A stretch of 64,000 nucleotides of DNA from an uncultured Ardenticatenia bacterium (lineage in GTDB: Bacteria > Chloroflexota > Anaerolineae > 4572-78 > NAK82): the NCBI GenBank assembly GCA_937127125.1, contig CAKZLO010000020.1:1-64000 (forward strand), given 5' to 3'. The position numbers and the translations under genes were made by a program. A model generated the notes under the pieces. The model did not search any database and had not been told where the DNA came from. It was given only the letters and a program-made list of their open reading frames with translations. Shown here in pieces: positions 1-64,000 of the stretch. How positions within the stretch are numbered: position 1 is the stretch's first letter; each line of letters begins with the position of its first letter.

Positions 1-135
1 ATTCATAAGGTCGAGCAGATTACCCATCCGATCGCACAAAATGTGATGATCTACGAGCGGCTGTTGCCCATTTTCACCAAAGCGGCGCACTATCAGGCTG
101 AGCTGGGTGACATGTTGGCCAGCTTGGACATATAG
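1..135 (+). CDS. FGGY-family carbohydrate kinase, C-terminal end only
   Basis: Only the last 44 codons are in the window, read in frame 1 and ending at TAG 133-135. The tail (motifs YERLLPIF, then AHYQAELGDML) has the pattern of the last helix of FGGY sugar kinases such as xylulokinase, where a Y..L...F/Y element precedes a short acidic end. Such kinases phosphorylate an imported pentose or hexose in the cytoplasm. Two sugar permease genes converge on it from the right, which fits a sugar-use locus. The substrate cannot be told from this fragment, and the family call itself is moderate because so little is visible. Confidence 0.55.
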   Translation: MHKVEQITHPIAQNVMIYERLLPIFTKAAHYQAELGDMLASLDI

Positions 136-297
136 TCGCCGCAGCGTCCCGAGGGTTGGTCAGTGGGACTGTCAAGTAGCAAATCCGAGATGTTCCCATA
201 GGCAAGGTGGTTTGGCGACCAGTCCGCGTGACAACTGCGTCTACGTGCTGGGCTGGTCGTTCAGCTCGAGACACGATGTAGAGCGCGGTTATCGGGC

Positions 298-1119
298 TCA
301 TTTGACAGCGCCAAATGTCAGCCCGCGCACCAGATAGCGTTGGATGAAGAAAGTGAGCACCACCGTCGGGAGCATCATGATCACCGCAGCCGCTGTCATG
401 TGTCCCCATAGGATGCCAGTTTCCCGCATGAACAACTGCACCGCAACAGGCATAGTTCTGGCGTTGGTACCCGTCAAGATCAAAGCGAAGATGAACTCGT
501 TCCAAGTGAAGAGAAAGGTCAATATAGCTGTGCTTGCCAAGCCTGGCGCTGCCAGTATGAGGGCCACTCTAGTAAAAGCGCCAAATCGCGAACAGCCATC
601 TACCATTGCGCTCTCTTCCAAATCGATAGGCAAGTCCTCGAAGAAACCTCGCATCATCCATACCACAAACGGCAGGTTAAACGTGCAGTAGATCAACACC
701 AACCCTGGTATACTGTCCAGCAGTCGGAGATTGCGGAACAGGATAAACACAGGGATCATCGCAGCAATCGGTGGTGTGATGCGGATGGAGAGGATCCAGA
801 AAGCGAGATTGGAGTGCCCTCGGAATTTATATCGAGCGAGGCTGTACGCGGCGGGCACACCCAGTGCCATTGCAAATACTGTGCTTGCTGAGGCAGCCAC
901 CAACGTGTTGCGGAAATAGAGGCCAAAGTCGTACAGATCGAATATTTCCTGGAAGTTCGTAGAAGTCGGTTGAAAGATCCAAACAGGTGGAAAGGCTAAC
1001 GCATCCACTCGCGACTTGATCGAGGTCAAAAAGATCAACACGATGGGTGCCACGAAGAATACAGTTGTGACAGCGATGAGCAGTCTCTTAGCAATTAACC
1101 ACACAATCCTCTGTTGCAC
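298..1119 (-). CDS. Carbohydrate ABC transporter permease, MalG type
   Basis: Inner-membrane permease of a sugar ABC importer, about 273 aa, with six predicted membrane segments. The EAA loop is visible as EESAMVDGCSRFGAFTRV, the contact site for the ATPase. The C-terminus (RYLVRGLTFGAVK) is typical of MalG/CUT1 permeases. I place the start at GTG 1119, because GGAGG lies 7 nt upstream. An ATG at 1146 would add nine residues but lacks a ribosome site. It follows the truncated MalF-type gene by a few bases, so the pair was once an operon. No binding protein or ATPase accompanies it here. If the partner is dead, this gene may be decaying too, although its own frame is intact. Confidence 0.85.
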   Translation of the reverse strand: MQQRIVWLIAKRLLIAVTTVFFVAPIVLIFLTSIKSRVDALAFPPVWIFQPTSTNFQEIFDLYDFGLYFRNTLVAASASTVFAMALGVPAAYSLARYKFRGHSNLAFWILSIRITPPIAAMIPVFILFRNLRLLDSIPGLVLIYCTFNLPFVVWMMRGFFEDLPIDLEESAMVDGCSRFGAFTRVALILAAPGLASTAILTFLFTWNEFIFALILTGTNARTMPVAVQLFMRETGILWGHMTAAAVIMMLPTVVLTFFIQRYLVRGLTFGAVK

Positions 1120-1151
1120 AACCAAACCTCCACTTCTACCTGTCATGTTTA

Positions 1152-1826
1152 TCAGTCGGTCCGCCGTCGCATCACGAAGACTATGATGTTAGCTATAATT
1201 ACCATCATAAAGATCATCAAGTAAGACAGTGCCGAGGCATAGCCCATCTGAAAGAACTTGAAACCCCACTTATATGTATATAGTCCCAGTACCTGCGTGC
1301 TCACACCCGGTCCACCCAAAGTGAGTACATAGATCAGATCAAATATCTTGAATGAGTCCATCGTGCGAATCAGGATAGAGACCATCAAGGCAGGGCGAAT
1401 CATTGGCAGCGTCAGGTAGCGGAACATCTGCCACTTGCTTGCTCCATCTATAAGCGCTGCCTCAAAGGGTTCGTCTGGCAACGCTTGGATTGCAGCCATC
1501 AGAATGAGCGCCACGAATGGTGTCCATTGCCAGATGTCGGCTACCATTACCGCTGGCATGGCGGAAGCTTGCTGGCCCAGCCAGTCAACTTTGTCAATTC
1601 CTATAAGGTAAAGCAGGTAATTGACCATGCCTCGGTCAGTGTTGTACATAAAGCGCCAGATCAAACCGGCTACCACTGGCGAGATCATAAGAGGCAGCAC
1701 AATTAGGGTACGTACGACACCTCGGCCGCGAAACTCGTCGCTGAACAGCAATGCGATGCCTAATCCTAAAAGTGTCTGTACTGCAACTGTGATGCCCGTG
1801 AAAGTGATGCTTACCCGGTCAGTGTC
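1152..1826 (-). pseudogene. 5'-truncated carbohydrate ABC permease, MalF type
   Basis: The frame encodes the C-terminal two thirds of a MalF-type permease. It holds LLGLGIALLFSDEFRGRG, the LPLMISPVVAGLIWR segment and an EAA loop (EPFEAALIDGASKWQMF), and ends normally with a basic tail. In-frame similarity reaches upstream to about 1824 (ITFTGITVAVQTLLG), then meets TGA at 1827-1829. Beyond that neither the same frame nor the other two minus frames show the missing N-terminus of about 90-100 residues with the first membrane segment. No good start codon exists; a TTG at 1751 is all there is. I infer a deletion or rearrangement near 1829 that removed the N-terminus and promoter. It could be a short functional relic, but a permease without its first helices is unlikely to work. 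Confidence 0.8.
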
Positions 1827-1829
1827 TCA

Positions 1830-2109
1830 TGACTGGCTACCCAAACTGCTGCAGCGTGTATTCCATCCCTCTAAGTGGCAGGCTGCCCAGAGCGCATTCT
1901 TGTCCCATTGTCTCCATGGCGCCGTCCCCCGTAGCACCCTGCTGGGCTGCTTATACCCACACAGACTACATTTGGACAGAGCTTCTCAAATCTCCAACCA
2001 CTTGCGGGTAACCACAGGGATTAAAAAGATGATCACAGAGATTTCTGTATAAAAATAGACTTGTAAACTAGACAACTCGGGCGTTTTTCAACCCCCTTTC
2101 TTTTATGTG
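1830..2109. other. Gene-free breakpoint region
   Basis: Between the truncated permease and the promoter of the next operon I see no convincing gene. An open plus-strand stretch ends at about 2052 and reads HDWLPKLLQRVF in part, which vaguely recalls the start of some DDE transposases. It has no ribosome site, no catalytic residues and no inverted repeats, so it is not called as a gene. Confidence 0.4.
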
Positions 2110-2138
2110 TTGCGTGAAAAGTCAATTTGGTGTATCAT
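2110..2138 (+). promoter_or_regulatory. Sigma70-type promoter for the sugar ABC operon
   Basis: TTGCGT at 2110-2115 and TATCAT at 2133-2138 are separated by 17 nt. This leaves a leader of about 160 nt before the binding-protein gene at 2306. Confidence 0.55.
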
Positions 2139-2176
2139 GTAAGAAGTGTCTCTAAGGGAGCGTATAGAAATTCAGG

Positions 2177-2295
2177 CTCCTCCAGAGTTCCGAAAGGAGG
2201 TGAGTAGGCATACTAGAGTCTCCTTTTGTATTAACCCCAATGTATGCAGCAGTTCCTACGAATATCGTTGCTTATACCTATTCAAAGGAGAGGAG
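2177..2295 (+). promoter_or_regulatory. Operon leader with competing Shine-Dalgarno-like and anti-Shine-Dalgarno segments
   Basis: The leader holds CTCCTCC near 2177-2183, a perfect ribosome-site-like AAAGGAGG at 2193-2200 with no proper start codon after it, CTCCTTT at 2220-2226, and the true ribosome site GGAGAGGAGG just before ATG 2306. AAAGGAG 2193-2199 and CTCCTTT 2220-2226 form a 7-bp stem with a 20-nt loop. The purine blocks could swap partners with the pyrimidine blocks. A regulatory role is inference. Confidence 0.3.
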
Positions 2296-2305
2296 GTTAG
2301 ATATT

Positions 2306-3589
2306 ATGAAACGCACATACTTGTTTGCCATGCTTTGCCTGCTCACGGTGATGACGCTGATATCCTCTGGGATCGCGCTAGCGCAGGAACCAAAAGAAAT
2401 CGTCGCCACTTACATGCAGGCCGGGACATACGATAAGGCAGCAGAGGAACTGGTGCCTGTCTTTGAAAAGGAGACCGGTATTAAGGTAGAGCTGATTGTG
2501 GCGCCGTGGGATGTGCTCAATCAGAACCATATTACCGATCTGACAACCGGCACCGGCGCCTATGACGTGATGTCGGGCGAATTTTGGATCGCCACCGTTT
2601 TTGAGCATATGTTGCCGCTGGATGATTATGTAAAACGCGACAATTACGGTGGAGATTTCATTGAGCGCATCTGGTCGCCTGGACCATCTAACTTCTATGA
2701 TGGTAAACGTATCGGTGTGCCCTACAGCGCTGACGCTTATGGCATCTGGTACAACACCGAAATCTTTGAGCAGTGCCAGCTGAAGGCTGAGTGGGAGACG
2801 TGGGACGACTACATCGCCGTCCTGGACAAGCTGCAGACCTGCTTGAAAGGCAAGGATATTGCCCCGATGGTGCATTATTTTGGCCAGATTGAGCAACCGG
2901 CCGCCATCTTCTTGGGCATGTATGACGGCTACATGGTGGACAAGAACGGCAACTATGCGCTCGATCGTGAGAAGGCCGTCGCCGCCCTGAATAAGATGCA
3001 AAGCCTGCTGAAGTACAACCCTGAAGGAGTATTGGGCTTCGACTTCAACGCAGGCAATGCGGTCTTCCTGGCAGGTAAGGCAGCTACTATGGTGGGCTGG
3101 CCCAGCTTCATCCGCGCCAACGCCGACGATCCCGCACAGTCTCAGGTGGTGGGCAAATGGGCAATGGCCAAATTCCCCGGCCCTGGATTCCCGATGGTGA
3201 GTGCATGGAACCTCTTTATCTCAAAGTACAGCAAGAATCCAGATGCCGCTTGGGAGTGGATCAAGTTCTATGCCAATCCAGAGAACGGCACGAAGTTCAT
3301 GCTAAAGTATGGTATTGGCTCGCCGTTCAAGACCACCTATGAGGATCCAGAGTTGCTAAAGACGCTGGCCCACTTCCTGCCCGGGCAGCTGCAGAACTTG
3401 AGCCGTGCTAAGTCACTGCCATGGACATTTGCTGCGTTCGAGGCGTTCTTCCGCAATGAGGGTGACTTCCACCAGGGCAAGATCACAGCCGAGGAAATGC
3501 TCGACCGCGTGCAGACCGAGTGGAACGAGATCAAGGTGCCCGAGGCGCTGATCCAGCTGGCCGACGCGCAGGGCCTCAAGGAGAAATAG
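2306..3589 (+). CDS. Extracellular sugar-binding protein of ABC importer
   Basis: A family 1-type solute-binding protein (427 aa) that captures a sugar outside the membrane and delivers it to the two permeases encoded next. ATG 2306 is chosen because GGAGAGGAGG sits just upstream and the product then begins with a classic signal peptide: MKRT, a long hydrophobic core and a cleavage site around ALA-QE. There is no lipobox cysteine, so retention must come from another cause, or the protein is released. The mature part carries the usual N-terminal lobe (ATYMQAGTYDKAAEELVPVF) and Trp/Tyr-rich sugar-contact regions (FWIATVFEHM, YGIWYNTEIF). The substrate cannot be read from sequence. A strong hairpin follows, which probably keeps this gene expressed above the permeases. 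Confidence 0.9.
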   Translation: MKRTYLFAMLCLLTVMTLISSGIALAQEPKEIVATYMQAGTYDKAAEELVPVFEKETGIKVELIVAPWDVLNQNHITDLTTGTGAYDVMSGEFWIATVFEHMLPLDDYVKRDNYGGDFIERIWSPGPSNFYDGKRIGVPYSADAYGIWYNTEIFEQCQLKAEWETWDDYIAVLDKLQTCLKGKDIAPMVHYFGQIEQPAAIFLGMYDGYMVDKNGNYALDREKAVAALNKMQSLLKYNPEGVLGFDFNAGNAVFLAGKAATMVGWPSFIRANADDPAQSQVVGKWAMAKFPGPGFPMVSAWNLFISKYSKNPDAAWEWIKFYANPENGTKFMLKYGIGSPFKTTYEDPELLKTLAHFLPGQLQNLSRAKSLPWTFAAFEAFFRNEGDFHQGKITAEEMLDRVQTEWNEIKVPEALIQLADAQGLKEK

Positions 3590-3613
3590 ATCCACCTTGG
3601 ATGACACAACAGG

Positions 3614-3643
3614 CGAGGGGGCGCGCTGCGCCCCCTCGTTTTG
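3614..3643 (+). terminator. Intrinsic terminator or attenuator between binding protein and permeases
   Basis: A perfect 11-bp stem, CGAGGGGGCGC 3614-3624 with GCGCCCCCTCG 3628-3638, has a 3-nt loop and is followed by TTTTG. Being inside the operon, it probably allows partial read-through and gives excess binding protein. Confidence 0.85.
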
Positions 3644-3709
3644 CCATCGTGCGGGTTTAGCTGTTGCTTCCCACTTCGCCTTGTTCGCAGATCCGAAGAA
3701 AGGATACCG

Positions 3710-4621
3710 ATGAGTACCATAGCAACACTAAAGCGTCGCCGGCGACTGCGCCACGATTGGATTTGGATGGTAGCTTTTGTGTTGCCGGCTTCGTTGCTGG
3801 TTGTCGCCGTGCAATTCTATCCATTGCTCTTCTCCGCCTACCTGTCTACGCAGGACTGGACACTCACCAGTTCTCAAAGTTCTGAAGGATTCGTTGGTCT
3901 AGACAACTTTGCCAAAGTCCTACGAAATGACGTGTTCCAAAGAGCTGTGCGTAACAGTGCCCTGATCACAGGCACGGCTGTCACATTGGAGATGATCTTG
4001 GGTACTGCGCTGGCCTACCTGGCAGTGGGTAGTAGCCGCACCATTCGTGCCGTGCGTACACTCCTTATCCTGCCACTTGTGATTGCTCCGGTGGCAGCTG
4101 GCACGTTATGGCGCATGATGCTCAATTCACAGATGGGATTGACCAACTATCTGTTAAGCTTTCTGGGCATTCAAGGACCCGACTGGCTAGGCAACGCCGA
4201 TTGGGCGCTCGTTTCCGTCATCATTGTGGATGTGTGGATGACAACCCCTTTCGTGCTTCTGGTGGTCTTGGCTGGGTTGAGTAGCATTCCAGATGAGCTG
4301 CACGAGTCCGCTGCGTTGGACGGTGCCACGCGTTGGAAGTCCTTTATCTACATCGATGTACCTCTAATGGCTCCTTTGCTACTCCTAACCTTTCTGTTTC
4401 GCATGCTGGAATCACTGCTCTCGCTTGACTCGATTTACACACTTACCTTGGGCGGTCCGGGGTATGCTACTTTCACAATGACCTATTACATCTATACGTT
4501 AGGTCTGCGCAGTTTTAACCTGGGCATGGCTGCCGCGGCTTCGTGGCTCTTCATGTCTTTCGCCACCCTAGCGCTACTTGTCGTGTTCTGGCTACAACGA
4601 CGCTGGCAAACGGCACAATAG
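3710..4621 (+). CDS. Carbohydrate ABC transporter permease, MalF type
   Basis: First membrane subunit of the importer (303 aa), six predicted membrane helices. ATG 3710 follows GAAGAAAGGA and gives a short basic N-terminus (LKRRRRLRHDW) before the first helix, as usual for CUT1 permeases. The EAA loop reads DELHESAALDGATRWKSF. The conserved LTLGGPGYATFTM stretch near the C-terminus is typical of MalF-type subunits. It sits 14 nt ahead of the MalG-type gene, and the two should form the heterodimeric channel. No ATPase gene is present in the operon; CUT1 systems often share one MsmX-like ATPase encoded elsewhere (established for the family, inferred here). Confidence 0.92.
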   Translation: MSTIATLKRRRRLRHDWIWMVAFVLPASLLVVAVQFYPLLFSAYLSTQDWTLTSSQSSEGFVGLDNFAKVLRNDVFQRAVRNSALITGTAVTLEMILGTALAYLAVGSSRTIRAVRTLLILPLVIAPVAAGTLWRMMLNSQMGLTNYLLSFLGIQGPDWLGNADWALVSVIIVDVWMTTPFVLLVVLAGLSSIPDELHESAALDGATRWKSFIYIDVPLMAPLLLLTFLFRMLESLLSLDSIYTLTLGGPGYATFTMTYYIYTLGLRSFNLGMAAAASWLFMSFATLALLVVFWLQRRWQTAQ

Positions 4622-4635
4622 GAGGTGCGGGAGCG

Positions 4636-5484
4636 ATGCTGAGTGGGAACCTTGCCAAGATAGCTGCTCAACGTAGCCTGCGTATGCTGGCACTCGCGAT
4701 TGCCTGTTTGGTGGTATTGGTGCCGCTGGGATACTTGGTGCTCAACAGCGTGAAACCCCAGAACGAGATGTACACCATACCACCCATCATTATCCCCAGT
4801 CGCATTACTCTCGAGCATTTTGAGGCAGCCTTCAATAATCCACGCACACTGCGCTTCCTGATCAATAGTCTGACAGTCACTGGTATCACGACAGCGGTTA
4901 CTGTGGTCGTCAGTACCTTGGCTGCCTACGGTTTGTCGCGTATGGGACTGCGCGCTGGTTTGTTGAGCTTCGTGGTTTTCATCTTCCTGTTCATCCGCTT
5001 CTACCCGCGCATCACGACAGTGATACCCTACTTCTTGGTAATGCGCCAACTGGCACTATTGGACACCGTGTGGGCAGTGATCATCGGCCACTTAGGCATT
5101 ACGATCCCGTTTGTTACTTGGCTGATGTTGATTGTCTTTCAAGACCTGCCACGCGAGGTGGAGGAAGCTGCCGAAGTGGACGGCGCGAACCCGTTACAAC
5201 GCTTCGGCCTGGTGGCACTGCCTATGGCGGCGCCGGGAGTTGCATCGGCTGCGATCTTGACTGCCTTCTTGTCTTGGAACGAATTCCTGATTGCCTCTAG
5301 CGTGACCAAGCGGCAAGCGCAGGTACTCTCCATCGCCGTGGCCAGCTTTGTCACGGACCGTGGCGTACAGTGGGGACCTATGGCGGCGATGGCAGTGATC
5401 ATGATTGTTCCAATGATCCTGTTCGCCCTGTTTGTCCAGCGCTACTTGATCCGTGGTATCACGCTAGGTGCTGTCAAGGGTTGA
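4636..5484 (+). CDS. Carbohydrate ABC transporter permease, MalG type
   Basis: Second membrane subunit (282 aa). ATG 4636 is preceded by AGGAGGTGCGGGAGCG, whose GGAGG overlaps the stop of the MalF-type gene. Visible features are the first membrane segment (LALAIACLVVLVPLGYLVLNS), the EAA loop REVEEAAEVDGANPLQRF, and the C-terminal RYLIRGITLGAVKG shared with the other MalG-type proteins in this window. It closes the transport part of the operon; the enzyme genes follow with little spacing. Its closest relative in the window, by eye, is the MalG-type protein at 298-1119, so the two loci may be duplicates that diverged. Confidence 0.92.
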   Translation: MLSGNLAKIAAQRSLRMLALAIACLVVLVPLGYLVLNSVKPQNEMYTIPPIIIPSRITLEHFEAAFNNPRTLRFLINSLTVTGITTAVTVVVSTLAAYGLSRMGLRAGLLSFVVFIFLFIRFYPRITTVIPYFLVMRQLALLDTVWAVIIGHLGITIPFVTWLMLIVFQDLPREVEEAAEVDGANPLQRFGLVALPMAAPGVASAAILTAFLSWNEFLIASSVTKRQAQVLSIAVASFVTDRGVQWGPMAAMAVIMIVPMILFALFVQRYLIRGITLGAVKG

Positions 5485-5515
5485 TCGCGCAAGTGGAGAT
5501 GAGCTTGTGGAGACA

Positions 5516-6544
5516 ATGACCTCTCTGGAACGGTCGTTACGTGCTATTCATCACCAGCAACCCGACCGCGTGCCAGTGATCCCACAGGCACATGTGTGGG
5601 CACTGTATGCCTACGGCAGCAGCAGCCAAGAGTGTATGTATGACGGGGCACGTTATGCTGAGATCCAATTGCAGGCCTGGCGTGACTTCGGTTGGGATGG
5701 GATTTTCATTGCGACCGATAGTATAGCTGTCGCTCACAGTTTAGGCTTGGAGGTACACTATACCGATGTAGGTGCGGTGCCGGGTTCCAAAGCTCTGCTA
5801 AAGAGCTTGCGTGAGGTAGAGCAGCTGCACTGGCCTGATCCACGCGAGACGCGGCTCAACGAGTGGATCACCGCCACACGCATTCTGGCGCGCGAGCTGG
5901 GTGACCAGGTACTCATTCTGGGACGCGCCGACGCAGGTGCTTTCAGCTTGGCAGCGCAGTTGCGGGGCATGGAAGATTGGCTCCTGGATGTGGCGTTGGA
6001 AGAGCAACCCGCACTGATGCATACTTTGTTGGAGCGATGCAATCATTACAGCTTATGGTTTGCCGATCTATTACTTGAGGCAGGCGCCCACGTGGTCACA
6101 ATTGGCGACGGACTGGCCAGTGGTAGCGTGGTCTCGGCGCGCGTGTACGAGCGTTATATCTTCCCTCACCATTACGCACTAGCACAAGCCATTCGCCAGC
6201 GGAACGCGCGGTTAAGCATCCATGTGTGCGGAAATATCGTCCCAATGCTCTCACAGCTGGTGAACACTGGTGCACATATTCTGGAGTTCGACTCGCCAAC
6301 TGATTTCGAGATGGCATGGCAAGAAGCGCGCGGCAAGATCTGCCTGTTGGGCAATGTAGATGTCTCAGGGATTATGACGCGCGGGACCCCTGCCCAGGTG
6401 GAAGCAGAATGTCGCTGGCGGCTAGAGAAAGTGAAGCCCGCCAGCGGTTACATTCTCAGCTCAGGTTGCGCGCTCTCACCCGATGCGCCGGCAGAAAACC
6501 TGCATGCAATAGTTGAAAGTGCAAGGCGGTACGGACAATACTGA
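5516..6544 (+). CDS. Uroporphyrinogen decarboxylase-family (UroD/MtaA-like) protein
   Basis: A 342-aa (beta/alpha)8 protein of the UroD/MtaA superfamily: RSLRAIHHQQPDRVPVIPQ at the start, a central GDG stretch, HVCGNIVPML with the His/Cys metal-type motif used by the methyltransferase members, and a C-terminal GNVDVSGIM then SSGCALSPDAPAENL. True HemE proteins keep a different N-terminal Arg-rich motif, and no other haem gene is nearby, so I do not call it hemE. MtaA-like members move methyl groups to corrinoid or thiol cofactors; this one's substrate is unknown. ATG 5516 is chosen because GTGGAG lies 5 nt upstream. A second family member lies beside another sugar ABC operon (48196-49308). 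Confidence 0.75.
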   Translation: MTSLERSLRAIHHQQPDRVPVIPQAHVWALYAYGSSSQECMYDGARYAEIQLQAWRDFGWDGIFIATDSIAVAHSLGLEVHYTDVGAVPGSKALLKSLREVEQLHWPDPRETRLNEWITATRILARELGDQVLILGRADAGAFSLAAQLRGMEDWLLDVALEEQPALMHTLLERCNHYSLWFADLLLEAGAHVVTIGDGLASGSVVSARVYERYIFPHHYALAQAIRQRNARLSIHVCGNIVPMLSQLVNTGAHILEFDSPTDFEMAWQEARGKICLLGNVDVSGIMTRGTPAQVEAECRWRLEKVKPASGYILSSGCALSPDAPAENLHAIVESARRYGQY

Positions 6545-6613
6545 ACCGAGGTCACACAGTTTCAGATATTGGAACGATCAGAGATAATCTTCAGAAAGGG
6601 GGCAAATGCCACG

Positions 6614-7840
6614 ATGATGCAGGCTTCACCATCAGAACAATCCAACGTGCGACCGCTGATTACTACGCCGGAAGGTCGGCGGGAGTTGATCCGCATCTAC
6701 CGTGATGGCTTGTTAAACGACACCGTGCCTTTCTGGATTAAGCATTCTGTGGATCGAGAGTACGGTGGCTTCATGTTCTGTCTGGATCGCGACGGAACAG
6801 TGATTGATACCGACAAGGGTATATGGACGCAGGGCCGCTTTACTTGGTTGTTGGCGACACTGTATGTCGAGGTAGAGCCTCGTCCAGAGTGGTTGGAGCT
6901 GGCCAAGCATGGCATTGACTTCCTTCGTCGCTACGGCTTTGACACAGATGGACGTATGTTTTTCCAGGTTACGCGCGATGGACGGCCAGTACGCAAGCGA
7001 CGTTATATATTCTCTGAGACTTTCGCCGTAAGCGCATTGGCAGCCTACGCGCGGGCGGCAAACGACGATCAGGCCAGACAAGAGGCGGTGGATCTCTTCA
7101 AACTGGTCATCCGTTATCTCACCACTCCAGGTCTGTTGCCGCCCAAGTTCAACCCGGAAGTGCGGCCGATGAAAAGCCTTGCTGTCCCGATGATCCTTAT
7201 CGTTACTGCGCAGACGTTACGCCAGGTAAGTGATGATCCCATCTGTAACGAGTGGATTGAGCGTAGCATCACCGAGATTGAGCGAGATTTCATGAAACCC
7301 GAGTTTGAAGCGGTCTTGGAGACCGTCGGACCCAACGGCGAATTTCTTGATCACTTTGATGGCCGTATGCTCAATCCAGGTCACGCCATTGAAGCGGCCT
7401 GGTTTATCATGCAGGAAGCACGTTACCGCGGCAATGATTCTCACCTGCTCAAGATAGGTACTACCATCCTAGACTGGATGTGGAAACGTGGCTGGGATGA
7501 TGAGTATGGCGGTCTGTTCTATTTCCGCGATGTCAAAGGACTACCGGTACAGGAATACTGGCATGATATGAAGTTCTGGTGGCCGCACAACGAAGCGATC
7601 ATTGCCACATTGTTAGCTTATCTGCTGACACGTGACGAAAAATATGCTCGTTGGCACCAGATGGTCCACGATTGGGCCTACGCTCATTTCCCTGACCCTG
7701 AATATGGAGAATGGTTTGGTTACGTTCATCGTGACGGTCGCCTCTCTGTGCCATTGAAGGGGAATCTATGGAAAGGAGCGTTCCATCTGCCTCGTATGCA
7801 GTTACGTTGCTGGCAATTCCTTGAGCAGCTGGGTGGCTGA
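6614..7840 (+). CDS. AGE-family epimerase/isomerase (N-acylglucosamine 2-epimerase-like)
   Basis: An (alpha/alpha)6-barrel sugar epimerase of 408 aa, cytoplasmic. Family signatures are visible: WIKHSVDREYGGFMFCLDRDG near the N-terminus, NPGHAIEAAWF, and EYWHDMKFWWPHNEAI, which hold the His and Glu residues used for proton transfer at C2. Members act on N-acetylglucosamine/N-acetylmannosamine, cellobiose or mannose; sequence alone does not settle which. Start ATG 6614 (or the next codon) follows AGAAAGGGGGC; an in-frame TTG at 6569 would add an unlikely tail. Its place between a sugar importer and glucokinase suggests it converts an imported sugar to a form that feeds glucose metabolism. Confidence 0.85.
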   Translation: MMQASPSEQSNVRPLITTPEGRRELIRIYRDGLLNDTVPFWIKHSVDREYGGFMFCLDRDGTVIDTDKGIWTQGRFTWLLATLYVEVEPRPEWLELAKHGIDFLRRYGFDTDGRMFFQVTRDGRPVRKRRYIFSETFAVSALAAYARAANDDQARQEAVDLFKLVIRYLTTPGLLPPKFNPEVRPMKSLAVPMILIVTAQTLRQVSDDPICNEWIERSITEIERDFMKPEFEAVLETVGPNGEFLDHFDGRMLNPGHAIEAAWFIMQEARYRGNDSHLLKIGTTILDWMWKRGWDDEYGGLFYFRDVKGLPVQEYWHDMKFWWPHNEAIIATLLAYLLTRDEKYARWHQMVHDWAYAHFPDPEYGEWFGYVHRDGRLSVPLKGNLWKGAFHLPRMQLRCWQFLEQLGG

Positions 7841-7841
7841 C

Positions 7842-8636
7842 ATGCTCGGACAGGCTGTCGAAAGCTTGCCACCACCAAGATTATCCACAGAGTCACATCT
7901 TTTTGTCTTTCCGACGACCGCTGCGCTGAGCGCTGCTGCGGCAGCTTACGTCGCGCAGCGGGCTGCCACAGCCATAGAGGCACAGGGACGTTTTTGCGTG
8001 GCTTTCTCCGGTGGATCCTTGCCTGGATTGTTATGTCCTGCACTGGTGGCGGAACCCTTGCGCACAGCGATCAACTGGCAAGGTTGGCATGTTTTTTGGG
8101 CTGACGAGCGCTGTGTGCCCTTAGATGACGCGCACAGCAATTACCACGTGGTACGCGAGCATTTGCTCGACTGGGTGGGCATCCCCGAAACGCAGGTGTA
8201 TCCTGTTGACACAAGCGTTGATCCCGCCACAGCAGCACAGGTATACCAAGACACACTTGCACGAGTTTTCCAACCGCCAGTGGGCGGGTGGCCACGTTTC
8301 GACCTGATTCTGCTGGGATTGGGGGAAGATGGACATACGGCCTCGCTCTTCCCTTATCACCCCTTGCTGGGCGAACAGGAACGTTGGGTCGCCGCCATCT
8401 ATGATTCGCCCAAGCCACCGCCGAAGCGCATCACCCTGACGTTTCCGGTGCTGAATAGCGCGCGCGAAGTCGTGTTCATCGCTGCAGGGAAAGGTAAAGC
8501 CGAAGCACTAATGCGCGTTTTTTCTGTTCACCAGGCGCCTGGAGCACTGCCGGCGCGCCTGGTGCACCCACCACACGGGCGGGTAATGTGGTTCGTGGAT
8601 CAGACAGCTGCAGACCGGTTGCGAATAGGAGGATGA
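7842..8636 (+). CDS. pgl: 6-phosphogluconolactonase
   Basis: Hydrolyses 6-phosphogluconolactone in the oxidative pentose phosphate pathway (264 aa). SGGSLP, the WADERCVPLDDAHSNY stretch and LLGLGEDGHTASLFP are diagnostic of the Pgl/DevB family, which shares a fold with glucosamine-6-phosphate deaminase. ATG 7842 begins one base after the epimerase stop, which suggests translational coupling. An in-frame GTG at 7833 and TTG at 7821 would overlap the epimerase. The N-terminus is a little longer than usual (about 20 residues before the first strand). The downstream partner is glucokinase, separated by one base. No glucose-6-phosphate dehydrogenase gene is visible. Confidence 0.92.
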   Translation: MLGQAVESLPPPRLSTESHLFVFPTTAALSAAAAAYVAQRAATAIEAQGRFCVAFSGGSLPGLLCPALVAEPLRTAINWQGWHVFWADERCVPLDDAHSNYHVVREHLLDWVGIPETQVYPVDTSVDPATAAQVYQDTLARVFQPPVGGWPRFDLILLGLGEDGHTASLFPYHPLLGEQERWVAAIYDSPKPPPKRITLTFPVLNSAREVVFIAAGKGKAEALMRVFSVHQAPGALPARLVHPPHGRVMWFVDQTAADRLRIGG

Positions 8637-8637
8637 G

Positions 8638-9624
8638 ATGCTACTGGCCGGCGACATTGGCGCCACCAAGACCACATTGGCAATTGTCTCGCCCGAAACG
8701 GGAGCGCGTCATCCGTTGGCAGAGGCAACATTCGCCAGCCAGGCATACACGAGCCTGACCCAGTTGGCGGCAGAGTTCCTGCGCCAAGCAGGACAACATG
8801 TAGAGAGCGCTTGTTTCGGCGTTGCAGGTCCTGTGGTGAATGGGCGCGCCAGCATTACGAATCTCCCATGGGAAATCGAGACCGCAGAGCTGAGCCGCAG
8901 TCTGGGCATTATGACGGTGCAGCTAATTAATGACCTACAGGCGATTGCTACCGCTGTTCCTCATTTGCAAGCAGATGATACTTACACCCTGAATCCTGGC
9001 CGGCCAGTTGAACACGCCGCCATCGCCGTGATTGCGCCAGGTACCGGCCTGGGTGAGGGATTTCTCATTTGGGACACGGTACGCGGACGCTATCAAGCTC
9101 ATCCGTCGGAGGGTGGCCATGCCAGCTTTGCGCCTTCCAATGCACTCGAGGAAGGTTTGCTCAGTTTCCTGCGCGAACGTTATGGCCATGTCAGCTATGA
9201 GCGAGTCTGCTCCGGCATCGGAATGCGCAATATCTACCAATATCTCAAAGCCAGCGGCCAGGCGGATGAGCCACAATGGCTTGCCGAAAGACTTGCAGCT
9301 GCAGAAGATCCCAACCCTATCATTGTGGAAGCAGCGCTCGACACAACACGACCATGTCCATTATGCGCTCTCACGTTGGACACATTTATCTCCATTTTAG
9401 GCAACGAAGCAGGCAACCTAGTCCTCAAGGTGCTGGCGACCGGTGGCGTTTATTTGGCGGGAGGTATTCCGCCGCGCATCCTCCCAGAATTAGAGAAAGA
9501 GTTTCTCAAATCATTTTGTCACAAAGGCCGTTTCTCTGATTTGCTGAGCCAGGTGCCCGTGCACGTGATTATCAATCCCAAGGTTGCTCTGCTGGGCGCT
9601 GCCTTCTACGGCTTGGGGCTGTGA
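8638..9624 (+). CDS. glk: Glucokinase, Glk (PF02685) family
   Basis: Phosphorylates glucose with ATP to give glucose 6-phosphate (328 aa, close to E. coli Glk). It carries the phosphate-binding GDIGATKT at residues 5-12, the sugar-site ND pair in VQLINDLQAIA, APGTGLGEGFL, and SEGGHASFAP, the Glk-type version of the glucose-binding EGGH motif. ROK kinases have a CXCGXXGC zinc motif, which is absent, so this is the Glk group. AGGAGG lies 5 nt before ATG 8638, overlapping the end of pgl. It is the last gene of the sugar operon and supplies substrate for the pgl pathway. Confidence 0.93.
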   Translation: MLLAGDIGATKTTLAIVSPETGARHPLAEATFASQAYTSLTQLAAEFLRQAGQHVESACFGVAGPVVNGRASITNLPWEIETAELSRSLGIMTVQLINDLQAIATAVPHLQADDTYTLNPGRPVEHAAIAVIAPGTGLGEGFLIWDTVRGRYQAHPSEGGHASFAPSNALEEGLLSFLRERYGHVSYERVCSGIGMRNIYQYLKASGQADEPQWLAERLAAAEDPNPIIVEAALDTTRPCPLCALTLDTFISILGNEAGNLVLKVLATGGVYLAGGIPPRILPELEKEFLKSFCHKGRFSDLLSQVPVHVIINPKVALLGAAFYGLGL

Positions 9625-9649
9625 AAATGTGAAAGAGAGCACAATCTAC

Positions 9650-9677
9650 TTGCACAGCAAGCTCATGTGCTTAGAAT
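9650..9677 (+). promoter_or_regulatory. Promoter for serA
   Basis: TTGCAC 9650-9655 and TAGAAT 9672-9677 with a 16-nt spacer lie in the gap after glk. The ribosome site GGAGGG 9716-9721 is part of a CCTCCGGAGG palindrome (9711-9720), so it could be partly hidden in the mRNA. Confidence 0.5.
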
Positions 9678-9729
9678 AGAACTCACTTCTAATGATTCGC
9701 ATTTTTGTACCCTCCGGAGGGTTTGATCC

Positions 9730-11322
9730 ATGTCTGTTTTCCGCATCCTGATCACTGATGAATTGTCGCCACAGGCAATGGAGCTGCTTGACGCTGCCCC
9801 TGACGTCCATTACGATGTGGTAAGACGCCCTTCTAAGGAAAAGCTAATCGAAATTATCCCCGAGTACGATGCCATCTTGGTACGCAGTAGTGGACGCATC
9901 GACGCTGACGTGTTGGCTGCCGGCAAGCGCCTGAAAGTAGTGGGACGCGCTGGTGCCGGTGTGGACAACATCGACATTGAGGCTGCCTCGCTGCGCGGTG
10001 TAATGGTGATGAACACACCGGGTGCCAACACCATCGCCACTGCGGAACACACCATAACATTGATGCTGGCATTGTGTCGCCATATCCCTCAGGCAGACGC
10101 ATCGCTGCGTGCCGGCCAGTGGGAACGCAGTCGCTTTACAGGTGTGCAGCTCTATCAAAAGACGCTTGGCATTATCGGATTGGGACGCGTGGGGCAGCAA
10201 GTGGCACGCCGTGCCCAAGCTTTTGAGATGACTGTGATCGCTTACGATCCCTATATCAGCGATGAAGTGGCACGCGAACTCAAGATAGATCTGGTCAGCC
10301 TGGAAGAGCTGCTTAGCCGTGCCGATTTCATCACTATCAATGCTGCACTTACCCCGGAGAGTCGTGGACTGATCAATGCGCAGAACATTGCGCGTATGAA
10401 ACCGGGTGTCCGCATCATCAACTGTGCACGCGGGGCATTGATTGATGAGGAGGCCCTGTACGAAGCACTCGTGTCTGGCCACGTGGCCGGCGCCGCGTTG
10501 GACGTGTTTACCGAGGAACCTTTGCCGCCAGACAGCAAGCTGCGCACGCTGAGCAATGTGGTGCTGACACCACACCTGGCAGCTAGCACCATTGAGGCAC
10601 AGCGCGACGTCGGCACCAAAATTGTAGAACAGGTGTTGGCTGCTTTGCGTGGAGAGAGTTACCACAATGCGGTGAATGTACCGGTAGCCGATCCGAGCGT
10701 CTTTCGACAGTTGAGACCTTATCTGACGTTGGCCGAAAAGCTGGGCAGCTTGCAGATGCAACTGGCAAATGGCCCGATCAAGCGGGTGGAGCTCGAGTTG
10801 CAAGGCGATGAGGTAGCTGATTACGGCAAGCCCCTCACCGTTGCACTGCTTAAGGGATTGCTGGACCCCATCACTGACATCCCAGTCAATTACATCAACG
10901 CGCCACTGCTGGCAAGGCAACGAGGTATCAGCATTTCTGAGACGAGCGGGATCGCTCGGGCAAGCTATGCAAACCTGTTATGTTGCTCAGTATCATGGGA
11001 GGGGGGACAGCGCACCATTGCTGGCTCGTTGTTGGGACATGAATCGCCACGTGTGGTCCAAGTGGATGATTTCACCATTGATGCATTGCCCGAAGGCATC
11101 ATCCTGGTGATGGAAAGCATTGATATGCCGGGTGTCATTGGGCGTGTAGGCACATTGCTGGGTGGTTATGGTATCAACATCGCTGAGTGGCGTTTGGGCC
11201 GCGAAGCCCCAGGTCGTCGGGCACTTTCTTTCATCAACCTGGATGCTGAGGTACCCCCATATGTGCTGGCCGAGCTGGCCCAGCTGGAGGGAGTGGTGCG
11301 CGTGCGTCAGGTACGCCTCTGA
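9730..11322 (+). CDS. serA: D-3-phosphoglycerate dehydrogenase
   Basis: Oxidises 3-phosphoglycerate to 3-phosphohydroxypyruvate, the first step of serine synthesis (530 aa, the long ACT-containing form). Domain order: substrate-binding part with VRSSGRIDADVL; NAD-binding Rossmann fold with LGIIGLGRVGQQVARR; catalytic NCARGALIDE (Arg side) and TPHLAAST (His); then the intervening ASB domain (from about residue 320) and a C-terminal ACT domain (about 455-530, MPGVIGRVGTLLGGYGINIA), which binds serine for feedback control in related enzymes. The ATG is fixed by GGAGGG 8 nt upstream. It is the first gene of a short unit with a HAD phosphatase downstream. Confidence 0.96.
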   Translation: MSVFRILITDELSPQAMELLDAAPDVHYDVVRRPSKEKLIEIIPEYDAILVRSSGRIDADVLAAGKRLKVVGRAGAGVDNIDIEAASLRGVMVMNTPGANTIATAEHTITLMLALCRHIPQADASLRAGQWERSRFTGVQLYQKTLGIIGLGRVGQQVARRAQAFEMTVIAYDPYISDEVARELKIDLVSLEELLSRADFITINAALTPESRGLINAQNIARMKPGVRIINCARGALIDEEALYEALVSGHVAGAALDVFTEEPLPPDSKLRTLSNVVLTPHLAASTIEAQRDVGTKIVEQVLAALRGESYHNAVNVPVADPSVFRQLRPYLTLAEKLGSLQMQLANGPIKRVELELQGDEVADYGKPLTVALLKGLLDPITDIPVNYINAPLLARQRGISISETSGIARASYANLLCCSVSWEGGQRTIAGSLLGHESPRVVQVDDFTIDALPEGIILVMESIDMPGVIGRVGTLLGGYGINIAEWRLGREAPGRRALSFINLDAEVPPYVLAELAQLEGVVRVRQVRL

Positions 11323-11359
11323 ACCATTCGCAGAGCAGGTAGGAGCTAGCTGTTCTCTT

Positions 11360-12178
11360 ATGACACTACGCATCGACGGTTTCGTATTCGATTTGGACGG
11401 AACGGTGTACCTGGGTGATACCGCTCTGCCCGGCGCGGTGGGGTGCATTGCCACGCTGCGCCGCCGCAATAAGCGCACTGTCTTCGTAAGCAATAAGCCG
11501 CTAGAGTCGCGACAATCTTATGCTGCCAAGCTTACAAGACTGGGCATCCCCACTGATCCGGATGATGTGATCACCTCGGCCTTGGTACTGGGACGTCACC
11601 TGGCGCGGACAGCGCCCCATCTGCGCCTTTATGTGATCGGTGAGCCCTACTTGGTGGAAGAACTGCGCAGCCATGGTCTGACGGTGGTAGATGAGTTCTT
11701 GGATCAGGATGCACGCGAGGTCATCGACCCGCGCGGGATCGACGCGGTGGTGGTGGCATTCGATCGCACCCTTGATTATCGCAAGCTCAACACAGCCTAT
11801 CAGGCCTTGATGCGTGGGGCACATTTTTTCGCAACCAACACCGACAAAGTATGCCCGATGCCGGGCGGTGCCATCCCGGATGCTGGCGCCACCATTGCTG
11901 CCCTGGAATACATCACCGGCCGCAGGGTAGAATTAGTGGCTGGCAAACCATCAACCTTGATTATGGAAGTGGCCTTGGAGCGCCTAGGAGTGCCAGCAGC
12001 ACGTTGCATGATGATCGGCGATCGTTTGGAGACAGACATCGCAATGGGGAAGCAAGCCGGTATGGCAACAGCAGTGGTGCTGACTGGCGTGACAAAGCGC
12101 GAGGACGTGGTACGTATGACCTCGCCCCCCGATTTGGTGCTCAATAACTTAGGCGAGCTGCCAGAGAAGGTATGCTGA
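11360..12178 (+). CDS. HAD-IIA phosphatase (NagD/PGP-like)
   Basis: A cytoplasmic HAD-superfamily sugar- or metabolite-phosphate phosphatase of 272 aa. Motif I is FDLDGTVYLGD (nucleophile Asp and general acid Asp), motif II is VFVSNKP, the type-II cap lies between, and motifs III/IV are GKPS and MMIGDRLETDIAMGKQAG. This order matches the NagD/AraL/phosphoglycolate phosphatase group. ATG 11360 is the natural start; AGGTAGGAG is about 14 nt upstream, a loose spacing. It lies 37 nt after serA and probably shares its transcript. A role in clearing damaged or overflow phosphates is possible, but the substrate is unknown. Confidence 0.88.
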   Translation: MTLRIDGFVFDLDGTVYLGDTALPGAVGCIATLRRRNKRTVFVSNKPLESRQSYAAKLTRLGIPTDPDDVITSALVLGRHLARTAPHLRLYVIGEPYLVEELRSHGLTVVDEFLDQDAREVIDPRGIDAVVVAFDRTLDYRKLNTAYQALMRGAHFFATNTDKVCPMPGGAIPDAGATIAALEYITGRRVELVAGKPSTLIMEVALERLGVPAARCMMIGDRLETDIAMGKQAGMATAVVLTGVTKREDVVRMTSPPDLVLNNLGELPEKVC

Positions 12179-12281
12179 ATAATCCTTCATACCGCGAGTA
12201 TGACCTGTTGCCAGGCCATCTTGCCCTTATGGCTCAGTGAGAGGTTGTAGTGTACTCGAGGTTGTGTGAGGAACAGGAACA

Positions 12282-13238
12282 TTACGCACCCTTAACCCGA
12301 TATCCTAGACGGCGCAAATCCGTTTCTTTCTTGCGCCACTTCGGCCACACCTTGACCCACAGGTCGAGATAGACATGCCTCCCTAGCAGCTGCTCGATCT
12401 CCTGGCGGGCGCTTTGGCCGATCGCCTTAAGCATGCGACCATCCTGCCCGATCACGATACGTTTTTGAGAATCACGCTCGACATACAGCGTTGCGCTGAT
12501 GTAAGTGGTGCGCTCGTCACGTTCAGTGAACTCATCGGTCACCACAGCAAGCGCATGCGGCACCTCTTGATGCAGATGGTGCAATGCTGCCTCGCGGATC
12601 AGCTCAGCTACCAGAAACCGTTCCGTCTGGTCGGTGATCTGATCGGGTGGATAGTAGGCAGGGCCGATGGGCAAAAGAGCGATAATTTGTTTCAGCAGCT
12701 CGTCGCGGTAGTCACCGCGCGTCGCCGACACCGTCAGCCAGACAGTAGGAGCCACCATTTCAAGGTAGGCGGGCGTGTATGGGCTCTCGCCAGTGGGGAG
12801 GAGGTCTATCTTGTTGAGTGCCAATACCACCGGTTGCCCTCGGGTATTCCGGTGGATGGCCTCTGCCACCAGTATGTCTTCAGGAGTAGGTGCCTCACTG
12901 GCGTCTACGACACATAATACCACGTCGGCATCCTTAAGCGTGCGCATTGCGGTATCAACCATCACTTTGCCAAGCAGATGGCGCGGTTGGTGAATGCCGG
13001 GCGTGTCCATAAAGATTACCTGCGCCGTGCTATCGGTATAAATGCCCAACAGGCGGTTGCGCGTTGTCTGCGGCTTGGAGCTCACGATGGCGACCTTCTG
13101 GCCCAGCCATGCATTCATAAGCGTGCTCTTGCCCACGTTGGGTCGCCCTACTACTGCCACGAAACCAGAGCGAAAATCCAGCGGTGTTGTGGGCAACATA
13201 AGTTCAGATGATGCGCTGAGTGCCCCCTCGTCGTCCAT
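12282..13238 (-). CDS. era: GTPase Era
   Basis: Ras-like GTPase with a C-terminal KH domain that binds the 3' end of 16S rRNA during 30S assembly (318 aa). G1 is GRPNVGKST at residues 31-39, the switch-I threonines lie in PQTTRN, G3 is DTPG, G4 is NKID, and the KH region carries the VIGQDGRMLK signature (GXXG). ATG 13238 has GGAG 8 nt upstream. The N-terminus is about 20 residues longer than in most Era proteins. It stands alone here, convergent with the serA unit, without the usual neighbours ybeY, cdd or recO. Confidence 0.96.
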   Translation of the reverse strand: MDDEGALSASSELMLPTTPLDFRSGFVAVVGRPNVGKSTLMNAWLGQKVAIVSSKPQTTRNRLLGIYTDSTAQVIFMDTPGIHQPRHLLGKVMVDTAMRTLKDADVVLCVVDASEAPTPEDILVAEAIHRNTRGQPVVLALNKIDLLPTGESPYTPAYLEMVAPTVWLTVSATRGDYRDELLKQIIALLPIGPAYYPPDQITDQTERFLVAELIREAALHHLHQEVPHALAVVTDEFTERDERTTYISATLYVERDSQKRIVIGQDGRMLKAIGQSARQEIEQLLGRHVYLDLWVKVWPKWRKKETDLRRLGYRVKGA

Positions 13239-13241
13239 CAA

Positions 13242-13836
13242 AGTATCTCCATAAATATACAGTATAATATAAACTACCCTAGGGATAAAACGCGGTTACG
13301 TTCCACGCCCTGTGCGGCAGGCGTCATTTTTCACCTCTCGAGAGAGATGAACCAGGATAGCAACTCCCTGTCCCTAGTTTGCTATACTCGCACTTCCTCA
13401 CCGCCAGAGTCCAGCACCATGTTGCTGAGAGCTGAAGAATACTGTCTATTTGTTATCGTCAGAGAGAGTCGGCCACATTTGTACCCTGCCATCTCTGTCA
13501 TATCAATACAATCGGCCATGAGCTAGCTGTAGGTGCTTAATGCGGGTGAGTACACAACCGAGCCATACAACAGAGTGGACAATGGTAGAATAGTAGAACT
13601 GTAAGATGGAGTGTCAGACGCTGTTTGTTTCAGTGGCTATTGTCGCCAATGAGCCATCTGACAATAGGGATAAACCCCATAAGAGATGCGCTTTCTATTC
13701 CATACAAACGAGGTTCCCGGCACACAGCACAATGACCCAAAGCCACGTCTGTTGGCCTTGATACCCAGGTAGCGAGGAAGCTAGTCTTTCATAACATCAC
13801 CATTCACACTCGCATCTATGCCACCCCAAGCCAATA
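13242..13836. other. Long gene-free interval, 595 bp
   Basis: I see no coding sequence or tRNA here. The left edge must hold the era promoter: an AT-rich stretch lies at 13250-13275, with no clear -35. One inverted repeat, CTATTGTC 13637-13644 with GACAATAG 13660-13667, can form an 8-bp stem; its role is unknown. Confidence 0.4.
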
Positions 13837-14277
13837 TCAGCGCGTGGGGGCTACATAGGTGAAACGTAACCGACCTACATCCACACTTCCCCCACCGATC
13901 ACTGTGACTGGGAATGCCCGGGCTCTTCCACCATAAGCTACCACAATAAATTGTGGACCCGCCGGCACGCTGCGAATCTCGAAGTAACCGTTTGCGTCGC
14001 TTCGCGTATGCAGGTTAGTTAGCTGGACGTAGATGTCAGCTTGCAATGGTCGATATGCTTCATCTACTACTGTACCAGTGACCACCCCTGTATGACCAAT
14101 CAGTAAGCTGATATTTCCGCGCAGAACTACTAATAATGCAGTCAAACCTGCGACCAATACAGCAATACCTATTATGGCAAAGACAATTGCTAGGGTCCGC
14201 GACTTAAAAGGACCTTGGGACTGCGAAGGCAAACCTTTCGTATACTCTTCGAGAGAAGGCGAACTCTCTAGCTTCAT
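13837..14277 (-). CDS. SPSLEEY-type membrane protein with carboxypeptidase-regulatory-like domain
   Basis: A 146-aa single-pass protein of unrecognised function. Residues about 6-12 read SPSLEEY followed by KGLP; a membrane segment spans about 30-52; the outside part has a beta-sandwich of the carboxypeptidase-regulatory/CnaB-like kind (GVVTGTVVDEAYRPLQADIYV ... DANGYFEIRSVPAG). The same layout, including the N-terminal SPSLEEY, is found in the protein at 39338-39826, which lies next to another pilin-like gene. AGAAGGGG precedes the ATG. It is divergent from the Tat-type protein and pilin at 14588-15696. I infer an accessory, possibly anchoring, surface protein. Confidence 0.75.
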   Translation of the reverse strand: MKLESSPSLEEYTKGLPSQSQGPFKSRTLAIVFAIIGIAVLVAGLTALLVVLRGNISLLIGHTGVVTGTVVDEAYRPLQADIYVQLTNLHTRSDANGYFEIRSVPAGPQFIVVAYGGRARAFPVTVIGGGSVDVGRLRFTYVAPTR

Positions 14278-14414
14278 TACCCCTTCTTATATTTCACGTA
14301 ACAACCGGCTCGAGCAGATACATTTATCATTCTATGGTGACTCTGCGGGTTCAGCAAATTGATGGAATAGGCACTTGAAGATAAACAGCTCTGATGTTTC
14401 TTCAACCCCTACAG

Positions 14415-14443
14415 TTGATGGAGCTTGACATGTTTGCTATAAT
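14415..14443 (+). promoter_or_regulatory. Extended -10 promoter for the Tat-type/pilin unit
   Basis: TTGATG 14415-14420, a 17-nt spacer, then TATAAT 14438-14443 preceded by TGC (extended -10). The expected start is near 14450, leaving about 140 nt of leader before ATG 14588. Confidence 0.65.
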
Positions 14444-14587
14444 AATAAATAGTATTTAACCGCCATCCCGCCTTTTGAGCAAGCACGTATCGGAGTTGTG
14501 ATTGGCGGACCCGCTACGGTGGAGGATACTTCAGACTTCTTGAAACCTTATTGGTCAACAGTGCTCATCACGGAGGTTATAAAGATC

Positions 14588-15175
14588 ATGGATCAAGGAT
14601 CTCCCCCTGTGCAAATTACCCGTCGACAATTTCTTGCCGCCCAAGCAACCTTTGGAGCTTGGTTAGCTCTTGGATGGAAGCACCACGACAGTCTCAATTC
14701 GGTCTTCCTGCCAACTCGTATGGGAACACCTAATCCAACGTCGCCAATTTGCTCCGCTGATCTGCGTCACCTCTACTCACCCTCCGAAGCTGGGCATTGG
14801 TATGCACGTAGTGCACCTGTAGCTGGACTCGACGCCACACTCGAACGACTGGCAGTATACCGCGCTCACTTGGCAAAATGGCTATACGAAAATCGAAAGC
14901 TGATCGAAATGGCTATCCAGTCGCCAGAGATCGTTTACCGCCATCTTCCTTACCGTAGCAGCGTGAGGCACTACTTGCAGATGTATGCTATCCAACATCC
15001 CATGAATCAGGGGCGATACGTGGCAGTCACACTCAGTTTAGCTAATCTGCCGGGTCAAAAGGGCAGCGCTTATCACAAGGTAGTACGTGTTTTCCCGGCC
15101 CGTTTCGATTACTTCTGGACACAGGATATGCAGAGCAGACGGATTCTCAAGGAGAAATGGATCAGAAACGCATGA
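14588..15175 (+). CDS. Tat-type secreted protein of unknown function
   Basis: A 195-aa protein not recognised by family. ATG 14588 follows GGAGG at 14572-14576. The N-terminus has a twin-arginine motif, TRRQFL, then a weakly hydrophobic stretch (AAQATFGAWLALGW), so export as a folded protein is plausible. The middle is helical (LERLAVYRAHLAKWLYENRKLIEMAI). The C-terminal half (IVYRHLPYRSSVRHYLQMY ... YVAVTLSLANLPG ... HKVVRVFPARFDYFW) has a strand pattern loosely like the small barnase/RelE-like nuclease folds, but no catalytic set can be assigned and I do not claim it. It shares a promoter with the pilin gene downstream. Confidence 0.6.
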   Translation: MDQGSPPVQITRRQFLAAQATFGAWLALGWKHHDSLNSVFLPTRMGTPNPTSPICSADLRHLYSPSEAGHWYARSAPVAGLDATLERLAVYRAHLAKWLYENRKLIEMAIQSPEIVYRHLPYRSSVRHYLQMYAIQHPMNQGRYVAVTLSLANLPGQKGSAYHKVVRVFPARFDYFWTQDMQSRRILKEKWIRNA

Positions 15176-15208
15176 TTGAGAGAGAGGAGACCAACCTTCA
15201 CCAACCTC

Positions 15209-15279
15209 TGTGGCCCCGGCCGGCCGCTACCTCGGCATCTCCGCTACGAGCATGGGAGCTTTCCCACCACGGGGCCACA
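15209..15279 (+). promoter_or_regulatory. Structured element in the leader of the pilin gene
   Basis: A 10-bp closing stem, TGTGGCCCCG 15209-15218 with CGGGGCCACA 15270-15279, encloses 51 nt. Inside are a TGGGA/TCCCA hairpin (15253-15257 with 15262-15266), a CTCG/CGAG pairing (15231-15234 with 15247-15250) and a direct repeat CCGCTAC (15224-15230 and 15241-15247). There is no U-tract, so it is not a terminator, and no T-loop, so not a tRNA. It ends 18 nt before the pilin ATG and may be a cis-acting RNA. Confidence 0.5.
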
Positions 15280-15297
15280 ATTCTATTATAGCGCGGG

Positions 15298-15696
15298 ATG
15301 AGTGATATGTCAAGATCAACGAGCAGCAACAGCACTGAACACAACTATCCTCTGACAAACGGACAAGGCCTAGTTGAATACGCTATCATTCTCGTGTTGG
15401 TAGGGCTCGTAGTCGCTGGCTCGCTGCTAATCCTTGGGCCATCAGTGGGGAACATTTTCAGCAATGTGCTGGCTTACCTCCAAGGTTCAGCGATAGCCAC
15501 AACACCGAACACTCCGACGCCCACACCACAGAACTGCGATCCGTGTTACCCAACGATATGTCTTCCGCCACCGCCGCCGATGCCGACTCCCGACTTAGAT
15601 TGTGCCGACATTCCCTACAGAAACTTTGTGGTTGTGTGCAACCCTGATCCTTATCGCTTTGATGGGGGACGCGACGGCTGGGGCTGCGAGCAATAG
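15298..15696 (+). CDS. Flp-like pilin with Pro/Cys-rich C-terminal extension
   Basis: A 132-aa protein with a class III (Flp/type IVb) prepilin signature: a 21-residue hydrophilic leader, then GQGLVEYAIILVLVGLVVAG. Cleavage after the G would put Glu at +5 and Tyr at +6, as in Flp pilins. The helix ends in GPSVGNIFSNVLAYL, as in the short pilin at 26006-26152. After a Thr/Pro linker there is a Cys- and Pro-rich tail (CDPCYPTICLPPPPP, later C residues), which is unusual for this family and may be crosslinked or exposed at the tip. ATG 15298 or 15307 could start it; neither has a clear ribosome site. A TATTAT at 15284-15289 could even give a leaderless mRNA. Confidence 0.8.
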   Translation: MSDMSRSTSSNSTEHNYPLTNGQGLVEYAIILVLVGLVVAGSLLILGPSVGNIFSNVLAYLQGSAIATTPNTPTPTPQNCDPCYPTICLPPPPPMPTPDLDCADIPYRNFVVVCNPDPYRFDGGRDGWGCEQ

Positions 15697-16066
15697 CGGC
15701 ATAGTTAATCAGCTACGGTTAGAACACGGCGCGAAGCAAATAGAGGAGCTGCCTGGCAACACATAACAAAGCCTTGTTATATGCTTATCCACTTCTTAGG
15801 CGAATACGCACGAGCGCCTTTTACTTCGGTGGCTTGGAGACGTCCCGCTAGCCACCGAGAAAATGGAGAAACCTATTAACAGCTGAGCAATGGCGTGTAA
15901 TTCGAATTCGGCAGTGAATGAATGTGAATTACACCTCTTAGTGCGCTTGTCAGGTGATAAGCGATAGCGCAAAACCAGGTTTTAAGGAGGGAGCTGAACT
16001 GTTCGGCAGCTCAGCTCCCATTTGAGTTATAACTTGCCTACCGGTCGATAATCCTCTTGTACAACG
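15697..16066. other. Gene-free interval with two hairpins
   Basis: No gene is seen in these 370 nt. TCGGTGGCT 15826-15834 pairs with AGCCACCGA 15850-15858, perhaps ending the pilin transcript although no T-run follows. A second, stronger hairpin is listed separately at 15989-16019. Confidence 0.4.
15989..16019 (-). terminator. Probable terminator of the protoglobin transcript
   Basis: GGGAGCTGA 15989-15997 pairs with TCAGCTCCC 16011-16019, with an inner CTG/CAG pairing. On the minus strand the stem is followed by TCCTTAAAACC, a weak T-rich end. It lies 48 nt past the globin stop. Confidence 0.5.
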
Positions 16067-16651
16067 TTACCAGTCGTTCTCTTTAACGTAAGGTGCACTC
16101 CAAAGTGCTACCTGTAGTACCACTGACTTGAACCATGCCTGATGCATCTTTTCCACCTCATCGGCACTGTGCCCCTTCTTAGCGAGGAAAGGCTTAATAG
16201 TCGCGGTGATCGGGTAGATGAAAGCCACCATGTAGCGATGGTTGACGATTGGTACGGATGCAACCTTGTCTGTCTGATTCTTCTTTGTGCGATGGTGACG
16301 TAGCCCGATCTCCTGTTGATAGTCCAGCCATGCTTGATTGTAGGGGCGATTGCAGGTATCCAGAATCCATTGGCCGAAGCGCTTGCGCACTGCGGCGAGA
16401 TACTCGCTGTTAGGATTCCCTTTGCCATCGGTAAAGTAATACAATAGATGCGGATGGGAACCCACAAAGCCATACCAAACATCGAGGATGTCCTCAATCT
16501 GATCAGCCAATACCTCACCAGCCATACGCAGGTACTTCTCGTCTTCTGGCCCGAACAATACCGCTTGTTTTAGCTGTGCGAACTCCTCGAGCGTGATAGA
16601 AGATTTCGCCGCTTGCGCCGTGCCATACGTGTAACCCGGGATAGTTGTCAT
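16067..16651 (-). CDS. Protoglobin-family haem protein
   Basis: Single-domain globin of the protoglobin/globin-coupled-sensor family, 194 aa, longer than ordinary globins. An N-terminal extension (IPGYTYG) precedes the fold. YGFVGSHPHLLYYF forms the distal part, and the His of EIGLRHHRTKKNQ fits the proximal F8 ligand. Such proteins bind O2, CO or NO. ATG 16651 is fixed by AGGAGGAGG just upstream. It lies 117 nt downstream of a Cys-rich MarR regulator in the same orientation, with no promoter visible between them, so co-transcription is likely. I infer an oxygen or NO handling role governed by that regulator. Confidence 0.85.
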   Translation of the reverse strand: MTTIPGYTYGTAQAAKSSITLEEFAQLKQAVLFGPEDEKYLRMAGEVLADQIEDILDVWYGFVGSHPHLLYYFTDGKGNPNSEYLAAVRKRFGQWILDTCNRPYNQAWLDYQQEIGLRHHRTKKNQTDKVASVPIVNHRYMVAFIYPITATIKPFLAKKGHSADEVEKMHQAWFKSVVLQVALWSAPYVKENDW

Positions 16652-16768
16652 AGTAGCCTCCTCCTGTACCAAACCAAATGTCTTCGAACCCTTTCCAGCA
16701 CTCATCAGGCAATAGCTGCATATTGAATCAAACAGGTCAAACGAAACGACCGGTTAGGCAATCAGGCA

Positions 16769-17404
16769 TCAACCTCTTCCAGGCTCTGTCTCCTCGGATG
16801 GGACATGATCAGGGCACTCAAGGTAGGTATGCGGTTCTGCCAGAGGAGCATCCATATAGGCACAATGATGTGGTCCACGTGGATCGTCAGGGTGAACATT
16901 TTGTTGAAAGAATTGACATCCCCAACACATTTCGTAAACTTTTACATAACCACGTTCTTGCAGACGTCGTATGATTGATCGTGTAGCGCGCAAGAGCGCC
17001 TCTTGATCCGCATCCGGTAGAGAAGCAATTTCTAACTCAATCTCATCCAGAATATCGTCCAACAATGTGACCTCACGCTCTCCAGCAGTGCTCAGTGTGA
17101 GCATGACCGTGCGCAAGTCTTCTGGCACTACGCTGCGTGTTACCATCTCCTTACGTTCGAGCGCATCTACCACATCACTGGCCGTCGCATAACTAACACC
17201 CAAACGCTCAGCCAACCCACCAATGGTGCGCACACCCGGACGAACATATCTGAGAAAAAGCAACGCTTGGATTTGTGCTGGCGAAAGTCGCCTGGTCTTG
17301 CCACGGTCACGGAATAGGTAATATATGGCTTGGCTAATACGATAAAGCGCAATTGTAATACGTCCACTGCGAGTGCTTCTCCGAGCTGGATTGAATGGTG
17401 ACAT
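16769..17404 (-). CDS. MarR-family regulator with Cys-rich C-terminal tail
   Basis: A 211-aa winged-helix regulator: dimerisation helix (IALYRISQAIYYLFRD), recognition region (GGLAERLGVSYATASDVVDALERKEMV) and a wing with DLR. It is longer than usual MarR proteins (about 140-160 aa) because of a C-terminal tail with C160, C163, C181 and C197 in a CXXC-X17-C-X15-C layout, plus nearby His residues. That could hold a metal or Fe-S cluster or act as a thiol switch (inference). Its ATG overlaps a perfect 11-bp palindrome, indicating autorepression. The downstream protoglobin is its likely target. The tail is the unusual feature. Confidence 0.9.
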   Translation of the reverse strand: MSPFNPARRSTRSGRITIALYRISQAIYYLFRDRGKTRRLSPAQIQALLFLRYVRPGVRTIGGLAERLGVSYATASDVVDALERKEMVTRSVVPEDLRTVMLTLSTAGEREVTLLDDILDEIELEIASLPDADQEALLRATRSIIRRLQERGYVKVYEMCWGCQFFQQNVHPDDPRGPHHCAYMDAPLAEPHTYLECPDHVPSEETEPGRG

Positions 17405-17425
17405 TATTTAGGACTCCTAAATAAT
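17403..17425 (-). promoter_or_regulatory. Palindromic operator of the MarR-globin unit
   Basis: ATTATTTAGGA 17403-17413 and TCCTAAATAAT 17415-17425 form a perfect 11-bp inverted repeat with one central base. It covers the end of the -10 box, the start of transcription, the AGGAG ribosome site and the first codon of marR, so bound repressor would block both polymerase and ribosome. Confidence 0.85.
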
Positions 17426-17451
17426 TATAAACACATTTGGCATTTTGTCAA
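17424..17451 (-). promoter_or_regulatory. Consensus promoter for marR-protoglobin
   Basis: On the minus strand TTGACA (17451-17446), a 16-nt spacer and TATAAT (17429-17424) are all consensus. Transcription should start near 17417, giving a leader of only about 13 nt that begins with GGAG or AGGAG. Confidence 0.85.
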
Positions 17452-17562
17452 GCTCCTATATTCATCCGATTGCTAAGAATATTACTGAAGGGGATCACGA
17501 GCAATGCGGAGAAGACATAGATGAGCACTGGGTCTCCAATCCTGGAAAAGTGCACAAGATAG

Positions 17563-17592
17563 TTGCTTTTCCTCCAACGTCGGTGATATAAT
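17563..17592 (+). promoter_or_regulatory. Extended -10 promoter for the hsp20-lon operon
   Basis: TTGCTT 17563-17568, an 18-nt spacer, TATAAT 17587-17592 with an upstream TGA extension. No CIRCE repeat (HrcA operator) is seen here. Confidence 0.6.
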
Positions 17593-17636
17593 TTAATTAA
17601 GTTTTTTGTCCTGAGCATATGAATAGGAGTATGCTG

Positions 17637-18032
17637 ATGCCGATCCGGTATTCTCGGTCACACCCGGCAGAATCCGCGCAAATTGTAAGTGCCATCTTTT
17701 ATGGCCGCCAATGGAGCGTGAGCTACCCGGGACGCATGTGGCGCCCACCCACAGATGTTTATGAAACTCGCGATGCCCTGGTTGTCAGAATGGAAATCGC
17801 TGGCATGTCTGAGAATGACTTCGATATTACGTTTGCGGATGGCCATTTGACTGTGCGTGGCATCCGACACGATCGTGAGGAGAAGATAGGGTATCACCAG
17901 ATGGAAATACCCTATGGAGAGTTCGGCGTAGAAATTTACCTTACACTGCCTATTCGTGCTGACGAGATCACCGCTTCTTATCACAACGGATTCTTAATCA
18001 TTACACTCCCTAAGGACGACAGGAGATATTGA
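17637..18032 (+). CDS. Hsp20 family small heat-shock protein
   Basis: ATP-independent holdase of 131 aa with one alpha-crystallin domain (about residues 37-131): [21 protein letters not shown], the [15 protein letters not shown] strand pair and the family-defining GVEIYLTLP. The C-terminal IXI motif is seen as LIITLP, with almost no tail. ATG 17637 has AGGAG 7 nt upstream; ATGs at 17631 and 17619 are too close to or before the ribosome site. It is followed directly by lon, with the lon ribosome site inside its last codons, so chaperone and protease are made together. Confidence 0.93.
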
Positions 18033-18034
18033 TC

Positions 18035-20611
18035 ATGCCGACCGTGGACTCAGATACACTGCCCCAAGGAACGGCCGGAGAAGCGCAACGCGCTTCGTCT
18101 CCTACACCTCCTATTCCTTCCGAACTGCCAATCCTCCCTTTGCGAGGGGTGGTGGTTTATCCGCTGATGGTTGTACCTCTAACAGTCGGTCAACCGCGTT
18201 CTGTGCGATTGATCGACGATGTTGCAGTGGGGGATCGCTACGTTGGTTTAGTGGCCTCTAAGGACCCTGAGCTGGACGAGCCAGGACCCGATCAGGTGTA
18301 CCAGATAGGCACTGTAGCTATTATCCACCGCCTTATCAAAGCACCAGATGGTACCATTCGTATCATCGTGCAAGGGGTTGAGCGCATTCGTATTGACGAA
18401 TGGACGGCACAGCAACCTTACCTGAAAGCTCACATCACCCCCATTCCCGACATTGTGCCACAGGAACAGAATCTGGAAATCGAAGCGCTTATGCGCAACG
18501 TGGTGGAGCTTTTCGGGCGACTAGTGGCACTGGTGCCTCATCTTCCCGATGAGCTGATGATGGCTGTCTCAAGTACCACTGATCCGCGTCAGATGGCTTA
18601 TATGGTGGCAACTAGCGTACGAATGGAGCTCCAGGACGCTCAGAAGGTGTTGGAGCTGGATCACGTTACCGATAAGCTGCGCCATCTGACCGGCATTCTC
18701 ACCCACGAGCTGGAGGTGCTGGAGCTAGGTAAAAAGATCCGTAGCGAAGCTCAGTCCGAGATGGAAAAGATGCAGCGCGAGTACTTCCTGCGTGAACAGC
18801 TGAAGGCCATCAAGCGCGAGCTAGGGGAAAGCGATGAACAACAGCTTGAGATTGAGGAGCTGCGCAAGAAGATAGCTGAAGCTCACATGCCTGAAGAAGC
18901 TGAAAAAGAGGCGCTACGCGAGCTGAGCAGACTGGAAAAGCTGCCACCGGCAGCAGCAGAATACAGCGTAATCCGAACATATCTGGACTGGTTGACTTCG
19001 CTACCGTGGACCGTGACCACAGAGGACGTGTTGGACATCGCCCGCGCGCGCCAGGTGCTCGACGAGGACCATTATGATTTGGAGAAAATCAAAGAACGCA
19101 TTTTGGAGTATCTCTCTGTGCGCAAGCTGCGCTTAGAACGTGCAGCAGAGCGCCAGACAACAGGCCTGGAACCAGAACAGCCCGAGGACCTGATCCGACG
19201 TGAACGCGAGGGGGTTATCCTGTGTTTCGTGGGGCCACCTGGTACCGGCAAGACTTCGCTGGGTCAATCCATTGCGCGCGCATTGGGACGCAAGTTTATC
19301 CGGATGAGCTTAGGTGGTCTACACGATGAAGCTGAAATTCGTGGGCACCGCCGCACATATATTGGTGCTATGCCGGGCCGTATTATCCAGGCCATCCGTC
19401 GTATTGGTTCCAAGAATCCAGTATTTATGTTGGACGAGGTGGATAAGATCGGTGCTGATTGGCGTGGTGATCCCTCTTCAGCACTGCTAGAAGTGCTCGA
19501 TCCGGAACAGAATCGAGAGTTCCGCGACAACTATCTGGATGTTCCGTTCGACTTAAGTCAGGTGATGTTCATCACCACTGCTAACGTACTCGACACGATC
19601 CCTGGTCCCTTGCGTGACCGCATGGAGGTTCTGGAGCTATCCGGCTATACCGACGACGAAAAGTTACATATTGCCCAGGATTACCTTGTTCCACGTCAGA
19701 TCAAGGAGAATGGCCTGCGCCCCGAGGAGATCAGCTTCACCCAAGCCGCATTGCTCAGAATCATCCGCGAGTATACACGCGAAGCTGGCGTGCGTAATCT
19801 GGAACGCCAGATCGGCGCTATCTGTCGCAAGGTGGCTACGCGCATCGCGGAAGGTACAGCACAAAGTGTGCTGGTGGATGATCCACAAATAAGTGAATAT
19901 CTGGGCAAACCACGCTACTTCTTCGAGGCAGCGGAACGCACTGAAATCCCTGGTGTGGCTACTGGTTTGGCGGTAACACCCACCGGTGGAGATGTGCTCT
20001 TCGTCGAGGCCACTAAAATGCCCGGTCAGAAAGGGTTGACCATCACTGGCCAGCTGGGTGAGGTAATGAAAGAATCGGCCCAAGCTGCCTTGAGCTACAT
20101 CCGTTCGAAAGCTGACCAACTGGGTGTTGATAGAGACTTCTTCAACAAAAACGACATTCACATTCATGTGCCCGCTGGTGCTGTGCCAAAAGATGGCCCA
20201 TCAGCAGGTATCACTATTGCCACTGCTCTGGCATCCCTGCTCATGGAACGACCAGTGCGTGATGACATCGGCATGACAGGGGAGATCACTTTGCGTGGGC
20301 GAGTGCTCCCGGTGGGTGGTATTAAGGAAAAAGTGCTTGCAGCTCACCGCGCCGGCTTGCGCACCGTGATCATTCCACGCCGCAATGAAAAGGACCTGGA
20401 TGAGCTGCCGCGACACGTGCGCGAGGAGATGAAAATTATCCTTGTGGATCATGTGGACGAAGTGCTCAACATCGCCTTGCGCGACGGACGAAACTCCTCA
20501 GAAGATATGACCGGTGTCGCCTCCGCAGACGAGCTGGCTACCAAGCAAGACGAAGGGCGGATTGCCTCAGACAGTCACATCTCGCCTTCCCCAGGAGATG
20601 CTGATAAGTGA
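18035..20611 (+). CDS. lon: ATP-dependent protease Lon
   Basis: Cytoplasmic AAA+ serine protease that degrades misfolded and regulatory proteins (858 aa). N-terminal LAN domain ([13 protein letters not shown]), coiled-coil middle (about 220-330), Walker [10 protein letters not shown] near residue 400, Walker [12 protein letters not shown], then the LonA protease domain with catalytic Ser723 in KDGPSAG and the Lys dyad in GGIKEK. About 40 extra residues at the N-terminus and a 50-residue acidic C-terminal tail exceed the E. coli form. ATG 18035 has AGGAG 9 nt upstream; the in-frame TTG 18029 does not. Its stop overlaps the next start as GTGA. Confidence 0.97.
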
Positions 20612-22356
20612 CCAGTAAGCGATCCATAGAGCGGGTCGGCAGGCAATGGTATCGGGTTGACCTGCATATACATACACCAGCTTCTGCTGACTATGCACAG
20701 CCAGGGGTCACATATCTGGATATTCTACGCCGAGCTGCCCTGCGCGGTCTCGACATCATTGCTTTCACTGACCACAACACAGTGGCCGGGTATGCAGCAA
20801 TGAAAAAGGAAATCGAGACCTTGGAGTTGCTGGACGAACGTGGCCGCATCACCCCTGAAGAAAAACAGCTTCTGCAAGAATATCGACAACTGCTAGGTCA
20901 GGTGCTAGTACTGCCCGGTTTCGAGTTCACCGCTATGCTAGGCTTTCACATCCTGGGGATCTTTCCTCCTAATGTGAGCATACGCGATCTCGACTATGTG
21001 TTGCGCCGTCTTAATGTGCCATCCGAGCAGCTCGATACAGGCTCCACAGAAGTAGGTGCCACGGTGGATGTGCTCACCGCCTACCGTATCATTAACGAAT
21101 CCGGGGGCTTGGTGATCGCCGCCCATGTCAACTCTGCCCACGGCGTGGCACTACAAGGGTTTGACTTCGGTGGCCAAACCCGAATCGCTTACACACAAGA
21201 TCCCCACCTCCATGCCCTTGAAGTAACTGATCTGGAGAGTCGTAGCCGCCGCCGCACAGCGCTTTTCTTTAATGGCTCGAAACCAGGTTATCCGCGCCGC
21301 ATGCATTGCATCCAGGGTTCGGATGCTCACTATCTTGTCCGCCCGCCCGAGGACAAGACCCACTTGGGAGTCGGCGACCGCGTCACAGAGATGTTATTGG
21401 AGGAGCCCTCGTTTGAAGCAATCTTGGAAGTGTTTCAAGGGCAGGATTTTGCGCGCACGCGCCCGTATCGCGCCACACAAGCACCTTTCGATCATGTCCA
21501 AGCTGCACGCGAACAGGGTCCCAACCTGGTTCAGTCATTTCACGAAACGATGGCAAGGCGTGGAGGACGTCTTTATGCGATTATGTGCGATGTATGTGCC
21601 TTCGCCAATACCAATGGAGGCACCATCTATGTAGGAGTTTCAGCTAATCCAAGAGTGCCACCTGTGGGGATTGAGAGTGTGCCTGAGTCGATCAACTCGC
21701 TGCGCACCGAGATCGAGCGACATATTACACCACCCCTATCGATCACTATCGATGCTTTGGAAACGAGCGGGAAAACCGTATTGCGCTTGGTTGTCCCACC
21801 AGGCAAAGAACCACCCTATGCAGTAGACGATAGCAAGATCTATATCCGCAACGAGAACGAAACTGTCCTAGCAGTCCGCGACGAAATCGTTGACCTGACG
21901 CTTAAGGCGGCACAGCGCCAACCTGAAAAGCAGCTGCCTCGCTTGGGGGAGCTATCAGCCGAAACCAACGTGCTGATGGGAGAAACACAGACAGCAGGTG
22001 TACTTCTCCCGCCGCCGAAGACCGGGGTAGAAATTCTAGAAGTTGAGGAACGCAAGGGCAACCGCTACTACAGCATGAAAGACTTACGCAATGATAATGT
22101 GATACATAACGTCACCCAACGATCAGCGCGCCGTCTGTGGCGATATGCCATCACCGAGCATATCAAGCATCCTGTCAAGCCGGAGAAGGTACAATGGAGA
22201 GGCAACATTGGTCTGCTAAGACGATACAGGCGCGCTGGTAGGCTACGTTACGATTTGGTACAGCGCGATCTAAATGGGAACATCCATGTGTATTACGGTG
22301 TAACAGAAGAAGGGATATTCGGTCCATGGCGCGAGCTTGTGGAAGGTGAAGAGTGA
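20608..22356 (+). CDS. PHP-domain phosphoesterase fused to AlbA_2/Schlafen-like domain
   Basis: A 582-aa fusion. N-terminal PHP domain (about 15-265): [10 protein letters not shown] (HXH), [25 protein letters not shown] and GSDAHYL supply the metal ligands of a phosphoesterase. A middle AlbA_2 (Schlafen AAA_4) domain (about 315-435) reads [16 protein letters not shown] ... [12 protein letters not shown], a fold associated with nucleic-acid binding. The C-terminal 140 residues ([14 protein letters not shown] ... [15 protein letters not shown]) may be a further DNA-binding part. GTG 20608 overlaps the lon stop. I infer a nuclease or nucleotide phosphatase acting on nucleic acid; its link to lon is unexplained. 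Confidence 0.8.
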
Positions 22357-22370
22357 GATCAGAGGGGGAT

Positions 22371-22913
22371 ATGATACGAGTTGGGATATTGACAGTGAGT
22401 GATCGTGCTGCAACAGGGCAATACGAAGATCGCAGTGGAGCTGTGTTGCGTGATATGGTCTCGACTAAACTAAACGCAGAAGTGGTGCGTTACAGCGTTG
22501 TCAAGGATGATTGGGCATCTATTCATAATACTCTCGTCGTTTGGACTGATGAGGATCATCTTGATCTCATCCTCACTACGGGTGGCACCGGTTTTTCACC
22601 TCGCGATATTACCCCAGAAGTAACGCGCTCCATCATCGAACGCGAGGCTCCAGGTCTGGTATTAGCTATGGTGCAGTCTAGTCTGCGGGTGACCCCTTAT
22701 GCAATGCTCACTCGGGCCGTAGCAGGTATCAGAGGGCAAACACTTATCGTCAATTTTCCAGGCAGTCCTAAAGCGGCACGCGAAAATCTTTCCGTCATTT
22801 TGCCTGTGCTGCCGCATGCTCTGGAGCTACTGCGGGGCAAACCAATGACAGAGGCTGACCACATACTTGGGGATGAGGCTGTCCCATATGATCGTCACTC
22901 ATCGCTGGCCTAG
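22371..22913 (+). CDS. MogA/MoaB-family molybdopterin-binding protein
   Basis: A 180-aa member of the MoaB/MogA family, which adenylylates molybdopterin during molybdenum cofactor synthesis. RVGILTVSDRAATGQYEDRSG is the N-terminal signature, LILTTGGTGFSPRDITPE the molybdopterin/nucleotide loop and IVNFPGSPKAARENL the C-terminal motif. ATG 22371 is chosen because AGAGGGGG lies directly upstream. No other Mo-cofactor gene is in the window, so its place between a PHP fusion and a Lon-N protein is odd. It belongs to the overlapping lon operon by spacing (14 nt). Confidence 0.9.
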   Translation: MIRVGILTVSDRAATGQYEDRSGAVLRDMVSTKLNAEVVRYSVVKDDWASIHNTLVVWTDEDHLDLILTTGGTGFSPRDITPEVTRSIIEREAPGLVLAMVQSSLRVTPYAMLTRAVAGIRGQTLIVNFPGSPKAARENLSVILPVLPHALELLRGKPMTEADHILGDEAVPYDRHSSLA

Positions 22914-22976
22914 GTGGCCTTCTCCCGTCGGGTACAGTGGGAGAGCCCCCCATCTATCCAAGGCTGAGAGACGCTT

Positions 22977-23705
22977 ATGACTGCGAGGACATTGCCTTTA
23001 TTCCCTCTCAAAACAGTGCTATTTCCGGGTATGTCATTACCGCTCATCATATTCGAGGAGCGTTACAAAGCACTACTCCAAGCGTGCCTGGCCAGCGACA
23101 GGCGCTTCGGTGTGGTGCTCCTTAGCTCTAACGATGTACCACTATCAGTGGGAACCGTAGCACATATCTTGAAATGGGAAGATATCGGCGAGGGACGCAT
23201 CAGGGTGTTGACGGTTGGGGAGACGCGTTTTCGCGTGCTCGAGAGACTCGAGTCGGACCAACCCTTTCCCGTGGCAATCATTGAGTATTGGGAAGATGAA
23301 ATAGCAGCAGAGGATGAAGATAACCCCACATGGCTGCTACGCAATCTTCCTGACGAGTTCATAGACTACCTGACGATGACTGTGTTGATCTCAGGAATTT
23401 CTTTGCCGGTTGAGTATTTTAATCTTCCAGCGGATCCGTCGCGAATGTCCTTCTACGTGGCCAGGAGCTTGCAAGTTGACCTGACCGAAAAGCAACGCCT
23501 GCTGGAGGAGCCCTCGGCCATTGGACGACTGCGGCGTGAACTACTACTTGTGCGACGTGAGCGAGATTTCTTGCAACGCCTATTCAGCTTACAGGGCATT
23601 GCAGGCGAGATTGACGAACGTCTGGGTGTGCGCATATATCCTTCACGCGTCGGGCTCGCCGATGTGACGCCGCGCAAGGACGACAACAGTGATACCCAGC
23701 AGTAA
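22977..23705 (+). CDS. Stand-alone Lon N-terminal (LAN/substrate-binding) domain protein
   Basis: A 242-aa protein with only the N-terminal domain of Lon: LPLFPLKTVLFPGMSLPLIIFEERY, then FGVVLLSS and the strand TVAHILKWEDIGEGRIRVLTVGETRFRVLE. The region after about 120 is helical with the LPDEFIDYLT and VARSLQVDLTEKQRLLE patterns seen before the coiled coil of Lon; there is no ATPase or protease. Such proteins are common but poorly understood; some may present substrates to proteases. Its presence in the lon operon supports an adaptor idea (inference). The 3' end overlaps the pgpH-like gene by 17 nt. Confidence 0.88.
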   Translation: MTARTLPLFPLKTVLFPGMSLPLIIFEERYKALLQACLASDRRFGVVLLSSNDVPLSVGTVAHILKWEDIGEGRIRVLTVGETRFRVLERLESDQPFPVAIIEYWEDEIAAEDEDNPTWLLRNLPDEFIDYLTMTVLISGISLPVEYFNLPADPSRMSFYVARSLQVDLTEKQRLLEEPSAIGRLRRELLLVRRERDFLQRLFSLQGIAGEIDERLGVRIYPSRVGLADVTPRKDDNSDTQQ

Positions 23706-25908
23706 AACCGTCGAAGACAAATTAACCTCAGCATCTTATGAGCAGCAACCCGCAACGGTGCGTAACCGTGCAACATTGTACTGCATAACGCTGGGAGTCC
23801 TGTTTGTCCTGCTCAGTACCCTTATTCTGACGGTGCGCTTTCCACCAACTGACAACGTTGAACGTCTTCAGGTAGGCGATGTTGCGCCGCGTGATGTGCT
23901 GGCGCCCAGACGCATTACATATATCAGCGAAGTGGAAACCGAAGCAGCTCGTGCGCGAGCTGAGGCAGCTGTCGCAGAGATCTACGATCTGCCCGATGCC
24001 AGTATTGCGCGACGACAGATCGCTCGCGCACGCCAAATTCTTGACTACTTTGACACAGTGCGTAGCGATGCGTACGCCTCGATCGAGGAAAAGCGCGAGC
24101 TTATTGGGGCCGTCAACGATCTTGTCCTGACTGACGGCATTATCAACGGGGTGCTCACCGCTGACAACAACACATGGCTCACGATCAAAGGCGAGGTTGT
24201 TTCAGCGCTCGACCAAGCGATGCGTGCTGAAATCCGCCCTGCGCAACTGGCTGCCGTGCGCCGCCGTTTGCCTACACTTATCAGCTTAGATGTGAGCGAT
24301 GAAGCGGCACGCATCATTGTAGCTATCGTGGAAGATTTGATCCAACCTAACACCTTCGTCAACCAGGAACGCACGGCCGAAGAACGTCGCTTGGCGCGTG
24401 AAAGTGTGCAGCCTATTTCGGTCACGTTCGAGCAGAACGAAGTTATTGTGCGAGCAGGTGAGGTAATCCGCCTTGAACACCTCGAAGCGTTCCAGGCGCT
24501 CGGGCTACGCGAAGCAGACTCACCGATATCGAATACGCTGGGCACATTAGCATACTTGAGCATACTCCTCTTGATGATGGGGATCTACATCTGGCGTTTT
24601 CGGCCACGTCGATTAGAAGATACTCGTTACCTATGGTTGACCTTTGGGCTCTCCTTAGTCTTTATGTTAATGCTTCGAGTGATGGTACCCGGCCGTGCAC
24701 TGCTCCCTTACCTTTTTCCTGTGGCCGCTTTGCCCATCGCGCTTGGGACGTTGGTGGATATGCACTTCGGCCTGCTGGTAGCAACGCTTGCCGGTATGAC
24801 AGTCGGGTACGTGGCTGGTGGCTCGCTTGAGCTGGTTGCCTATTCCCTGCTTGCAGGATGGGTTGGTACCTTGAGCTTAGGACGCGTTGAACGTGTCAAT
24901 CGCCTTTTGTGGGCAGGTATTTATGTCACGATCTGTAATATGCTAGTAATCTTGATCTTTCGTGTCCCTGCACGGGCAATAGACCCACTCGGTCTGCTCC
25001 AGCTGCTGGGAACAGCGCTTGCCAATGGAGTGTTATCCGCCAGCCTTCCCCTTCTGATCTTCTTCGTAGGAGGACTCGGATTCGGTATCACTACCTCTGT
25101 ACAGCTACTCGATCTGGCACGTCCGACGCAGCCTCTTTTGCGACAACTATTGTTAAAAGCGCCAGGTACCTACCATCACAGTCTACTGGTTAGCAATCTG
25201 GCAGAGCAAGCTGCAGAGCGCATCGGCGCCAACACGCTACTGACTCGGGTCGGCGCCTATTATCACGACATCGGCAAGATAGTGCGCCCTTATTTCTTTG
25301 TGGAAAACCAGATGTATGGCAACTCAGTTCAAGAGAGGTTGGATCCTTACACCAATGCTCGTGTTATCCTCAGCCACGTGCGGGATGGCATTGAGCTGGC
25401 CAAGAAGTATCGCCTGCCCCCTGACATATCCGCCTTTATAGCGGAACATCAGGGCACCAGCCTCACGCGCTACTTCTACAACAAGGCGCTCGAAACGGCC
25501 GAAGATCCCGCAAAAGTGGACGTGGAGGCTTTCCGTTACCCTGGACCACGTCCACAGAGTAAAGAGACTGCCATTGTCATGCTTGCTGATGCCAGTGAGT
25601 CGGCAGTGCGCGCCAGCAACCCGAGCTCGGTCGATGAAATCGACAACATAGTGCAGAAAGTCATCTTCGAACGTCTGCTAGCCGGTGAGCTAGATGAAAG
25701 TGGACTGACGATGAAAGAGCTGCACGAGATTCGCAAAACCTTCATGCAAATGCTTCAGGGCGCATTCCATCCGCGTATTAAATATCCAGAAAGTGTGCAG
25801 CCTCGCCCAGAACTGGGCGCCTCGTCAGTCGAAAAACTATCACCCACCGAAGTGGCGCCCGAACACGCCTCCGCACTTGGCGGCTCGGAGGATGAGGCAG
25901 AGTGCTGA
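23689..25908 (+). CDS. pgpH: PgpH-like 7TM HD-domain c-di-AMP phosphodiesterase
   Basis: A 739-aa membrane protein: one N-terminal membrane helix (LGVLFVLLSTLILTV), an extracytoplasmic 7TMR-HDED domain (about 45-280), seven membrane helices (about 285-480) and a cytoplasmic HD domain with YHHSLLVSNLAEQAAERIG and YYHDIGKIVRPYFFVENQ; the HD pair is metal-binding. This order defines PgpH, which hydrolyses c-di-AMP to pApA. The start is GTG 23689 inside the preceding gene. c-di-AMP controls potassium and osmotic balance in many bacteria, and a KimA-like transporter lies convergently 400 nt away (26313-28265). Confidence 0.92.
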   Translation: MIPSSKTVEDKLTSASYEQQPATVRNRATLYCITLGVLFVLLSTLILTVRFPPTDNVERLQVGDVAPRDVLAPRRITYISEVETEAARARAEAAVAEIYDLPDASIARRQIARARQILDYFDTVRSDAYASIEEKRELIGAVNDLVLTDGIINGVLTADNNTWLTIKGEVVSALDQAMRAEIRPAQLAAVRRRLPTLISLDVSDEAARIIVAIVEDLIQPNTFVNQERTAEERRLARESVQPISVTFEQNEVIVRAGEVIRLEHLEAFQALGLREADSPISNTLGTLAYLSILLLMMGIYIWRFRPRRLEDTRYLWLTFGLSLVFMLMLRVMVPGRALLPYLFPVAALPIALGTLVDMHFGLLVATLAGMTVGYVAGGSLELVAYSLLAGWVGTLSLGRVERVNRLLWAGIYVTICNMLVILIFRVPARAIDPLGLLQLLGTALANGVLSASLPLLIFFVGGLGFGITTSVQLLDLARPTQPLLRQLLLKAPGTYHHSLLVSNLAEQAAERIGANTLLTRVGAYYHDIGKIVRPYFFVENQMYGNSVQERLDPYTNARVILSHVRDGIELAKKYRLPPDISAFIAEHQGTSLTRYFYNKALETAEDPAKVDVEAFRYPGPRPQSKETAIVMLADASESAVRASNPSSVDEIDNIVQKVIFERLLAGELDESGLTMKELHEIRKTFMQMLQGAFHPRIKYPESVQPRPELGASSVEKLSPTEVAPEHASALGGSEDEAEC

Positions 25909-25937
25909 CCTATAAGGTCTCTTGCTCAAAATGAAAT

Positions 25938-25958
25938 GGCCCCATCTCAGATGGGGCC
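25938..25958 (-). terminator. Terminator between pgpH and the Flp pilin gene
   Basis: GGCCCCATCT 25938-25947 and AGATGGGGCC 25949-25958 form a 10-bp inverted repeat. On the minus strand it is followed by ATTTCATTTTG, so it ends the pilin transcript, and it may also stop the convergent pgpH transcript. Confidence 0.75.
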
Positions 25959-26005
25959 GAATAACTCGTAGAACTATATCCGATGCGAATAAATGGGAAA
26001 TCAAC

Positions 26006-26152
26006 CTACAAGTTGCTCACGATGTTGCTGAACACGTTGCCAACAACTGGGCCTAGCAGGAGCAGAATGGCGATCACCACGATGGCAACCAGGACGAGGA
26101 TCAGCGCATACTCTACCAACCCTTGGCCCTTTTCACGTGGAATGTACAGCAT
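26006..26152 (-). CDS. Short Flp-type pilin
   Basis: A 48-aa major-pilin-like protein. After an eight-residue leader (MLYIPREK plus G) comes QGLVEYALILVLVAIVVIAI and the end GPVVGNVFSNIVSNL. Cleavage after G puts Glu at +5 and Tyr at +6, the Flp/type IVb hallmark. The ribosome site AAAGGAGGTGA is perfect, and a promoter and a strong terminator bracket the gene, so it is a single-gene, probably highly expressed unit. No Tad secretion ATPase or prepilin peptidase is nearby. The C-terminal half is nearly the same as in the pilin at 15298-15696, which suggests both could enter the same fibre. Confidence 0.88.
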   Translation of the reverse strand: MLYIPREKGQGLVEYALILVLVAIVVIAILLLLGPVVGNVFSNIVSNL

Positions 26153-26191
26153 CCCTCTTCACCTCCTTTCTCTGTAAGATTATCTACTCTC

Positions 26192-26221
26192 ATAATACAA
26201 GCAGGGGTAAGGATAGCGCAA
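26192..26221 (-). promoter_or_regulatory. Promoter for the Flp pilin gene
   Basis: On the minus strand TTGCGC (26221-26216), an 18-nt spacer and TATTAT (26197-26192). The leader would be about 35 nt and contains the GGAGGTGA ribosome site. Confidence 0.55.
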
Positions 26222-26312
26222 TAGGTAATGAGTACCATACGCCCAGTGTCGCCCGGAAGTCTTGAGAGTGTAGTGTGCCTGAACTTTTCGAGGTTATCCA
26301 CTCACGGTGCTT

Positions 26313-28265
26313 TCAGTCTACGTGATAAGGCACATCCACAATCACCAGACCTGGCCGCAACGTGAGCGCTACACGCAGCATCCACGCGGTCTGTGCGTGT
26401 AGCAGATTGGCCAACCAGTTGCGTGGGATAAATTGTGGTACAACTATGGTGATTATCTCATTTGGCTGGCGCGTGGCATCCATCTTCTCGATATAATCCA
26501 ATAGTGGTCCCAGCATCTGACGGTAAGAAGAATCGAGAATTACCAAACGCACTCCCTCACCCCAGGTCTCCCACTTGGTACGCACTTTCTCTGCTTCTCC
26601 CGCATCGATGGAAACATACACGGCTGTCACATCCTGCGACAATGAGCGCGCATAACGTAAGGCAGCCAACGTGCCACGGTGCACCCCTGAGATGGGCAGG
26701 ATGACACGGTGTCGGGATACTGGCGGGGGAACTCCATGCTTTTCCAGCGATAGACTCGCCGCCAGTTGGCAATAGTGACGGTGGATTGATCTAAACATCA
26801 CCACAAGCGCCGGGATCAGCAACAGCACAATCCACGCCCCTTGCGTGAACTTAGTCACAGCAAACACGCACATCACCACGGCCGTGCAGAAAGCGCCAAA
26901 TCCATTGATTACCATGCGTGTCTCCCAACCCGGCTCGTGGCGCAACGTCGAACCACGTTCTCGGGTCTCCTGACCAGGCGGTATGTGGCCAATCTTCCAC
27001 CAGCGGTGCGCCATACCAGCCTGCGAAAGGGTGAAGGAGAGGAATACACCGATAGCATACAGCGGGATCAGAGCATTGACACTGGCCTGGAAGACGATGA
27101 TCAACAACGAAGCGACGATGCACAGGAGGACGATGCCACGCGAGAAGACCAGTCGGCTGCCCAGATAGGCCAGCTGACGTGGCAGAAAGCCATCCCGGGC
27201 TACCAATGCACTCAGCCGAGGGAACCCATTAAACGATGTGTTTGTCGCCATAATCAGAATGACAGTTGTGGCAACGATAACTGCCATATAAGGGATGCCT
27301 TGGCCACCAAAAGTCGTACGGGCTAGCTGGGATATGACCGTCTCCGTCTCGGCCGGCACAGCACCGATATGCACGGACAGGAACGAGATACTGAGAAAAA
27401 GGGTGCCCAGGATACCAGACATCCAGAGGAGCGTGATACCAGCATTACGACTGCGCGGCTCTTTGAAGGCAGGTATGCCGTTTGAGATAGCCTCTATACC
27501 GGTGAGCGCGGCCGTGCCGCTTGAGAAGGCACGCAGCAACAGAAACGGTGTAATGACCGCTACACCTTCACCCATCTCCATCGCCGGTGGATTGGCCACT
27601 ATCCCCAATGTGCCGCTCAGATAGCGATAAAGTGCCAGGAGCACTGTCAGGAACATAGTGACAAGGAAGAAATACGTGGGCACGGCGAAGATAGAACCAG
27701 ACTCACGCACACCGCGCAAATTAATCAGCATCACAAACATCACCAGTCCGACTGAGAGCCACACCCGATAGGGGAATAGACCTGGAAAAGCTGACGTGAT
27801 CTGCGCCACACCAGAGGAAACTGAGACCGCCACCGTGAGAATATAATCGGTCAACAAAGCTGCCGCCGCAATTTGTGCCGGCAGCTCACCCAGATTATCG
27901 CGCGCCACGATATAAGCGCCACCCCCATCTGGATAGGCATGAATGGTTTGCTCGTAGGACAAGGTGACAATGGCAAGCAACACTACAATAGCAATAGAAA
28001 TGGGAAAGGTGTAGCCGAAAGCAGCTGCACCAGCAACGGCAAGAATGAATAAGATTTCCTGAGTGGCATAGGCTGTGGACGAAAGCGCATCAGATGAGAA
28101 GATCGCCAGGCCGATCAGCTTGCCCACCTTTTCCTCTGCCACTTTGGCGGTGGCTAACGGCTCACCAATCAGCCAACGGCGCAGTCGCGAGGGGGGACGG
28201 CCCAACGCTACCTCGCGCAAGACAGTGGTGCCACTCTCCTCTTGAACCAGATCATGTCGAACCAT
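26313..28265 (-). CDS. APC-family transporter, KimA-like (potassium or amino-acid)
   Basis: A 650-aa permease with about 12 membrane segments and a C-terminal cytoplasmic domain of some 150 residues (after about 500). The N-terminal EKVGKLIGLAIFSSDALSSTAYATQEIL and the YPDGGGAYIVARDNLG loop match the KimA (YdaO) branch of the APC superfamily, high-affinity K+ importers in Bacillus that are silenced by c-di-AMP; other branch members are amino-acid permeases. The USP-like tail (VILPISGVHRGTLAALRYARSLS) fits regulation by a nucleotide. ATG 28265 has only a weak GGAG. A c-di-AMP hydrolase gene lies just beyond its 3' end. I searched the leader for a ydaO riboswitch and saw none. Confidence 0.82.
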   Translation of the reverse strand: MVRHDLVQEESGTTVLREVALGRPPSRLRRWLIGEPLATAKVAEEKVGKLIGLAIFSSDALSSTAYATQEILFILAVAGAAAFGYTFPISIAIVVLLAIVTLSYEQTIHAYPDGGGAYIVARDNLGELPAQIAAAALLTDYILTVAVSVSSGVAQITSAFPGLFPYRVWLSVGLVMFVMLINLRGVRESGSIFAVPTYFFLVTMFLTVLLALYRYLSGTLGIVANPPAMEMGEGVAVITPFLLLRAFSSGTAALTGIEAISNGIPAFKEPRSRNAGITLLWMSGILGTLFLSISFLSVHIGAVPAETETVISQLARTTFGGQGIPYMAVIVATTVILIMATNTSFNGFPRLSALVARDGFLPRQLAYLGSRLVFSRGIVLLCIVASLLIIVFQASVNALIPLYAIGVFLSFTLSQAGMAHRWWKIGHIPPGQETRERGSTLRHEPGWETRMVINGFGAFCTAVVMCVFAVTKFTQGAWIVLLLIPALVVMFRSIHRHYCQLAASLSLEKHGVPPPVSRHRVILPISGVHRGTLAALRYARSLSQDVTAVYVSIDAGEAEKVRTKWETWGEGVRLVILDSSYRQMLGPLLDYIEKMDATRQPNEIITIVVPQFIPRNWLANLLHAQTAWMLRVALTLRPGLVIVDVPYHVD

Positions 28266-28316
28266 ACTTCAACAAATACTCCAACCTGGAGACCAAGATC
28301 AAAATGTCAAACAGAT

Positions 28317-28345
28317 ATTCTACTCTTCGCGCTCTGTGTGGTCAA
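28317..28345 (-). promoter_or_regulatory. Promoter for the KimA-like gene
   Basis: On the minus strand TTGACC (28345-28340), a 17-nt spacer and TAGAAT (28322-28317). The leader is about 45 nt, too short for a large riboswitch. Confidence 0.6.
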
Positions 28346-28727
28346 AATAAAGAGGAGATGAAATGACAGGACACCGGAGAGAGACAATAACGCGTCCAGG
28401 AAGGGAGAGAACCCTTTTTCTTCGCGGCAGAATATCCAGAAGCAGGGATTAGCGACACAAGGAGATCCTTGTCTAGGTAGAACGCCCTCCTCACACCATT
28501 TAGTAAATCAGGACTCCACTGGAGACTTCTATAAGACCTCGAGATCGCCTTTTGCCCTACTGCGTGGAAACTTCAACGTTTGGCAAAAGATGTTCATTTG
28601 GCCTGCGACTATGCTTGGAATAGAGAGGATAGGGGGAAAGCCCGTTGGCATCCCAGGGTTTCTCGACTGAGGATGGGTCGCAAATCCGCTAACTTAGGCT
28701 TTCTACACCCCTTGAACCAGAACGCTG
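28346..28727. other. Gene-free interval, about 380 bp
   Basis: No convincing gene, tRNA or repeat is visible. A plus-strand stretch near 28685-28710 (AAATCCGCTAAC) faintly recalls the 3' end of ydaO riboswitches, but the other conserved blocks are missing and no plus-strand gene follows. Confidence 0.4.
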
Positions 28728-28856
28728 CTAACTGAATCGGGATGCCAACGCCAATGCCAGTGCCAGCAATCCCACCGACAAGCCAAGCCGGAGCAATATG
28801 CTTTCGAGATGATCAACTCCGGCGTCTATGTTGGTGGTCTCTTTGGTCTCGGTCAT
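28728..28856 (-). CDS. Possible 42-aa membrane peptide downstream of acpS
   Basis: A short frame not long enough to be certain. ATG 28856 has GGAGC about 12 nt upstream. The product has a hydrophilic start (MTETKETTNIDAG), an amphipathic turn and one membrane-like helix (LRLGLSVGLLALALALA), ending at TAG 28728-28730. It is in the same orientation as acpS and the LCP gene, 128 nt further on. It could be a real small membrane protein of that transcript or chance; conservation would decide. Confidence 0.35.
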   Translation of the reverse strand: MTETKETTNIDAGVDHLESILLRLGLSVGLLALALALASRFS

Positions 28857-28984
28857 AGGGTTTTGGGCTCCTTTTTTATGAGATTCGCTCCAGTGCAAAG
28901 ATTGGATGTTTTTTTAATTTCTCACGCTATGGCCCATCCGCTTCCTAAGCAGCAAAGCAAGAAGCTGCAGCAATCCACGGAAAG

Positions 28985-29362
28985 TTATCTCTGCGCCACC
29001 ACGAAAGCTATTGCACAGTCCCCAGCGTGTGACAGGCTAACCGCAAGATACTTCCACTGGCACTGGTTCGCCAGTTGAGCTGCCCGACCATGAAGGTGTA
29101 ACTCTGGCTTGCCCTGCTCATCACACAGGATTTCGATTTCATTAAAGCGAATGGAGCCAATGCCGGTGCCAAAAGCCTTTGCAGCCGCCTCCTTGGCGGC
29201 CCACCTCGTAGCTAACGCTGCAGCGCGCCCGCGGGCATAAGCCACCTCACGCTCAGTGTATACTCGCCTGAGAAAACGCTCTCCGTGGCGTTGCAGCACT
29301 CTTTCCACCCGGCTGATCTCGACCAAGTCAACTCCCACCGCGAGCATATACCGTTCGCTCAC
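28985..29362 (-). CDS. acpS: Holo-[acyl-carrier-protein] synthase
   Basis: Transfers the 4'-phosphopantetheine arm from CoA to acyl carrier protein (125 aa). GVDLVEISRVERVLQRHG carries the Mg-binding Asp, and FTE-like YTEREVAYARGR followed by RWAAKEAAAKAFGTGIG carries the catalytic Glu/Lys motif. The C-terminus VSLSHAGDCAIAFVVA is typical. GTG 29362 overlaps nothing but sits 3 nt after the LCP stop; ATG 29347 is an equally possible start that gives the usual MLAVGVDLVEI. The acpS-LCP pairing is by position only. Confidence 0.93.
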   Translation of the reverse strand: MSERYMLAVGVDLVEISRVERVLQRHGERFLRRVYTEREVAYARGRAAALATRWAAKEAAAKAFGTGIGSIRFNEIEILCDEQGKPELHLHGRAAQLANQCQWKYLAVSLSHAGDCAIAFVVAQR

Positions 29363-29365
29363 GTA

Positions 29366-30922
29366 CTATGGTTCATCCGGTTGAATGAATGCATCCACCC
29401 GCACTGGTTGTGGCAGATGCGCCTCCGGCAGATGAAAATCCGCGCCGACGATAACGCGCACATCCACCTCGCTCTTTAAATTGGAGCTGCGGCGAATGTT
29501 CTCATTCGCCACATTGAAGAGGTCAACAAGTACCTGAACCGTGTAAAGCTTGCCTGTATAATCCACAATCACAGTACGCGGATAATCACTGCGGTCAGCT
29601 GGACCGAACTGCAATATGTTGAATCCCTGCTCACGCAAATACTCGGCGACTTTGATCTCAAAACCTGCATGGGGCGTGCCATTCTGCACCACCACTTTGG
29701 CACCCTCTTGCTGCAATGTAGCTGCCACCTCCGCCCGGCGCTGAGCTTCGCGAGCAGCTTCTTCGCGTGCTCGTGCCAGAGTCGCTGGATCTGGCGTAGG
29801 GGTGGGAGCTACAGCTGGTCGGGAGTCACCAAACAGCCGCTCAATGAGTGGTCGAATGCGCTCACGCACTGGCAGCAACACGCGCGCGCCCGTTTCTGTG
29901 CGATAATCCACCGTCATAGTGTGGTCAATAACGACCGCCTCGATCCGGTCGCCCGAAACCCGATCTGCCAGCTTCGCCAGCTCCAGAATGTCGATCAGCT
30001 GGAGATCTGTCTGAATTGTGCCAGCCATCGTCACCCAAAGCTCTGGGATCTTGGGGATCACATCAATCGCCAGCGCCCGCTCGCGAATGGCCAGCAAGAC
30101 CTGCTGCTGACGTCGCGCACGGTCAAAGTCGGCACCACGTGTGGCACGCGTTCGTGCGTATTTGAGCGCAGTATTGCCGTCCATATGTTGCGGGCCCGCT
30201 TCAATGTAAAAGGGTTCGTAGCCATAGTTCATATCAGGATACTCAGGATCATTGATCGCCTGAGGCACATTGACATCTATCCCCCCCAGTGTGTCAATGA
30301 TGCGTTTAAAGCCATCGAAGTCTACCCGCACGTAGAAATGGACCGGCACACCCAGGTTGTATTGCACCGTCCTCATAGCCAGTGCAGGTCCACCACCCGG
30401 ATATTTGTCCTTCTCACCAAAATAGTACGACATATTCACCCGGTTCTCACCGTAACCGGGAATAGTAACCCATAGATCGCGAGGGATGGAAAGCATACTC
30501 GCCTTGCTAGTCGCCGGGTCCACACTCAGCAAGATCATAGTGTCAGTGCGAGAAATGGACTCATCCGGCCGCTTATCTACCCCTAATAATAGGATGTTGA
30601 CCCGCTCCGATTGCTCCCAGTCTGGCAGTGCCTCGCCTGTCAGGCCAGTACTTGCTTCAGGGTTGGTAGCCGCACGAGGATTAGGATAGATCTGGGGCAC
30701 TGGATTGAGCACTGGTAGTGTCAGATCCACATAGGGCAGTACTGGCAGTTCTGCATATGCCACCGCATCTCTTACAGAGATGTAGAAGAAATAGCCCAAG
30801 TAGGCACTGCCGACCAGAAAGCCTAGTACTAAGGTGAGCGTGACCACCATAAAGAGAATAGAGGAAGGTTCCCGTGTGGGCAGCGACGTGCCCGTTGTTT
30901 GCGCTCGTGTGTAAGTAGCCAT
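29366..30922 (-). CDS. LytR-CpsA-Psr (LCP) family protein with LytR_C domain
   Basis: A 518-aa membrane-anchored enzyme of the family that attaches polymers to the cell wall or other carriers. One membrane helix (about 24-48), then the LCP domain from about 105: NILLLGVDKRPDESISRTDTMIL and SIPRDLWVTIPG, with the Arg/Asp residues that bind the polyprenyl phosphate, and later YARTRATRGADFDRARRQQQVL. After an Ala/Arg/Glu-rich helix comes a LytR_C domain (about 420-490, VVVQNGTPHAGFEIKVAEYL). The TATAAT ends only 6 nt before the ATG, so the mRNA is probably leaderless. The acceptor of the glycan in this organism is unknown. Confidence 0.92.
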   Translation of the reverse strand: MATYTRAQTTGTSLPTREPSSILFMVVTLTLVLGFLVGSAYLGYFFYISVRDAVAYAELPVLPYVDLTLPVLNPVPQIYPNPRAATNPEASTGLTGEALPDWEQSERVNILLLGVDKRPDESISRTDTMILLSVDPATSKASMLSIPRDLWVTIPGYGENRVNMSYYFGEKDKYPGGGPALAMRTVQYNLGVPVHFYVRVDFDGFKRIIDTLGGIDVNVPQAINDPEYPDMNYGYEPFYIEAGPQHMDGNTALKYARTRATRGADFDRARRQQQVLLAIRERALAIDVIPKIPELWVTMAGTIQTDLQLIDILELAKLADRVSGDRIEAVVIDHTMTVDYRTETGARVLLPVRERIRPLIERLFGDSRPAVAPTPTPDPATLARAREEAAREAQRRAEVAATLQQEGAKVVVQNGTPHAGFEIKVAEYLREQGFNILQFGPADRSDYPRTVIVDYTGKLYTVQVLVDLFNVANENIRRSSNLKSEVDVRVIVGADFHLPEAHLPQPVRVDAFIQPDEP

Positions 30923-30928
30923 ACCCTT

Positions 30929-30956
30929 ATTATACCACAGCCTGCACTATGCGCAA
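30929..30956 (-). promoter_or_regulatory. Extended -10 promoter giving a probable leaderless LCP mRNA
   Basis: On the minus strand TTGCGC (30956-30951), a 16-nt spacer and TGG-TATAAT (-10 at 30934-30929). The distance from -10 to ATG 30922 is 6 nt, so transcription should start at or next to the A of the start codon. Confidence 0.75.
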
Positions 30957-31119
30957 CATTGCGTAAGCGATTTGGCGTAGTGACACTGCCGCGATGGGAC
31001 CTACGTAACAAAGTCCCCTGCCTCATCCAGGCGCAGTGCGCCACACCACGCTCTGTCTTCCTGTATCTATCCATCTGTAAAGGGACTTCTCGAAAATGTA
31101 TCCAGGAGGGACAAATAAT

Positions 31120-31147
31120 TTGACAAGGGTGAAAAGTATGGTATAGT
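31120..31147 (+). promoter_or_regulatory. Promoter for the cold-shock gene with long leader
   Basis: TTGACA 31120-31125, a 16-nt spacer and TATAGT 31142-31147. The 5' leader of about 135 nt is typical of cspA-type genes, whose leader folds differently in the cold (established for E. coli cspA, inferred here). Confidence 0.8.
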
Positions 31148-31287
31148 TTTCTACAACGATGCGGTAGTCTTGATGCTGGTCTCACGCTAAGGTGCCTGGA
31201 GCTGATGAAGCCGGGTAGTTGGTGTGTATGGTGGCACAAGAGGTCGCGTCACAAGCCACTAGTATTAAAAAAGAGGTAAAGTAACAA

Positions 31288-31503
31288 ATGAGTGAGCGTA
31301 TCAAAGGAACCGTCAAATGGTTCAACGGTCAAAAGGGCTACGGCTTCATCACCCGTGACGATGGCGAGAAGGATGTGTTTGTGCATTATTCTGCCATCCA
31401 GGCGCAGGGTGGATTCCGCAATCTGGATGAAGGTGACCGCGTCGAGTTCGAGGTCGAGAGGGGACCTAAAGGGCCAGCGGCCGTGGCAGTGCGCCGCATC
31501 TAA
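31288..31503 (+). CDS. csp: Cold-shock domain protein
   Basis: A 71-aa OB-fold RNA/DNA-binding protein. [15 protein letters not shown] contains RNP1, and DVFVHYSAI is RNP2; the Trp and aromatic residues that stack on nucleic acid are all kept. GAGGTAA lies 10 nt before ATG 31288. It is a single-gene unit with its own promoter, long leader and terminator. It should act as an RNA chaperone in cold or in stationary phase. Confidence 0.96.
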
Positions 31504-31558
31504 CTCATCGACCTGGACGTGTAGTTCATAGTTTCCAGGAAGACACATCGAAGTGCGA

Positions 31559-31592
31559 GGAAGAGCAGCCTTTGCTGCTCTTCCTGTTTTTT
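31559..31592 (+). terminator. Intrinsic terminator of the cold-shock gene
   Basis: GGAAGAGCAGC 31559-31569 pairs with GCTGCTCTTCC 31574-31584 around a CTTT loop and is followed by TGTTTTTT. Confidence 0.92.
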
Positions 31593-31799
31593 ATACACAG
31601 GCAAGATATCTCGCGGGGGGATAGCTACCGACATATGATGAGCCATGGAGGATCAGTCCCGTTTTCTCTGTGGAATCACCGCAGGATGTTCTTGATCTGT
31701 TTCTCAATCTGCTAGATGACGTCCCCCGTCAACCTCGATCTTGCGAGACTCACACGAAACACGAAAAATCGATAGCTACTCATTCAGGTTTTTCTATGG

Positions 31800-31805
31800 T
31801 ATAAT
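31800..31805 (+). promoter_or_regulatory. Extended -10 element upstream of the PrsW-like operon
   Basis: TATAAT 31800-31805 is preceded by TGG (31797-31799). No clear -35 box is present. The start would be near 31812, four bases before a short frame at 31816. Confidence 0.6.
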
Positions 31806-31815
31806 TGAACAAAGT

Positions 31816-31884
31816 ATGACAAAACAACCGCTTCTACTGGTCACGCCGCTCGCAGAATCCTCCCTTCGCTTCCTCGACGCATGA
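31816..31884 (+). CDS. Possible 22-codon leader frame (uORF1)
   Basis: ATG 31816 lies about four bases after the predicted transcription start, so it could be translated as a near-leaderless frame. It encodes a Leu/Pro-rich peptide and ends at TGA 31882-31884, which overlaps the ATG of a second frame as ATGA. There is no run of one regulatory amino acid. Chance remains quite possible. Confidence 0.25.
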   Translation: MTKQPLLLVTPLAESSLRFLDA

Positions 31885-31961
31885 CCAGTACGCTAGCTGG
31901 CTATCGCATAGACCAGCTGACCCAGCTTCGGATTTCCGACACCTTTGCCGCGGAGGGATGA
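31881..31961 (+). CDS. Possible 26-codon leader frame (uORF2)
   Basis: Starts by ATGA overlap with uORF1, encodes MTSTLAGYRIDQLTQ and eleven more residues, and ends at TGA 31959-31961, four bases before the ATG of the PrsW-like gene and inside its GGAGG ribosome site. The chain of overlaps could couple translation through to 31965. Confidence 0.25.
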   Translation: MTSTLAGYRIDQLTQLRISDTFAAEG

Positions 31962-31964
31962 TCT

Positions 31965-33392
31965 ATGGCAACACCGAGGAGCAGAGCTTATGTGCGACGC
32001 GGGGTCTGGCTTGCATCTGGGCTTACCTTGCTTCTGTTGATCATCTTCATCGCCATTGTAGTCGGCATAGATGTCGCTCTCCAACCGCGCCTCACCGGCT
32101 TGGAACTCATCCTGGTAGGCATTTTACTGGCTCTGGTGCCAGCTGGGTTATGGTTGGCACTTTTCTACTTGCAGGATCGCCTCGAGCCAGAACCGAAAGC
32201 GGAGGTGGTTCGTATTTTCATTATCGGATTGGCTCTTGGTGGTGCTTTCGGCCTGCCGCTGGTACAGCAGGTGTTCCGTCTGCCGGAGTGGCAATACCGT
32301 GACCTCAGTGCTACCGTCCTAGGCGCCATTTTCATCGCTGGTGCGGTGGAGGCCTTTATCATCTATGCAGCCGTGCGCTTCTTTATTTACCATTCACCGC
32401 AATTCAACGAACGCACTGACGGGGTGATCTACGGCACTGCAGCCGGTCTGGGCTACGCTACTGCGCTCAACGTCCAGCTGATTCTGGCCAGCGGCGGCGC
32501 GGCCATCGCTGCTAGTGAGGTACACATGGCAGGCATAGCGCTGGCACATGCTGCTTTTGGAGGTGTGTTGGGTTACTTCCTGGGGCGTGCCAAATTGGAG
32601 CGCGAGCCAGTATGGTGGTTGCCAGCCGGCCTGCTATTGACTGCTGTGTTGATTGGCCTGTTTACCCTGCTGCGCACGCAGGTACAACAAGGGCGCCTGC
32701 TGACTGGCACGATCACCTACCTGCCTTCAGTCACAGGATTTCTGCTTGCTGCTGCACTAGCACTGGTGGTCGCTCTGGTTATCATCTGGCTTATGCGGCG
32801 TGACACCTCATTGGCGCTCGGTGGTCGGCGGGCAGCACCCACACTCGACGCAACGATCGGCGACCGTGCGGCCAATTGGGCCGTGATTGGCCTGTTCGTC
32901 TTGTGTTTGGTCGTAGGTGGTCTGGTGTGGGATCGCACTGTGCATCGTTCAAGCGCCTTTGATGTAGATGGGTTTCGCGGCAGCTACCCGGCGCACTTCA
33001 GTCTGGCTACGCGGCCGGACGAGATATTGCGCGTGGTGGATGTGCTTGATACCCAGGCCCAATTTGTCATCAGCGTTGTCTCCGATGTGCAACCTACTAT
33101 GCTAGGCTCAGTCATCTCGCAGCTGACAGCTGTGCGTGCGACGGAGTACGAGAGCTATCGTGTGCTGGACACACAAGAGAGGCAATGGCGTGGTCGCCCC
33201 ATATTGGAACAACATTTCGCCGGGGTGGAACCGCCAGCACTCGAGCCCACGTTACCCCGTCTGCTCGAGGGCGTCGATTACATCGTTGCCGACGGAAACC
33301 GTGCTGTTGTGATCACGATGATAGCTGACCCAGAGACGTATGACACAGTGGAGCCACTTTTCCTACGCTTTTTGGAAACACTCACCTTCTGA
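31965..33392 (+). CDS. PrsW-like membrane protein lacking usual catalytic residues
   Basis: A 475-aa protein with about eight or nine membrane helices (about 15-320) and a 150-residue C-terminal domain. The FNERTDGVIYGTAAGLGYA segment (F147, E149, D152) and ALAHAAFGGVLGYFLG (H195) match the PrsW/CAAX-like intramembrane protease fold. But the family's EE pair is E129-A130, and the EN pair after the glycine-rich turn is L168-N169, so proteolysis is doubtful. GGAGG lies 9 nt before ATG 31965. The C-terminal part (FDVDGFRGSYPAHFSLATRPDE...) is not recognised and may be a sensor outside the membrane. It forms a two-gene unit with the secreted protein downstream. Confidence 0.7.
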   Translation: MATPRSRAYVRRGVWLASGLTLLLLIIFIAIVVGIDVALQPRLTGLELILVGILLALVPAGLWLALFYLQDRLEPEPKAEVVRIFIIGLALGGAFGLPLVQQVFRLPEWQYRDLSATVLGAIFIAGAVEAFIIYAAVRFFIYHSPQFNERTDGVIYGTAAGLGYATALNVQLILASGGAAIAASEVHMAGIALAHAAFGGVLGYFLGRAKLEREPVWWLPAGLLLTAVLIGLFTLLRTQVQQGRLLTGTITYLPSVTGFLLAAALALVVALVIIWLMRRDTSLALGGRRAAPTLDATIGDRAANWAVIGLFVLCLVVGGLVWDRTVHRSSAFDVDGFRGSYPAHFSLATRPDEILRVVDVLDTQAQFVISVVSDVQPTMLGSVISQLTAVRATEYESYRVLDTQERQWRGRPILEQHFAGVEPPALEPTLPRLLEGVDYIVADGNRAVVITMIADPETYDTVEPLFLRFLETLTF

Positions 33393-33415
33393 GGTGTCTT
33401 TCAAGGAGGAGTGAA

Positions 33416-34390
33416 ATGGCTTTGCGACACGTAATCAGACACTTGGGTATGCTTGCTGGCGTGCTGGCGCTACTCCAGGCGATCATTATTACAGCTGCTG
33501 GAGCTCCCCTTTCCGATCTGCTATTCGGTGAAGCCTCTGCGCAAACAGACCCATCATGGCAACTAGACGCGCCATTGGCTAAGAAAAGCTGTGCCAAGAT
33601 GGAAGTGAGCGATCCAGCACTCTGGTTCGATGTGACCGAGGATGGCGATCCCGACCTAGACACTGTGGTGGATAGCTACCCCAGCGGTGTGATCGCTATC
33701 GTTGCCGGCTTTCAGTACAACTGTGTGCCAGCCAAGACCACTGTTGTCGCAGTCTTCTACTCGCTCAACGATAGCAAGGATAAGCCATGGTATACTAGCG
33801 AGATCAAACTAGCTCCTACCGACAAGCCGGGCACTCTGTGGCGTGGTGTCAGGTTCAAAAGTCAAAAGCCAATTCCGGACGGCGACTATCGTGTTGAGTT
33901 CTTCGTGGGCAAGAAGCTGTTGACCGCTGGTGAGGTGACGGTAGGGGGGCAAGAACCAGAGGAACCTGCGCCGCAAGAGGAGGCAGAACAGGAGCAAGAA
34001 GAACAAGAGGCGGAGCAAGAGGCAGAACAAGAACCAGAAGAAGAGCAAAGACCACAAAGACGAAAACCCCAGCGTGACAATCTGGTTCAGATCGTGGGTG
34101 AGATTATCGATGGTAGCACTCAGCGACCGATCCCAGGAGCTGTCTTTATCGTATTGCAACCCGGCATAACGGCTGCACAGTGGGCTGACTATGGTTTTCC
34201 AGCCAGCGACATCCTGACCACTAATAAAGCGGACCGCAATGGCAGATTCAGACAGTCCGGTGTAGAGCGCAACGTGGAATACTCATTGGTCGCCTGGGCG
34301 CTCAGCTACACAGGGTGGTACATGGACGGTTTTGTCGTTAGTGACAATGACCCGGATCCGTACCCAATGTACATCGAGCTGTATCGCTGA
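33416..34390 (+). CDS. Secreted protein with acidic Glu/Gln linker and carboxypeptidase-regulatory-like domain
   Basis: A 324-aa exported protein of unknown function. It begins with a long signal segment (hydrophobic about 8-30; likely cut near ASA-QT). An N-terminal domain (about 45-175) has two Cys (KKSCAKM, YNCVPAK) and a beta pattern ending KKLLTAGEVTVGG. A linker of about 50 residues is built from E, Q, P and A, including repeated QEAEQE units. A C-terminal carboxypeptidase-regulatory domain (VQIVGEIIDGSTQRPIPGAVF ... ADRNGRFRQSG) completes it. AGGAGG precedes ATG 33416, 23 nt after the PrsW-like gene. It could be an interaction partner of that protein. Confidence 0.7.
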   Translation: MALRHVIRHLGMLAGVLALLQAIIITAAGAPLSDLLFGEASAQTDPSWQLDAPLAKKSCAKMEVSDPALWFDVTEDGDPDLDTVVDSYPSGVIAIVAGFQYNCVPAKTTVVAVFYSLNDSKDKPWYTSEIKLAPTDKPGTLWRGVRFKSQKPIPDGDYRVEFFVGKKLLTAGEVTVGGQEPEEPAPQEEAEQEQEEQEAEQEAEQEPEEEQRPQRRKPQRDNLVQIVGEIIDGSTQRPIPGAVFIVLQPGITAAQWADYGFPASDILTTNKADRNGRFRQSGVERNVEYSLVAWALSYTGWYMDGFVVSDNDPDPYPMYIELYR

Positions 34391-34788
34391 GGACTGAGAG
34401 ACCTCCAAATTGTACTCGTGAGAAAGCGTTGGAAAAGTTTTCTGTCTACCCGTTTTTACCACCCTATTCCACCACGAGAAGCTGACAGGCCTTTCCAATC
34501 CTTTCTCGCAAGATGTTGTGTGCGAACCTGACGCCGGAAGATGCACGTGGAGGAGCGGATTCTCTTTGTGGACAGCCCGATGCTCCACCACATCAGGAGG
34601 TGCGATTCGGCAGGGCCGATGCTCATGTTACCGCCGGCCGCGCGCTGCGCACTAAATATGTTCCAGCCGGTGTGTGGTGCCGCTGTTCACCATTTGGCGC
34701 ACTACTCTACGGGATACACTTATTCAGACCCCTGGCGATCCGTGAATTTCCACCGCGAGGGACTTCCCGTGCTTTGTTTGACAATAAC

Positions 34789-34817
34789 TTGACATGCTTA
34801 TACACAGTGTATATCAT
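34789..34817 (+). promoter_or_regulatory. Promoter of the hybrid-kinase/pilin operon
   Basis: TTGACA 34789-34794 is consensus, the spacer is 17 nt, and the -10 is TATCAT 34812-34817. Another TTGACA lies at 34778-34783. The leader to ATG 34877 is about 53 nt. Confidence 0.8.
34799..34813 (+). promoter_or_regulatory. Palindrome in the promoter spacer, likely operator
   Basis: TATACAC 34799-34805, A, GTGTATA 34807-34813: a perfect 7-1-7 palindrome between the -35 and -10 boxes, running into the -10. A dimeric repressor bound here would block transcription. The regulator is not known. Confidence 0.65.
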
Positions 34818-34876
34818 AGCGGCATCGTGGGCTTCTGTGTTCCCTGGGCCGGCACATCTCGTCCTGGAATGCGGCG

Positions 34877-37800
34877 ATGGCCAAGACTCATATAGGGGGA
34901 AGGGGGAGAAAGAGACACGTGAGTCTGCGCGCTAAGGTGCTGGCCGCGATGATCACAATTATTATTGTGCTCGCGGGTCTATTACTCCTTTTGTCGATGA
35001 CAATTGTCATCAATGGCTTCAATCAGCTGGAGACCCAGCATGTCGTTGACAATGTCGAGCGAGCGTGCAAAGCTTTGACCAATGAGATGAAAGCACTGGA
35101 TGCCACTACCAGCGATTATGCCTTCTGGGATGACACTTACGCCTACCTAGAGTCACGCGACCCCACATATATCTCCGCTAATTTCATCGATCAAACATTC
35201 CTCAATAATCGTCTGAGCGTGGTGTTACTGACCGACACGGCAGGCCAGCTGGTATATGGCAAGGCGTTCAGCCTCTCACAAGTGACAGAGATTCCTGTAC
35301 CGATCGAACTGCTGGAGCAAGTCGGCCATCTGCTACCATTGCGCGACGCGGACAGTTACCACCTTGGCATTCTCTACACAACGCGCGAGTCCTGGTTGCT
35401 GGCACTACGTCCCATTCTCACTAGCAGTGCTGCCGGACCGCCACGCGGAACACTGATCATGGGGCGGATGTTGGACGCCGATCTGGTGTCCCGCTTGGGG
35501 GACTTGCTGGACATGAAGCTCGGGATATACCATCTCGAAGACACCGAACTTCCTTCTGATCTTAGGCATACGGTGAGCTCTCTCCAGGACAAGAACGTGC
35601 TTGTCCACGCTCTGAATCAGGACAGCATCGTGGGCTACGGACTGGTGAAGGATGTCTTTGGTCAGCCTCGCTATGCAGTACGCGTTGAGCAGCCACGAAG
35701 TATCTACGTCCAAGGACTGACCACGGTACGTTACTTTGTCGGATCTGTTCTGTTGGTCGCTGTTTGCGTGGCGACGCTCGCACTCTTAGGGCTGGTTCGA
35801 TGGATCTTGCGACGCCTGCTGCGCCTCAACGCCACACTGGAACATATTGCTGCCAATGGCATCTTCAAAGAACGAGTAAACGTGCCAGGCGAAGATGAGA
35901 TTGCTCGTCTGGGTACGTCGGTTGACCATCTCCTGGAGACAGTGGAACGCGCCCAGGAACAGCTGAAGCAAGACATTGCCGAACGAGAAGTGGTAGAACA
36001 GCACCTAAAGGCGCAGCGTGATCTTGCATTGGAGCTGAACCGGGTTCACGAGGTTGATGAGGCACTGCGTCTGTGCGTCGAAGCAGTTCTCCAATTGCCT
36101 GGCATAGACTGCTGCGGGGTGTTCTCAGTTGACCCACAGGGTGGCATCCAGCAGGCGGTGTATCAGGGTAATCTGCCCACAACTTTGATAAAAGCCCTCG
36201 TTCAGGAGCGTGTGGAGCTTGCCAGCGAAGGTAGGGAGTCGAACAACCAATCGGCACCTCACCCAACAAGCACGTTGCCTGCCTGGATGGACGAAGTAGC
36301 GCGCGCCGAAGGGTGGCATTGGGTAACACTGTTGCCAATTCGCCAAAACAGCCGTGTCATCGCCTGTCTTGCGCTTGCATCTCGTACCTCAAGCGAGATA
36401 TCCGCACAATCGTACAAGGTGCTGCAGGCGATGGTCGCCCAAACTGGGAACGTGGTGGCCCAGCTGGAGGCACGCGATGAGGTCAGACGACATCAACAAA
36501 TGCTTCAGACGTTATTGGAGGAGCTACCTGTAGCAGTCTTCTGCAAGACGGTGGATGGCCGCTTTATCATATGGAACAAGAAATGTGAGCAGTTATTTGG
36601 ATTGGCCCGCGAGGAGGTGCTCGGCAAAACTGATTACGATTTCTTCCCCAAAGAACAGGCAGATTGGTTCCGCGCAAAAGACCGGGAAGTCTTCGAGAAG
36701 CACTTAGCTATAGTAATTCCTGAAGAGCCAGTGGACAGCCCCACACTGGGGCGACGCATTCTCCGTACATCTAAAGCAGCCGTCTGGGACCATAATGGAC
36801 AACCACTTCACCTGATCGGTGTCTCGGAGGATATCACGGAGCGCAAACAAGCGGAAGAACGATTGGCTGCTGCTCACGCTGAGCTGCAGGCGGCTGTGGT
36901 GCGTGCCAACCAGATGGCAATGTTGGCCGAAAAAGCCAGCCGAGCCAAGTCAGAGTTCCTCGCCAACATGAGCCACGAGATTCGCACCCCCATGAACGGC
37001 ATTATGGGGATGGTCGAGTTGCTACTGCAAACGGAGCTGACACCAGTACAACGCGAATACCTGAACATGGCGCAAGCTTCTGCCGAGACGCTGCTGGGCC
37101 TTCTGAATGACATCCTTGACCTCTCCAAAATCGAAGCTGGGCGGCTGGAGCTGGACGAAGTTGACTTTGATCTGCGGCAGGTGGTGGAGCAGGTGATGGA
37201 TATTATTGCACCGCGTGCCGCGCAACGCGGATTGGAGCTGACGTGCCGGGTCGATCCCGCCGTTCCCTCTCATGTGCGTGGCGACCCACTAAGATTGCGA
37301 CAGATACTTGTCAATCTCGCAGGCAATAGTGTCAAGTTCACGGAGCAAGGGGAGATATCCATCGACATCACGCTGGTTGCACAGAATGAAGAGGGGATCG
37401 AGCTGCTCTGCTCTGTCGCTGACACAGGTATCGGTATCCCCCCAGACAAATTGGAGACCATCTTTGAAAGCTTTGTGCAGGCTGATAGCAGTGCCAGCCG
37501 CCGCTATGGCGGCACCGGGCTGGGTCTGGCAATATCACGTCAGCTAGTACACATGATGAAAGGACGCATCTGGGCGGAAAGCACTGGTATCCCCGGCCAA
37601 GGAAGCACCTTTCGATTTACGGTGCACCTGCAGCGACCAAAAGGCGTTTTTGTAGAGGCCCATGCCTCTACTATTCCGATGTTGGAAGGTTTGCGCGTCC
37701 TGGTGGTAGACGATAATGCGACCAACCGGCGCATACTGCATGAGATGCTATTGACATTTGGTTGCGAACCATGGGACGCAGGCTCTGGACAAGAGGCGCT

Positions 37801-38578
37801 GGCTGCGTTTCAGCGAGCAGCTGGTACAGATATACCGTTCGGGCTCATTCTCGTGGATGCTCATATGCCAGGTATGAGTGGGTTAGATCTCTTGGAAGCC
37901 GTTCGTAGCAGCGAAGTCGCAGGGGCACAACAAGTCCCAATTATTTTGCTGAGCTCGATCGGTAGCTCCCTGGCACAACAACGGCAAGGCTGGTCGGCCA
38001 TTCTCACAAAGCCGGTGAAACAGTCCGCTCTGTTAGATGCGATAATGGAAGTGATGGGACGCCAGCCATCGCCGGAAATGGTTTTGGAGAAAACGATGGT
38101 GCCGACGAGCGTGCCACCAGCCTCGATTGGCACACTCCACATTCTGCTGGCCGAGGATAACGAAATCAATCGCCGGCTGGCCACGGCACTACTAGAAAGA
38201 GCCGGCCATCAGGTCACATGCGCCAGCAATGGACAGGAAGTGTTGGATGTGCTGGCACATGGAAGCTTCGATATGATCCTCATGGATGTACAGATGCCGG
38301 TCATGGATGGCATAGCAGCTACAGCAGCAATACGCGCCAATCCATCTTGGGCACACATTCCCATTATCGCGATGACCGCCCATGCTATGAAGGGAGATCG
38401 CGAACGACTATTGCAGGCTGGGATGGATGACTATGTCAGCAAGCCTGTTCGTCGGGAAGCTTTACTGGCAGCAATTGAGCGTCAGGTTCGCCAACACCAC
38501 GAACAGCGCAAGGGGACTTCGCCAGAAGCAGAAGCTATGAATACAACACGCGAAACAGGCACACAGGAGGTAATTTGA
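34877..38578 (+). CDS. Hybrid sensor histidine kinase with CHASE4, HAMP, GAF, PAS and two receiver domains
   Basis: A 1233-aa membrane sensor. Membrane helix 1 (about 21-45); extracytoplasmic CHASE4 domain (about 60-270) with the signature [12 protein letters not shown]; helix 2 (about 285-310); HAMP; GAF-like (about 385-535); PAS (about 540-660); HisKA with His700 in [11 protein letters not shown]; HATPase with [18 protein letters not shown] and [11 protein letters not shown]1 with D994; REC2 with D1137 in [10 protein letters not shown] and the KP lysine. All phosphorelay residues are present. ATG 34877 is used; GTG 34919 with GGGGGAG upstream is an alternative. It is the first gene of the pilin-related operon, and the REC-TadZ protein encoded downstream is a candidate output. 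Confidence 0.93.
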
Positions 38579-38585
38579 TATTGAT

Positions 38586-39323
38586 ATGGAAGGGCCCGAG
38601 CTCCGCCGGATAGGACAGGGATTAGTCGAATATGCCCTGGTGCTGGCGCTACTGGTCCTCGTAGTGGTGCTGGCATTGACTGCAATGGGTGTCTCGACGC
38701 AACAAGCTTTCAGCAAGGTCGTCGAGGCACTCGGCGTAAAGCAAGTATCATCATGCGAGATACTTTATCAGAGCCAGTTCGATCGGGGCATGAATGAGTG
38801 GAGCCCGCTGACGGGTGGCTTCTGGAAAGGTGGATGGCGCATCATAGATGGGAGATTGGTTGGAGAGTCCTTGGCTGCAGCTATCTTGGACACTGTCAAC
38901 GAGACAGATTACATAGTGACGGCTGAGGCGATCAAACTTGAAATGCTGCGTAGCACGTACCAAGGTTTCGGTATCATCTTCCGTGCATCCGTGCACAAGC
39001 AGAAACTGTCAGGCTATATGTTCGAGATTGAGAAGAAAAACGCAGCAGACCGTGGCTTGATGTACTTCAGCAAATGGGTAAAAGGATACCAAATCTTCCC
39101 ACCGCTGGCGAGCGTAGAAGTTCCATCAAGGTTCGACTGGAGCAAGATAAGCCAGATGCGCATCGTGGCACAGGGTGACACATTCATTGCGTTTGTTGAT
39201 GGCCAGGAGGTACTGCGCGTCCAAGACTCCACCTACACACAAGGGAAGGCTGGAGTGGCAGTCAATTATGGGTCACGCGCGACCATCAACAACTTCTCGA
39301 TCGCCTCAGTTGGTTGTCCCTGA
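38586..39323 (+). CDS. Pilin-like N-terminus fused to a concanavalin/LamG-like domain
   Basis: A 245-aa protein. The first residues have a Flp-type processing site, RIGQGLVEYALVLALLVLVVV, with Glu at +5 and Tyr at +6 after the expected cut. After the helix, residues about 60-243 form a beta-sandwich typical of lectin/glucanase-like domains (LYQSQFDRGMNEWSPLTGGFWKGGWRIIDGRLVG ... FGIIFRAS ... FIAFVDGQEVLRV). The product would be a pilus subunit or minor pilin displaying a sugar- or surface-binding head. It starts 7 nt after the kinase gene; the AGGAGG at 38564-38569 is rather far from ATG 38586. A second copy of this design was not seen here. Confidence 0.78.
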   Translation: MEGPELRRIGQGLVEYALVLALLVLVVVLALTAMGVSTQQAFSKVVEALGVKQVSSCEILYQSQFDRGMNEWSPLTGGFWKGGWRIIDGRLVGESLAAAILDTVNETDYIVTAEAIKLEMLRSTYQGFGIIFRASVHKQKLSGYMFEIEKKNAADRGLMYFSKWVKGYQIFPPLASVEVPSRFDWSKISQMRIVAQGDTFIAFVDGQEVLRVQDSTYTQGKAGVAVNYGSRATINNFSIASVGCP

Positions 39324-39337
39324 GGAGGGAGAGTGCA

Positions 39338-39826
39338 ATGCCGCTTGAAGATTCCCCCTCGCTAGAGGAATATCGGCACGGTATCCCGGAACTGCCTGAT
39401 AGCTCGGCAAGGATGCCGCAGCCATCGCGACGAACTGCGCGGCGGCGTAGATGGTGGATAATTATTGGAGTGCTAGCCTTGGCAGCGTTGGCTTTGGCGT
39501 TGTGGAACGGACTGTACACAGGAAGTGCGTCGCAGTCGGAGGAGGGTTTCGGCACCATCGTGGGTCGTGTGGTGGATGCAGCAGGACGGCCCGTTATGGC
39601 TGAGATCATAGTAGAAGGTTCTGAAATCAGTGGACGCGCAACTCCGGATGGCCATTTTAGATTGACTAAGGTGCCAGCCGGGCGGCGTGCTTTGTTGATT
39701 GGATATATGTATATGGCGCGCGAGTATTTCGTCACGATAAGAGACGGTGAAACCGTCGATATCGGTCAGATTGTCATGCCGACCTCTGCGCGTGAGGGAG
39801 GTTATGGCCGCCTCGAGTGGCGATAA
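39338..39826 (+). CDS. SPSLEEY-type membrane protein with carboxypeptidase-regulatory-like domain
   Basis: A 162-aa single-pass protein. Residues about 5-11 read SPSLEEY then RHGIP. A basic stretch (SRRTARRRRWW) precedes one membrane helix (about 41-60), and the outer part has GTIVGRVVDAAGRPVMAEIIVEG and DGHFRLTKVPAGRRALLIG, a CnaB/carboxypeptidase-regulatory fold. It is the paralogue of the protein at 13837-14277, and both lie beside pilin-like genes. GAGGAGGGAGAG precedes ATG 39338. The conserved cytoplasmic motif may bind a common partner, such as the TadZ-like ATPase encoded next (inference). Confidence 0.78.
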   Translation: MPLEDSPSLEEYRHGIPELPDSSARMPQPSRRTARRRRWWIIIGVLALAALALALWNGLYTGSASQSEEGFGTIVGRVVDAAGRPVMAEIIVEGSEISGRATPDGHFRLTKVPAGRRALLIGYMYMAREYFVTIRDGETVDIGQIVMPTSAREGGYGRLEWR

Positions 39827-39888
39827 TAGCAGGCTTTATGACCTACCGATCGTTGTCATAAGTCCGTCGAACAAGGGGAAACCAAACC

Positions 39889-41121
39889 ATGCGCATCCTG
39901 GTCGTAGATGATGACCCTATAGTGCTCAAAATGGTGACGGTCACTTTGTCACGAGCAGGATACGAAGTATTGACTGCCCGCGACGGCAAAGAGGCGCTGA
40001 TGCGCGTGGATAGCATCCAGCCTGACCTTATCATCCTGGATGTGATGATGCCGGAAATGGACGGCTACGAACTCTGTCGGCGCCTGCGTGGCAAGCCCAG
40101 CACGGCTGCGATTCCGATCATGATGCTTACCGGTACCGGCACGTTGGAAAGCAAAATCGCCGGATATGAAGCAGGCTCGGATGATTACATGCTTAAGCCG
40201 TTTGAGCCGGCAGAACTAGAGGCACGTGTCAGAGCTCTGCTACGCCGTCGTGCTATACCACCAGGAGTGGTTGGGGTCAAGCCGGAGATGACCTCACACA
40301 TAATCGCCGTCTTTTCACTGCGTGGTGGTATGGGAGTGTCTACACTGGCGGCCAATCTGGCAGTGGGCCTGACGCGGATTTGGAACGTTCCCACCGTGCT
40401 GGTGGATATGGTCTTCACGTGTGGTCAATGTGCTTTGATGCTTAACTTACCCTTGCGCAGCACTTGGGCCAATTTGACACGTATACCGTTTACTGGCCGC
40501 ATCATCCCGCTCAGTGAGGTGGATGCGACCATGGTGAATCAGGTGCTGTTGACCCACCCGAGCGGTGTGCGTGTCCTGGCAGCACCCCCGACGCCAACAC
40601 AGGGTGAGGAGATCGATGCTGAGCGTGTCACCCACGTGCTAACGTTGCTGCGCAAGCAGCACAGCTACATAGTGTTCGACTTGCCACATGATTTCAAGGA
40701 CACCACGCTGGTTGCGTTGGACGCAGCACACCAAATCGTGTATCTCACTGCACCTGACATCGCCTCGGTGCATGCTGCCTCGCGAGCGCTCGAGGTATTT
40801 GAAGAGCTGGGTTATCCGCGCAGTAAGATCTTCCTTATCCTCAACTGGACATTCCAAAGCCGAGGGTTACCTCGGAAGGACATTGAGGCTGCGTTGCGGC
40901 ATCCGATTGACCTTGTAATCCCATTTGCCCCTGAACCACTGGTTGATGCTATCAACACCGGAATGCCTCCAGTTTCTAAGCAGGCAGAGGAACCGCTGAC
41001 TGTGCTGTTCGAAGATCTGGCTTTTGTGCTCAGCAAGGAGGAACACAAAGCCCAACAACCGGCTTCGCCAACTGCTGTTTGGAAGCGTGTGTGGCGCCGC
41101 CAGCAAAAGCGTCAGCAGTAG
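39889..41121 (+). CDS. Receiver domain fused to TadZ/CpaE-like MinD-fold ATPase
   Basis: A 410-aa cytoplasmic protein. An N-terminal receiver domain (1-120) has the acid pocket DDD, phospho-acceptor D51 in LDVMMPEMDG and the Lys of MLKPFEPAELE. The C-terminal part (about 140-385) has the MinD/ParA fold: IAVFSLRGGMGVSTLAANLAVGL in place of KGGXGKT, then VLVDM and YIVFDLPHDF. TadZ/CpaE proteins have this REC-ATPase order and place the Tad pilus machine at its site in the cell. The signature Lys of the deviant P-loop is absent here, so ATP use may be altered. AAGGGGAA precedes ATG 39889. It could receive phosphate from the hybrid kinase. Confidence 0.85.
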   Translation: MRILVVDDDPIVLKMVTVTLSRAGYEVLTARDGKEALMRVDSIQPDLIILDVMMPEMDGYELCRRLRGKPSTAAIPIMMLTGTGTLESKIAGYEAGSDDYMLKPFEPAELEARVRALLRRRAIPPGVVGVKPEMTSHIIAVFSLRGGMGVSTLAANLAVGLTRIWNVPTVLVDMVFTCGQCALMLNLPLRSTWANLTRIPFTGRIIPLSEVDATMVNQVLLTHPSGVRVLAAPPTPTQGEEIDAERVTHVLTLLRKQHSYIVFDLPHDFKDTTLVALDAAHQIVYLTAPDIASVHAASRALEVFEELGYPRSKIFLILNWTFQSRGLPRKDIEAALRHPIDLVIPFAPEPLVDAINTGMPPVSKQAEEPLTVLFEDLAFVLSKEEHKAQQPASPTAVWKRVWRRQQKRQQ

Positions 41122-41162
41122 AGGCAGAGCTGGGCATCCAGCGGAGAAAGAGGTAAGCGACG

Positions 41163-43256
41163 ATGCAAGAACAGGATCAGACAGAGGGTACTCTTCGCAG
41201 ACGCAGAGTGAAGCAATGCTCCGGCTACGGATTGATCGGTGTATCGCTGGCAGTGGTATTTGGGCTTCTTGTAGCGTGTCAGCCCACTCCGACTCCGCTC
41301 TTGCGTGCGGTGTGGGCTACGTTCACTCCGACGCCAACTCCAACTGTTACACCACCTTACGAGAGCCCTACAGCAACCTTATATGTCAGTCCCACCCTGC
41401 CCGCTGCGCTTGCCGAACCAAGCTGGACACCGCCCGCGTCGCCAATGGTACCTTATCCACCCTCACCGACGCCCATCTGGTATCCACCTACTCCAACACT
41501 GGCGTGGTGGTATCCGCCTACCCCAACGCCAGTGTGGTGGTACCCACCCTCCCCGACATCCGTCTGGTACCCGCCCACACCCGTTTGGTATCCGCCCACC
41601 CCGACGCCGGTATGGTGGTATCCACCTTCACCTACGCCCATTTGGTATTTGCCTACCCCAACACCTGTGTGGTGGTACCCACCCTCGCCGACTCCTATTT
41701 GGTATCCACCAGCGGTGACCCTCTTGCCACCGACACCTACTCCGTTGCCGCCTGCGGTCACACTTAGTGTGAACCCGCCGACGACCCAGCTGCTGCCGGG
41801 CCAATCAGTGGCAATCAGTGCCGATGTCGTGGGGCAAGGAGTTTTCTTCCGTTGGAGTGTGACACACGGTACACTATCAGCATACGACACACCCGCTGTG
41901 ATCTACACAGCGCCTGCTTATCCCGGTCTTGACACAGTCACGGTAGCGGTCACAAATGCTGGTGGCACCACCTACCGCAGTGTGAGCTTTACAGTTGTGC
42001 ACCCTACGCCTGTTGCGCCGTCTCCCACCATCCCTGTGGCCGCGACACCAACACTTGTGCCTGTACCTGTCCTCACCCCTACACCGATTGTGATTGTAGT
42101 GACACCTACCCCGTCGCCTTCCTCGGTACCTCTAACACCCACGCCAGCTGTGCTCAGCCCAGACCAAGCGCTGATAACCTACTACGACGCGTTGAACGCA
42201 CGACGCTATGAGGCCGCATGGGACATGCTCTCCCCAGCTTTCAAATACGCCTGGCATTGTTGCACACCGAATGGGGATTATGACTATTCCAGCTTCGTGC
42301 GCTGGTGGGAACGTGTTACACAGGTGACAGTACGCAATGTAGAGCTGGCAAGCCAACCCACTGATCGTGCGCTGGTACGCGCCGAGCTCGTCTACACGAG
42401 GAGGGATGGGACCCAGCTGGAAGATCCCTTCCCATATACATACCTTGTGCGTGATGCGCTCTCACAGAGGTGGCTGCTAGAAGCACGGGGACGTGATACG
42501 AGTATTGCGGACTCACCATCCCCACCCCCGCCTCCACCCGATCAGGCATTGAGGGAGTACTACGCTGCTGCTGCTAACCACCTCTACAATGTTTCATGGC
42601 CAATGCTCTCAGCGCATTTCAAATCCTCTACATTCTGCTGCACAGTAGAAGGTCAATACGATTTCGACACGTACGCTGAGTGGTGGGATGATATTCTGAG
42701 AGTGGAAATCAGCGCTATGCGCATAGTGGAACAAACCGACGCCACAGCAATTGTTTATGCCGACTTGGCTTACCTGAAGCAGAACGGCGAGTGGGTATTT
42801 GACCCTCAATCAGAGATTCATCTGATTTTAGATGTCGAGGTACCCGCATGGCGCATTTATGAGAAGAGGACAGCGCTCCAACCACCCTCAACGTCACAGA
42901 CAGACAATACGCCCGAATCTGCCGTCCGTCGCTACTATGCAGCTATCAACGAGCGCCAATATGACCTCACCTGGTCTATGCTCTCCACCCATTTCAAGCA
43001 GAAGTGGAACTGTTGCGCTTCGGATGGCAGCTTTGACTATCAAGCTTACACCAACTGGTGGGACAGCGTGCAACGTGTAGATATTGGGCGCATCGAGGTG
43101 ATCAAACGCGAAAACACCGAGGCGACAGTATACGCCGAGCTGGCATACCTGATGCGCGACGGTCGCCAGATCATCGACCCCAGGCCATACATTCAACTAG
43201 CACTCGACCCTGTAGCTGGCAGGTGGCTATTTTGGGATAAAGGGGAGAACCCCTAA
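41163..43256 (+). CDS. Lipoprotein with WYPP repeats, Ig-like domain and three CC-containing NTF2-like domains
   Basis: A 697-aa surface lipoprotein of unknown role. The signal has a lipobox ending LLVAC (Cys about residue 39). Then follow Thr/Pro linkers, a tandem block of P-S/T-P-T-P-X-W-W-Y-P-P units (about 97-183), an Ig-like beta domain (about 200-280), another Thr/Pro linker and three related domains starting near residues 332, 460 and 584. Each has YY.A....Y...W.MLS..FK, an adjacent Cys pair (HCC, FCC, NCC), a following G-Y/F-D-Y/F motif and a WW, matching the small NTF2/SnoaL-like fold. Ribosome site GAGGTAAG. It is the last gene of the kinase-pilin operon. Confidence 0.8.
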   Translation: MQEQDQTEGTLRRRRVKQCSGYGLIGVSLAVVFGLLVACQPTPTPLLRAVWATFTPTPTPTVTPPYESPTATLYVSPTLPAALAEPSWTPPASPMVPYPPSPTPIWYPPTPTLAWWYPPTPTPVWWYPPSPTSVWYPPTPVWYPPTPTPVWWYPPSPTPIWYLPTPTPVWWYPPSPTPIWYPPAVTLLPPTPTPLPPAVTLSVNPPTTQLLPGQSVAISADVVGQGVFFRWSVTHGTLSAYDTPAVIYTAPAYPGLDTVTVAVTNAGGTTYRSVSFTVVHPTPVAPSPTIPVAATPTLVPVPVLTPTPIVIVVTPTPSPSSVPLTPTPAVLSPDQALITYYDALNARRYEAAWDMLSPAFKYAWHCCTPNGDYDYSSFVRWWERVTQVTVRNVELASQPTDRALVRAELVYTRRDGTQLEDPFPYTYLVRDALSQRWLLEARGRDTSIADSPSPPPPPPDQALREYYAAAANHLYNVSWPMLSAHFKSSTFCCTVEGQYDFDTYAEWWDDILRVEISAMRIVEQTDATAIVYADLAYLKQNGEWVFDPQSEIHLILDVEVPAWRIYEKRTALQPPSTSQTDNTPESAVRRYYAAINERQYDLTWSMLSTHFKQKWNCCASDGSFDYQAYTNWWDSVQRVDIGRIEVIKRENTEATVYAELAYLMRDGRQIIDPRPYIQLALDPVAGRWLFWDKGENP
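41453..41712 (+). repeat. Coding tandem repeats (P-T-P-X-WWYPP units)
   Basis: About eight to nine imperfect units of 24-33 nt encode Pro/Trp/Tyr-rich segments within the lipoprotein. All length differences are multiples of three, so the frame is kept. Such blocks change copy number easily. Confidence 0.85.
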
Positions 43257-43377
43257 TTCGGATGGCCCCCAAGGTGAAGGTTTTCAATGTTTCTCGCGTG
43301 TGCTGTAGCCTGCAAGGGACTCTGTGACGAAATCATCGACAGCTGAACCTATACCGTTTTGACCTTGGGGACTCGCT

Positions 43378-44220
43378 TTGGCCTGGTACCTCTTCGCCCT
43401 TCTTGCCGCCCTGTTCTACGCAGCCCAGATGCTGGGTTTCCGTCATCTGCAACGTAGCTATCCCATTCCGGTTTACATGGCTTACATCTGGTTAGGAGCC
43501 GGTGCGTTAATCGGCCTCTTCTTCATTCGTTCCGGTGAAGGTCTGACAACCCCAAATGTGGTGCTTATACTGGTCGCGGCAGCTGGCAGCTGGTCCGGCA
43601 TGTATGCGGTTAACCGGGCTATCCGTCTGCAACCCAATCTGGGATATGTAGACGCCGTCGGCACGCTCCGGTTAGGTCTAATATATATCCTGTCAATAGC
43701 GCTTTTCAATGCCTCCTTTGACCCATTCAGACTAGCCGCTTTGGCAGGCATTGCCACAGGGGTGATCCTGATTGTCGGGGTGAGGCAGGAAGGACCACAA
43801 GGGACAAGCAACCGACGCTGGGTGATATGGCAGCTACTCGCTGTGATGTGTTTTACGTTGCTCTTTACTTGCGTACGGATAGCAACGCTGCGCGGGGTCG
43901 ATACACAGGTTGTTACCTCTTTGGTGATGTTGTTCGCCGGCATGTTCTACGTGTTAAGCGCCATTTACCAACGTCAGTCACTGCGCCCATCAAGGGACCT
44001 GCCCACGATTTTGCTGACCATCGCGTCTTCGACGATCGGCAACGCTGCATTCTTCATCTCCCTCGCTAATGCTCCCAACATGGCCTATACGGATGCCATT
44101 GTCAACCTGCGTCTGATTATCCTATACGTCGTGGCACTAGTAATGGGAGTTGATCGTCCCGATATGACGAAAGTGCTGGGAGTTGTCATCACCTTTGGCT
44201 GTGCAGCGCTGTTGGGTTAA
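43378..44220 (+). CDS. EamA/DMT-type transporter
   Basis: A 280-aa protein with about ten membrane helices in two halves (first half WYLFALLAALFYAAQML ...; second half WVIWQLLAVMCFTLLFTC ...), the layout of the drug/metabolite transporter superfamily. Both halves have the helix-loop pattern ending in an acidic/aromatic turn (NLGYVDAVGTLRLGLIYIL and NMAYTDAIVNLRLIILYVV), an internal repeat. The start appears to be TTG 43378 after a weak GGGG. The substrate is unknown. It stands alone between the lipoprotein operon and a convergent ABC operon. Confidence 0.75.
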   Translation: MAWYLFALLAALFYAAQMLGFRHLQRSYPIPVYMAYIWLGAGALIGLFFIRSGEGLTTPNVVLILVAAAGSWSGMYAVNRAIRLQPNLGYVDAVGTLRLGLIYILSIALFNASFDPFRLAALAGIATGVILIVGVRQEGPQGTSNRRWVIWQLLAVMCFTLLFTCVRIATLRGVDTQVVTSLVMLFAGMFYVLSAIYQRQSLRPSRDLPTILLTIASSTIGNAAFFISLANAPNMAYTDAIVNLRLIILYVVALVMGVDRPDMTKVLGVVITFGCAALLG

Positions 44221-44304
44221 CACGCGGACATGCCGTTTCGCCGTCCCCCACCCGCATCACTGACGGCAACAATGTCCCTAGTCAGTCTGGCCCGCAACGA
44301 GGGA

Positions 44305-45192
44305 TCAGAACTTCAGCGCACCTTCCTGCAAGCCCTTCATGTACCAGCGCTGTGCGATAGCAAAAGCGGTGATGCCAGGCGTGATGGCCATCACGTACAC
44401 GGCCGCTAGAGCTGGCCATGCCCACTCACCAAAGCCACCCATAGCAGTCGCGAGCGCCACAGGCAGGGTGCGCATAGCCTGGTCGTTGGTGAGAGTGTAA
44501 GCGAGCAGAAACTCTCCCCACGCGGTAACGAAATTGATGATCAACAACACCACCAGCCCGTTGGCAATAAGTGGCAGCATTACCATCCACAAAATGCGCC
44601 AGGAACTGGCCCCGTCGATTCTGGCCGCATCGAGGATCTCGGGTGAGATCTGTTCGAAAATGCCTTTCATCACCAGGATGCTAAGCGCTAAGTTGAGCGT
44701 CACATAGGGTAAAATGAGGCCGGGCATGGTATTGATAAGACCCAGCGAGGCCTGGATGCGAAAGATACCAATAATGGAGACCAGGCGAGTAGGGAAATAA
44801 AGCGTGCCCACCAACAATGACACCAGCAACAATTTACCGGGCAAGCGAAGATGCACAATCGCATATGCTGCTAACACAGCGCAAGCGCTAGTAATGAGCA
44901 CAGTGCTGAATGTCACAACGATACTGTTACCGAAGTTGCGCCATATGTAAGGCAGTTTTTGCAGGGCATAACCATAATGCGTGAAATCGAATTGCTTGGG
45001 CCACAAAGAGCCTGAATAGGCGTCCGGGATTGACTTGACCGACATCAAGACTACCCAGAACAATGGCAGTACGATCACTGCACAGAAGAAAATTAACGTG
45101 GCATGTAACAGGATGGTTGACCAGTGGAGACCCTTCTTCGATGGATGGGTCGCTATGCGCGCAGAATCAATTGACTTGGCGGAAACAGCCAT
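44305..45192 (-). CDS. Carbohydrate ABC transporter permease, MalG type
   Basis: Membrane subunit of the second complete sugar importer (295 aa; six helices). A 25-residue hydrophilic N-terminus is followed by ILLHATLIFFCAVIVLPLFWVVLMS. The EAA loop is PEILDAARIDGASSWRILW, and the tail QRWYMKGLQEGALKF is typical. ATG 45192 is chosen because GAGGAG lies 9 nt upstream; GTG 45213 would overlap the end of the preceding gene. It is the last gene of the three-gene operon 47709 to 44305; no ATPase gene is included. Confidence 0.92.
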   Translation of the reverse strand: MAVSAKSIDSARIATHPSKKGLHWSTILLHATLIFFCAVIVLPLFWVVLMSVKSIPDAYSGSLWPKQFDFTHYGYALQKLPYIWRNFGNSIVVTFSTVLITSACAVLAAYAIVHLRLPGKLLLVSLLVGTLYFPTRLVSIIGIFRIQASLGLINTMPGLILPYVTLNLALSILVMKGIFEQISPEILDAARIDGASSWRILWMVMLPLIANGLVVLLIINFVTAWGEFLLAYTLTNDQAMRTLPVALATAMGGFGEWAWPALAAVYVMAITPGITAFAIAQRWYMKGLQEGALKF

Positions 45193-45205
45193 TTCTGCAT
45201 ACTCC

Positions 45206-46147
45206 TCAGTCACGATCTCGGAACACGTAGAATAGCAATCCTACCACCACGAGCATCGCTGCTGCGCCGATCCAACCGATAGCAGCAGCATAGCCCTGGA
45301 ACCAGTTACCAATGTTAAAGGCCAAATGCCACATGTATACAGTCCACGTGTAGGTCGGCAACGCCCGGTTGAACCCTCCCATGATGATATACTCATCGAT
45401 CACAGCCATTGCCGTACCGAACCGCAGAACCACAAGGACAACGAAGATGGGCCGCAGCCGCGGCAGCGTGACATTCCAAAACATCTGCCATTCATTGGCA
45501 CCGTCCACTTTGGCTGCTTCAAAGAGCTCTTTAGGAATGGCGGCCAAGCCGGCCAAGAAGAACATCGTGTGATAGCCTAGTCCCCACCACCATTCCACGA
45601 ACGCAATGGCAGGAATAGTGAGCGGCGAGTTGCCCAGCCATTGCGGCGCGTTGCGATAGGTAAATAAATTCAGGTAATTGACCAAGATGGTGTTGATGGG
45701 GCCTACCTCAAAATCATACATCCAACGCCACAGGACGAAGATCATCGGCCCGGGGATCACCGCAGGAATAAGCAGAATGACGCGATAAAGGCTGGCCAAC
45801 GCCGGATTCGTTACACGGTCCACCAGAATGGCCACAAAGAGCGGGATGAAAATCACCCCCGGGAGGAAAATGCTGGTGAAATAAAGGGCACGCAACAATC
45901 CCTTATGTACAAGGGGATCCTGAAGCGCATTGATAAAGTTGGTGAGCCCAGTGAACCGCATCGGTTCGCTGCTGAGGAATTTATAATCAGTGAAGGATAT
46001 GACAATGACTTCAATGATTGGGTATAGCATGTACATGCAAAAGAAGAAAAGCGCCGGGAGCACGTACAGCCAATTTACACCGTCGCGCAACCCATACAAA
46101 CGCGAACGGCGATGTGCAATTGGTTTGCTGATAGCTGTAGATGCCAT
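45206..46147 (-). CDS. Carbohydrate ABC transporter permease, MalF type
   Basis: Partner permease (313 aa). ATG 46147 follows AAGGAG and opens with a basic stretch (AHRRSRLYGLRDGVNW) before the first helix (LYVLPALFFFCMYMLYPIIEV). The EAA loop reads KELFEAAKVDGANEWQMFW. Near the end, the LTLGGP-type motif is replaced by IDEYIIMGGFNRALPTYTW. The 3' end overlaps the ribosome site of the MalG-type gene. Upstream there is a strong hairpin separating it from the binding-protein gene, as in the first sugar operon. Confidence 0.92.
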   Translation of the reverse strand: MASTAISKPIAHRRSRLYGLRDGVNWLYVLPALFFFCMYMLYPIIEVIVISFTDYKFLSSEPMRFTGLTNFINALQDPLVHKGLLRALYFTSIFLPGVIFIPLFVAILVDRVTNPALASLYRVILLIPAVIPGPMIFVLWRWMYDFEVGPINTILVNYLNLFTYRNAPQWLGNSPLTIPAIAFVEWWWGLGYHTMFFLAGLAAIPKELFEAAKVDGANEWQMFWNVTLPRLRPIFVVLVVLRFGTAMAVIDEYIIMGGFNRALPTYTWTVYMWHLAFNIGNWFQGYAAAIGWIGAAAMLVVVGLLFYVFRDRD

Positions 46148-46219
46148 GTGCACTCCTTGTTGGGTTAACCGGAGCTGGCTAGAGCCATCTCTCAAGGGAT
46201 TCAGAGGACTGAACAAAGT

Positions 46220-46243
46220 GGGGTGGTGCCGCAGCACCACCCC
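46220..46243 (-). terminator. Hairpin between binding-protein gene and permeases
   Basis: GGGGTGGTGC 46220-46229 pairs with GCACCACCCC 46234-46243 around a 4-nt loop. On the minus strand it is followed by ACTTTGTTC, a weak T-run, which suits a partial terminator or an mRNA-stabilising end. Confidence 0.65.
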
Positions 46244-46299
46244 GGCACGTCTTCTACACTACCTAGCCCGTGAATGACCCACATGTCTCGCTCAGACGA

Positions 46300-47709
46300 C
46301 TACAGGTCGCCGACCTTCTTCATCTCAGCGACAACGGCATCCTTGGCCTCTTGCATCGCCTTCTTGGGATCGGGCTCCTCACCAGTGAGATATTTCTCCC
46401 AGTAAGGCTGGCCAATGATGAACTGCTGCAGCCCGTACTTGTGGTTGGGAATCGCCTTGGCTACCTTCAGCTGGTCAAGTACTAAGAAGGCCCATGGGTT
46501 CGCTTGCAACCAGTCGGGATTTTCCTTCTTCATCTGATCCCAAATTGACTGGAATGGAGGTAGCTGACCAGGGTGGTGACCAGAGGGGACGCCAGAGATT
46601 GAGTCTTTCCAGATGGCCATATTGTAAGTCAGCGCTTTCATGTACTCGACAGCCTTTTCCTTGTTCTGGCCATACTTGAAGAGGCAAGCACCAGTGGTCC
46701 AGAAGACAGTCGCCCCCTCACCGCCACTGGGCAGTGCCGCCAGACGCAAGGCTGAGGGATCGGGCCACTTCCTCGCATAGCGGAGTGGAGCATTCTGATA
46801 CTTGACATAGTAAGCCACCCGCTGAGCACCGAACGCTACTTCATCCGGTGTCAGATTCACGCCACCATCCGTCGTCCCGGGCTGCAGCGCGTTGGCCGAT
46901 GAGAGCTCCAGCATCCGCTTCATAATCTCCAGCGCCTGCAAGGCTGGCTCGCTGGTGAAGTCGTAGAGCGGCACACCACTGGGATCACCCTCCAGCATAT
47001 AGTAGCAGTTCGTGCTGATGCTATGGGTGATCGGCGCCAGCGAACGCCAGCCGTGCGCATCGAAGGTGCAGCCATATGGGGCCGCGCCGCTGTCCACTAC
47101 CTGCTTGGAGTTGGCCAAATACTCGTCCCAGTTGGCAGGTGCCTTATCCTCAATACCTGCCTTGCTCGTGATCGAGTTGTTCCAGGCCTGCACGATCACG
47201 TCAATCAGGAAGGGCCATGAGTACAGCTTGCCATCCACCGTGCACTCTTCACGGATGGAGGGGATCAAATCATCCAGAACTTCTTTCGGGATATAAGGAT
47301 CCCAAGGCTCGATAACGCCCGCCTTGACCAAGCCAGCCATCTCGACGAAGGGGGTCATACCGACATAGACATCCCATGTGCTCTGCCCCATCTTGGCCTC
47401 GGCAACGAAGCGGGCCACATCGAAGCCCTCCACCGGTGCAATCTGAGAGTTCACGCCACCGGGGAATTTGGCATCGACCTCATCCTTGATGAGCGGATGG
47501 ATGCTTACGATCCATTCATAGAAGGTGGGGGTCAGGGGGCGGCCCTCCTGAGCGAACGCGAGACCGCCGAAACCGCTCGCAGGAGACAATACTTTCACTC
47601 CGCCGGCAGCTAGACCAGCTGCCATCATATTGATCAGAAACTGACGGCGAGTGAGACGACCGTTGCGAAGCTGGTTCAACAAAGCGTTTTCAGTTTTCTT
47701 GCTACTCAT
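46300..47709 (-). CDS. Tat-exported sugar-binding protein of ABC importer
   Basis: A 469-aa family 1 solute-binding protein. The signal peptide has a twin-arginine motif, LTRRQFLINMMAAGLAAGG, with a likely cut near AFA-QE, so it is probably exported folded, unlike the Sec-type binding protein at 2306-3589. The mature part shows the usual two-lobe pattern (GFDVARFVAEAKMGQSTWDVYVGMTPF; AWNNSITSKAG; FWTTGACLFKYGQNKEKAVEYMKAL). GAGGAGG precedes ATG 47709. A palindrome and a distant strong promoter lie upstream. The ligand is unknown. Confidence 0.92.
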   Translation of the reverse strand: MSSKKTENALLNQLRNGRLTRRQFLINMMAAGLAAGGVKVLSPASGFGGLAFAQEGRPLTPTFYEWIVSIHPLIKDEVDAKFPGGVNSQIAPVEGFDVARFVAEAKMGQSTWDVYVGMTPFVEMAGLVKAGVIEPWDPYIPKEVLDDLIPSIREECTVDGKLYSWPFLIDVIVQAWNNSITSKAGIEDKAPANWDEYLANSKQVVDSGAAPYGCTFDAHGWRSLAPITHSISTNCYYMLEGDPSGVPLYDFTSEPALQALEIMKRMLELSSANALQPGTTDGGVNLTPDEVAFGAQRVAYYVKYQNAPLRYARKWPDPSALRLAALPSGGEGATVFWTTGACLFKYGQNKEKAVEYMKALTYNMAIWKDSISGVPSGHHPGQLPPFQSIWDQMKKENPDWLQANPWAFLVLDQLKVAKAIPNHKYGLQQFIIGQPYWEKYLTGEEPDPKKAMQEAKDAVVAEMKKVGDL

Positions 47710-47754
47710 AGCATTTCCCTCCTCTTTGATATGGCCAAACGCTGATTTTTTACT

Positions 47755-47768
47755 GTACCTTATGGTAC
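47755..47768 (-). promoter_or_regulatory. Small palindrome upstream of the binding-protein gene
   Basis: GTACC 47755-47759 and GGTAC 47764-47768 form a 5-4-5 inverted repeat about 46 nt before ATG 47709. It could be an operator or a local promoter feature. Confidence 0.35.
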
Positions 47769-47815
47769 AAACCTAATAATGGAAACATACTTAAGCGCTC
47801 ACCACCTGCCGTGTC

Positions 47816-48137
47816 CTAGCCAATATCATCGATCCCAATGGTGATGTCGACATGGATCATCTCGGGGGAAGCGCTTCGAACACGCACACAAGAAAATACA
47901 TCCGCAGAAATGAGCCCAGCTTTGGCCGCGGGGTCAAATTGGGCAACATTGCAGAATGAAGGAAGTATAGAGAGGAACTGCTGGCACGACGTTGTAGCTC
48001 CTGTGTCTAGATAACTTTTGTGGTGTGGAGCACGGCACACCTTTGGGCGTATGGAAAAAGTTCTCAGATCGTCACCAACACCACTGCGTGTCATTGCCTC
48101 ACCGCAAGCTCTCAGACCCTTGCTGTTTCTTCATACA
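47816..48137 (-). other. Long untranslated leader of the second sugar operon
   Basis: From the predicted start near 48131 to ATG 47709 there are about 420 nt with no convincing gene. A 92-codon frame (48094 to 47816) runs in the same direction, with a weak GAGG close to its ATG, but shows no recognisable domain or natural codon pattern. The leader may hold a regulatory RNA or simply be spacer. Confidence 0.4.
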
Positions 48138-48166
48138 ATGATACTTCAAAGTTCTCGTTTTGTCAA
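48138..48166 (-). promoter_or_regulatory. Strong promoter of the second sugar ABC operon
   Basis: On the minus strand TTGACA (48166-48161), a 17-nt spacer and TATCAT (48143-48138). It lies just past the 3' end of the UroD-like gene and points to the binding-protein gene. Confidence 0.75.
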
Positions 48167-48195
48167 TATTGATTGTTACAGTTAGAAAAAAAGTG

Positions 48196-49308
48196 CTATC
48201 GGTAGGAAGCCTCCGTGATCGTTCTCACCATAGCCCAGAAATTCTCCATCGGGGTGTCCAGTTGGACGTGGTGAGTGGGGCCGATGATCAGTCCACCGTC
48301 AGCTCCCACTGTGCGCAGCCGTTCGAGCACCTCATTGGCAACCTCTTCCGGACTACCAAAGGGCAACGTATGCTGTTCATCTACCGTTCCCCAGAAACAG
48401 AGGTTTTTGCCGAATTTCCGTTTTACCTCGGCTGGATTCATGCTGGCCGGTTGGATCGGGTTCAGCACGTCCACCCCGATCTCAATCAGCTCGGGAATAA
48501 TGGGCCAAATGTAACCGTCGGAGTGATACGCCACCTTCAGTTGGGGGTTGATCTCCTTAATGGTAGCAATAAAATTGGCGAGGCGCGGTTTCAGGAGACG
48601 TCGCCAAGTTGCGGGTGACATCAGCATAGTATGTTGTGCCCCCACATCGTCGCCGACCCAGATCATGTCCACTCCCATCTCAACCAGCCTCTTGGCTGCG
48701 GCTAAATGATAACGATACGGAATGTCCAGGATCACCTCCGCCAGATCAGGGTTTGTCACCAAGTCGACCATCATCTGTTCATAACCGCGCAAAGCCCAGG
48801 CAGTCTCCCAGATCGTGCATACTGTCACACCAACAACCCAGTACTCGTCCTTGAACTGTTCAATCGTCCAGGCAGCATCCTGGTAAAGCTCAGGACGGTT
48901 GGGGTCAGGAGCGCGATAAGAGCCGAGCGCCGCCTCGTCAGCCAGAGGATGTCCCACCATTTCCGTGTAGTGACCCGTACCAAAAGGGGTTTCATAAGGG
49001 ACAGTATGCCAAACTACCCCCCATTCATCCGTGTAGGTACCGACCGCCTGGTAATAAGAATTGGCCCAACCGACCGAAGTGAGCAGCATGTCCTCCCCCA
49101 GAGCACGCTCCAGCTCATAGGTATTGCCGCCGCCGTGGGGATTGTGTACGCGATACGTCTCGGAAAGGCTCACACGATGGTTGTGAAACATCAGCTCAGC
49201 ACGCAAGCGTTCGGCGAACTCGGGTGTGAAGCTGATTTGCATTGGGCAGCGGTCAGGTTTTTCGTGACTCAGGGCCATCAAAACACGTTCACGATGTTTC
49301 ATTATCAT
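48196..49308 (-). CDS. Uroporphyrinogen decarboxylase-family (UroD/MtaA-like) protein
   Basis: A 370-aa TIM-barrel protein of the UroD/MtaA superfamily: RERVLMALSHEKPDRCPMQ at the N-terminus, MGVDMIWVGDDVGAQHTMLMSPATWRRLLKP in the middle, then KVAYHSDGYIWPIIPELIEIGVDVLNPIQP with the metal-type His, and GTVDEQHTLPFGSPEEV. It matches the group often found in Chloroflexi and Firmicutes sugar loci rather than true HemE. ATG 49308 overlaps the stop of the upstream DNA methyltransferase (ATGA), and GGAGG sits 5 nt before it. The substrate is unknown. This is the second member of the family beside a sugar ABC operon in this window. Confidence 0.78.
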   Translation of the reverse strand: MIMKHRERVLMALSHEKPDRCPMQISFTPEFAERLRAELMFHNHRVSLSETYRVHNPHGGGNTYELERALGEDMLLTSVGWANSYYQAVGTYTDEWGVVWHTVPYETPFGTGHYTEMVGHPLADEAALGSYRAPDPNRPELYQDAAWTIEQFKDEYWVVGVTVCTIWETAWALRGYEQMMVDLVTNPDLAEVILDIPYRYHLAAAKRLVEMGVDMIWVGDDVGAQHTMLMSPATWRRLLKPRLANFIATIKEINPQLKVAYHSDGYIWPIIPELIEIGVDVLNPIQPASMNPAEVKRKFGKNLCFWGTVDEQHTLPFGSPEEVANEVLERLRTVGADGGLIIGPTHHVQLDTPMENFWAMVRTITEASYR

Positions 49309-50477
49309 CGCCTCCGAGGCTTGCCGCTATGCTTACACCTCTTACGGAACACAAACACATACTCATGCTTGAAGACGTAAAAGCCTCCCAAAAGGGCACG
49401 GTAGCGCCACAATGCCTTTTGAGTGCGCTTGGCTGTCGTCTGCTCGAAGTTCTTAACTATGATGCTCTTCAGCGTGAAGCCTGCGTTCAGCACCACTTCC
49501 ATGGCACGAAAGCCAAGCGGAATCCACTCGCCTCCAGCATATTTGTCCCCTATAACCAGCACCAGATAACGCCCTGCATCCAACACGTCAGCAGCACGAT
49601 AAACCACTTGACCTAAGCGCTCCAAAAAGTTCTCGACTGAACCAGCGTTGGAGAGATCACGCGGGTCCTCACTGAATTTGATGATGTCGAAATAGGGTGG
49701 ATGCATAATCACCAGCTGGACTGAACGCTGCCCATACTGGGCCAGCAATGCGCCGTAGTCAAGCGCGCAGCTATCGGCCGTGACCACTTCTGCTACCGTG
49801 TAATAAGGGTTAGGCTCTGCAGCAATCAGCAGACGTGCCCGTTCAGCCACTGACGGATGCAGCTCAATGCCAATCGTGTGCCGCCCTAGCCGTTTTCCCT
49901 CGATAAGGGTTGTTCCCGCGCCAGCAAAGGGGTCCAACACCCACTCCCCGCGTCGTGTGTAACGGCACATCATCTGGTAAGGGATCTGGGGGATGAAGTT
50001 GCCCCAGTAGCTGGCCGAGTGAACACCTGAGTTGTCGCGTCGCTCAATGATCCATAAGCTATCGGTGAGGATGTCGCTGTATTCTTGCCAACGGTTGAGA
50101 TTGATATCATTCACGCCATTAGTGCGCGTCTGGCTGAGGCTGCGTTCCAAGCGGGCTAGATAATAACGTGCCCGCTCCAGAGTACGGGACGCAGCCACCT
50201 GATCCAGGCGTGCCAGCAGAAAATCTGCTTCCCACCGAGGCAGATTTCCCCCGTCGGGGCGCAGGTGTTCTTTGATTTCAGCAATGGCATTTCGTACTTC
50301 GGGCATCGAAGTGAGCGTATTGAGGAACCGAATGTAAGCAACCAGCGGATCGACGGGGCGAGGATGTATAAGATCAGTCGGGCCATCTTTCAGCTGATTT
50401 GCAGAAGCTGTAACCTGTCCTGCAAGCCTTTGAGACATCTGAGATAGAAGACCCGGGGCACCCCCGCGCACTGTCAC
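49305..50477 (-). CDS. Orphan DNA methyltransferase (N4/N6 type)
   Basis: A 390-aa SAM-dependent DNA amino-methyltransferase. SAM-binding motif I (VLDPFAGAGTTLIEGKRLG) precedes the catalytic motif IV variant HPPYFD, the alpha/gamma-like order. The N-terminal 150 residues are helical and may read the DNA target. GTG 50477 overlaps the HAD gene stop as GTGA. No restriction enzyme gene is nearby, so it is an orphan enzyme, either regulatory or a phage-protection relic. Its position between a HAD phosphatase and a UroD-like gene is odd, and the GTGA/ATGA overlaps show the three are translated together. Confidence 0.82.
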   Translation of the reverse strand: MTVRGGAPGLLSQMSQRLAGQVTASANQLKDGPTDLIHPRPVDPLVAYIRFLNTLTSMPEVRNAIAEIKEHLRPDGGNLPRWEADFLLARLDQVAASRTLERARYYLARLERSLSQTRTNGVNDINLNRWQEYSDILTDSLWIIERRDNSGVHSASYWGNFIPQIPYQMMCRYTRRGEWVLDPFAGAGTTLIEGKRLGRHTIGIELHPSVAERARLLIAAEPNPYYTVAEVVTADSCALDYGALLAQYGQRSVQLVIMHPPYFDIIKFSEDPRDLSNAGSVENFLERLGQVVYRAADVLDAGRYLVLVIGDKYAGGEWIPLGFRAMEVVLNAGFTLKSIIVKNFEQTTAKRTQKALWRYRALLGGFYVFKHEYVFVFRKRCKHSGKPRRR

Positions 50478-51085
50478 GTGCCTCCGTTCAGATGACGCTG
50501 TACTTCGGCAATCACCTGGCTGGTGTTGTGGAATAACACTGCTGTTATGCCCAACCGTTGTGCACCCTCGATGTTCTCGGGGAAATCATCCACAAAGATG
50601 GCCTCATGCGGCTGCACGCTCAGTCGTTGTAACGCAATCTGGTAGATACGCGGATCAGGCTTAGCGATCCCCTCTTCCGATGAGATGATAAACTCATCCA
50701 CCACTGTATGAAGCTGGAAGTGTTCGGTGAACATTCGACGCGCGCCCGGCCAGGCATTGCTGAGAATAGCAGTCTTGTAACGCGGCCGTAGCATCCCCAG
50801 AAATTGCACCAGATCCTCATCTAAGCGGTCACCAGACCAAAAGTCGCGCCGCATTTGCTGCAACGCTATGTCATCGAGCCCATACCGTGCGGCGATGTGA
50901 GACCATACATCTCGTTGAGTGGCCTGCCCGATCATAGAACGCTGCGCAAGATCAGAGGCAAACACCAACCGATCCAATTCACCTGGAGAGAGCCCCAACC
51001 GCTGCTCCCATTTGCGTCGTCCACTGGCATCCTCGGTGCGCACCAACACACCGCCAAAGTCAAAGATGACCGCACGAATGATCAT
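50474..51085 (-). CDS. HAD-IA family hydrolase
   Basis: A 203-aa haloacid dehalogenase-superfamily phosphatase: motif I AVIFDFGGVLV, motif II AILSNAW, motif III with Lys in EEGIAKPDPRIY, motif IV IFVDDFPENIEGAQRLG. The helical cap (about 15-85) is of the C1 type. FGGVL in place of the usual DXDGTL is common in YihX/epoxide-hydrolase-N-like members. ATG 51085 has AGGTG 6 nt upstream; GTG 51094 would add three residues. It heads the overlapping unit with the DNA methyltransferase and UroD-like gene. Substrate unknown. Confidence 0.88.
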   Translation of the reverse strand: MIIRAVIFDFGGVLVRTEDASGRRKWEQRLGLSPGELDRLVFASDLAQRSMIGQATQRDVWSHIAARYGLDDIALQQMRRDFWSGDRLDEDLVQFLGMLRPRYKTAILSNAWPGARRMFTEHFQLHTVVDEFIISSEEGIAKPDPRIYQIALQRLSVQPHEAIFVDDFPENIEGAQRLGITAVLFHNTSQVIAEVQRHLNGGT

Positions 51086-51155
51086 AGCGTGCACCTAAAA
51101 AGATTTCCGTCTGCCTACAACCCAAACGACTGTCTGCTTGCGATAATAGTGCTAT

Positions 51156-51773
51156 CTACCGCATATCCATAAGGGCTCGTCGGTACAGCCTGGCTTGTTC
51201 TTCCGGCATCCGACCATTGAGCTGCACCAGAACGTTGTCCCTCACATAGACCCATGAGAAGTACTGAGGATCTCGGTCCCCCAAACTAATGTAATAATTT
51301 CTCGCCTGGTCTAGCTGGGTCTGGTCGTTGAAGCTGTAAACGCGCCCGCTACACCCTTCACACACAGAGGGTAACAGGAAACGAATTGCCTCTTCGGCTA
51401 CAAAGGGTGCCGCACCATCATCTACTGCTAGAGGTTGTGGATTCTCACATTCCAGACCGGCGTTCAAGAATGCATCCACTACCTCGGTGCTGCGCCACGT
51501 TGTCCTAACGCGAGAGGCTGTACGTGAGGAATCCTCCTGTTGGACGCTGGCCTGTGATCCAGCGTTCAACTCCTCCCATGCCACCAAACCGATGCCTGCT
51601 CCAACCAGACAACTGAGACACGAACATGCGACAACCCCAACAATCAACGCTACAGTGAGCAAACCGGTCGGACGAGGGGATGGCACCGGCGGCTCAACAT
51701 CGTACCTGTAGTCTTCCTCAGCATATTGGTAGTAGGATGAATCATAGCTCTCATCGTTCCACGTTTGACCCAC
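51156..51773 (-). CDS. Single-pass membrane protein, unknown function
   Basis: A 205-aa protein. The first 35 residues are Tyr/Glu/Pro-rich (SYYQYAEEDYRYDVEPPVPSP), then one membrane helix (about 37-66) holding a Cys cluster, ACSCLSCLVGAG, and an outer domain with three more Cys (LECENP, VCEGC) and a compact C-terminal part (SFNDQTQLDQARNYYISLG). GGAGGAG lies 6 nt before GTG 51773. Similar small proteins with a predicted 'YYxxLG' domain are often found in Chloroflexi, but I cannot name this one. Confidence 0.6.
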   Translation of the reverse strand: MGQTWNDESYDSSYYQYAEEDYRYDVEPPVPSPRPTGLLTVALIVGVVACSCLSCLVGAGIGLVAWEELNAGSQASVQQEDSSRTASRVRTTWRSTEVVDAFLNAGLECENPQPLAVDDGAAPFVAEEAIRFLLPSVCEGCSGRVYSFNDQTQLDQARNYYISLGDRDPQYFSWVYVRDNVLVQLNGRMPEEQARLYRRALMDMR

Positions 51774-51932
51774 GATCTACTCCTCCATAGGCGGGGGCGT
51801 TTATCCCAGCGAGCGTGCCTCTGACACCTGCAATTAACTAGCGCAAGTTTAGTAATTATACTGACAGTGTGCCCCCTGAACAATTTGATGGGTTTTCCCG
51901 AGGCCTTACCCCCTGATCTCAGAATTCTCTAC

Positions 51933-52448
51933 TCAAAGCGGGATAATCTGGGCTTCCAGCTGGCCATCGCGGACGACCAGCAAGCCAACTGTGTTTCGGC
52001 CACCGCTGCCCCGCGTGGCCGAGCCCGGGTTTACCATCAGGATGTCTTGGTAACTGGCGATGTGTGCTTGGTGCGTATGACCATACACGATACAGTCAGG
52101 TACCTCATTGGCAAATTCGCTGACCAAGTAGGTATGGAGAGCAGCGTAATCGATCGGTGGCGGGAGCACACGGTTGGGATTGGGGACTCGATCCCCATGA
52201 ATGAGGCCAATGCGTTTGCCCTCAACAAGAACGACCGTCTTATAGGGCAATGCAAGCCGTGTCGCTGGCGTGTCCAGATTGCCGTGCACTGCAGTCACCG
52301 GCGCGATCTCTGCCAGAGCGCTGAGAACTTCCTGGGTGACCAGATCGCCGGCATGGAGAATCATTTCCACCCCATCAAAGGCATCCAACACCGTCTGGGG
52401 CAACCGCTTATCCATAGCGTGGGTGTCACTAATGAGGCCGACTTTCAT
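51933..52448 (-). CDS. YfcE/MJ0936-like metallophosphoesterase
   Basis: A 171-aa metal-dependent phosphodiesterase with all family motifs: LISDTHA (DXH), HAGDLV (GD), VHGNLD (GNXD/E), IHGDR, YGHTHQAH (GHTH). Members cleave model phosphodiesters and some cyclic nucleotides. ATG 52448 overlaps the stop of proB (ATGA), and AGGAGAG is just upstream. Its coupling to proB is not explained by the known role of either enzyme. Confidence 0.9.
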   Translation of the reverse strand: MKVGLISDTHAMDKRLPQTVLDAFDGVEMILHAGDLVTQEVLSALAEIAPVTAVHGNLDTPATRLALPYKTVVLVEGKRIGLIHGDRVPNPNRVLPPPIDYAALHTYLVSEFANEVPDCIVYGHTHQAHIASYQDILMVNPGSATRGSGGRNTVGLLVVRDGQLEAQIIPL

Positions 52449-53590
52449 AGCCCGCTCTCCTGAGAACAACCTCCTCGAGAAATTCCTCCAAGTTCGACAC
52501 ACACCAATACTAAATTATCACGATGCACAACGGTTGGTCCATAATCATAACCCAGAATGGCTGGGATCTCAGACGATTTGTGTCCTTGGATGGCACGTAG
52601 CGCCACAGCGTCGTAATTGGTGACACCACGTGCCAGCTCATTGTAAGTCTCATCCATCAAACGCACCGTCTGTCCGCGTTTGAAATCACCCACCACGCGT
52701 AAAACCCCTACAGGCAGCAAGCTTTTCCCACGTTCTACCACTGCCTGAGCAGCACCATTATCTAAGTAGATGTCACCAGCTGGCGGCTCCGCCAGTATCC
52801 AGCGCTTACGACTCTCCATATGGCTGACGACGGCGCGGAAACGCGTGCCAAGAGCCTCACCCGCCACCAGGCGCAGGAGCACGTTCGGTTCCCATCCGGC
52901 GGCGATGACCACTTCACTACCCGAACGCGTGGCCAGCTCGGCAGCTTCAATCTTGGTGACCATTCCACCCACACTGTCCGCCGAACCTCTCCCACCCGCC
53001 AGACGACGAATTTCGTCGGTGATCACGGGCACTTCGGTAATGAGCTGGGCTTGCGCATTGTGGCGCGGATCAGCCGTGAAGAGGCCGGCTTGGTCCGTCA
53101 GAATGATCAGCAGATCAGCGTCTACTAAATTCGCCACTAGCGCTGACAGGTTATCGTTGTCGCCGATTTTGATCTCCTCGACCGCCACCACATCGTTCTC
53201 GTTGATGATAGGTATCGTGCGCAAGCTGAGCAGAGACAGAAGCGTGTTGCGAGCGTTCAAGTAGCACTCTCGATCGACAAAGTCATGGCGGGTCAGCAGT
53301 GCCTGTGCCACACGAATACCATAGTAATCGAAGAACTGTTCATAGAGTCCCATAAGGACGACTTGGCCGATCGCTGCCATTGTCTGTTTAAACGCGATGT
53401 TCTTCTGCTGTGATGAGAATCCCATACGCTCGCGCCCAGCAAAGATGGCACCCGAAGAGACCAAGAGAATCTCATGACCCTGCTCGTGCAGAGTTGCTAC
53501 CTGACGCACGATCTCCAGCATACGTGGGCGGCTGAGATGATCGCCACCCATAGTAAGCGTGCGAGTTCCAAGTTTCACGACAACGCGCAT
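52445..53590 (-). CDS. proB: Glutamate 5-kinase
   Basis: First step of proline synthesis: phosphorylates glutamate (381 aa). Amino-acid kinase domain with VVKLGTRTLT, LVSSGAIFAGRERMG, NENDVVAVEEIKIGDNDNLSALVA and GGMVTKIEAAELA; C-terminal PUA domain from about 285 (GDIYLDNGAAQAVVERGKSLLPVG). The glutamate site and the feedback-sensitive loop are kept. The start is ATG 53590 with a weak ribosome site. proA is not in the window. It lies 10 nt after a glycoside-hydrolase lipoprotein gene and overlaps a phosphodiesterase gene. Confidence 0.95.
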   Translation of the reverse strand: MRVVVKLGTRTLTMGGDHLSRPRMLEIVRQVATLHEQGHEILLVSSGAIFAGRERMGFSSQQKNIAFKQTMAAIGQVVLMGLYEQFFDYYGIRVAQALLTRHDFVDRECYLNARNTLLSLLSLRTIPIINENDVVAVEEIKIGDNDNLSALVANLVDADLLIILTDQAGLFTADPRHNAQAQLITEVPVITDEIRRLAGGRGSADSVGGMVTKIEAAELATRSGSEVVIAAGWEPNVLLRLVAGEALGTRFRAVVSHMESRKRWILAEPPAGDIYLDNGAAQAVVERGKSLLPVGVLRVVGDFKRGQTVRLMDETYNELARGVTNYDAVALRAIQGHKSSEIPAILGYDYGPTVVHRDNLVLVCVELGGISRGGCSQESGL

Positions 53591-53600
53591 AACATTCTAC

Positions 53601-55676
53601 TCAACGCTCTAAGGAATGCATCATCTGGGACTTGATACTGGTATACGCTGGCCGCGGAGTACGGTCCGGGTTAAGCACTGCGTACCAACGCATAGGCTCC
53701 GCAGCAGTATACCAGGGAACAGTGCTGAAATCCAGATTGAAGATGAAGAGCCCGTGCACCCAAGGCCATTCTGTTCTTATCTTTTCGTACGCACGTGTTA
53801 AGTATTGTGCCTGTTCCAGCTCATTCACTCCAATCGCCTCATGCTCGACCAAGTCCCAGCTGCTATGCAACACCCAACCCAGCTCAGTGATCCAGATCGG
53901 TGTGTCAGGGTCACCATGGGCGAGCATAACCTGACGCTGCTCGGCCACACGCGCCAGGCTTAATCCCCAGGCATCCCGATAATCCGGGGGATTCCCAAAG
54001 GGATAAGGATGACTGCCGAGTGCATCGAAATAACCGCGCGCACCAGCAGCATACATCCTTTCCAGAAATTCCAGGTCACCCAACGCATTAGGACTACCCT
54101 GACCGGTAGTAGCCAGGCCACCACTAATGACCAATGCCTGAGGATCAGCTGCTTTCACAGCACGAAAGGCGGTCTGGAGCATCTGGGTGTAACGCTCTGG
54201 ATCAGGAGGGAGATATCCCCACTCATAGTTTAAGTTGGGCTCGTTCCAGATCTCATAGGCAGCGACCTGACCGCGATAGCGCTGTGCCAATTCGCTCATG
54301 AAGCGTCCAAAGTCGTCCACATTATTCGGAGGATGACTCAAGAAAGTTCCCGATGGCCTAGCCCACGCCGGTGTGCCGTGGACGCGCAACAGAATGCGCA
54401 GCTGCTGGCTCTGGAAGGCTGCAACCGTATTGTCAGGGTCGACCCAACGATATTTTCCAGGGCGAGGCTCGACCGTTTCCCAGTTAACATAGCCTTTCGC
54501 CCAGTGCAGGTTCAAGTCGCGTATCAGGTATGTCTTGCTCAGGTCTGCTATATTGAAGCCATAAGCAAAGCTATCGTCCAGTGGTGTGGATGATGCAGCC
54601 ATATCGGCGGCTGTTTCCTCGCCCGTGTCTATCAGCCAGTTGTCTGGTCGCAACGTGGTGCCGCCGCGCAATTCGAGGAAGTCGTCCCAAGCTAAATTGT
54701 AAGTAACACGCACTGGCTCAGAGCTACCACGCGGGGACAGGGCATATAGCTCGTGATTGCCATCCTGCCACGAGGTAAAGAGAAGCCAACTACCATCCGT
54801 CCCGGATATCCCAGGTGACCAGCTCAATGAACCGATCCAGCTGCTACCCTGCCACACGCGCCATGGGTTGCGCCCATCCATCTTAAGTATGTAGATACCC
54901 AATCGATTCTCTTCAGTCCATCCCACGAACGCAATCTCGCGTCCATCCGGCGACCAGGCAGGGGCACTGGCTCTCAAAGGCCACCGCGTGAGGGTATGCT
55001 CATCCCGACCATCGGGGTTGATAATGTGAATCTCTTCCGCGTCACCACGCACGGCGGCAAAGGCGATGCGTGTACCATCCGGAGACCAAGCAGGCAAACG
55101 GTCGCTTTCTTCGTTGAAAGTGAGCTGTACTGCTTCACCACCATCCAGAGACTGCACAAACAACTCGGGGTCTCCGTCGCGCTCAGAGATGAAAGCAATG
55201 CGCGTGCCGTCCGGCGACCAGGCAGGCCAGTAATCCCACGCGGGGTGCTGAGTCACATTGGCCAAGTTGGTGCCGTACTGATCCATTACCCAGATTTCAC
55301 TATCACCACTGCGGTGGCTGGTGAAAGCGATACGGCACGTCATGGCCGGATTACCACACGTGGGTGACCAGCTGGCGTCCCAGTCGCCAGCTGGATGATC
55401 CGTTAAATTGAGAGCCTTCTGCCCCGGGTGGGCGACGAAGATATCCCCGTTACCGGCGCGATCAGAGGCGAAGAGCAACATTTCGTGACCGCTGGCTGGT
55501 GCGCGAAATGAGCGGATAAACGAGGAAGTCTCCGCCTGCGGCTCGAAGCCGGCCGTGTCATCCTGTCCGCGGGGTAGAAGAGGAGCAGGCTGCGGAACCA
55601 GAACAGCGCAGGCCACGAGAAAGACACATGATATCGCCAGAAAAGTAAGCCTCAGCCACCTCACAAAAGTTGCCAT
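53601..55676 (-). CDS. Lipoprotein with PD40 beta-propeller fused to GH39/clan GH-A-like hydrolase
   Basis: A 691-aa cell-surface protein. ATG 55676 gives a lipoprotein signal ending LVAC; longer starts at 55757 or 55769 give no proper signal. Residues about 65-340 contain WD40-like PD40 repeats (WSPDGTRIAF, three clear copies) as in TolB. Residues about 375-690 are a TIM barrel of clan GH-A: acid/base E479 in YEIWNEPN, nucleophile E598 in WITELGW, 119 residues apart, suggesting the GH39 or a related family. The propeller may bind glycan or protein. I infer a polysaccharide-degrading surface enzyme. Confidence 0.85.
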   Translation of the reverse strand: MATFVRWLRLTFLAISCVFLVACAVLVPQPAPLLPRGQDDTAGFEPQAETSSFIRSFRAPASGHEMLLFASDRAGNGDIFVAHPGQKALNLTDHPAGDWDASWSPTCGNPAMTCRIAFTSHRSGDSEIWVMDQYGTNLANVTQHPAWDYWPAWSPDGTRIAFISERDGDPELFVQSLDGGEAVQLTFNEESDRLPAWSPDGTRIAFAAVRGDAEEIHIINPDGRDEHTLTRWPLRASAPAWSPDGREIAFVGWTEENRLGIYILKMDGRNPWRVWQGSSWIGSLSWSPGISGTDGSWLLFTSWQDGNHELYALSPRGSSEPVRVTYNLAWDDFLELRGGTTLRPDNWLIDTGEETAADMAASSTPLDDSFAYGFNIADLSKTYLIRDLNLHWAKGYVNWETVEPRPGKYRWVDPDNTVAAFQSQQLRILLRVHGTPAWARPSGTFLSHPPNNVDDFGRFMSELAQRYRGQVAAYEIWNEPNLNYEWGYLPPDPERYTQMLQTAFRAVKAADPQALVISGGLATTGQGSPNALGDLEFLERMYAAGARGYFDALGSHPYPFGNPPDYRDAWGLSLARVAEQRQVMLAHGDPDTPIWITELGWVLHSSWDLVEHEAIGVNELEQAQYLTRAYEKIRTEWPWVHGLFIFNLDFSTVPWYTAAEPMRWYAVLNPDRTPRPAYTSIKSQMMHSLER

Positions 55677-55753
55677 CCAACTGATTTTCCAGCGCTGTGC
55701 AGTAGTACCTGGTAGAGCAAACATATGAGGCTGTCCAGGACCCGATTGCAACG

Positions 55754-56395
55754 TCATGCTGATCCACACCGTGTCGCCACCAAGAGACGCGCACGCGCAT
55801 CACCCAGTCGGGCGTCTTCCCAGCGCACTATGAAGCCTGCAGCTCGCACACGGGCGAGCACGTCCTCCTCCGAAACCTTGCGCACCGTGGTGACCGCATA
55901 TGCCCACTGGATCAGCTGTCGCAGCACAGGGACCGAGCGCATATAGCCCATTGCCACGATCACCAGCCGGCCGTGTGGCCGCAGTACGCGTGCCACTTCC
56001 AATAGCGTTTCGCTTTCCAGTGCAAACTCAGCGGGGAATGTCATTACAATGTTTGCATAGCTGCCGTCGCGAAAGGGCAGATATTGTGCCTTGGCACGTA
56101 CCAGGCGCGGTAACACCCCCTTGTGCAGCAGCCTCCGCCTGGCAATGCGCCCCATATAGGGAGACAGATCAACCCCGACAGGCATCAAACCAACATCCAC
56201 CAGATCTGCCATCAGTCCACCCGTGCCGTGTGCCAGATCGAGCAATGGCCCGTTGCGCAGATAGGGTATAACGGTGCGGCGCCATGCACCCCACTGACCG
56301 AAGGAAACCAACCAAGCCACCGCATCGTAGGCGAAGGCCATCTCATAATAAAGCAGGCGAAAGATCAACCGAATAAGCCAGCTGGGCAAGCGCAA
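55754..56395 (-). CDS. Class I SAM-dependent methyltransferase
   Basis: A 213-aa methyltransferase of the UbiE/type 11 group: LLDLAHGTGGLMADLV (motif I), VGVDLSPYMGRIARRR (acidic loop), FRDGSYANIVMTFPAEF (motif IV), VARVLRPHGRLVIVAMG (motif V/VI). The N-terminus is hydrophobic and may touch membrane. The start is TTG 56395, supported by GAGGAG 6 nt upstream, with no ATG nearby. Its 3' end extends to the region of the GH gene's alternative starts, so they may be co-transcribed. Substrate unknown; quinone or lipid are possible. Confidence 0.85.
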   Translation of the reverse strand: MRLPSWLIRLIFRLLYYEMAFAYDAVAWLVSFGQWGAWRRTVIPYLRNGPLLDLAHGTGGLMADLVDVGLMPVGVDLSPYMGRIARRRLLHKGVLPRLVRAKAQYLPFRDGSYANIVMTFPAEFALESETLLEVARVLRPHGRLVIVAMGYMRSVPVLRQLIQWAYAVTTVRKVSEEDVLARVRAAGFIVRWEDARLGDARARLLVATRCGSA

Positions 56396-56481
56396 TCGGT
56401 TCTCCTCGTTAAACAGGTGTCACCATCACAGAGAGATCTGCGAGCGGCAGACGACACGAAAAGATCTTCGCCGGGCACATG

Positions 56482-56510
56482 TGGACATAGGGCTGGGTCG
56501 CGCGTATAAT
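56482..56510 (+). promoter_or_regulatory. Promoter of the DUF2085 gene
   Basis: TGGACA 56482-56487, a 17-nt spacer and consensus TATAAT 56505-56510. The leader is about 26 nt. Confidence 0.7.
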
Positions 56511-56542
56511 TAGGCATACTTTTGTGCTGGTCTAAGTTTGCT

Positions 56543-57388
56543 ATGGATGATTGTACAGCGAAAGAGTACTCCGAAACCTCCGGTAATCTTGTCCTATCTA
56601 CTGTGAGATGCTACTTCCGCTGGGCAGTGTGGCTTATCCCTCTAGGGCTAATAGGCGTTTTCCTTGCACTGTCTCCCGGTGACATACTGGTCAAGACCAG
56701 ACTGATCGGTTACGCCGTCTGCCATCAGCTGCCAGAGCGTTCCTTTCACATTGCAGGCGAGCAGCTACCGTTATGCGCGCGCTGCAGTGGTACATTCCTG
56801 GGTGCTCTAACCGGCTTTGTCCTCTTGACGCTATGGAGACGGCATCGTGCCGTTGGGTTACCACATGTGCCCGTCGCGGTCGTGCTGGTGATCTTCCTCA
56901 TGGCGCTCGGCATAGATGGGCTCAATTCCTACTTGACCTTTTTCCCATGGTTACCCCATCTATACCAGCCACATAACTGGCTGCGCCTGACAACAGGGAC
57001 ACTGAGCGGCCTTGCCATCAGCTGTATTATCTATCCAGTGCTCAACTACAGCTTGTGGCATGATGTGACAAATGTTCCTTCGGTCAAGAACTTCAAGGAA
57101 CTGGGAATTTTGGTCGTAGCTGGCCTCGGTGTGATGGTCCTGGTAGTTCTGGAACCTCCTCTATTATTGTATCCGCTGGCTATCTTGAGCGCCATAGGCG
57201 TGTTGACCCTACTGACCGCCTTAAACACCACCTTGATCCTGATGCTGTTCAACCGCTATGGGTATGCCAAGAAGTGGTGGCAAGCAGCTTTACCTTTATC
57301 GGTCGGCTTGGTCATTGCGTTCGTGGAGATCGGCGCAATTGACGTGTTGCGTTACCTGGTGACACGAGGGGCAGGGCTGCCGCTCTGA
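56543..57388 (+). CDS. DUF2085 membrane protein
   Basis: A 281-aa membrane protein. After the first helix comes the conserved Cys/His segment CHQLPERSFHIAGEQLPLCARCSG, the hallmark of DUF2085, which looks like a metal or cofactor site (inference); family function is not known. Six or seven helices follow. ATG 56543 gives a short Cys-containing tail. Its 3' end overlaps the convergent gene at 57352-57693 by 37 nt, so the transcripts are antisense to each other there. Confidence 0.85.
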   Translation: MDDCTAKEYSETSGNLVLSTVRCYFRWAVWLIPLGLIGVFLALSPGDILVKTRLIGYAVCHQLPERSFHIAGEQLPLCARCSGTFLGALTGFVLLTLWRRHRAVGLPHVPVAVVLVIFLMALGIDGLNSYLTFFPWLPHLYQPHNWLRLTTGTLSGLAISCIIYPVLNYSLWHDVTNVPSVKNFKELGILVVAGLGVMVLVVLEPPLLLYPLAILSAIGVLTLLTALNTTLILMLFNRYGYAKKWWQAALPLSVGLVIAFVEIGAIDVLRYLVTRGAGLPL

Positions 57389-57693
57389 GCCCAGTATTGG
57401 TCGTACTCCTGAGCGGTAATAAACTCTCCGCCGCTGATTTCACGACTGACGAGCTGGCGCGCTGGATTGAACTCGAGGTGTACTTCAATGCGCTCAAAAC
57501 AACGTCCGCTGCCAACCAATGTCTTATTCACCATGTAACCGCCAGCGTCGCTTTCACTCAGGTCATTTTGCAGGTTAACACGGGTTTGCAACGCCTCCCC
57601 GCAACGGTTGCAACGTACGTAAATGTAGTAACCACCACTGGACGCGGTTCCCGCGCCTCCAAACAATCCTTTCAAGCTGTCCAAGAATCCCAC
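57352..57693 (-). CDS. Small protein with zinc-ribbon-like CXXC motif
   Basis: A 113-aa protein of unknown function. A Gly-rich start (LKGLFGGAGTASSGG) leads to YYIYVRCNRCGEAL, a CXXC knuckle, then NDLSESDAGGYMVNKTLVGSGRCFERIEVHLEFN and SREISGGEFIT. There are three Cys, one far from the pair, so a full four-ligand ribbon in one chain is uncertain. GGAGG lies 8 nt before GTG 57693. It may share the transcript with mntP, 13 nt upstream. Confidence 0.75.
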   Translation of the reverse strand: MGFLDSLKGLFGGAGTASSGGYYIYVRCNRCGEALQTRVNLQNDLSESDAGGYMVNKTLVGSGRCFERIEVHLEFNPARQLVSREISGGEFITAQEYDQYWAQSGSPAPRVTR

Positions 57694-57706
57694 AGACCGC
57701 CTCCTC

Positions 57707-58270
57707 TTAAATTAGCTGGACGTGCGACATCACAATGCGCACGCCGATCCCGATCAGGATCAGGCCGCCTACGATCTCCATGCGTTTACCGAACATAATC
57801 CCCAACCGATGTCCGATCAGCAAACCGATCAACGAGAGCGTACTGGCCACAATCCCAATGATGGCACTGGGATAAAGGATGTCGACACGTAACATTGCCA
57901 AGCTTAGCCCGACAGCAAAGGCATCAATGCTGGTGGCAATACTCAAGGTGCTAAGCATCTTACCGCGCGATGGATCACATCCGAACGCTGTTGCATCGGA
58001 ATCTAGTCCGGAGCGTATCATACGCGCTCCGACAAGTGTCAGCAACCCGAGCGCTACCCAATGAGCAAGATCGCTGATGAATCCAGCAAGGCGACCGCCT
58101 GCCAGCCAGCCCAAGATCGGCATCATAAACTGGAAGAAGCCGAAGTGAAAGGAGAGGCGAAAAATAGAGCGCGGCGCACAGACTACACGTGTAGTCCCTA
58201 TGCCTAGCGACACTGCAAATGCATCCATCGCCAATCCCACCGCCATCAAGAGAATGTCCAGCAAACTCAT
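57707..58270 (-). CDS. mntP: Manganese efflux pump MntP
   Basis: A 187-aa membrane protein with six helices. The two DUF204 half repeats carry the acidic motifs AVGLAMDAFAVSLGIG and IATSIDAFAVGLSLAM (Asp in helices 1 and 4), which define MntP and mediate Mn2+ export in E. coli. Length matches the family. I looked at the leader for a yybP-ykoY manganese riboswitch and saw none; the upstream gene ends 20 nt away. It lies in the minus-strand run from 63329 to 57352. Confidence 0.93.
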   Translation of the reverse strand: MSLLDILLMAVGLAMDAFAVSLGIGTTRVVCAPRSIFRLSFHFGFFQFMMPILGWLAGGRLAGFISDLAHWVALGLLTLVGARMIRSGLDSDATAFGCDPSRGKMLSTLSIATSIDAFAVGLSLAMLRVDILYPSAIIGIVASTLSLIGLLIGHRLGIMFGKRMEIVGGLILIGIGVRIVMSHVQLI

Positions 58271-58289
58271 GATGCTTTCAAAATCGCTT

Positions 58290-59735
58290 TTACAAATTGG
58301 GCACGATAAAAGCGAATAGGCTGTAACCAGCCAACCCGGCCAGTATGATCAACGGCAACACCCACAACCAGACGTCCCAACGTTGTGGCAACCAGCGGCG
58401 AACCGTTAACATAGCACCCGCGCACAGACCCAACGAAAGGTTACCTTTGTCCAACTCACCTTTAGAAATCCCAGTGGCCACCCCAACCAATGTGACAACC
58501 AGACACATAGCTGCTCCCGGCAGTGCCCATCGTCGTGTCAGGACGGTGCGCCAGCCGGTGACGATGAAAAGTCCCAGCGGTACCAAGCCGGGGAACAAGT
58601 AACGTCCTTGAAACTGGACAAAGGTCGTGTTGTAGTAGATATAACCTATAACCGTTAGCGCCAGCCAAGCCGCCAGAAAGGCTACTCTGGTCGCTTCGTG
58701 TTGCCAGCGAGGTCGATTCCATAATACTACCACACCTCCCAGCGCGGCCAAAGCCGACAGGACGCCCAGCAGCAGGTAAGTACGCGCATCCATCGGCACA
58801 GCCATCCACCCAAACTGCCCCCAGAAACTCTGGAAAGTGCTAACGACAAAGTTCTCCAGGTAAGCTGTCCAGCCTACCTGAGCCAGAAAATCGACGGTGC
58901 GCAGCTGCCCCACTACCACAACATCATGGTGCAGCTTGCCCAACAGATCAGGCCAGCCATAGATAGCCAGGTTGCGAAGGTACCACGGTATGACAAGAAG
59001 GAGAGCTATTCCAAACGTAACAAAGTGGTGGCGTATGATGGCAATGACATTACGATGTTGCCACCAGAGTCCCAGCGCAAACAGTGGCAACGCCACGTAG
59101 TAGAAGGTGAGTTTGCTCAGCAATCCCAATCCAAGCAATATACCAGTGAAGGCCTGCCATCTCCACCCAAGACATCTCTCCGGGCGCGAAGCGCAAACCA
59201 GAGTGCGCCACGCGGTCAAGCTGATCAGCAATTCAGCCAGCACATCGTTGTTCACCGAAGCTGAAATAGCCAGATGCATAGGCACAAACGCCACAAAAGC
59301 AGCCGTTCCTAATGCTAATGCACTGCGGTCGGGGAACCATACGCGTAGCATCCAGTAAGCGACCACTACCAGCCATGCACCAAGGAATACAGAGACCATT
59401 CGCAGCGCTATGAGATTACCCCCAGACAGTTGATATACCGGCATGGCCAACAAGTAATACAGTGGGGGTTGCCATGACTCATAGCACAGTGGTGCTATAG
59501 ACATCTCTCGGGGGAAACGCGCTGCCTTGAGTTGCTCCAAATATGCATGAGGGTAATCACCAAAATGCAACACAGGCAGGCTGCCGTACTCTGCCAGATG
59601 GCGCACATAGTTGTAATGAGCCGGCTCGTCCGGAGCCTGCCATGGGGGCGTCAGTGTGGCGTATAGGCTGCCCAGCGCCAGGTACAGCATCAAAATGAGA
59701 CCTAACCAGGGCGATTCAGACCAGCGCTTGGGCAT
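58290..59735 (-). CDS. Glycosyltransferase family 39-type (PMT-like) membrane protein
   Basis: A 481-aa integral membrane glycosyltransferase with about 12 helices. The first outer loop has PPWQAPDEPAHYNYVRHL, with the DE catalytic-type pair used by GT39/ArnT/PMT enzymes that transfer sugars from polyprenyl phosphates. Later segments (FVPMHLAISASVNNDVLAELL, FVQFQGRYLFPGLVPLG) fit the GT-C fold. ATG 59735 lies 20 nt within the upstream gene; GTG 59759 would add eight residues. Substrate unknown; protein or lipid glycosylation at the outer face is the family rule. Confidence 0.85.
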   Translation of the reverse strand: MPKRWSESPWLGLILMLYLALGSLYATLTPPWQAPDEPAHYNYVRHLAEYGSLPVLHFGDYPHAYLEQLKAARFPREMSIAPLCYESWQPPLYYLLAMPVYQLSGGNLIALRMVSVFLGAWLVVVAYWMLRVWFPDRSALALGTAAFVAFVPMHLAISASVNNDVLAELLISLTAWRTLVCASRPERCLGWRWQAFTGILLGLGLLSKLTFYYVALPLFALGLWWQHRNVIAIIRHHFVTFGIALLLVIPWYLRNLAIYGWPDLLGKLHHDVVVVGQLRTVDFLAQVGWTAYLENFVVSTFQSFWGQFGWMAVPMDARTYLLLGVLSALAALGGVVVLWNRPRWQHEATRVAFLAAWLALTVIGYIYYNTTFVQFQGRYLFPGLVPLGLFIVTGWRTVLTRRWALPGAAMCLVVTLVGVATGISKGELDKGNLSLGLCAGAMLTVRRWLPQRWDVWLWVLPLIILAGLAGYSLFAFIVPNL

Positions 59736-60711
59736 AGGCGAACAAGGCGGGCGTGCCACCAGTGTGCCAGAAGAGAACGGTCTCCTCTGGCATGATAATG
59801 CGACGATGGATCAGGTCGATCAAACCGCCCATAGCGCGCCCGGTGTAGACTGGATCGAGGAGCAACCCCTCATAACGGGCAACCAGCCGAATTGCTTCAC
59901 GTTCCAGCTTGCCCACCACGCCATAGCCAGCGCCGAGGTAATCTCGAATGACGACAAAATCCTGAGAGCTAAACGTCTTCGTGATACCCAAAAGCGCAGC
60001 AGCTTCGTTGGCAAGGATTGCGAGACGCTCCACATAGGGAACAGCGGGCATTTCATCCTTGTCTATGGCGATTCCGATGATCTGGCCACGATAACCGACC
60101 ATATGCGCACCAACCACCAACCCAGCCTGCGTGGCGCCCGAGCTGGAAGCGATCACAATCCGATCAATCGCTGCCAGAGAGATACTGTCTTCACACTGCC
60201 CTGCCAGCTCCTGCATTGCATATGCGTAACCTACAGCCCCAAGCCCATTTGAGCCGCCGTAGGGGATCAGATAAGGTCGTCGACCGGCAGCGCGGAGTGC
60301 CTCCACCACTTGGTTCAGCTGTTCGCCACGCCGGTAGGGTCCACTCCAGTGCAGCTCAGCGCCCAACAGCATATCCAGCAACAGATTCCCTGTGGGTATC
60401 TCGGTGGGTGGATCTCCCCCCAGCACCAGCACACATCCAAGCCCCAGATGCGCGGCAGCTGCCGCCGTCTGACGACAGTGATTGCTCTGGCGGGCACCGG
60501 CTGTGACTAACGTGTCGGCACCTTGGGCCAGCGCATCTGCTACCAAGAACTCCAACTTGCGTGCCTTGTTGCCGCCACCGGCCAGACCGGTCTGGTCGTC
60601 ACGTTTGACCAACAAACGCGCCATACCGAGGTGATGCGCCAGGCGTGGCATCTCCTCGAGCGGGGTGGGAAAATGCCCCAAGCAGACGCGCGGCAAGAGC
60701 TCGACTCTCAT
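59716..60711 (-). CDS. D-cysteine desulfhydrase/ACC deaminase family PLP enzyme
   Basis: A 331-aa fold-type II pyridoxal phosphate enzyme. KRDDQTGLAGGGNKARKLEFLVADAL holds the PLP-binding lysine, GARQSNHCRQTAAAAAHLG follows, and SSSGATQAGLVVG is the phosphate-binding loop. This group includes DcyD (pyruvate, sulfide and ammonia from D-cysteine) and 1-aminocyclopropane-1-carboxylate deaminase; the sequence fits DcyD better but does not exclude the other. CGGAG is upstream of ATG 60711. It sits between a peptidase pair and a glycosyltransferase gene in a long minus-strand run. Confidence 0.9.
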   Translation of the reverse strand: MRVELLPRVCLGHFPTPLEEMPRLAHHLGMARLLVKRDDQTGLAGGGNKARKLEFLVADALAQGADTLVTAGARQSNHCRQTAAAAAHLGLGCVLVLGGDPPTEIPTGNLLLDMLLGAELHWSGPYRRGEQLNQVVEALRAAGRRPYLIPYGGSNGLGAVGYAYAMQELAGQCEDSISLAAIDRIVIASSSGATQAGLVVGAHMVGYRGQIIGIAIDKDEMPAVPYVERLAILANEAAALLGITKTFSSQDFVVIRDYLGAGYGVVGKLEREAIRLVARYEGLLLDPVYTGRAMGGLIDLIHRRIIMPEETVLFWHTGGTPALFAYAQALV

Positions 60712-60726
60712 CGGGATATTCTCCGC

Positions 60727-62031
60727 TCACATTTGATATGGACCGGCGACCGCCAGCGCAAAACGTTCCACGTCCAAGTACTTGCGCACTACCGCTTGAA
60801 TCTCGTCACGCGTTACCGAACGAATAATTGATGGATACCGGATGATGTAATCGTCACCCAATCCGTAGAGCTCCATGTTGAGCAGGGTAGCCGTAATGCC
60901 TTCATTTGTTTCGAGGCGCAGTGGCAGCGTGCCTGTCAAGTAGTCTTGGGCATCCTCGAGCTCCTGTTCGGACACCAGCTGATCGCGCATCCGAACAATC
61001 TCCGCCGTGATTGCATCAATAGCCTGCTCGACATGCTCAGGTGCCACGCCAGCTGACACACTCCACGGGCCAGGGCCAAGCCCAGCCTCCAAAGTGGAGT
61101 AGACGTAGTAAGCCAGCCCCAGTTGATCTCGCACGGTATCACCCAATCGCCCCATCAATCCCATATGCCCGAGAATGGTGTCCGCCACGCGTGCAGCATA
61201 GAAATCAGGTGCCGTGCGTGGCAGTCCCACAGTGCCGAACACGATGTCCACCTGTGTCTTGTTGCTCAGGACACGAACACTGCGGCGTGCATCTTGTGGT
61301 GCACTCACCGGTGGCATCTCGGCGGCCACAGCCGCATAGGACGGATCTCCTCGCCAGCTGCCCAGGTGCTTCTCGAGGAGCTCAGCAACGGTTTCAGCAC
61401 TCACGTCGCCTGTCACCACAATGACAGCCCCCTCGGGTCTGTAATGCGTCTGATAGAAAGTTACCAGGTCGTTGCGCTGGATGAGTGGGATGCTCTCCAG
61501 GGTACCTTCTACCGGCCAGCCATAGGGGTGGTCCTGATATAGCAACCGTCTGAACTCACGGTCTGCGAGATGACGGGTATCATCTTCCAACTCTTTTAAG
61601 TGAGTGAGCGCCTGTCCACGCAGCTTTTCGATCTCTTGAGGTGGGAAAGAGGGATGTAGGAGCAGATCAGCCAGAACATCCACCAGAAGAGTCAAGTCCT
61701 CGGCCAGGGACTTACCACCAAAGCGGGTCAGGCGTCGACCGGCATCGAAAAACACGCTGGCACCCACCGACTCGACCAGTTCGTTGATTTCTTGATACGT
61801 GCGTGTGGTGGATCCACGCCGCACCGCTGCCGCTGTGAAGTCAGCCAGACCCACTTTCTCCGGTGGATCGCTCACATTGCCGGCCCACAGGTGTCCACAG
61901 ATCACCGCGCTGGGACTGGTGTGATTCTCTTGTACCACCACACGGATACCGTTTGTCAGCGTGAAATGACGGATGGTATGCGGTCCAATAGGCGCGTGCT
62001 CATTTGGCGAAGGGGATAAGTATACGCCCAC
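60727..62031 (-). CDS. M16 peptidase-like subunit, non-catalytic
   Basis: A 434-aa M16-family protein with two M16 halves (about 20-200 and 210-434). At the place of the zinc motif HXXEH it has GLADFTAAAVRRG, so it cannot bind zinc. The C-terminal half keeps the R/Y-rich LGLAYYVYSTLEAGLGPGPW motif that contacts substrate. It is the usual partner of the active subunit encoded 2 nt upstream (62034-63329), as in heterodimeric M16B proteases and the mitochondrial processing peptidase. The start is GTG 62031 with GGAGG 8 nt upstream. Confidence 0.92.
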   Translation of the reverse strand: MGVYLSPSPNEHAPIGPHTIRHFTLTNGIRVVVQENHTSPSAVICGHLWAGNVSDPPEKVGLADFTAAAVRRGSTTRTYQEINELVESVGASVFFDAGRRLTRFGGKSLAEDLTLLVDVLADLLLHPSFPPQEIEKLRGQALTHLKELEDDTRHLADREFRRLLYQDHPYGWPVEGTLESIPLIQRNDLVTFYQTHYRPEGAVIVVTGDVSAETVAELLEKHLGSWRGDPSYAAVAAEMPPVSAPQDARRSVRVLSNKTQVDIVFGTVGLPRTAPDFYAARVADTILGHMGLMGRLGDTVRDQLGLAYYVYSTLEAGLGPGPWSVSAGVAPEHVEQAIDAITAEIVRMRDQLVSEQELEDAQDYLTGTLPLRLETNEGITATLLNMELYGLGDDYIIRYPSIIRSVTRDEIQAVVRKYLDVERFALAVAGPYQM

Positions 62032-62033
62032 TC

Positions 62034-63329
62034 TCAGGCCTCCCGATGATCAGTCGGTACGAACCAACCGACCGTCCGGTTGGTTTCCGTCAGGTAGGTT
62101 TGTGCCACGCGTTGCACATCAGCAGGGGTAACGGCAGCCAGCTTGTCCAGGAGCGACTCGAAGCTCTTGTACGTATCCACCATTTCCATCAGGCCAAGCC
62201 AAAAGCCCTGATTGGTGACGCTTTCCAGTGCGTAGGCAAACTGGGCTCGCGCTTGCTTCTGGGCTTTCTGGAGTTCCTCGACGCTTACCGGCTCGTGCTG
62301 TAAGAGCTCGATTTGCTTCCACATAGCCGCTTCAACCTCAGCCAACGAGCGTCCGTCGCGCACAGTAGCGCTGAAGAGGAAAAGCCCTGGGTCAAGATTG
62401 AACGAATAGTCACACCCAGCACGCACTGCGAGATCCGTTTCGACCAACACACGGTAGAGGCGCGCACTGCGATGGGTGGCAGTCGCACCGCCAGTCATGG
62501 ACATCGGACTAGCGCCCGAAAGCACAGCTTCGAGTACCAACAGCGGGAAGCTGTCAGGATGGCGCGCTTCAGGCACGTGAAAGGCGGCCAGAAAATATTG
62601 CGCTGTGCCTGGCCGACGCACCACGACACGCCGCTCGCTCATCTGAGGAGGTTCACTGGCAATCACTGGTGGCGGTGGATCACCAGCCGGAATGGCGCTG
62701 AAGAGCTCCTCTACACGCTTCTGCACCGCCGGTGGCGAAATATCCCCGACGACTACCAACACAGCATTGTGCGGCCCGTAGTACGTCCGATAATGGGTCC
62801 ACAACTCATCGCGCGTGATGCGCCGCAGGTCTTCTTTCCAGCCGATCACCTGATGGCGGTAGGGGTGGGCGCGGAAGGCGAGCGCGACCACCTCCTCGTT
62901 CAAAAGAAACTCCGGGAAATTTTCGTTGCCCTGACGCTCGGAGATGATCACGGTGCGCTCCGCCTCAACCTCAGCAGGGTCGAAGACTGAGTTTGCCATG
63001 CGGTCTGCCTCAATACGCAGTGCCAGATCGATGCGGTCGGCGGGCAGCGTCTCGAAATAGGCGGTGTAATCTTCTGAGGTGAAGCCGTTTATCTGTCCGC
63101 CATTCTTGTTAATCAGCCGCATGATGCTACCCTTGGGAAAGGCAGGCGTTCCCTTGAACATCATATGCTCGACCCAGTGCGAAATGCCCGTGCGACCGGG
63201 AATTTCGTTTCGGGAGCCCACCCGATACCACACCCAGCAGGTGGCGACTGGCGCGCTATGAACTGGTCGCACCAAGACTTTCAAACCATTGGATAGACAA
63301 AACTCCACAGTTTCTAAATGGGATATCAT
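62034..63329 (-). CDS. M16 peptidase, catalytic subunit
   Basis: A 431-aa zinc metalloprotease. The inverted zinc motif HXXEH is H51-W-V-E54-H55, and the third ligand Glu is in EAERTVIISERQGNEN about 75 residues later. The C-terminal half has the R-Y-like LYRVLVETDLAVRAGC element. It should degrade peptides inside a closed chamber formed with the non-catalytic subunit encoded next. GAGG is 5 nt before ATG 63329. No signal peptide is visible, so it is cytoplasmic. Confidence 0.95.
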   Translation of the reverse strand: MISHLETVEFCLSNGLKVLVRPVHSAPVATCWVWYRVGSRNEIPGRTGISHWVEHMMFKGTPAFPKGSIMRLINKNGGQINGFTSEDYTAYFETLPADRIDLALRIEADRMANSVFDPAEVEAERTVIISERQGNENFPEFLLNEEVVALAFRAHPYRHQVIGWKEDLRRITRDELWTHYRTYYGPHNAVLVVVGDISPPAVQKRVEELFSAIPAGDPPPPVIASEPPQMSERRVVVRRPGTAQYFLAAFHVPEARHPDSFPLLVLEAVLSGASPMSMTGGATATHRSARLYRVLVETDLAVRAGCDYSFNLDPGLFLFSATVRDGRSLAEVEAAMWKQIELLQHEPVSVEELQKAQKQARAQFAYALESVTNQGFWLGLMEMVDTYKSFESLLDKLAAVTPADVQRVAQTYLTETNRTVGWFVPTDHREA

Positions 63330-63417
63330 TAGACCTCACTCGACAGGCGGTGCAACTCGTTCCTCAGGATGGACAAGAAGCAGCCATTATGACTACATAT
63401 GCAGGGCGGTCGCTCCA

Positions 63418-63624
63418 TCACTGTGTGTTCACTGATTGGTCTGATTGAGGCGCCTCAGCCACAACGACGACGGGCCCCCGGCCGTGTAGCTCTCTGTGAT
63501 GGCCATCACAGAAGGGAAACTTTTCGGATGCAAAACAACGACATAGCGCGACGCGCTCACCCGGCTCCAGCTTCACGATGTGCCTGGGGTGTTCCTCGGT
63601 GCCAGCAGATTCTACCTGTGCCAT
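63418..63624 (-). CDS. CDGSH iron-sulfur domain protein
   Basis: A 68-aa 2Fe-2S protein. The cluster motif is CRC-X8-C-D-G-H: LCRCFASEKFPFCDGHH, with three Cys and one His ligand, as in mitoNEET. GGAG is 9 nt before ATG 63624. It has the short, single-motif bacterial form. It may carry out redox or cluster transfer. It stands alone, 90 nt upstream of the M16 gene pair in the same direction. Confidence 0.9.
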   Translation of the reverse strand: MAQVESAGTEEHPRHIVKLEPGERVALCRCFASEKFPFCDGHHRELHGRGPVVVVAEAPQSDQSVNTQ

Positions 63625-63780
63625 AGCTACATCTCCGCCTTCTTGAATATTGCCATACAAAAATTGCCTCTAAGTAAAGTTACCACATACACTGGTCTTA
63701 GACAAGACTGGCAGACTTCCACACCTTCTTGAGACGCATAACCAGAGGTAACAGCGGAAACGATATGGCCAAGAAGTCAG

Positions 63781-64000
63781 TCAGCGTTGCGCGGGATGAA
63801 AGGAGGAAGTCTCTTTTCCCAGAGAGGGTTCTTCGCGCAAAAATCCCACACTAGCGAGCATAGCAGAGAGGAAGAAAAGCACACCGCTGGCCACAAACGT
63901 GGCGCGCAAGTTCAATCCCATTGCAATGGCGGCACCCAACATAGGTGCCGTGGCACGTGCAGCCGAGGAGATCGAGTTGTCCAATCCATAGAGGTTACCC
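63781..64000 (-). CDS. MFS transporter, C-terminal end only
   Basis: The frame is open to the window edge on the minus strand and ends at TGA 63783-63781. The visible 72 residues include GLDNSISSAARATAPMLGAAIAMG, the conserved start of helix 11 in drug-efflux-type MFS proteins, a further helix (ATFVASGVLFFLSAMLASVGF) and a short hydrophilic tail. The rest lies beyond the window, so no substrate can be suggested. Confidence 0.75.
   Translation of the reverse strand, partial: GNLYGLDNSISSAARATAPMLGAAIAMGLNLRATFVASGVLFFLSAMLASVGFLREEPSLGKETSSFHPAQR

Follow-up and report, generated by a model that had tools for sequence, protein, structure and literature searches.

In the 64,000-nucleotide stretch of DNA that we analyzed (hereafter the window), a gene for a MarR-family regulator and a gene for a protoglobin stand in tandem behind a promoter overlapped by a perfect palindrome, and comparison with related loci indicates that the four-cysteine tail of the regulator, the palindromic operator, and the protoglobin travel together as a conserved system. 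In light of these observations, the regulator (hereafter tail-MarR) is probably an autoregulatory repressor whose Cys4 tail, through an Fe–S cluster, another metal, or thiol chemistry, senses an oxidant or NO and thereby releases protoglobin expression.

Architecture of the marR–Protoglobin Locus

The marR gene (16769..17404, minus strand) encodes a predicted winged-helix repressor of 211 aa with a C-terminal Cys4 tail. Its MarR domain matches PF12802 with 46.1 bits (cut-off 27) and PF01047 with 39.7 bits (cut-off 24.6). Foldseek matched the MarR domain only and not the tail, the 50 best matches being MarR-family regulators or unnamed ones of the same fold. When compared with the NCBIfam MarR equivalogs (OhrR, AdcR, and others), it reached at best 29.5 bits against a curated cut-off of 200. 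The only cysteines of the protein, at positions 160, 163, 181, and 197, are all located in the tail and leave the core without any, in agreement with an earlier note on this DNA that had described a regulator with a four-Cys tail. The second gene (16067..16651, minus strand) encodes a single-domain protoglobin of 194 aa starting with MTTIPGYTYG, as supported by PF11563 (133.7 bits, cut-off 25) and by a phmmer match to the protoglobin MaPgb of Methanosarcina acetivorans (2veb, E 4.5e-92, about 70% identity over 190 residues), of which the W60, Y61, and H120 positions are conserved, the proximal H120 being aligned to a His. The identity formerly given to this gene is thereby upheld, and its start is moved to 16651, which the homologues support, rather than 16705.

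Between the two genes lie 117 nt (16652..16768, minus strand), with GGAGGAGG ahead of protoglobin and one weak 5-bp terminator-like stem (16735-16751), the latter a point against the operon reading. In most relatives, the gap houses a small gene of the glutaredoxin family (PF00462, E 4e-7); the window lacks this gene, and in L017 it has decayed. In the Roseiflexus-like loci L003 and L005, the gap is reduced to 8–11 nt, so that marR and protoglobin are almost certainly cotranscribed there; in the window, the two genes would likewise belong to a single operon with one strong promoter and with marR ahead of protoglobin. A near-perfect inverted repeat, GTGTAATTCGAATTC / GAATGTGAATTACAC, is also found 3' of the protoglobin gene (15895-15934).

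The promoter consists of a −35 hexamer TTGACA (17446..17451, minus strand) and a −10 hexamer TATAAT (17424..17429, minus strand), which jointly match the consensus at 12 of 12 positions and are separated by a spacer of 16 nt; equivalent −35 hexamers are seen in the upstream sequences of relatives. The operator, ATTATTTAGGA-G-TCCTAAATAAT (17403..17425, no strand assigned), is a perfect palindrome with the core TAGGAnTCCTA, made of two arms of 11 that are 100% complementary around a spacer of 1. Since 30 Markov-1 shuffles of the 64-kb window gave no site with arms of at least 11 and a spacer of 0–1, such a palindrome is unexpected in a sequence of this length. The window has two further perfect inverted repeats whose arms measure at least 11, at 3614-3638 and 31558-31585, with spacers of 3 and 4–6, respectively. 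The operator shares two bases with the −10 hexamer (17424-17425) spans the predicted transcription start point and the ribosome binding site AGGAG (17414..17418, minus strand, 9 nt ahead of the ATG), and reaches two bases into the ATG (17404-17402). The start point, an A or G 6–7 nt past the −10 (17417..17418, minus strand), was placed from promoter geometry and coincides with the middle of the palindrome. Hence, the consensus promoter and the palindrome over the −10, start, ribosome site, and first codon, both put forward before, were recovered, the codon being covered for two of its bases.

Proteins of the MarR family act as dimers on palindromic sites, and in most cases they repress the operon that encodes them. 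On this basis, a tail-MarR dimer would bind the palindrome that overlies the −10, the start point, and the beginning of marR, and because this site covers the −10 and the start point, the bound protein should block RNA polymerase, which would repress both marR itself and protoglobin. Occlusion at the operator is well supported; DNA binding itself, the sign of regulation, the cofactor, and the signal are what we infer. A scan of the genome for the site, which the earlier note had named as a check, found the 15-bp site once at up to two mismatches, and this site is mostly single in the genomes of 13 relatives too, so that the regulator is a local one. In the L014 and L017 genomes, additional sites resembling the operator were near the background given by a reversed-pattern control. 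The L017 genome contains several further TTTAGAACTACTAAA-like sites away from marR (L106:2317, L107:2201, and L108:1902), which perhaps reflect an enlarged regulon, or chance.

Linkage of the Tail-MarR to Protoglobin

When only the MarR protein served as query, a search of 84,980 species genomes yielded 16 loci, mainly from Chloroflexota with one labelled Chthonomonadia, whose regulators are 53–72% identical to that of the window. All 16 keep the Cys4 tail, a protoglobin 3' of marR (72–90% identical, with a frameshifted copy in L010), and the palindrome in the promoter, either perfect or with one to two core changes; the remaining flanking genes are unlike from one locus to another. In a set of 400 Chloroflexota genomes, a 54-residue profile of the tail matches 28 genomes and PF11563 matches 64, and protoglobin is present in 25 of the 28 tail genomes (Fisher p 3e-19). 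The tail and protoglobin are no more than 2 kb apart in 22 of these 28 genomes, in either gene order or divergent, and these close pairs include tails of only 33–64 bits. The exceptions are three genomes without protoglobin and three others in which the two genes are not adjacent. Armatimonadota have three clear tail loci, each with a protoglobin. One copy of the regulator, L100, has an altered fourth-Cys region, and no protoglobin is found near it.

According to the earlier note, the proposal would be contradicted by a globin regulated by an orthologue lacking the Cys tail. This test was run, and no protoglobin was found next to a MarR without the tail; at the loci devoid of a tail regulator, the protoglobin gene is either solitary or divergent from a LysR gene. 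The latter arrangement, seen in the Chloroflexota loci L082, L083, L086, and L089-L091, is possibly a second mode of protoglobin control.

The Operator Core in Several Phyla

The TAGGAnTCCTA core precedes tail-MarR operons in five phyla, as illustrated by the sites of the near group (TTTAGGAGTCCTAAA), Nostoc (TTAGGAGTCCTAA), Deinococcus (TTAGGAGTCCGAA), Ensifer (ATAGGATTCCTAT), S. fredii (ATAGGAATCCTAT), and the protoglobin-first group, where it stands before protoglobin (TATGTAGGTATCCTACATA). Within 150 nt of the first gene and with at most one mismatch, the core is found in 35 of 50 tail loci, a count in which the near-group loci are homologous and hence not independent, versus 0.46% of shuffled sequences. 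In the same search, it is found in 0 of 11 protoglobin loci without a tail regulator. For the other 15 tail loci, the search of these 150 nt gave no good core site, although one of them, from Rhizobium, has perfect sites elsewhere. In the protoglobin-first loci (L067-L081 and L118, including the Armatimonadota examined among them), the site is shifted to the front of protoglobin, as expected if it belongs to the operon. We thus see in the recurrence of the core between phyla, together with its movement with gene order, a stronger argument for a candidate operator than in the near-group loci. The relatives do not all share its overlap with the start codon, as the site is located 25–35 nt ahead of this codon in several of them. 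Additional TAGGAnTCCTA sites are found before trx in Nostoc and, in Rhizobium, before TlpA-SOD-marR genes and a second operon.

The Cys4 Tail and Its Putative Signal

In an alignment of 38 homologues, with identity to the window MarR going down to 27%, the tail (residues 152-202; 16799..16951, minus strand) is invariant solely at C160, C163, F166, H179, C181, and C197. This corresponds to the spacing CxxC-x17-C-x15-C, with the invariant His two residues ahead of the third Cys, and the four Cys are retained in 10 of 10 plasmid-borne homologues examined (Nostoc, Deinococcus, and Proteobacteria). AlphaFold2 modeled most of the tail below 50 pLDDT with 17 sequences; with the 38 homologues, mean pLDDT for the protein was 87.8, and values rose to about 70–90 across most of the tail. 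Because no Pfam family matched the tail above its cut-off, and because a comparison with the PDB gave ferritin matches at chance level and nothing else, a metal or cluster is deduced from conservation alone; yet the Cys4-His arrangement looks like a metal or Fe–S site. The Cys spacing is similar to that of the Cys4 [4Fe-4S] domain of HiPIP; homology to HiPIP was considered and set aside, given that the tail has no Pfam HiPIP match and no HiPIP among its PDB matches up to E 10. As far as sequences can tell, this tail, which no Pfam family covers, defines a putative MarR subfamily, for which the phage records searched gave no match. A short open frame with the Cys4 tail and no in-frame MarR domain (L099:2314-2532) may be a stand-alone tail or a decayed gene.

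With regard to the signal, outside protoglobin operons the plasmid homologues of the tail-MarR adjoin genes for thioredoxin, thiol peroxidase, redoxin, AhpD-like peroxidase, TlpA, and SOD, with single cases of NnrS and of a copper-binding protein (plastocyanin/azurin family). Another recurrent neighbor is a conserved, probably secreted protein of ~240 aa ending in ..SGxLSLP.. that belongs to no Pfam family and is encoded in Deinococcus, rhizobia, Defluviimonas, and one Chloroflexota genome without protoglobin (L124:4784-5527, L125:4666-5382, L126:4686-5426, L129:6029-6745, and L063:1472-2278). On a plasmid of Nostoc sp. C057 (L120:7395-7799), an ordinary globin (PF00042) stands 2.7 kb away from the tail-MarR, which is also near tpx, CPVC thioredoxin, MOSC, and diiron oxygenase genes, and in Ensifer L123, there seem to be MOSC-like and amidotransferase-like genes nearby.

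These neighbors make a gas or redox signal plausible. The compact switch controlling a globin that the earlier note had envisioned is well supported by the conservation of linkage, operator, and tail; its gas or redox nature is plausible. In the mechanism that we favor, the Cys4 tail would hold a metal site, most likely an Fe–S cluster, or serve as a thiol switch. Once NO, O2, or peroxide attacked the tail, the dimer would release DNA, and the protoglobin then made would clear these reactive species or convert them.

Sensing of an oxidant or of NO agrees best with these observations, and its main rival is zinc or pure thiol chemistry. Under that alternative, which we deem rather unlikely, the same autoregulated repressor would harbor a structural zinc in its tail, and the signal would be either a small molecule bound in the usual MarR cleft or oxidation of the thiols at the zinc site, which would then work as a zinc redox switch, rather than an event at an Fe–S cluster. 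Four invariant Cys and a His are typical of zinc sites too, and thioredoxin, glutaredoxin, and peroxidase neighbors fit a thiol switch; however, zinc ribbons usually have two CxxC pairs and less so the single third and fourth Cys observed here. It is much less probable that the MarR senses heme or iron status, like the heme-sensing MarR protein PefR, and tunes the globin to heme supply: if the regulated gene does encode a heme protein, if PefR is among the Foldseek structural matches, and if a His stands beside a Cys in the tail, the match to PefR nevertheless covers the MarR domain only, and in other phyla the MarR gene adjoins those of thiol and peroxide enzymes rather than heme genes. Least credible of all is the control of translation as well, which the earlier note had suggested and in which the palindrome, if wholly transcribed, would fold into a 10-bp stem hiding AGGAG and AUG, as the predicted start at its center leaves most of the left arm untranscribed so that the stem cannot form (the predicted mRNA begins AGGAGUCCUAAAUAAUG, with no hairpin at -1.0 kcal/mol for 34 nt), and as the site is distant from the start codon in the relatives mentioned above and stands before protoglobin in other operons.

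Relation to Known Systems

A sensor-repressor beside its globin is a known kind of arrangement. In the NsrR–hmp pair, a repressor with a Cys-ligated cluster controls a globin that handles NO; NsrR is an Rrf2 protein, whereas the window regulator is a MarR by sequence and fold. OhrR and other Cys-based redox repressors of the MarR family have in common with the tail-MarR the MarR fold, a palindrome over the promoter, peroxide/thiol neighbors, and, as predicted here, binding to this palindrome and autoregulation. OhrR senses through a Cys in the MarR core, but redox Cys of this core or N-terminal type are not found in the window MarR, which has all four in an added tail. ArnR of Corynebacterium, a [4Fe-4S] wHTH regulator of narKGHJI and hmp, resembles the tail-MarR by its MarR/ArsR-like winged helix and by the Cys-containing C-terminal part, which in ArnR is sensory and holds the [4Fe-4S] cluster; it represses the globin gene hmp and responds to NO (PMC12343034). 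The arrangement therefore has a precedent, albeit with another Cys spacing, since ArnR has three conserved Cys (179, 193, and 223) and no fourth, versus CxxC-x17-C-x15-C, and since its target is a flavohaemoglobin, versus a protoglobin here, in other phyla. The four invariant Cys would fit an ArnR-like Fe–S regulator. In the literature searched, which leaves aside most subscription papers and bioRxiv preprints, neither a MarR protein controlling a protoglobin, nor the TAGGAGTCCTA operator, nor this tail was found described.

On this basis, we advance tentatively, as a reading that may well be too specific, a new and widespread MarR subfamily with an Fe–S cluster in its Cys4-His tail and a TAGGAnTCCTA site, which would sense NO/O2, would have protoglobin as its main target in Chloroflexota and Armatimonadota, and would be the first dedicated protoglobin regulator. 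In this regard, it is worth recalling that nitrite reductase and peroxynitrite isomerase activities are described for MaPgb, for which multiple roles are postulated (PMC4020757), and that single-domain protoglobins have no agreed function in vivo. If such Fe–S tail-MarRs sensing NO/O2 were genuine, they would be evidence for protoglobin as a stress-induced NO/ROS protein. The TAGGAnTCCTA operator may be used to find targets of the tail-MarR in several phyla, and a dedicated regulator with a recognizable operator would make the signal that induces protoglobin directly measurable. The recurrence of the tail and DNA site as a pair in several phyla thus offers a testable clue to the conditions that induce protoglobin.
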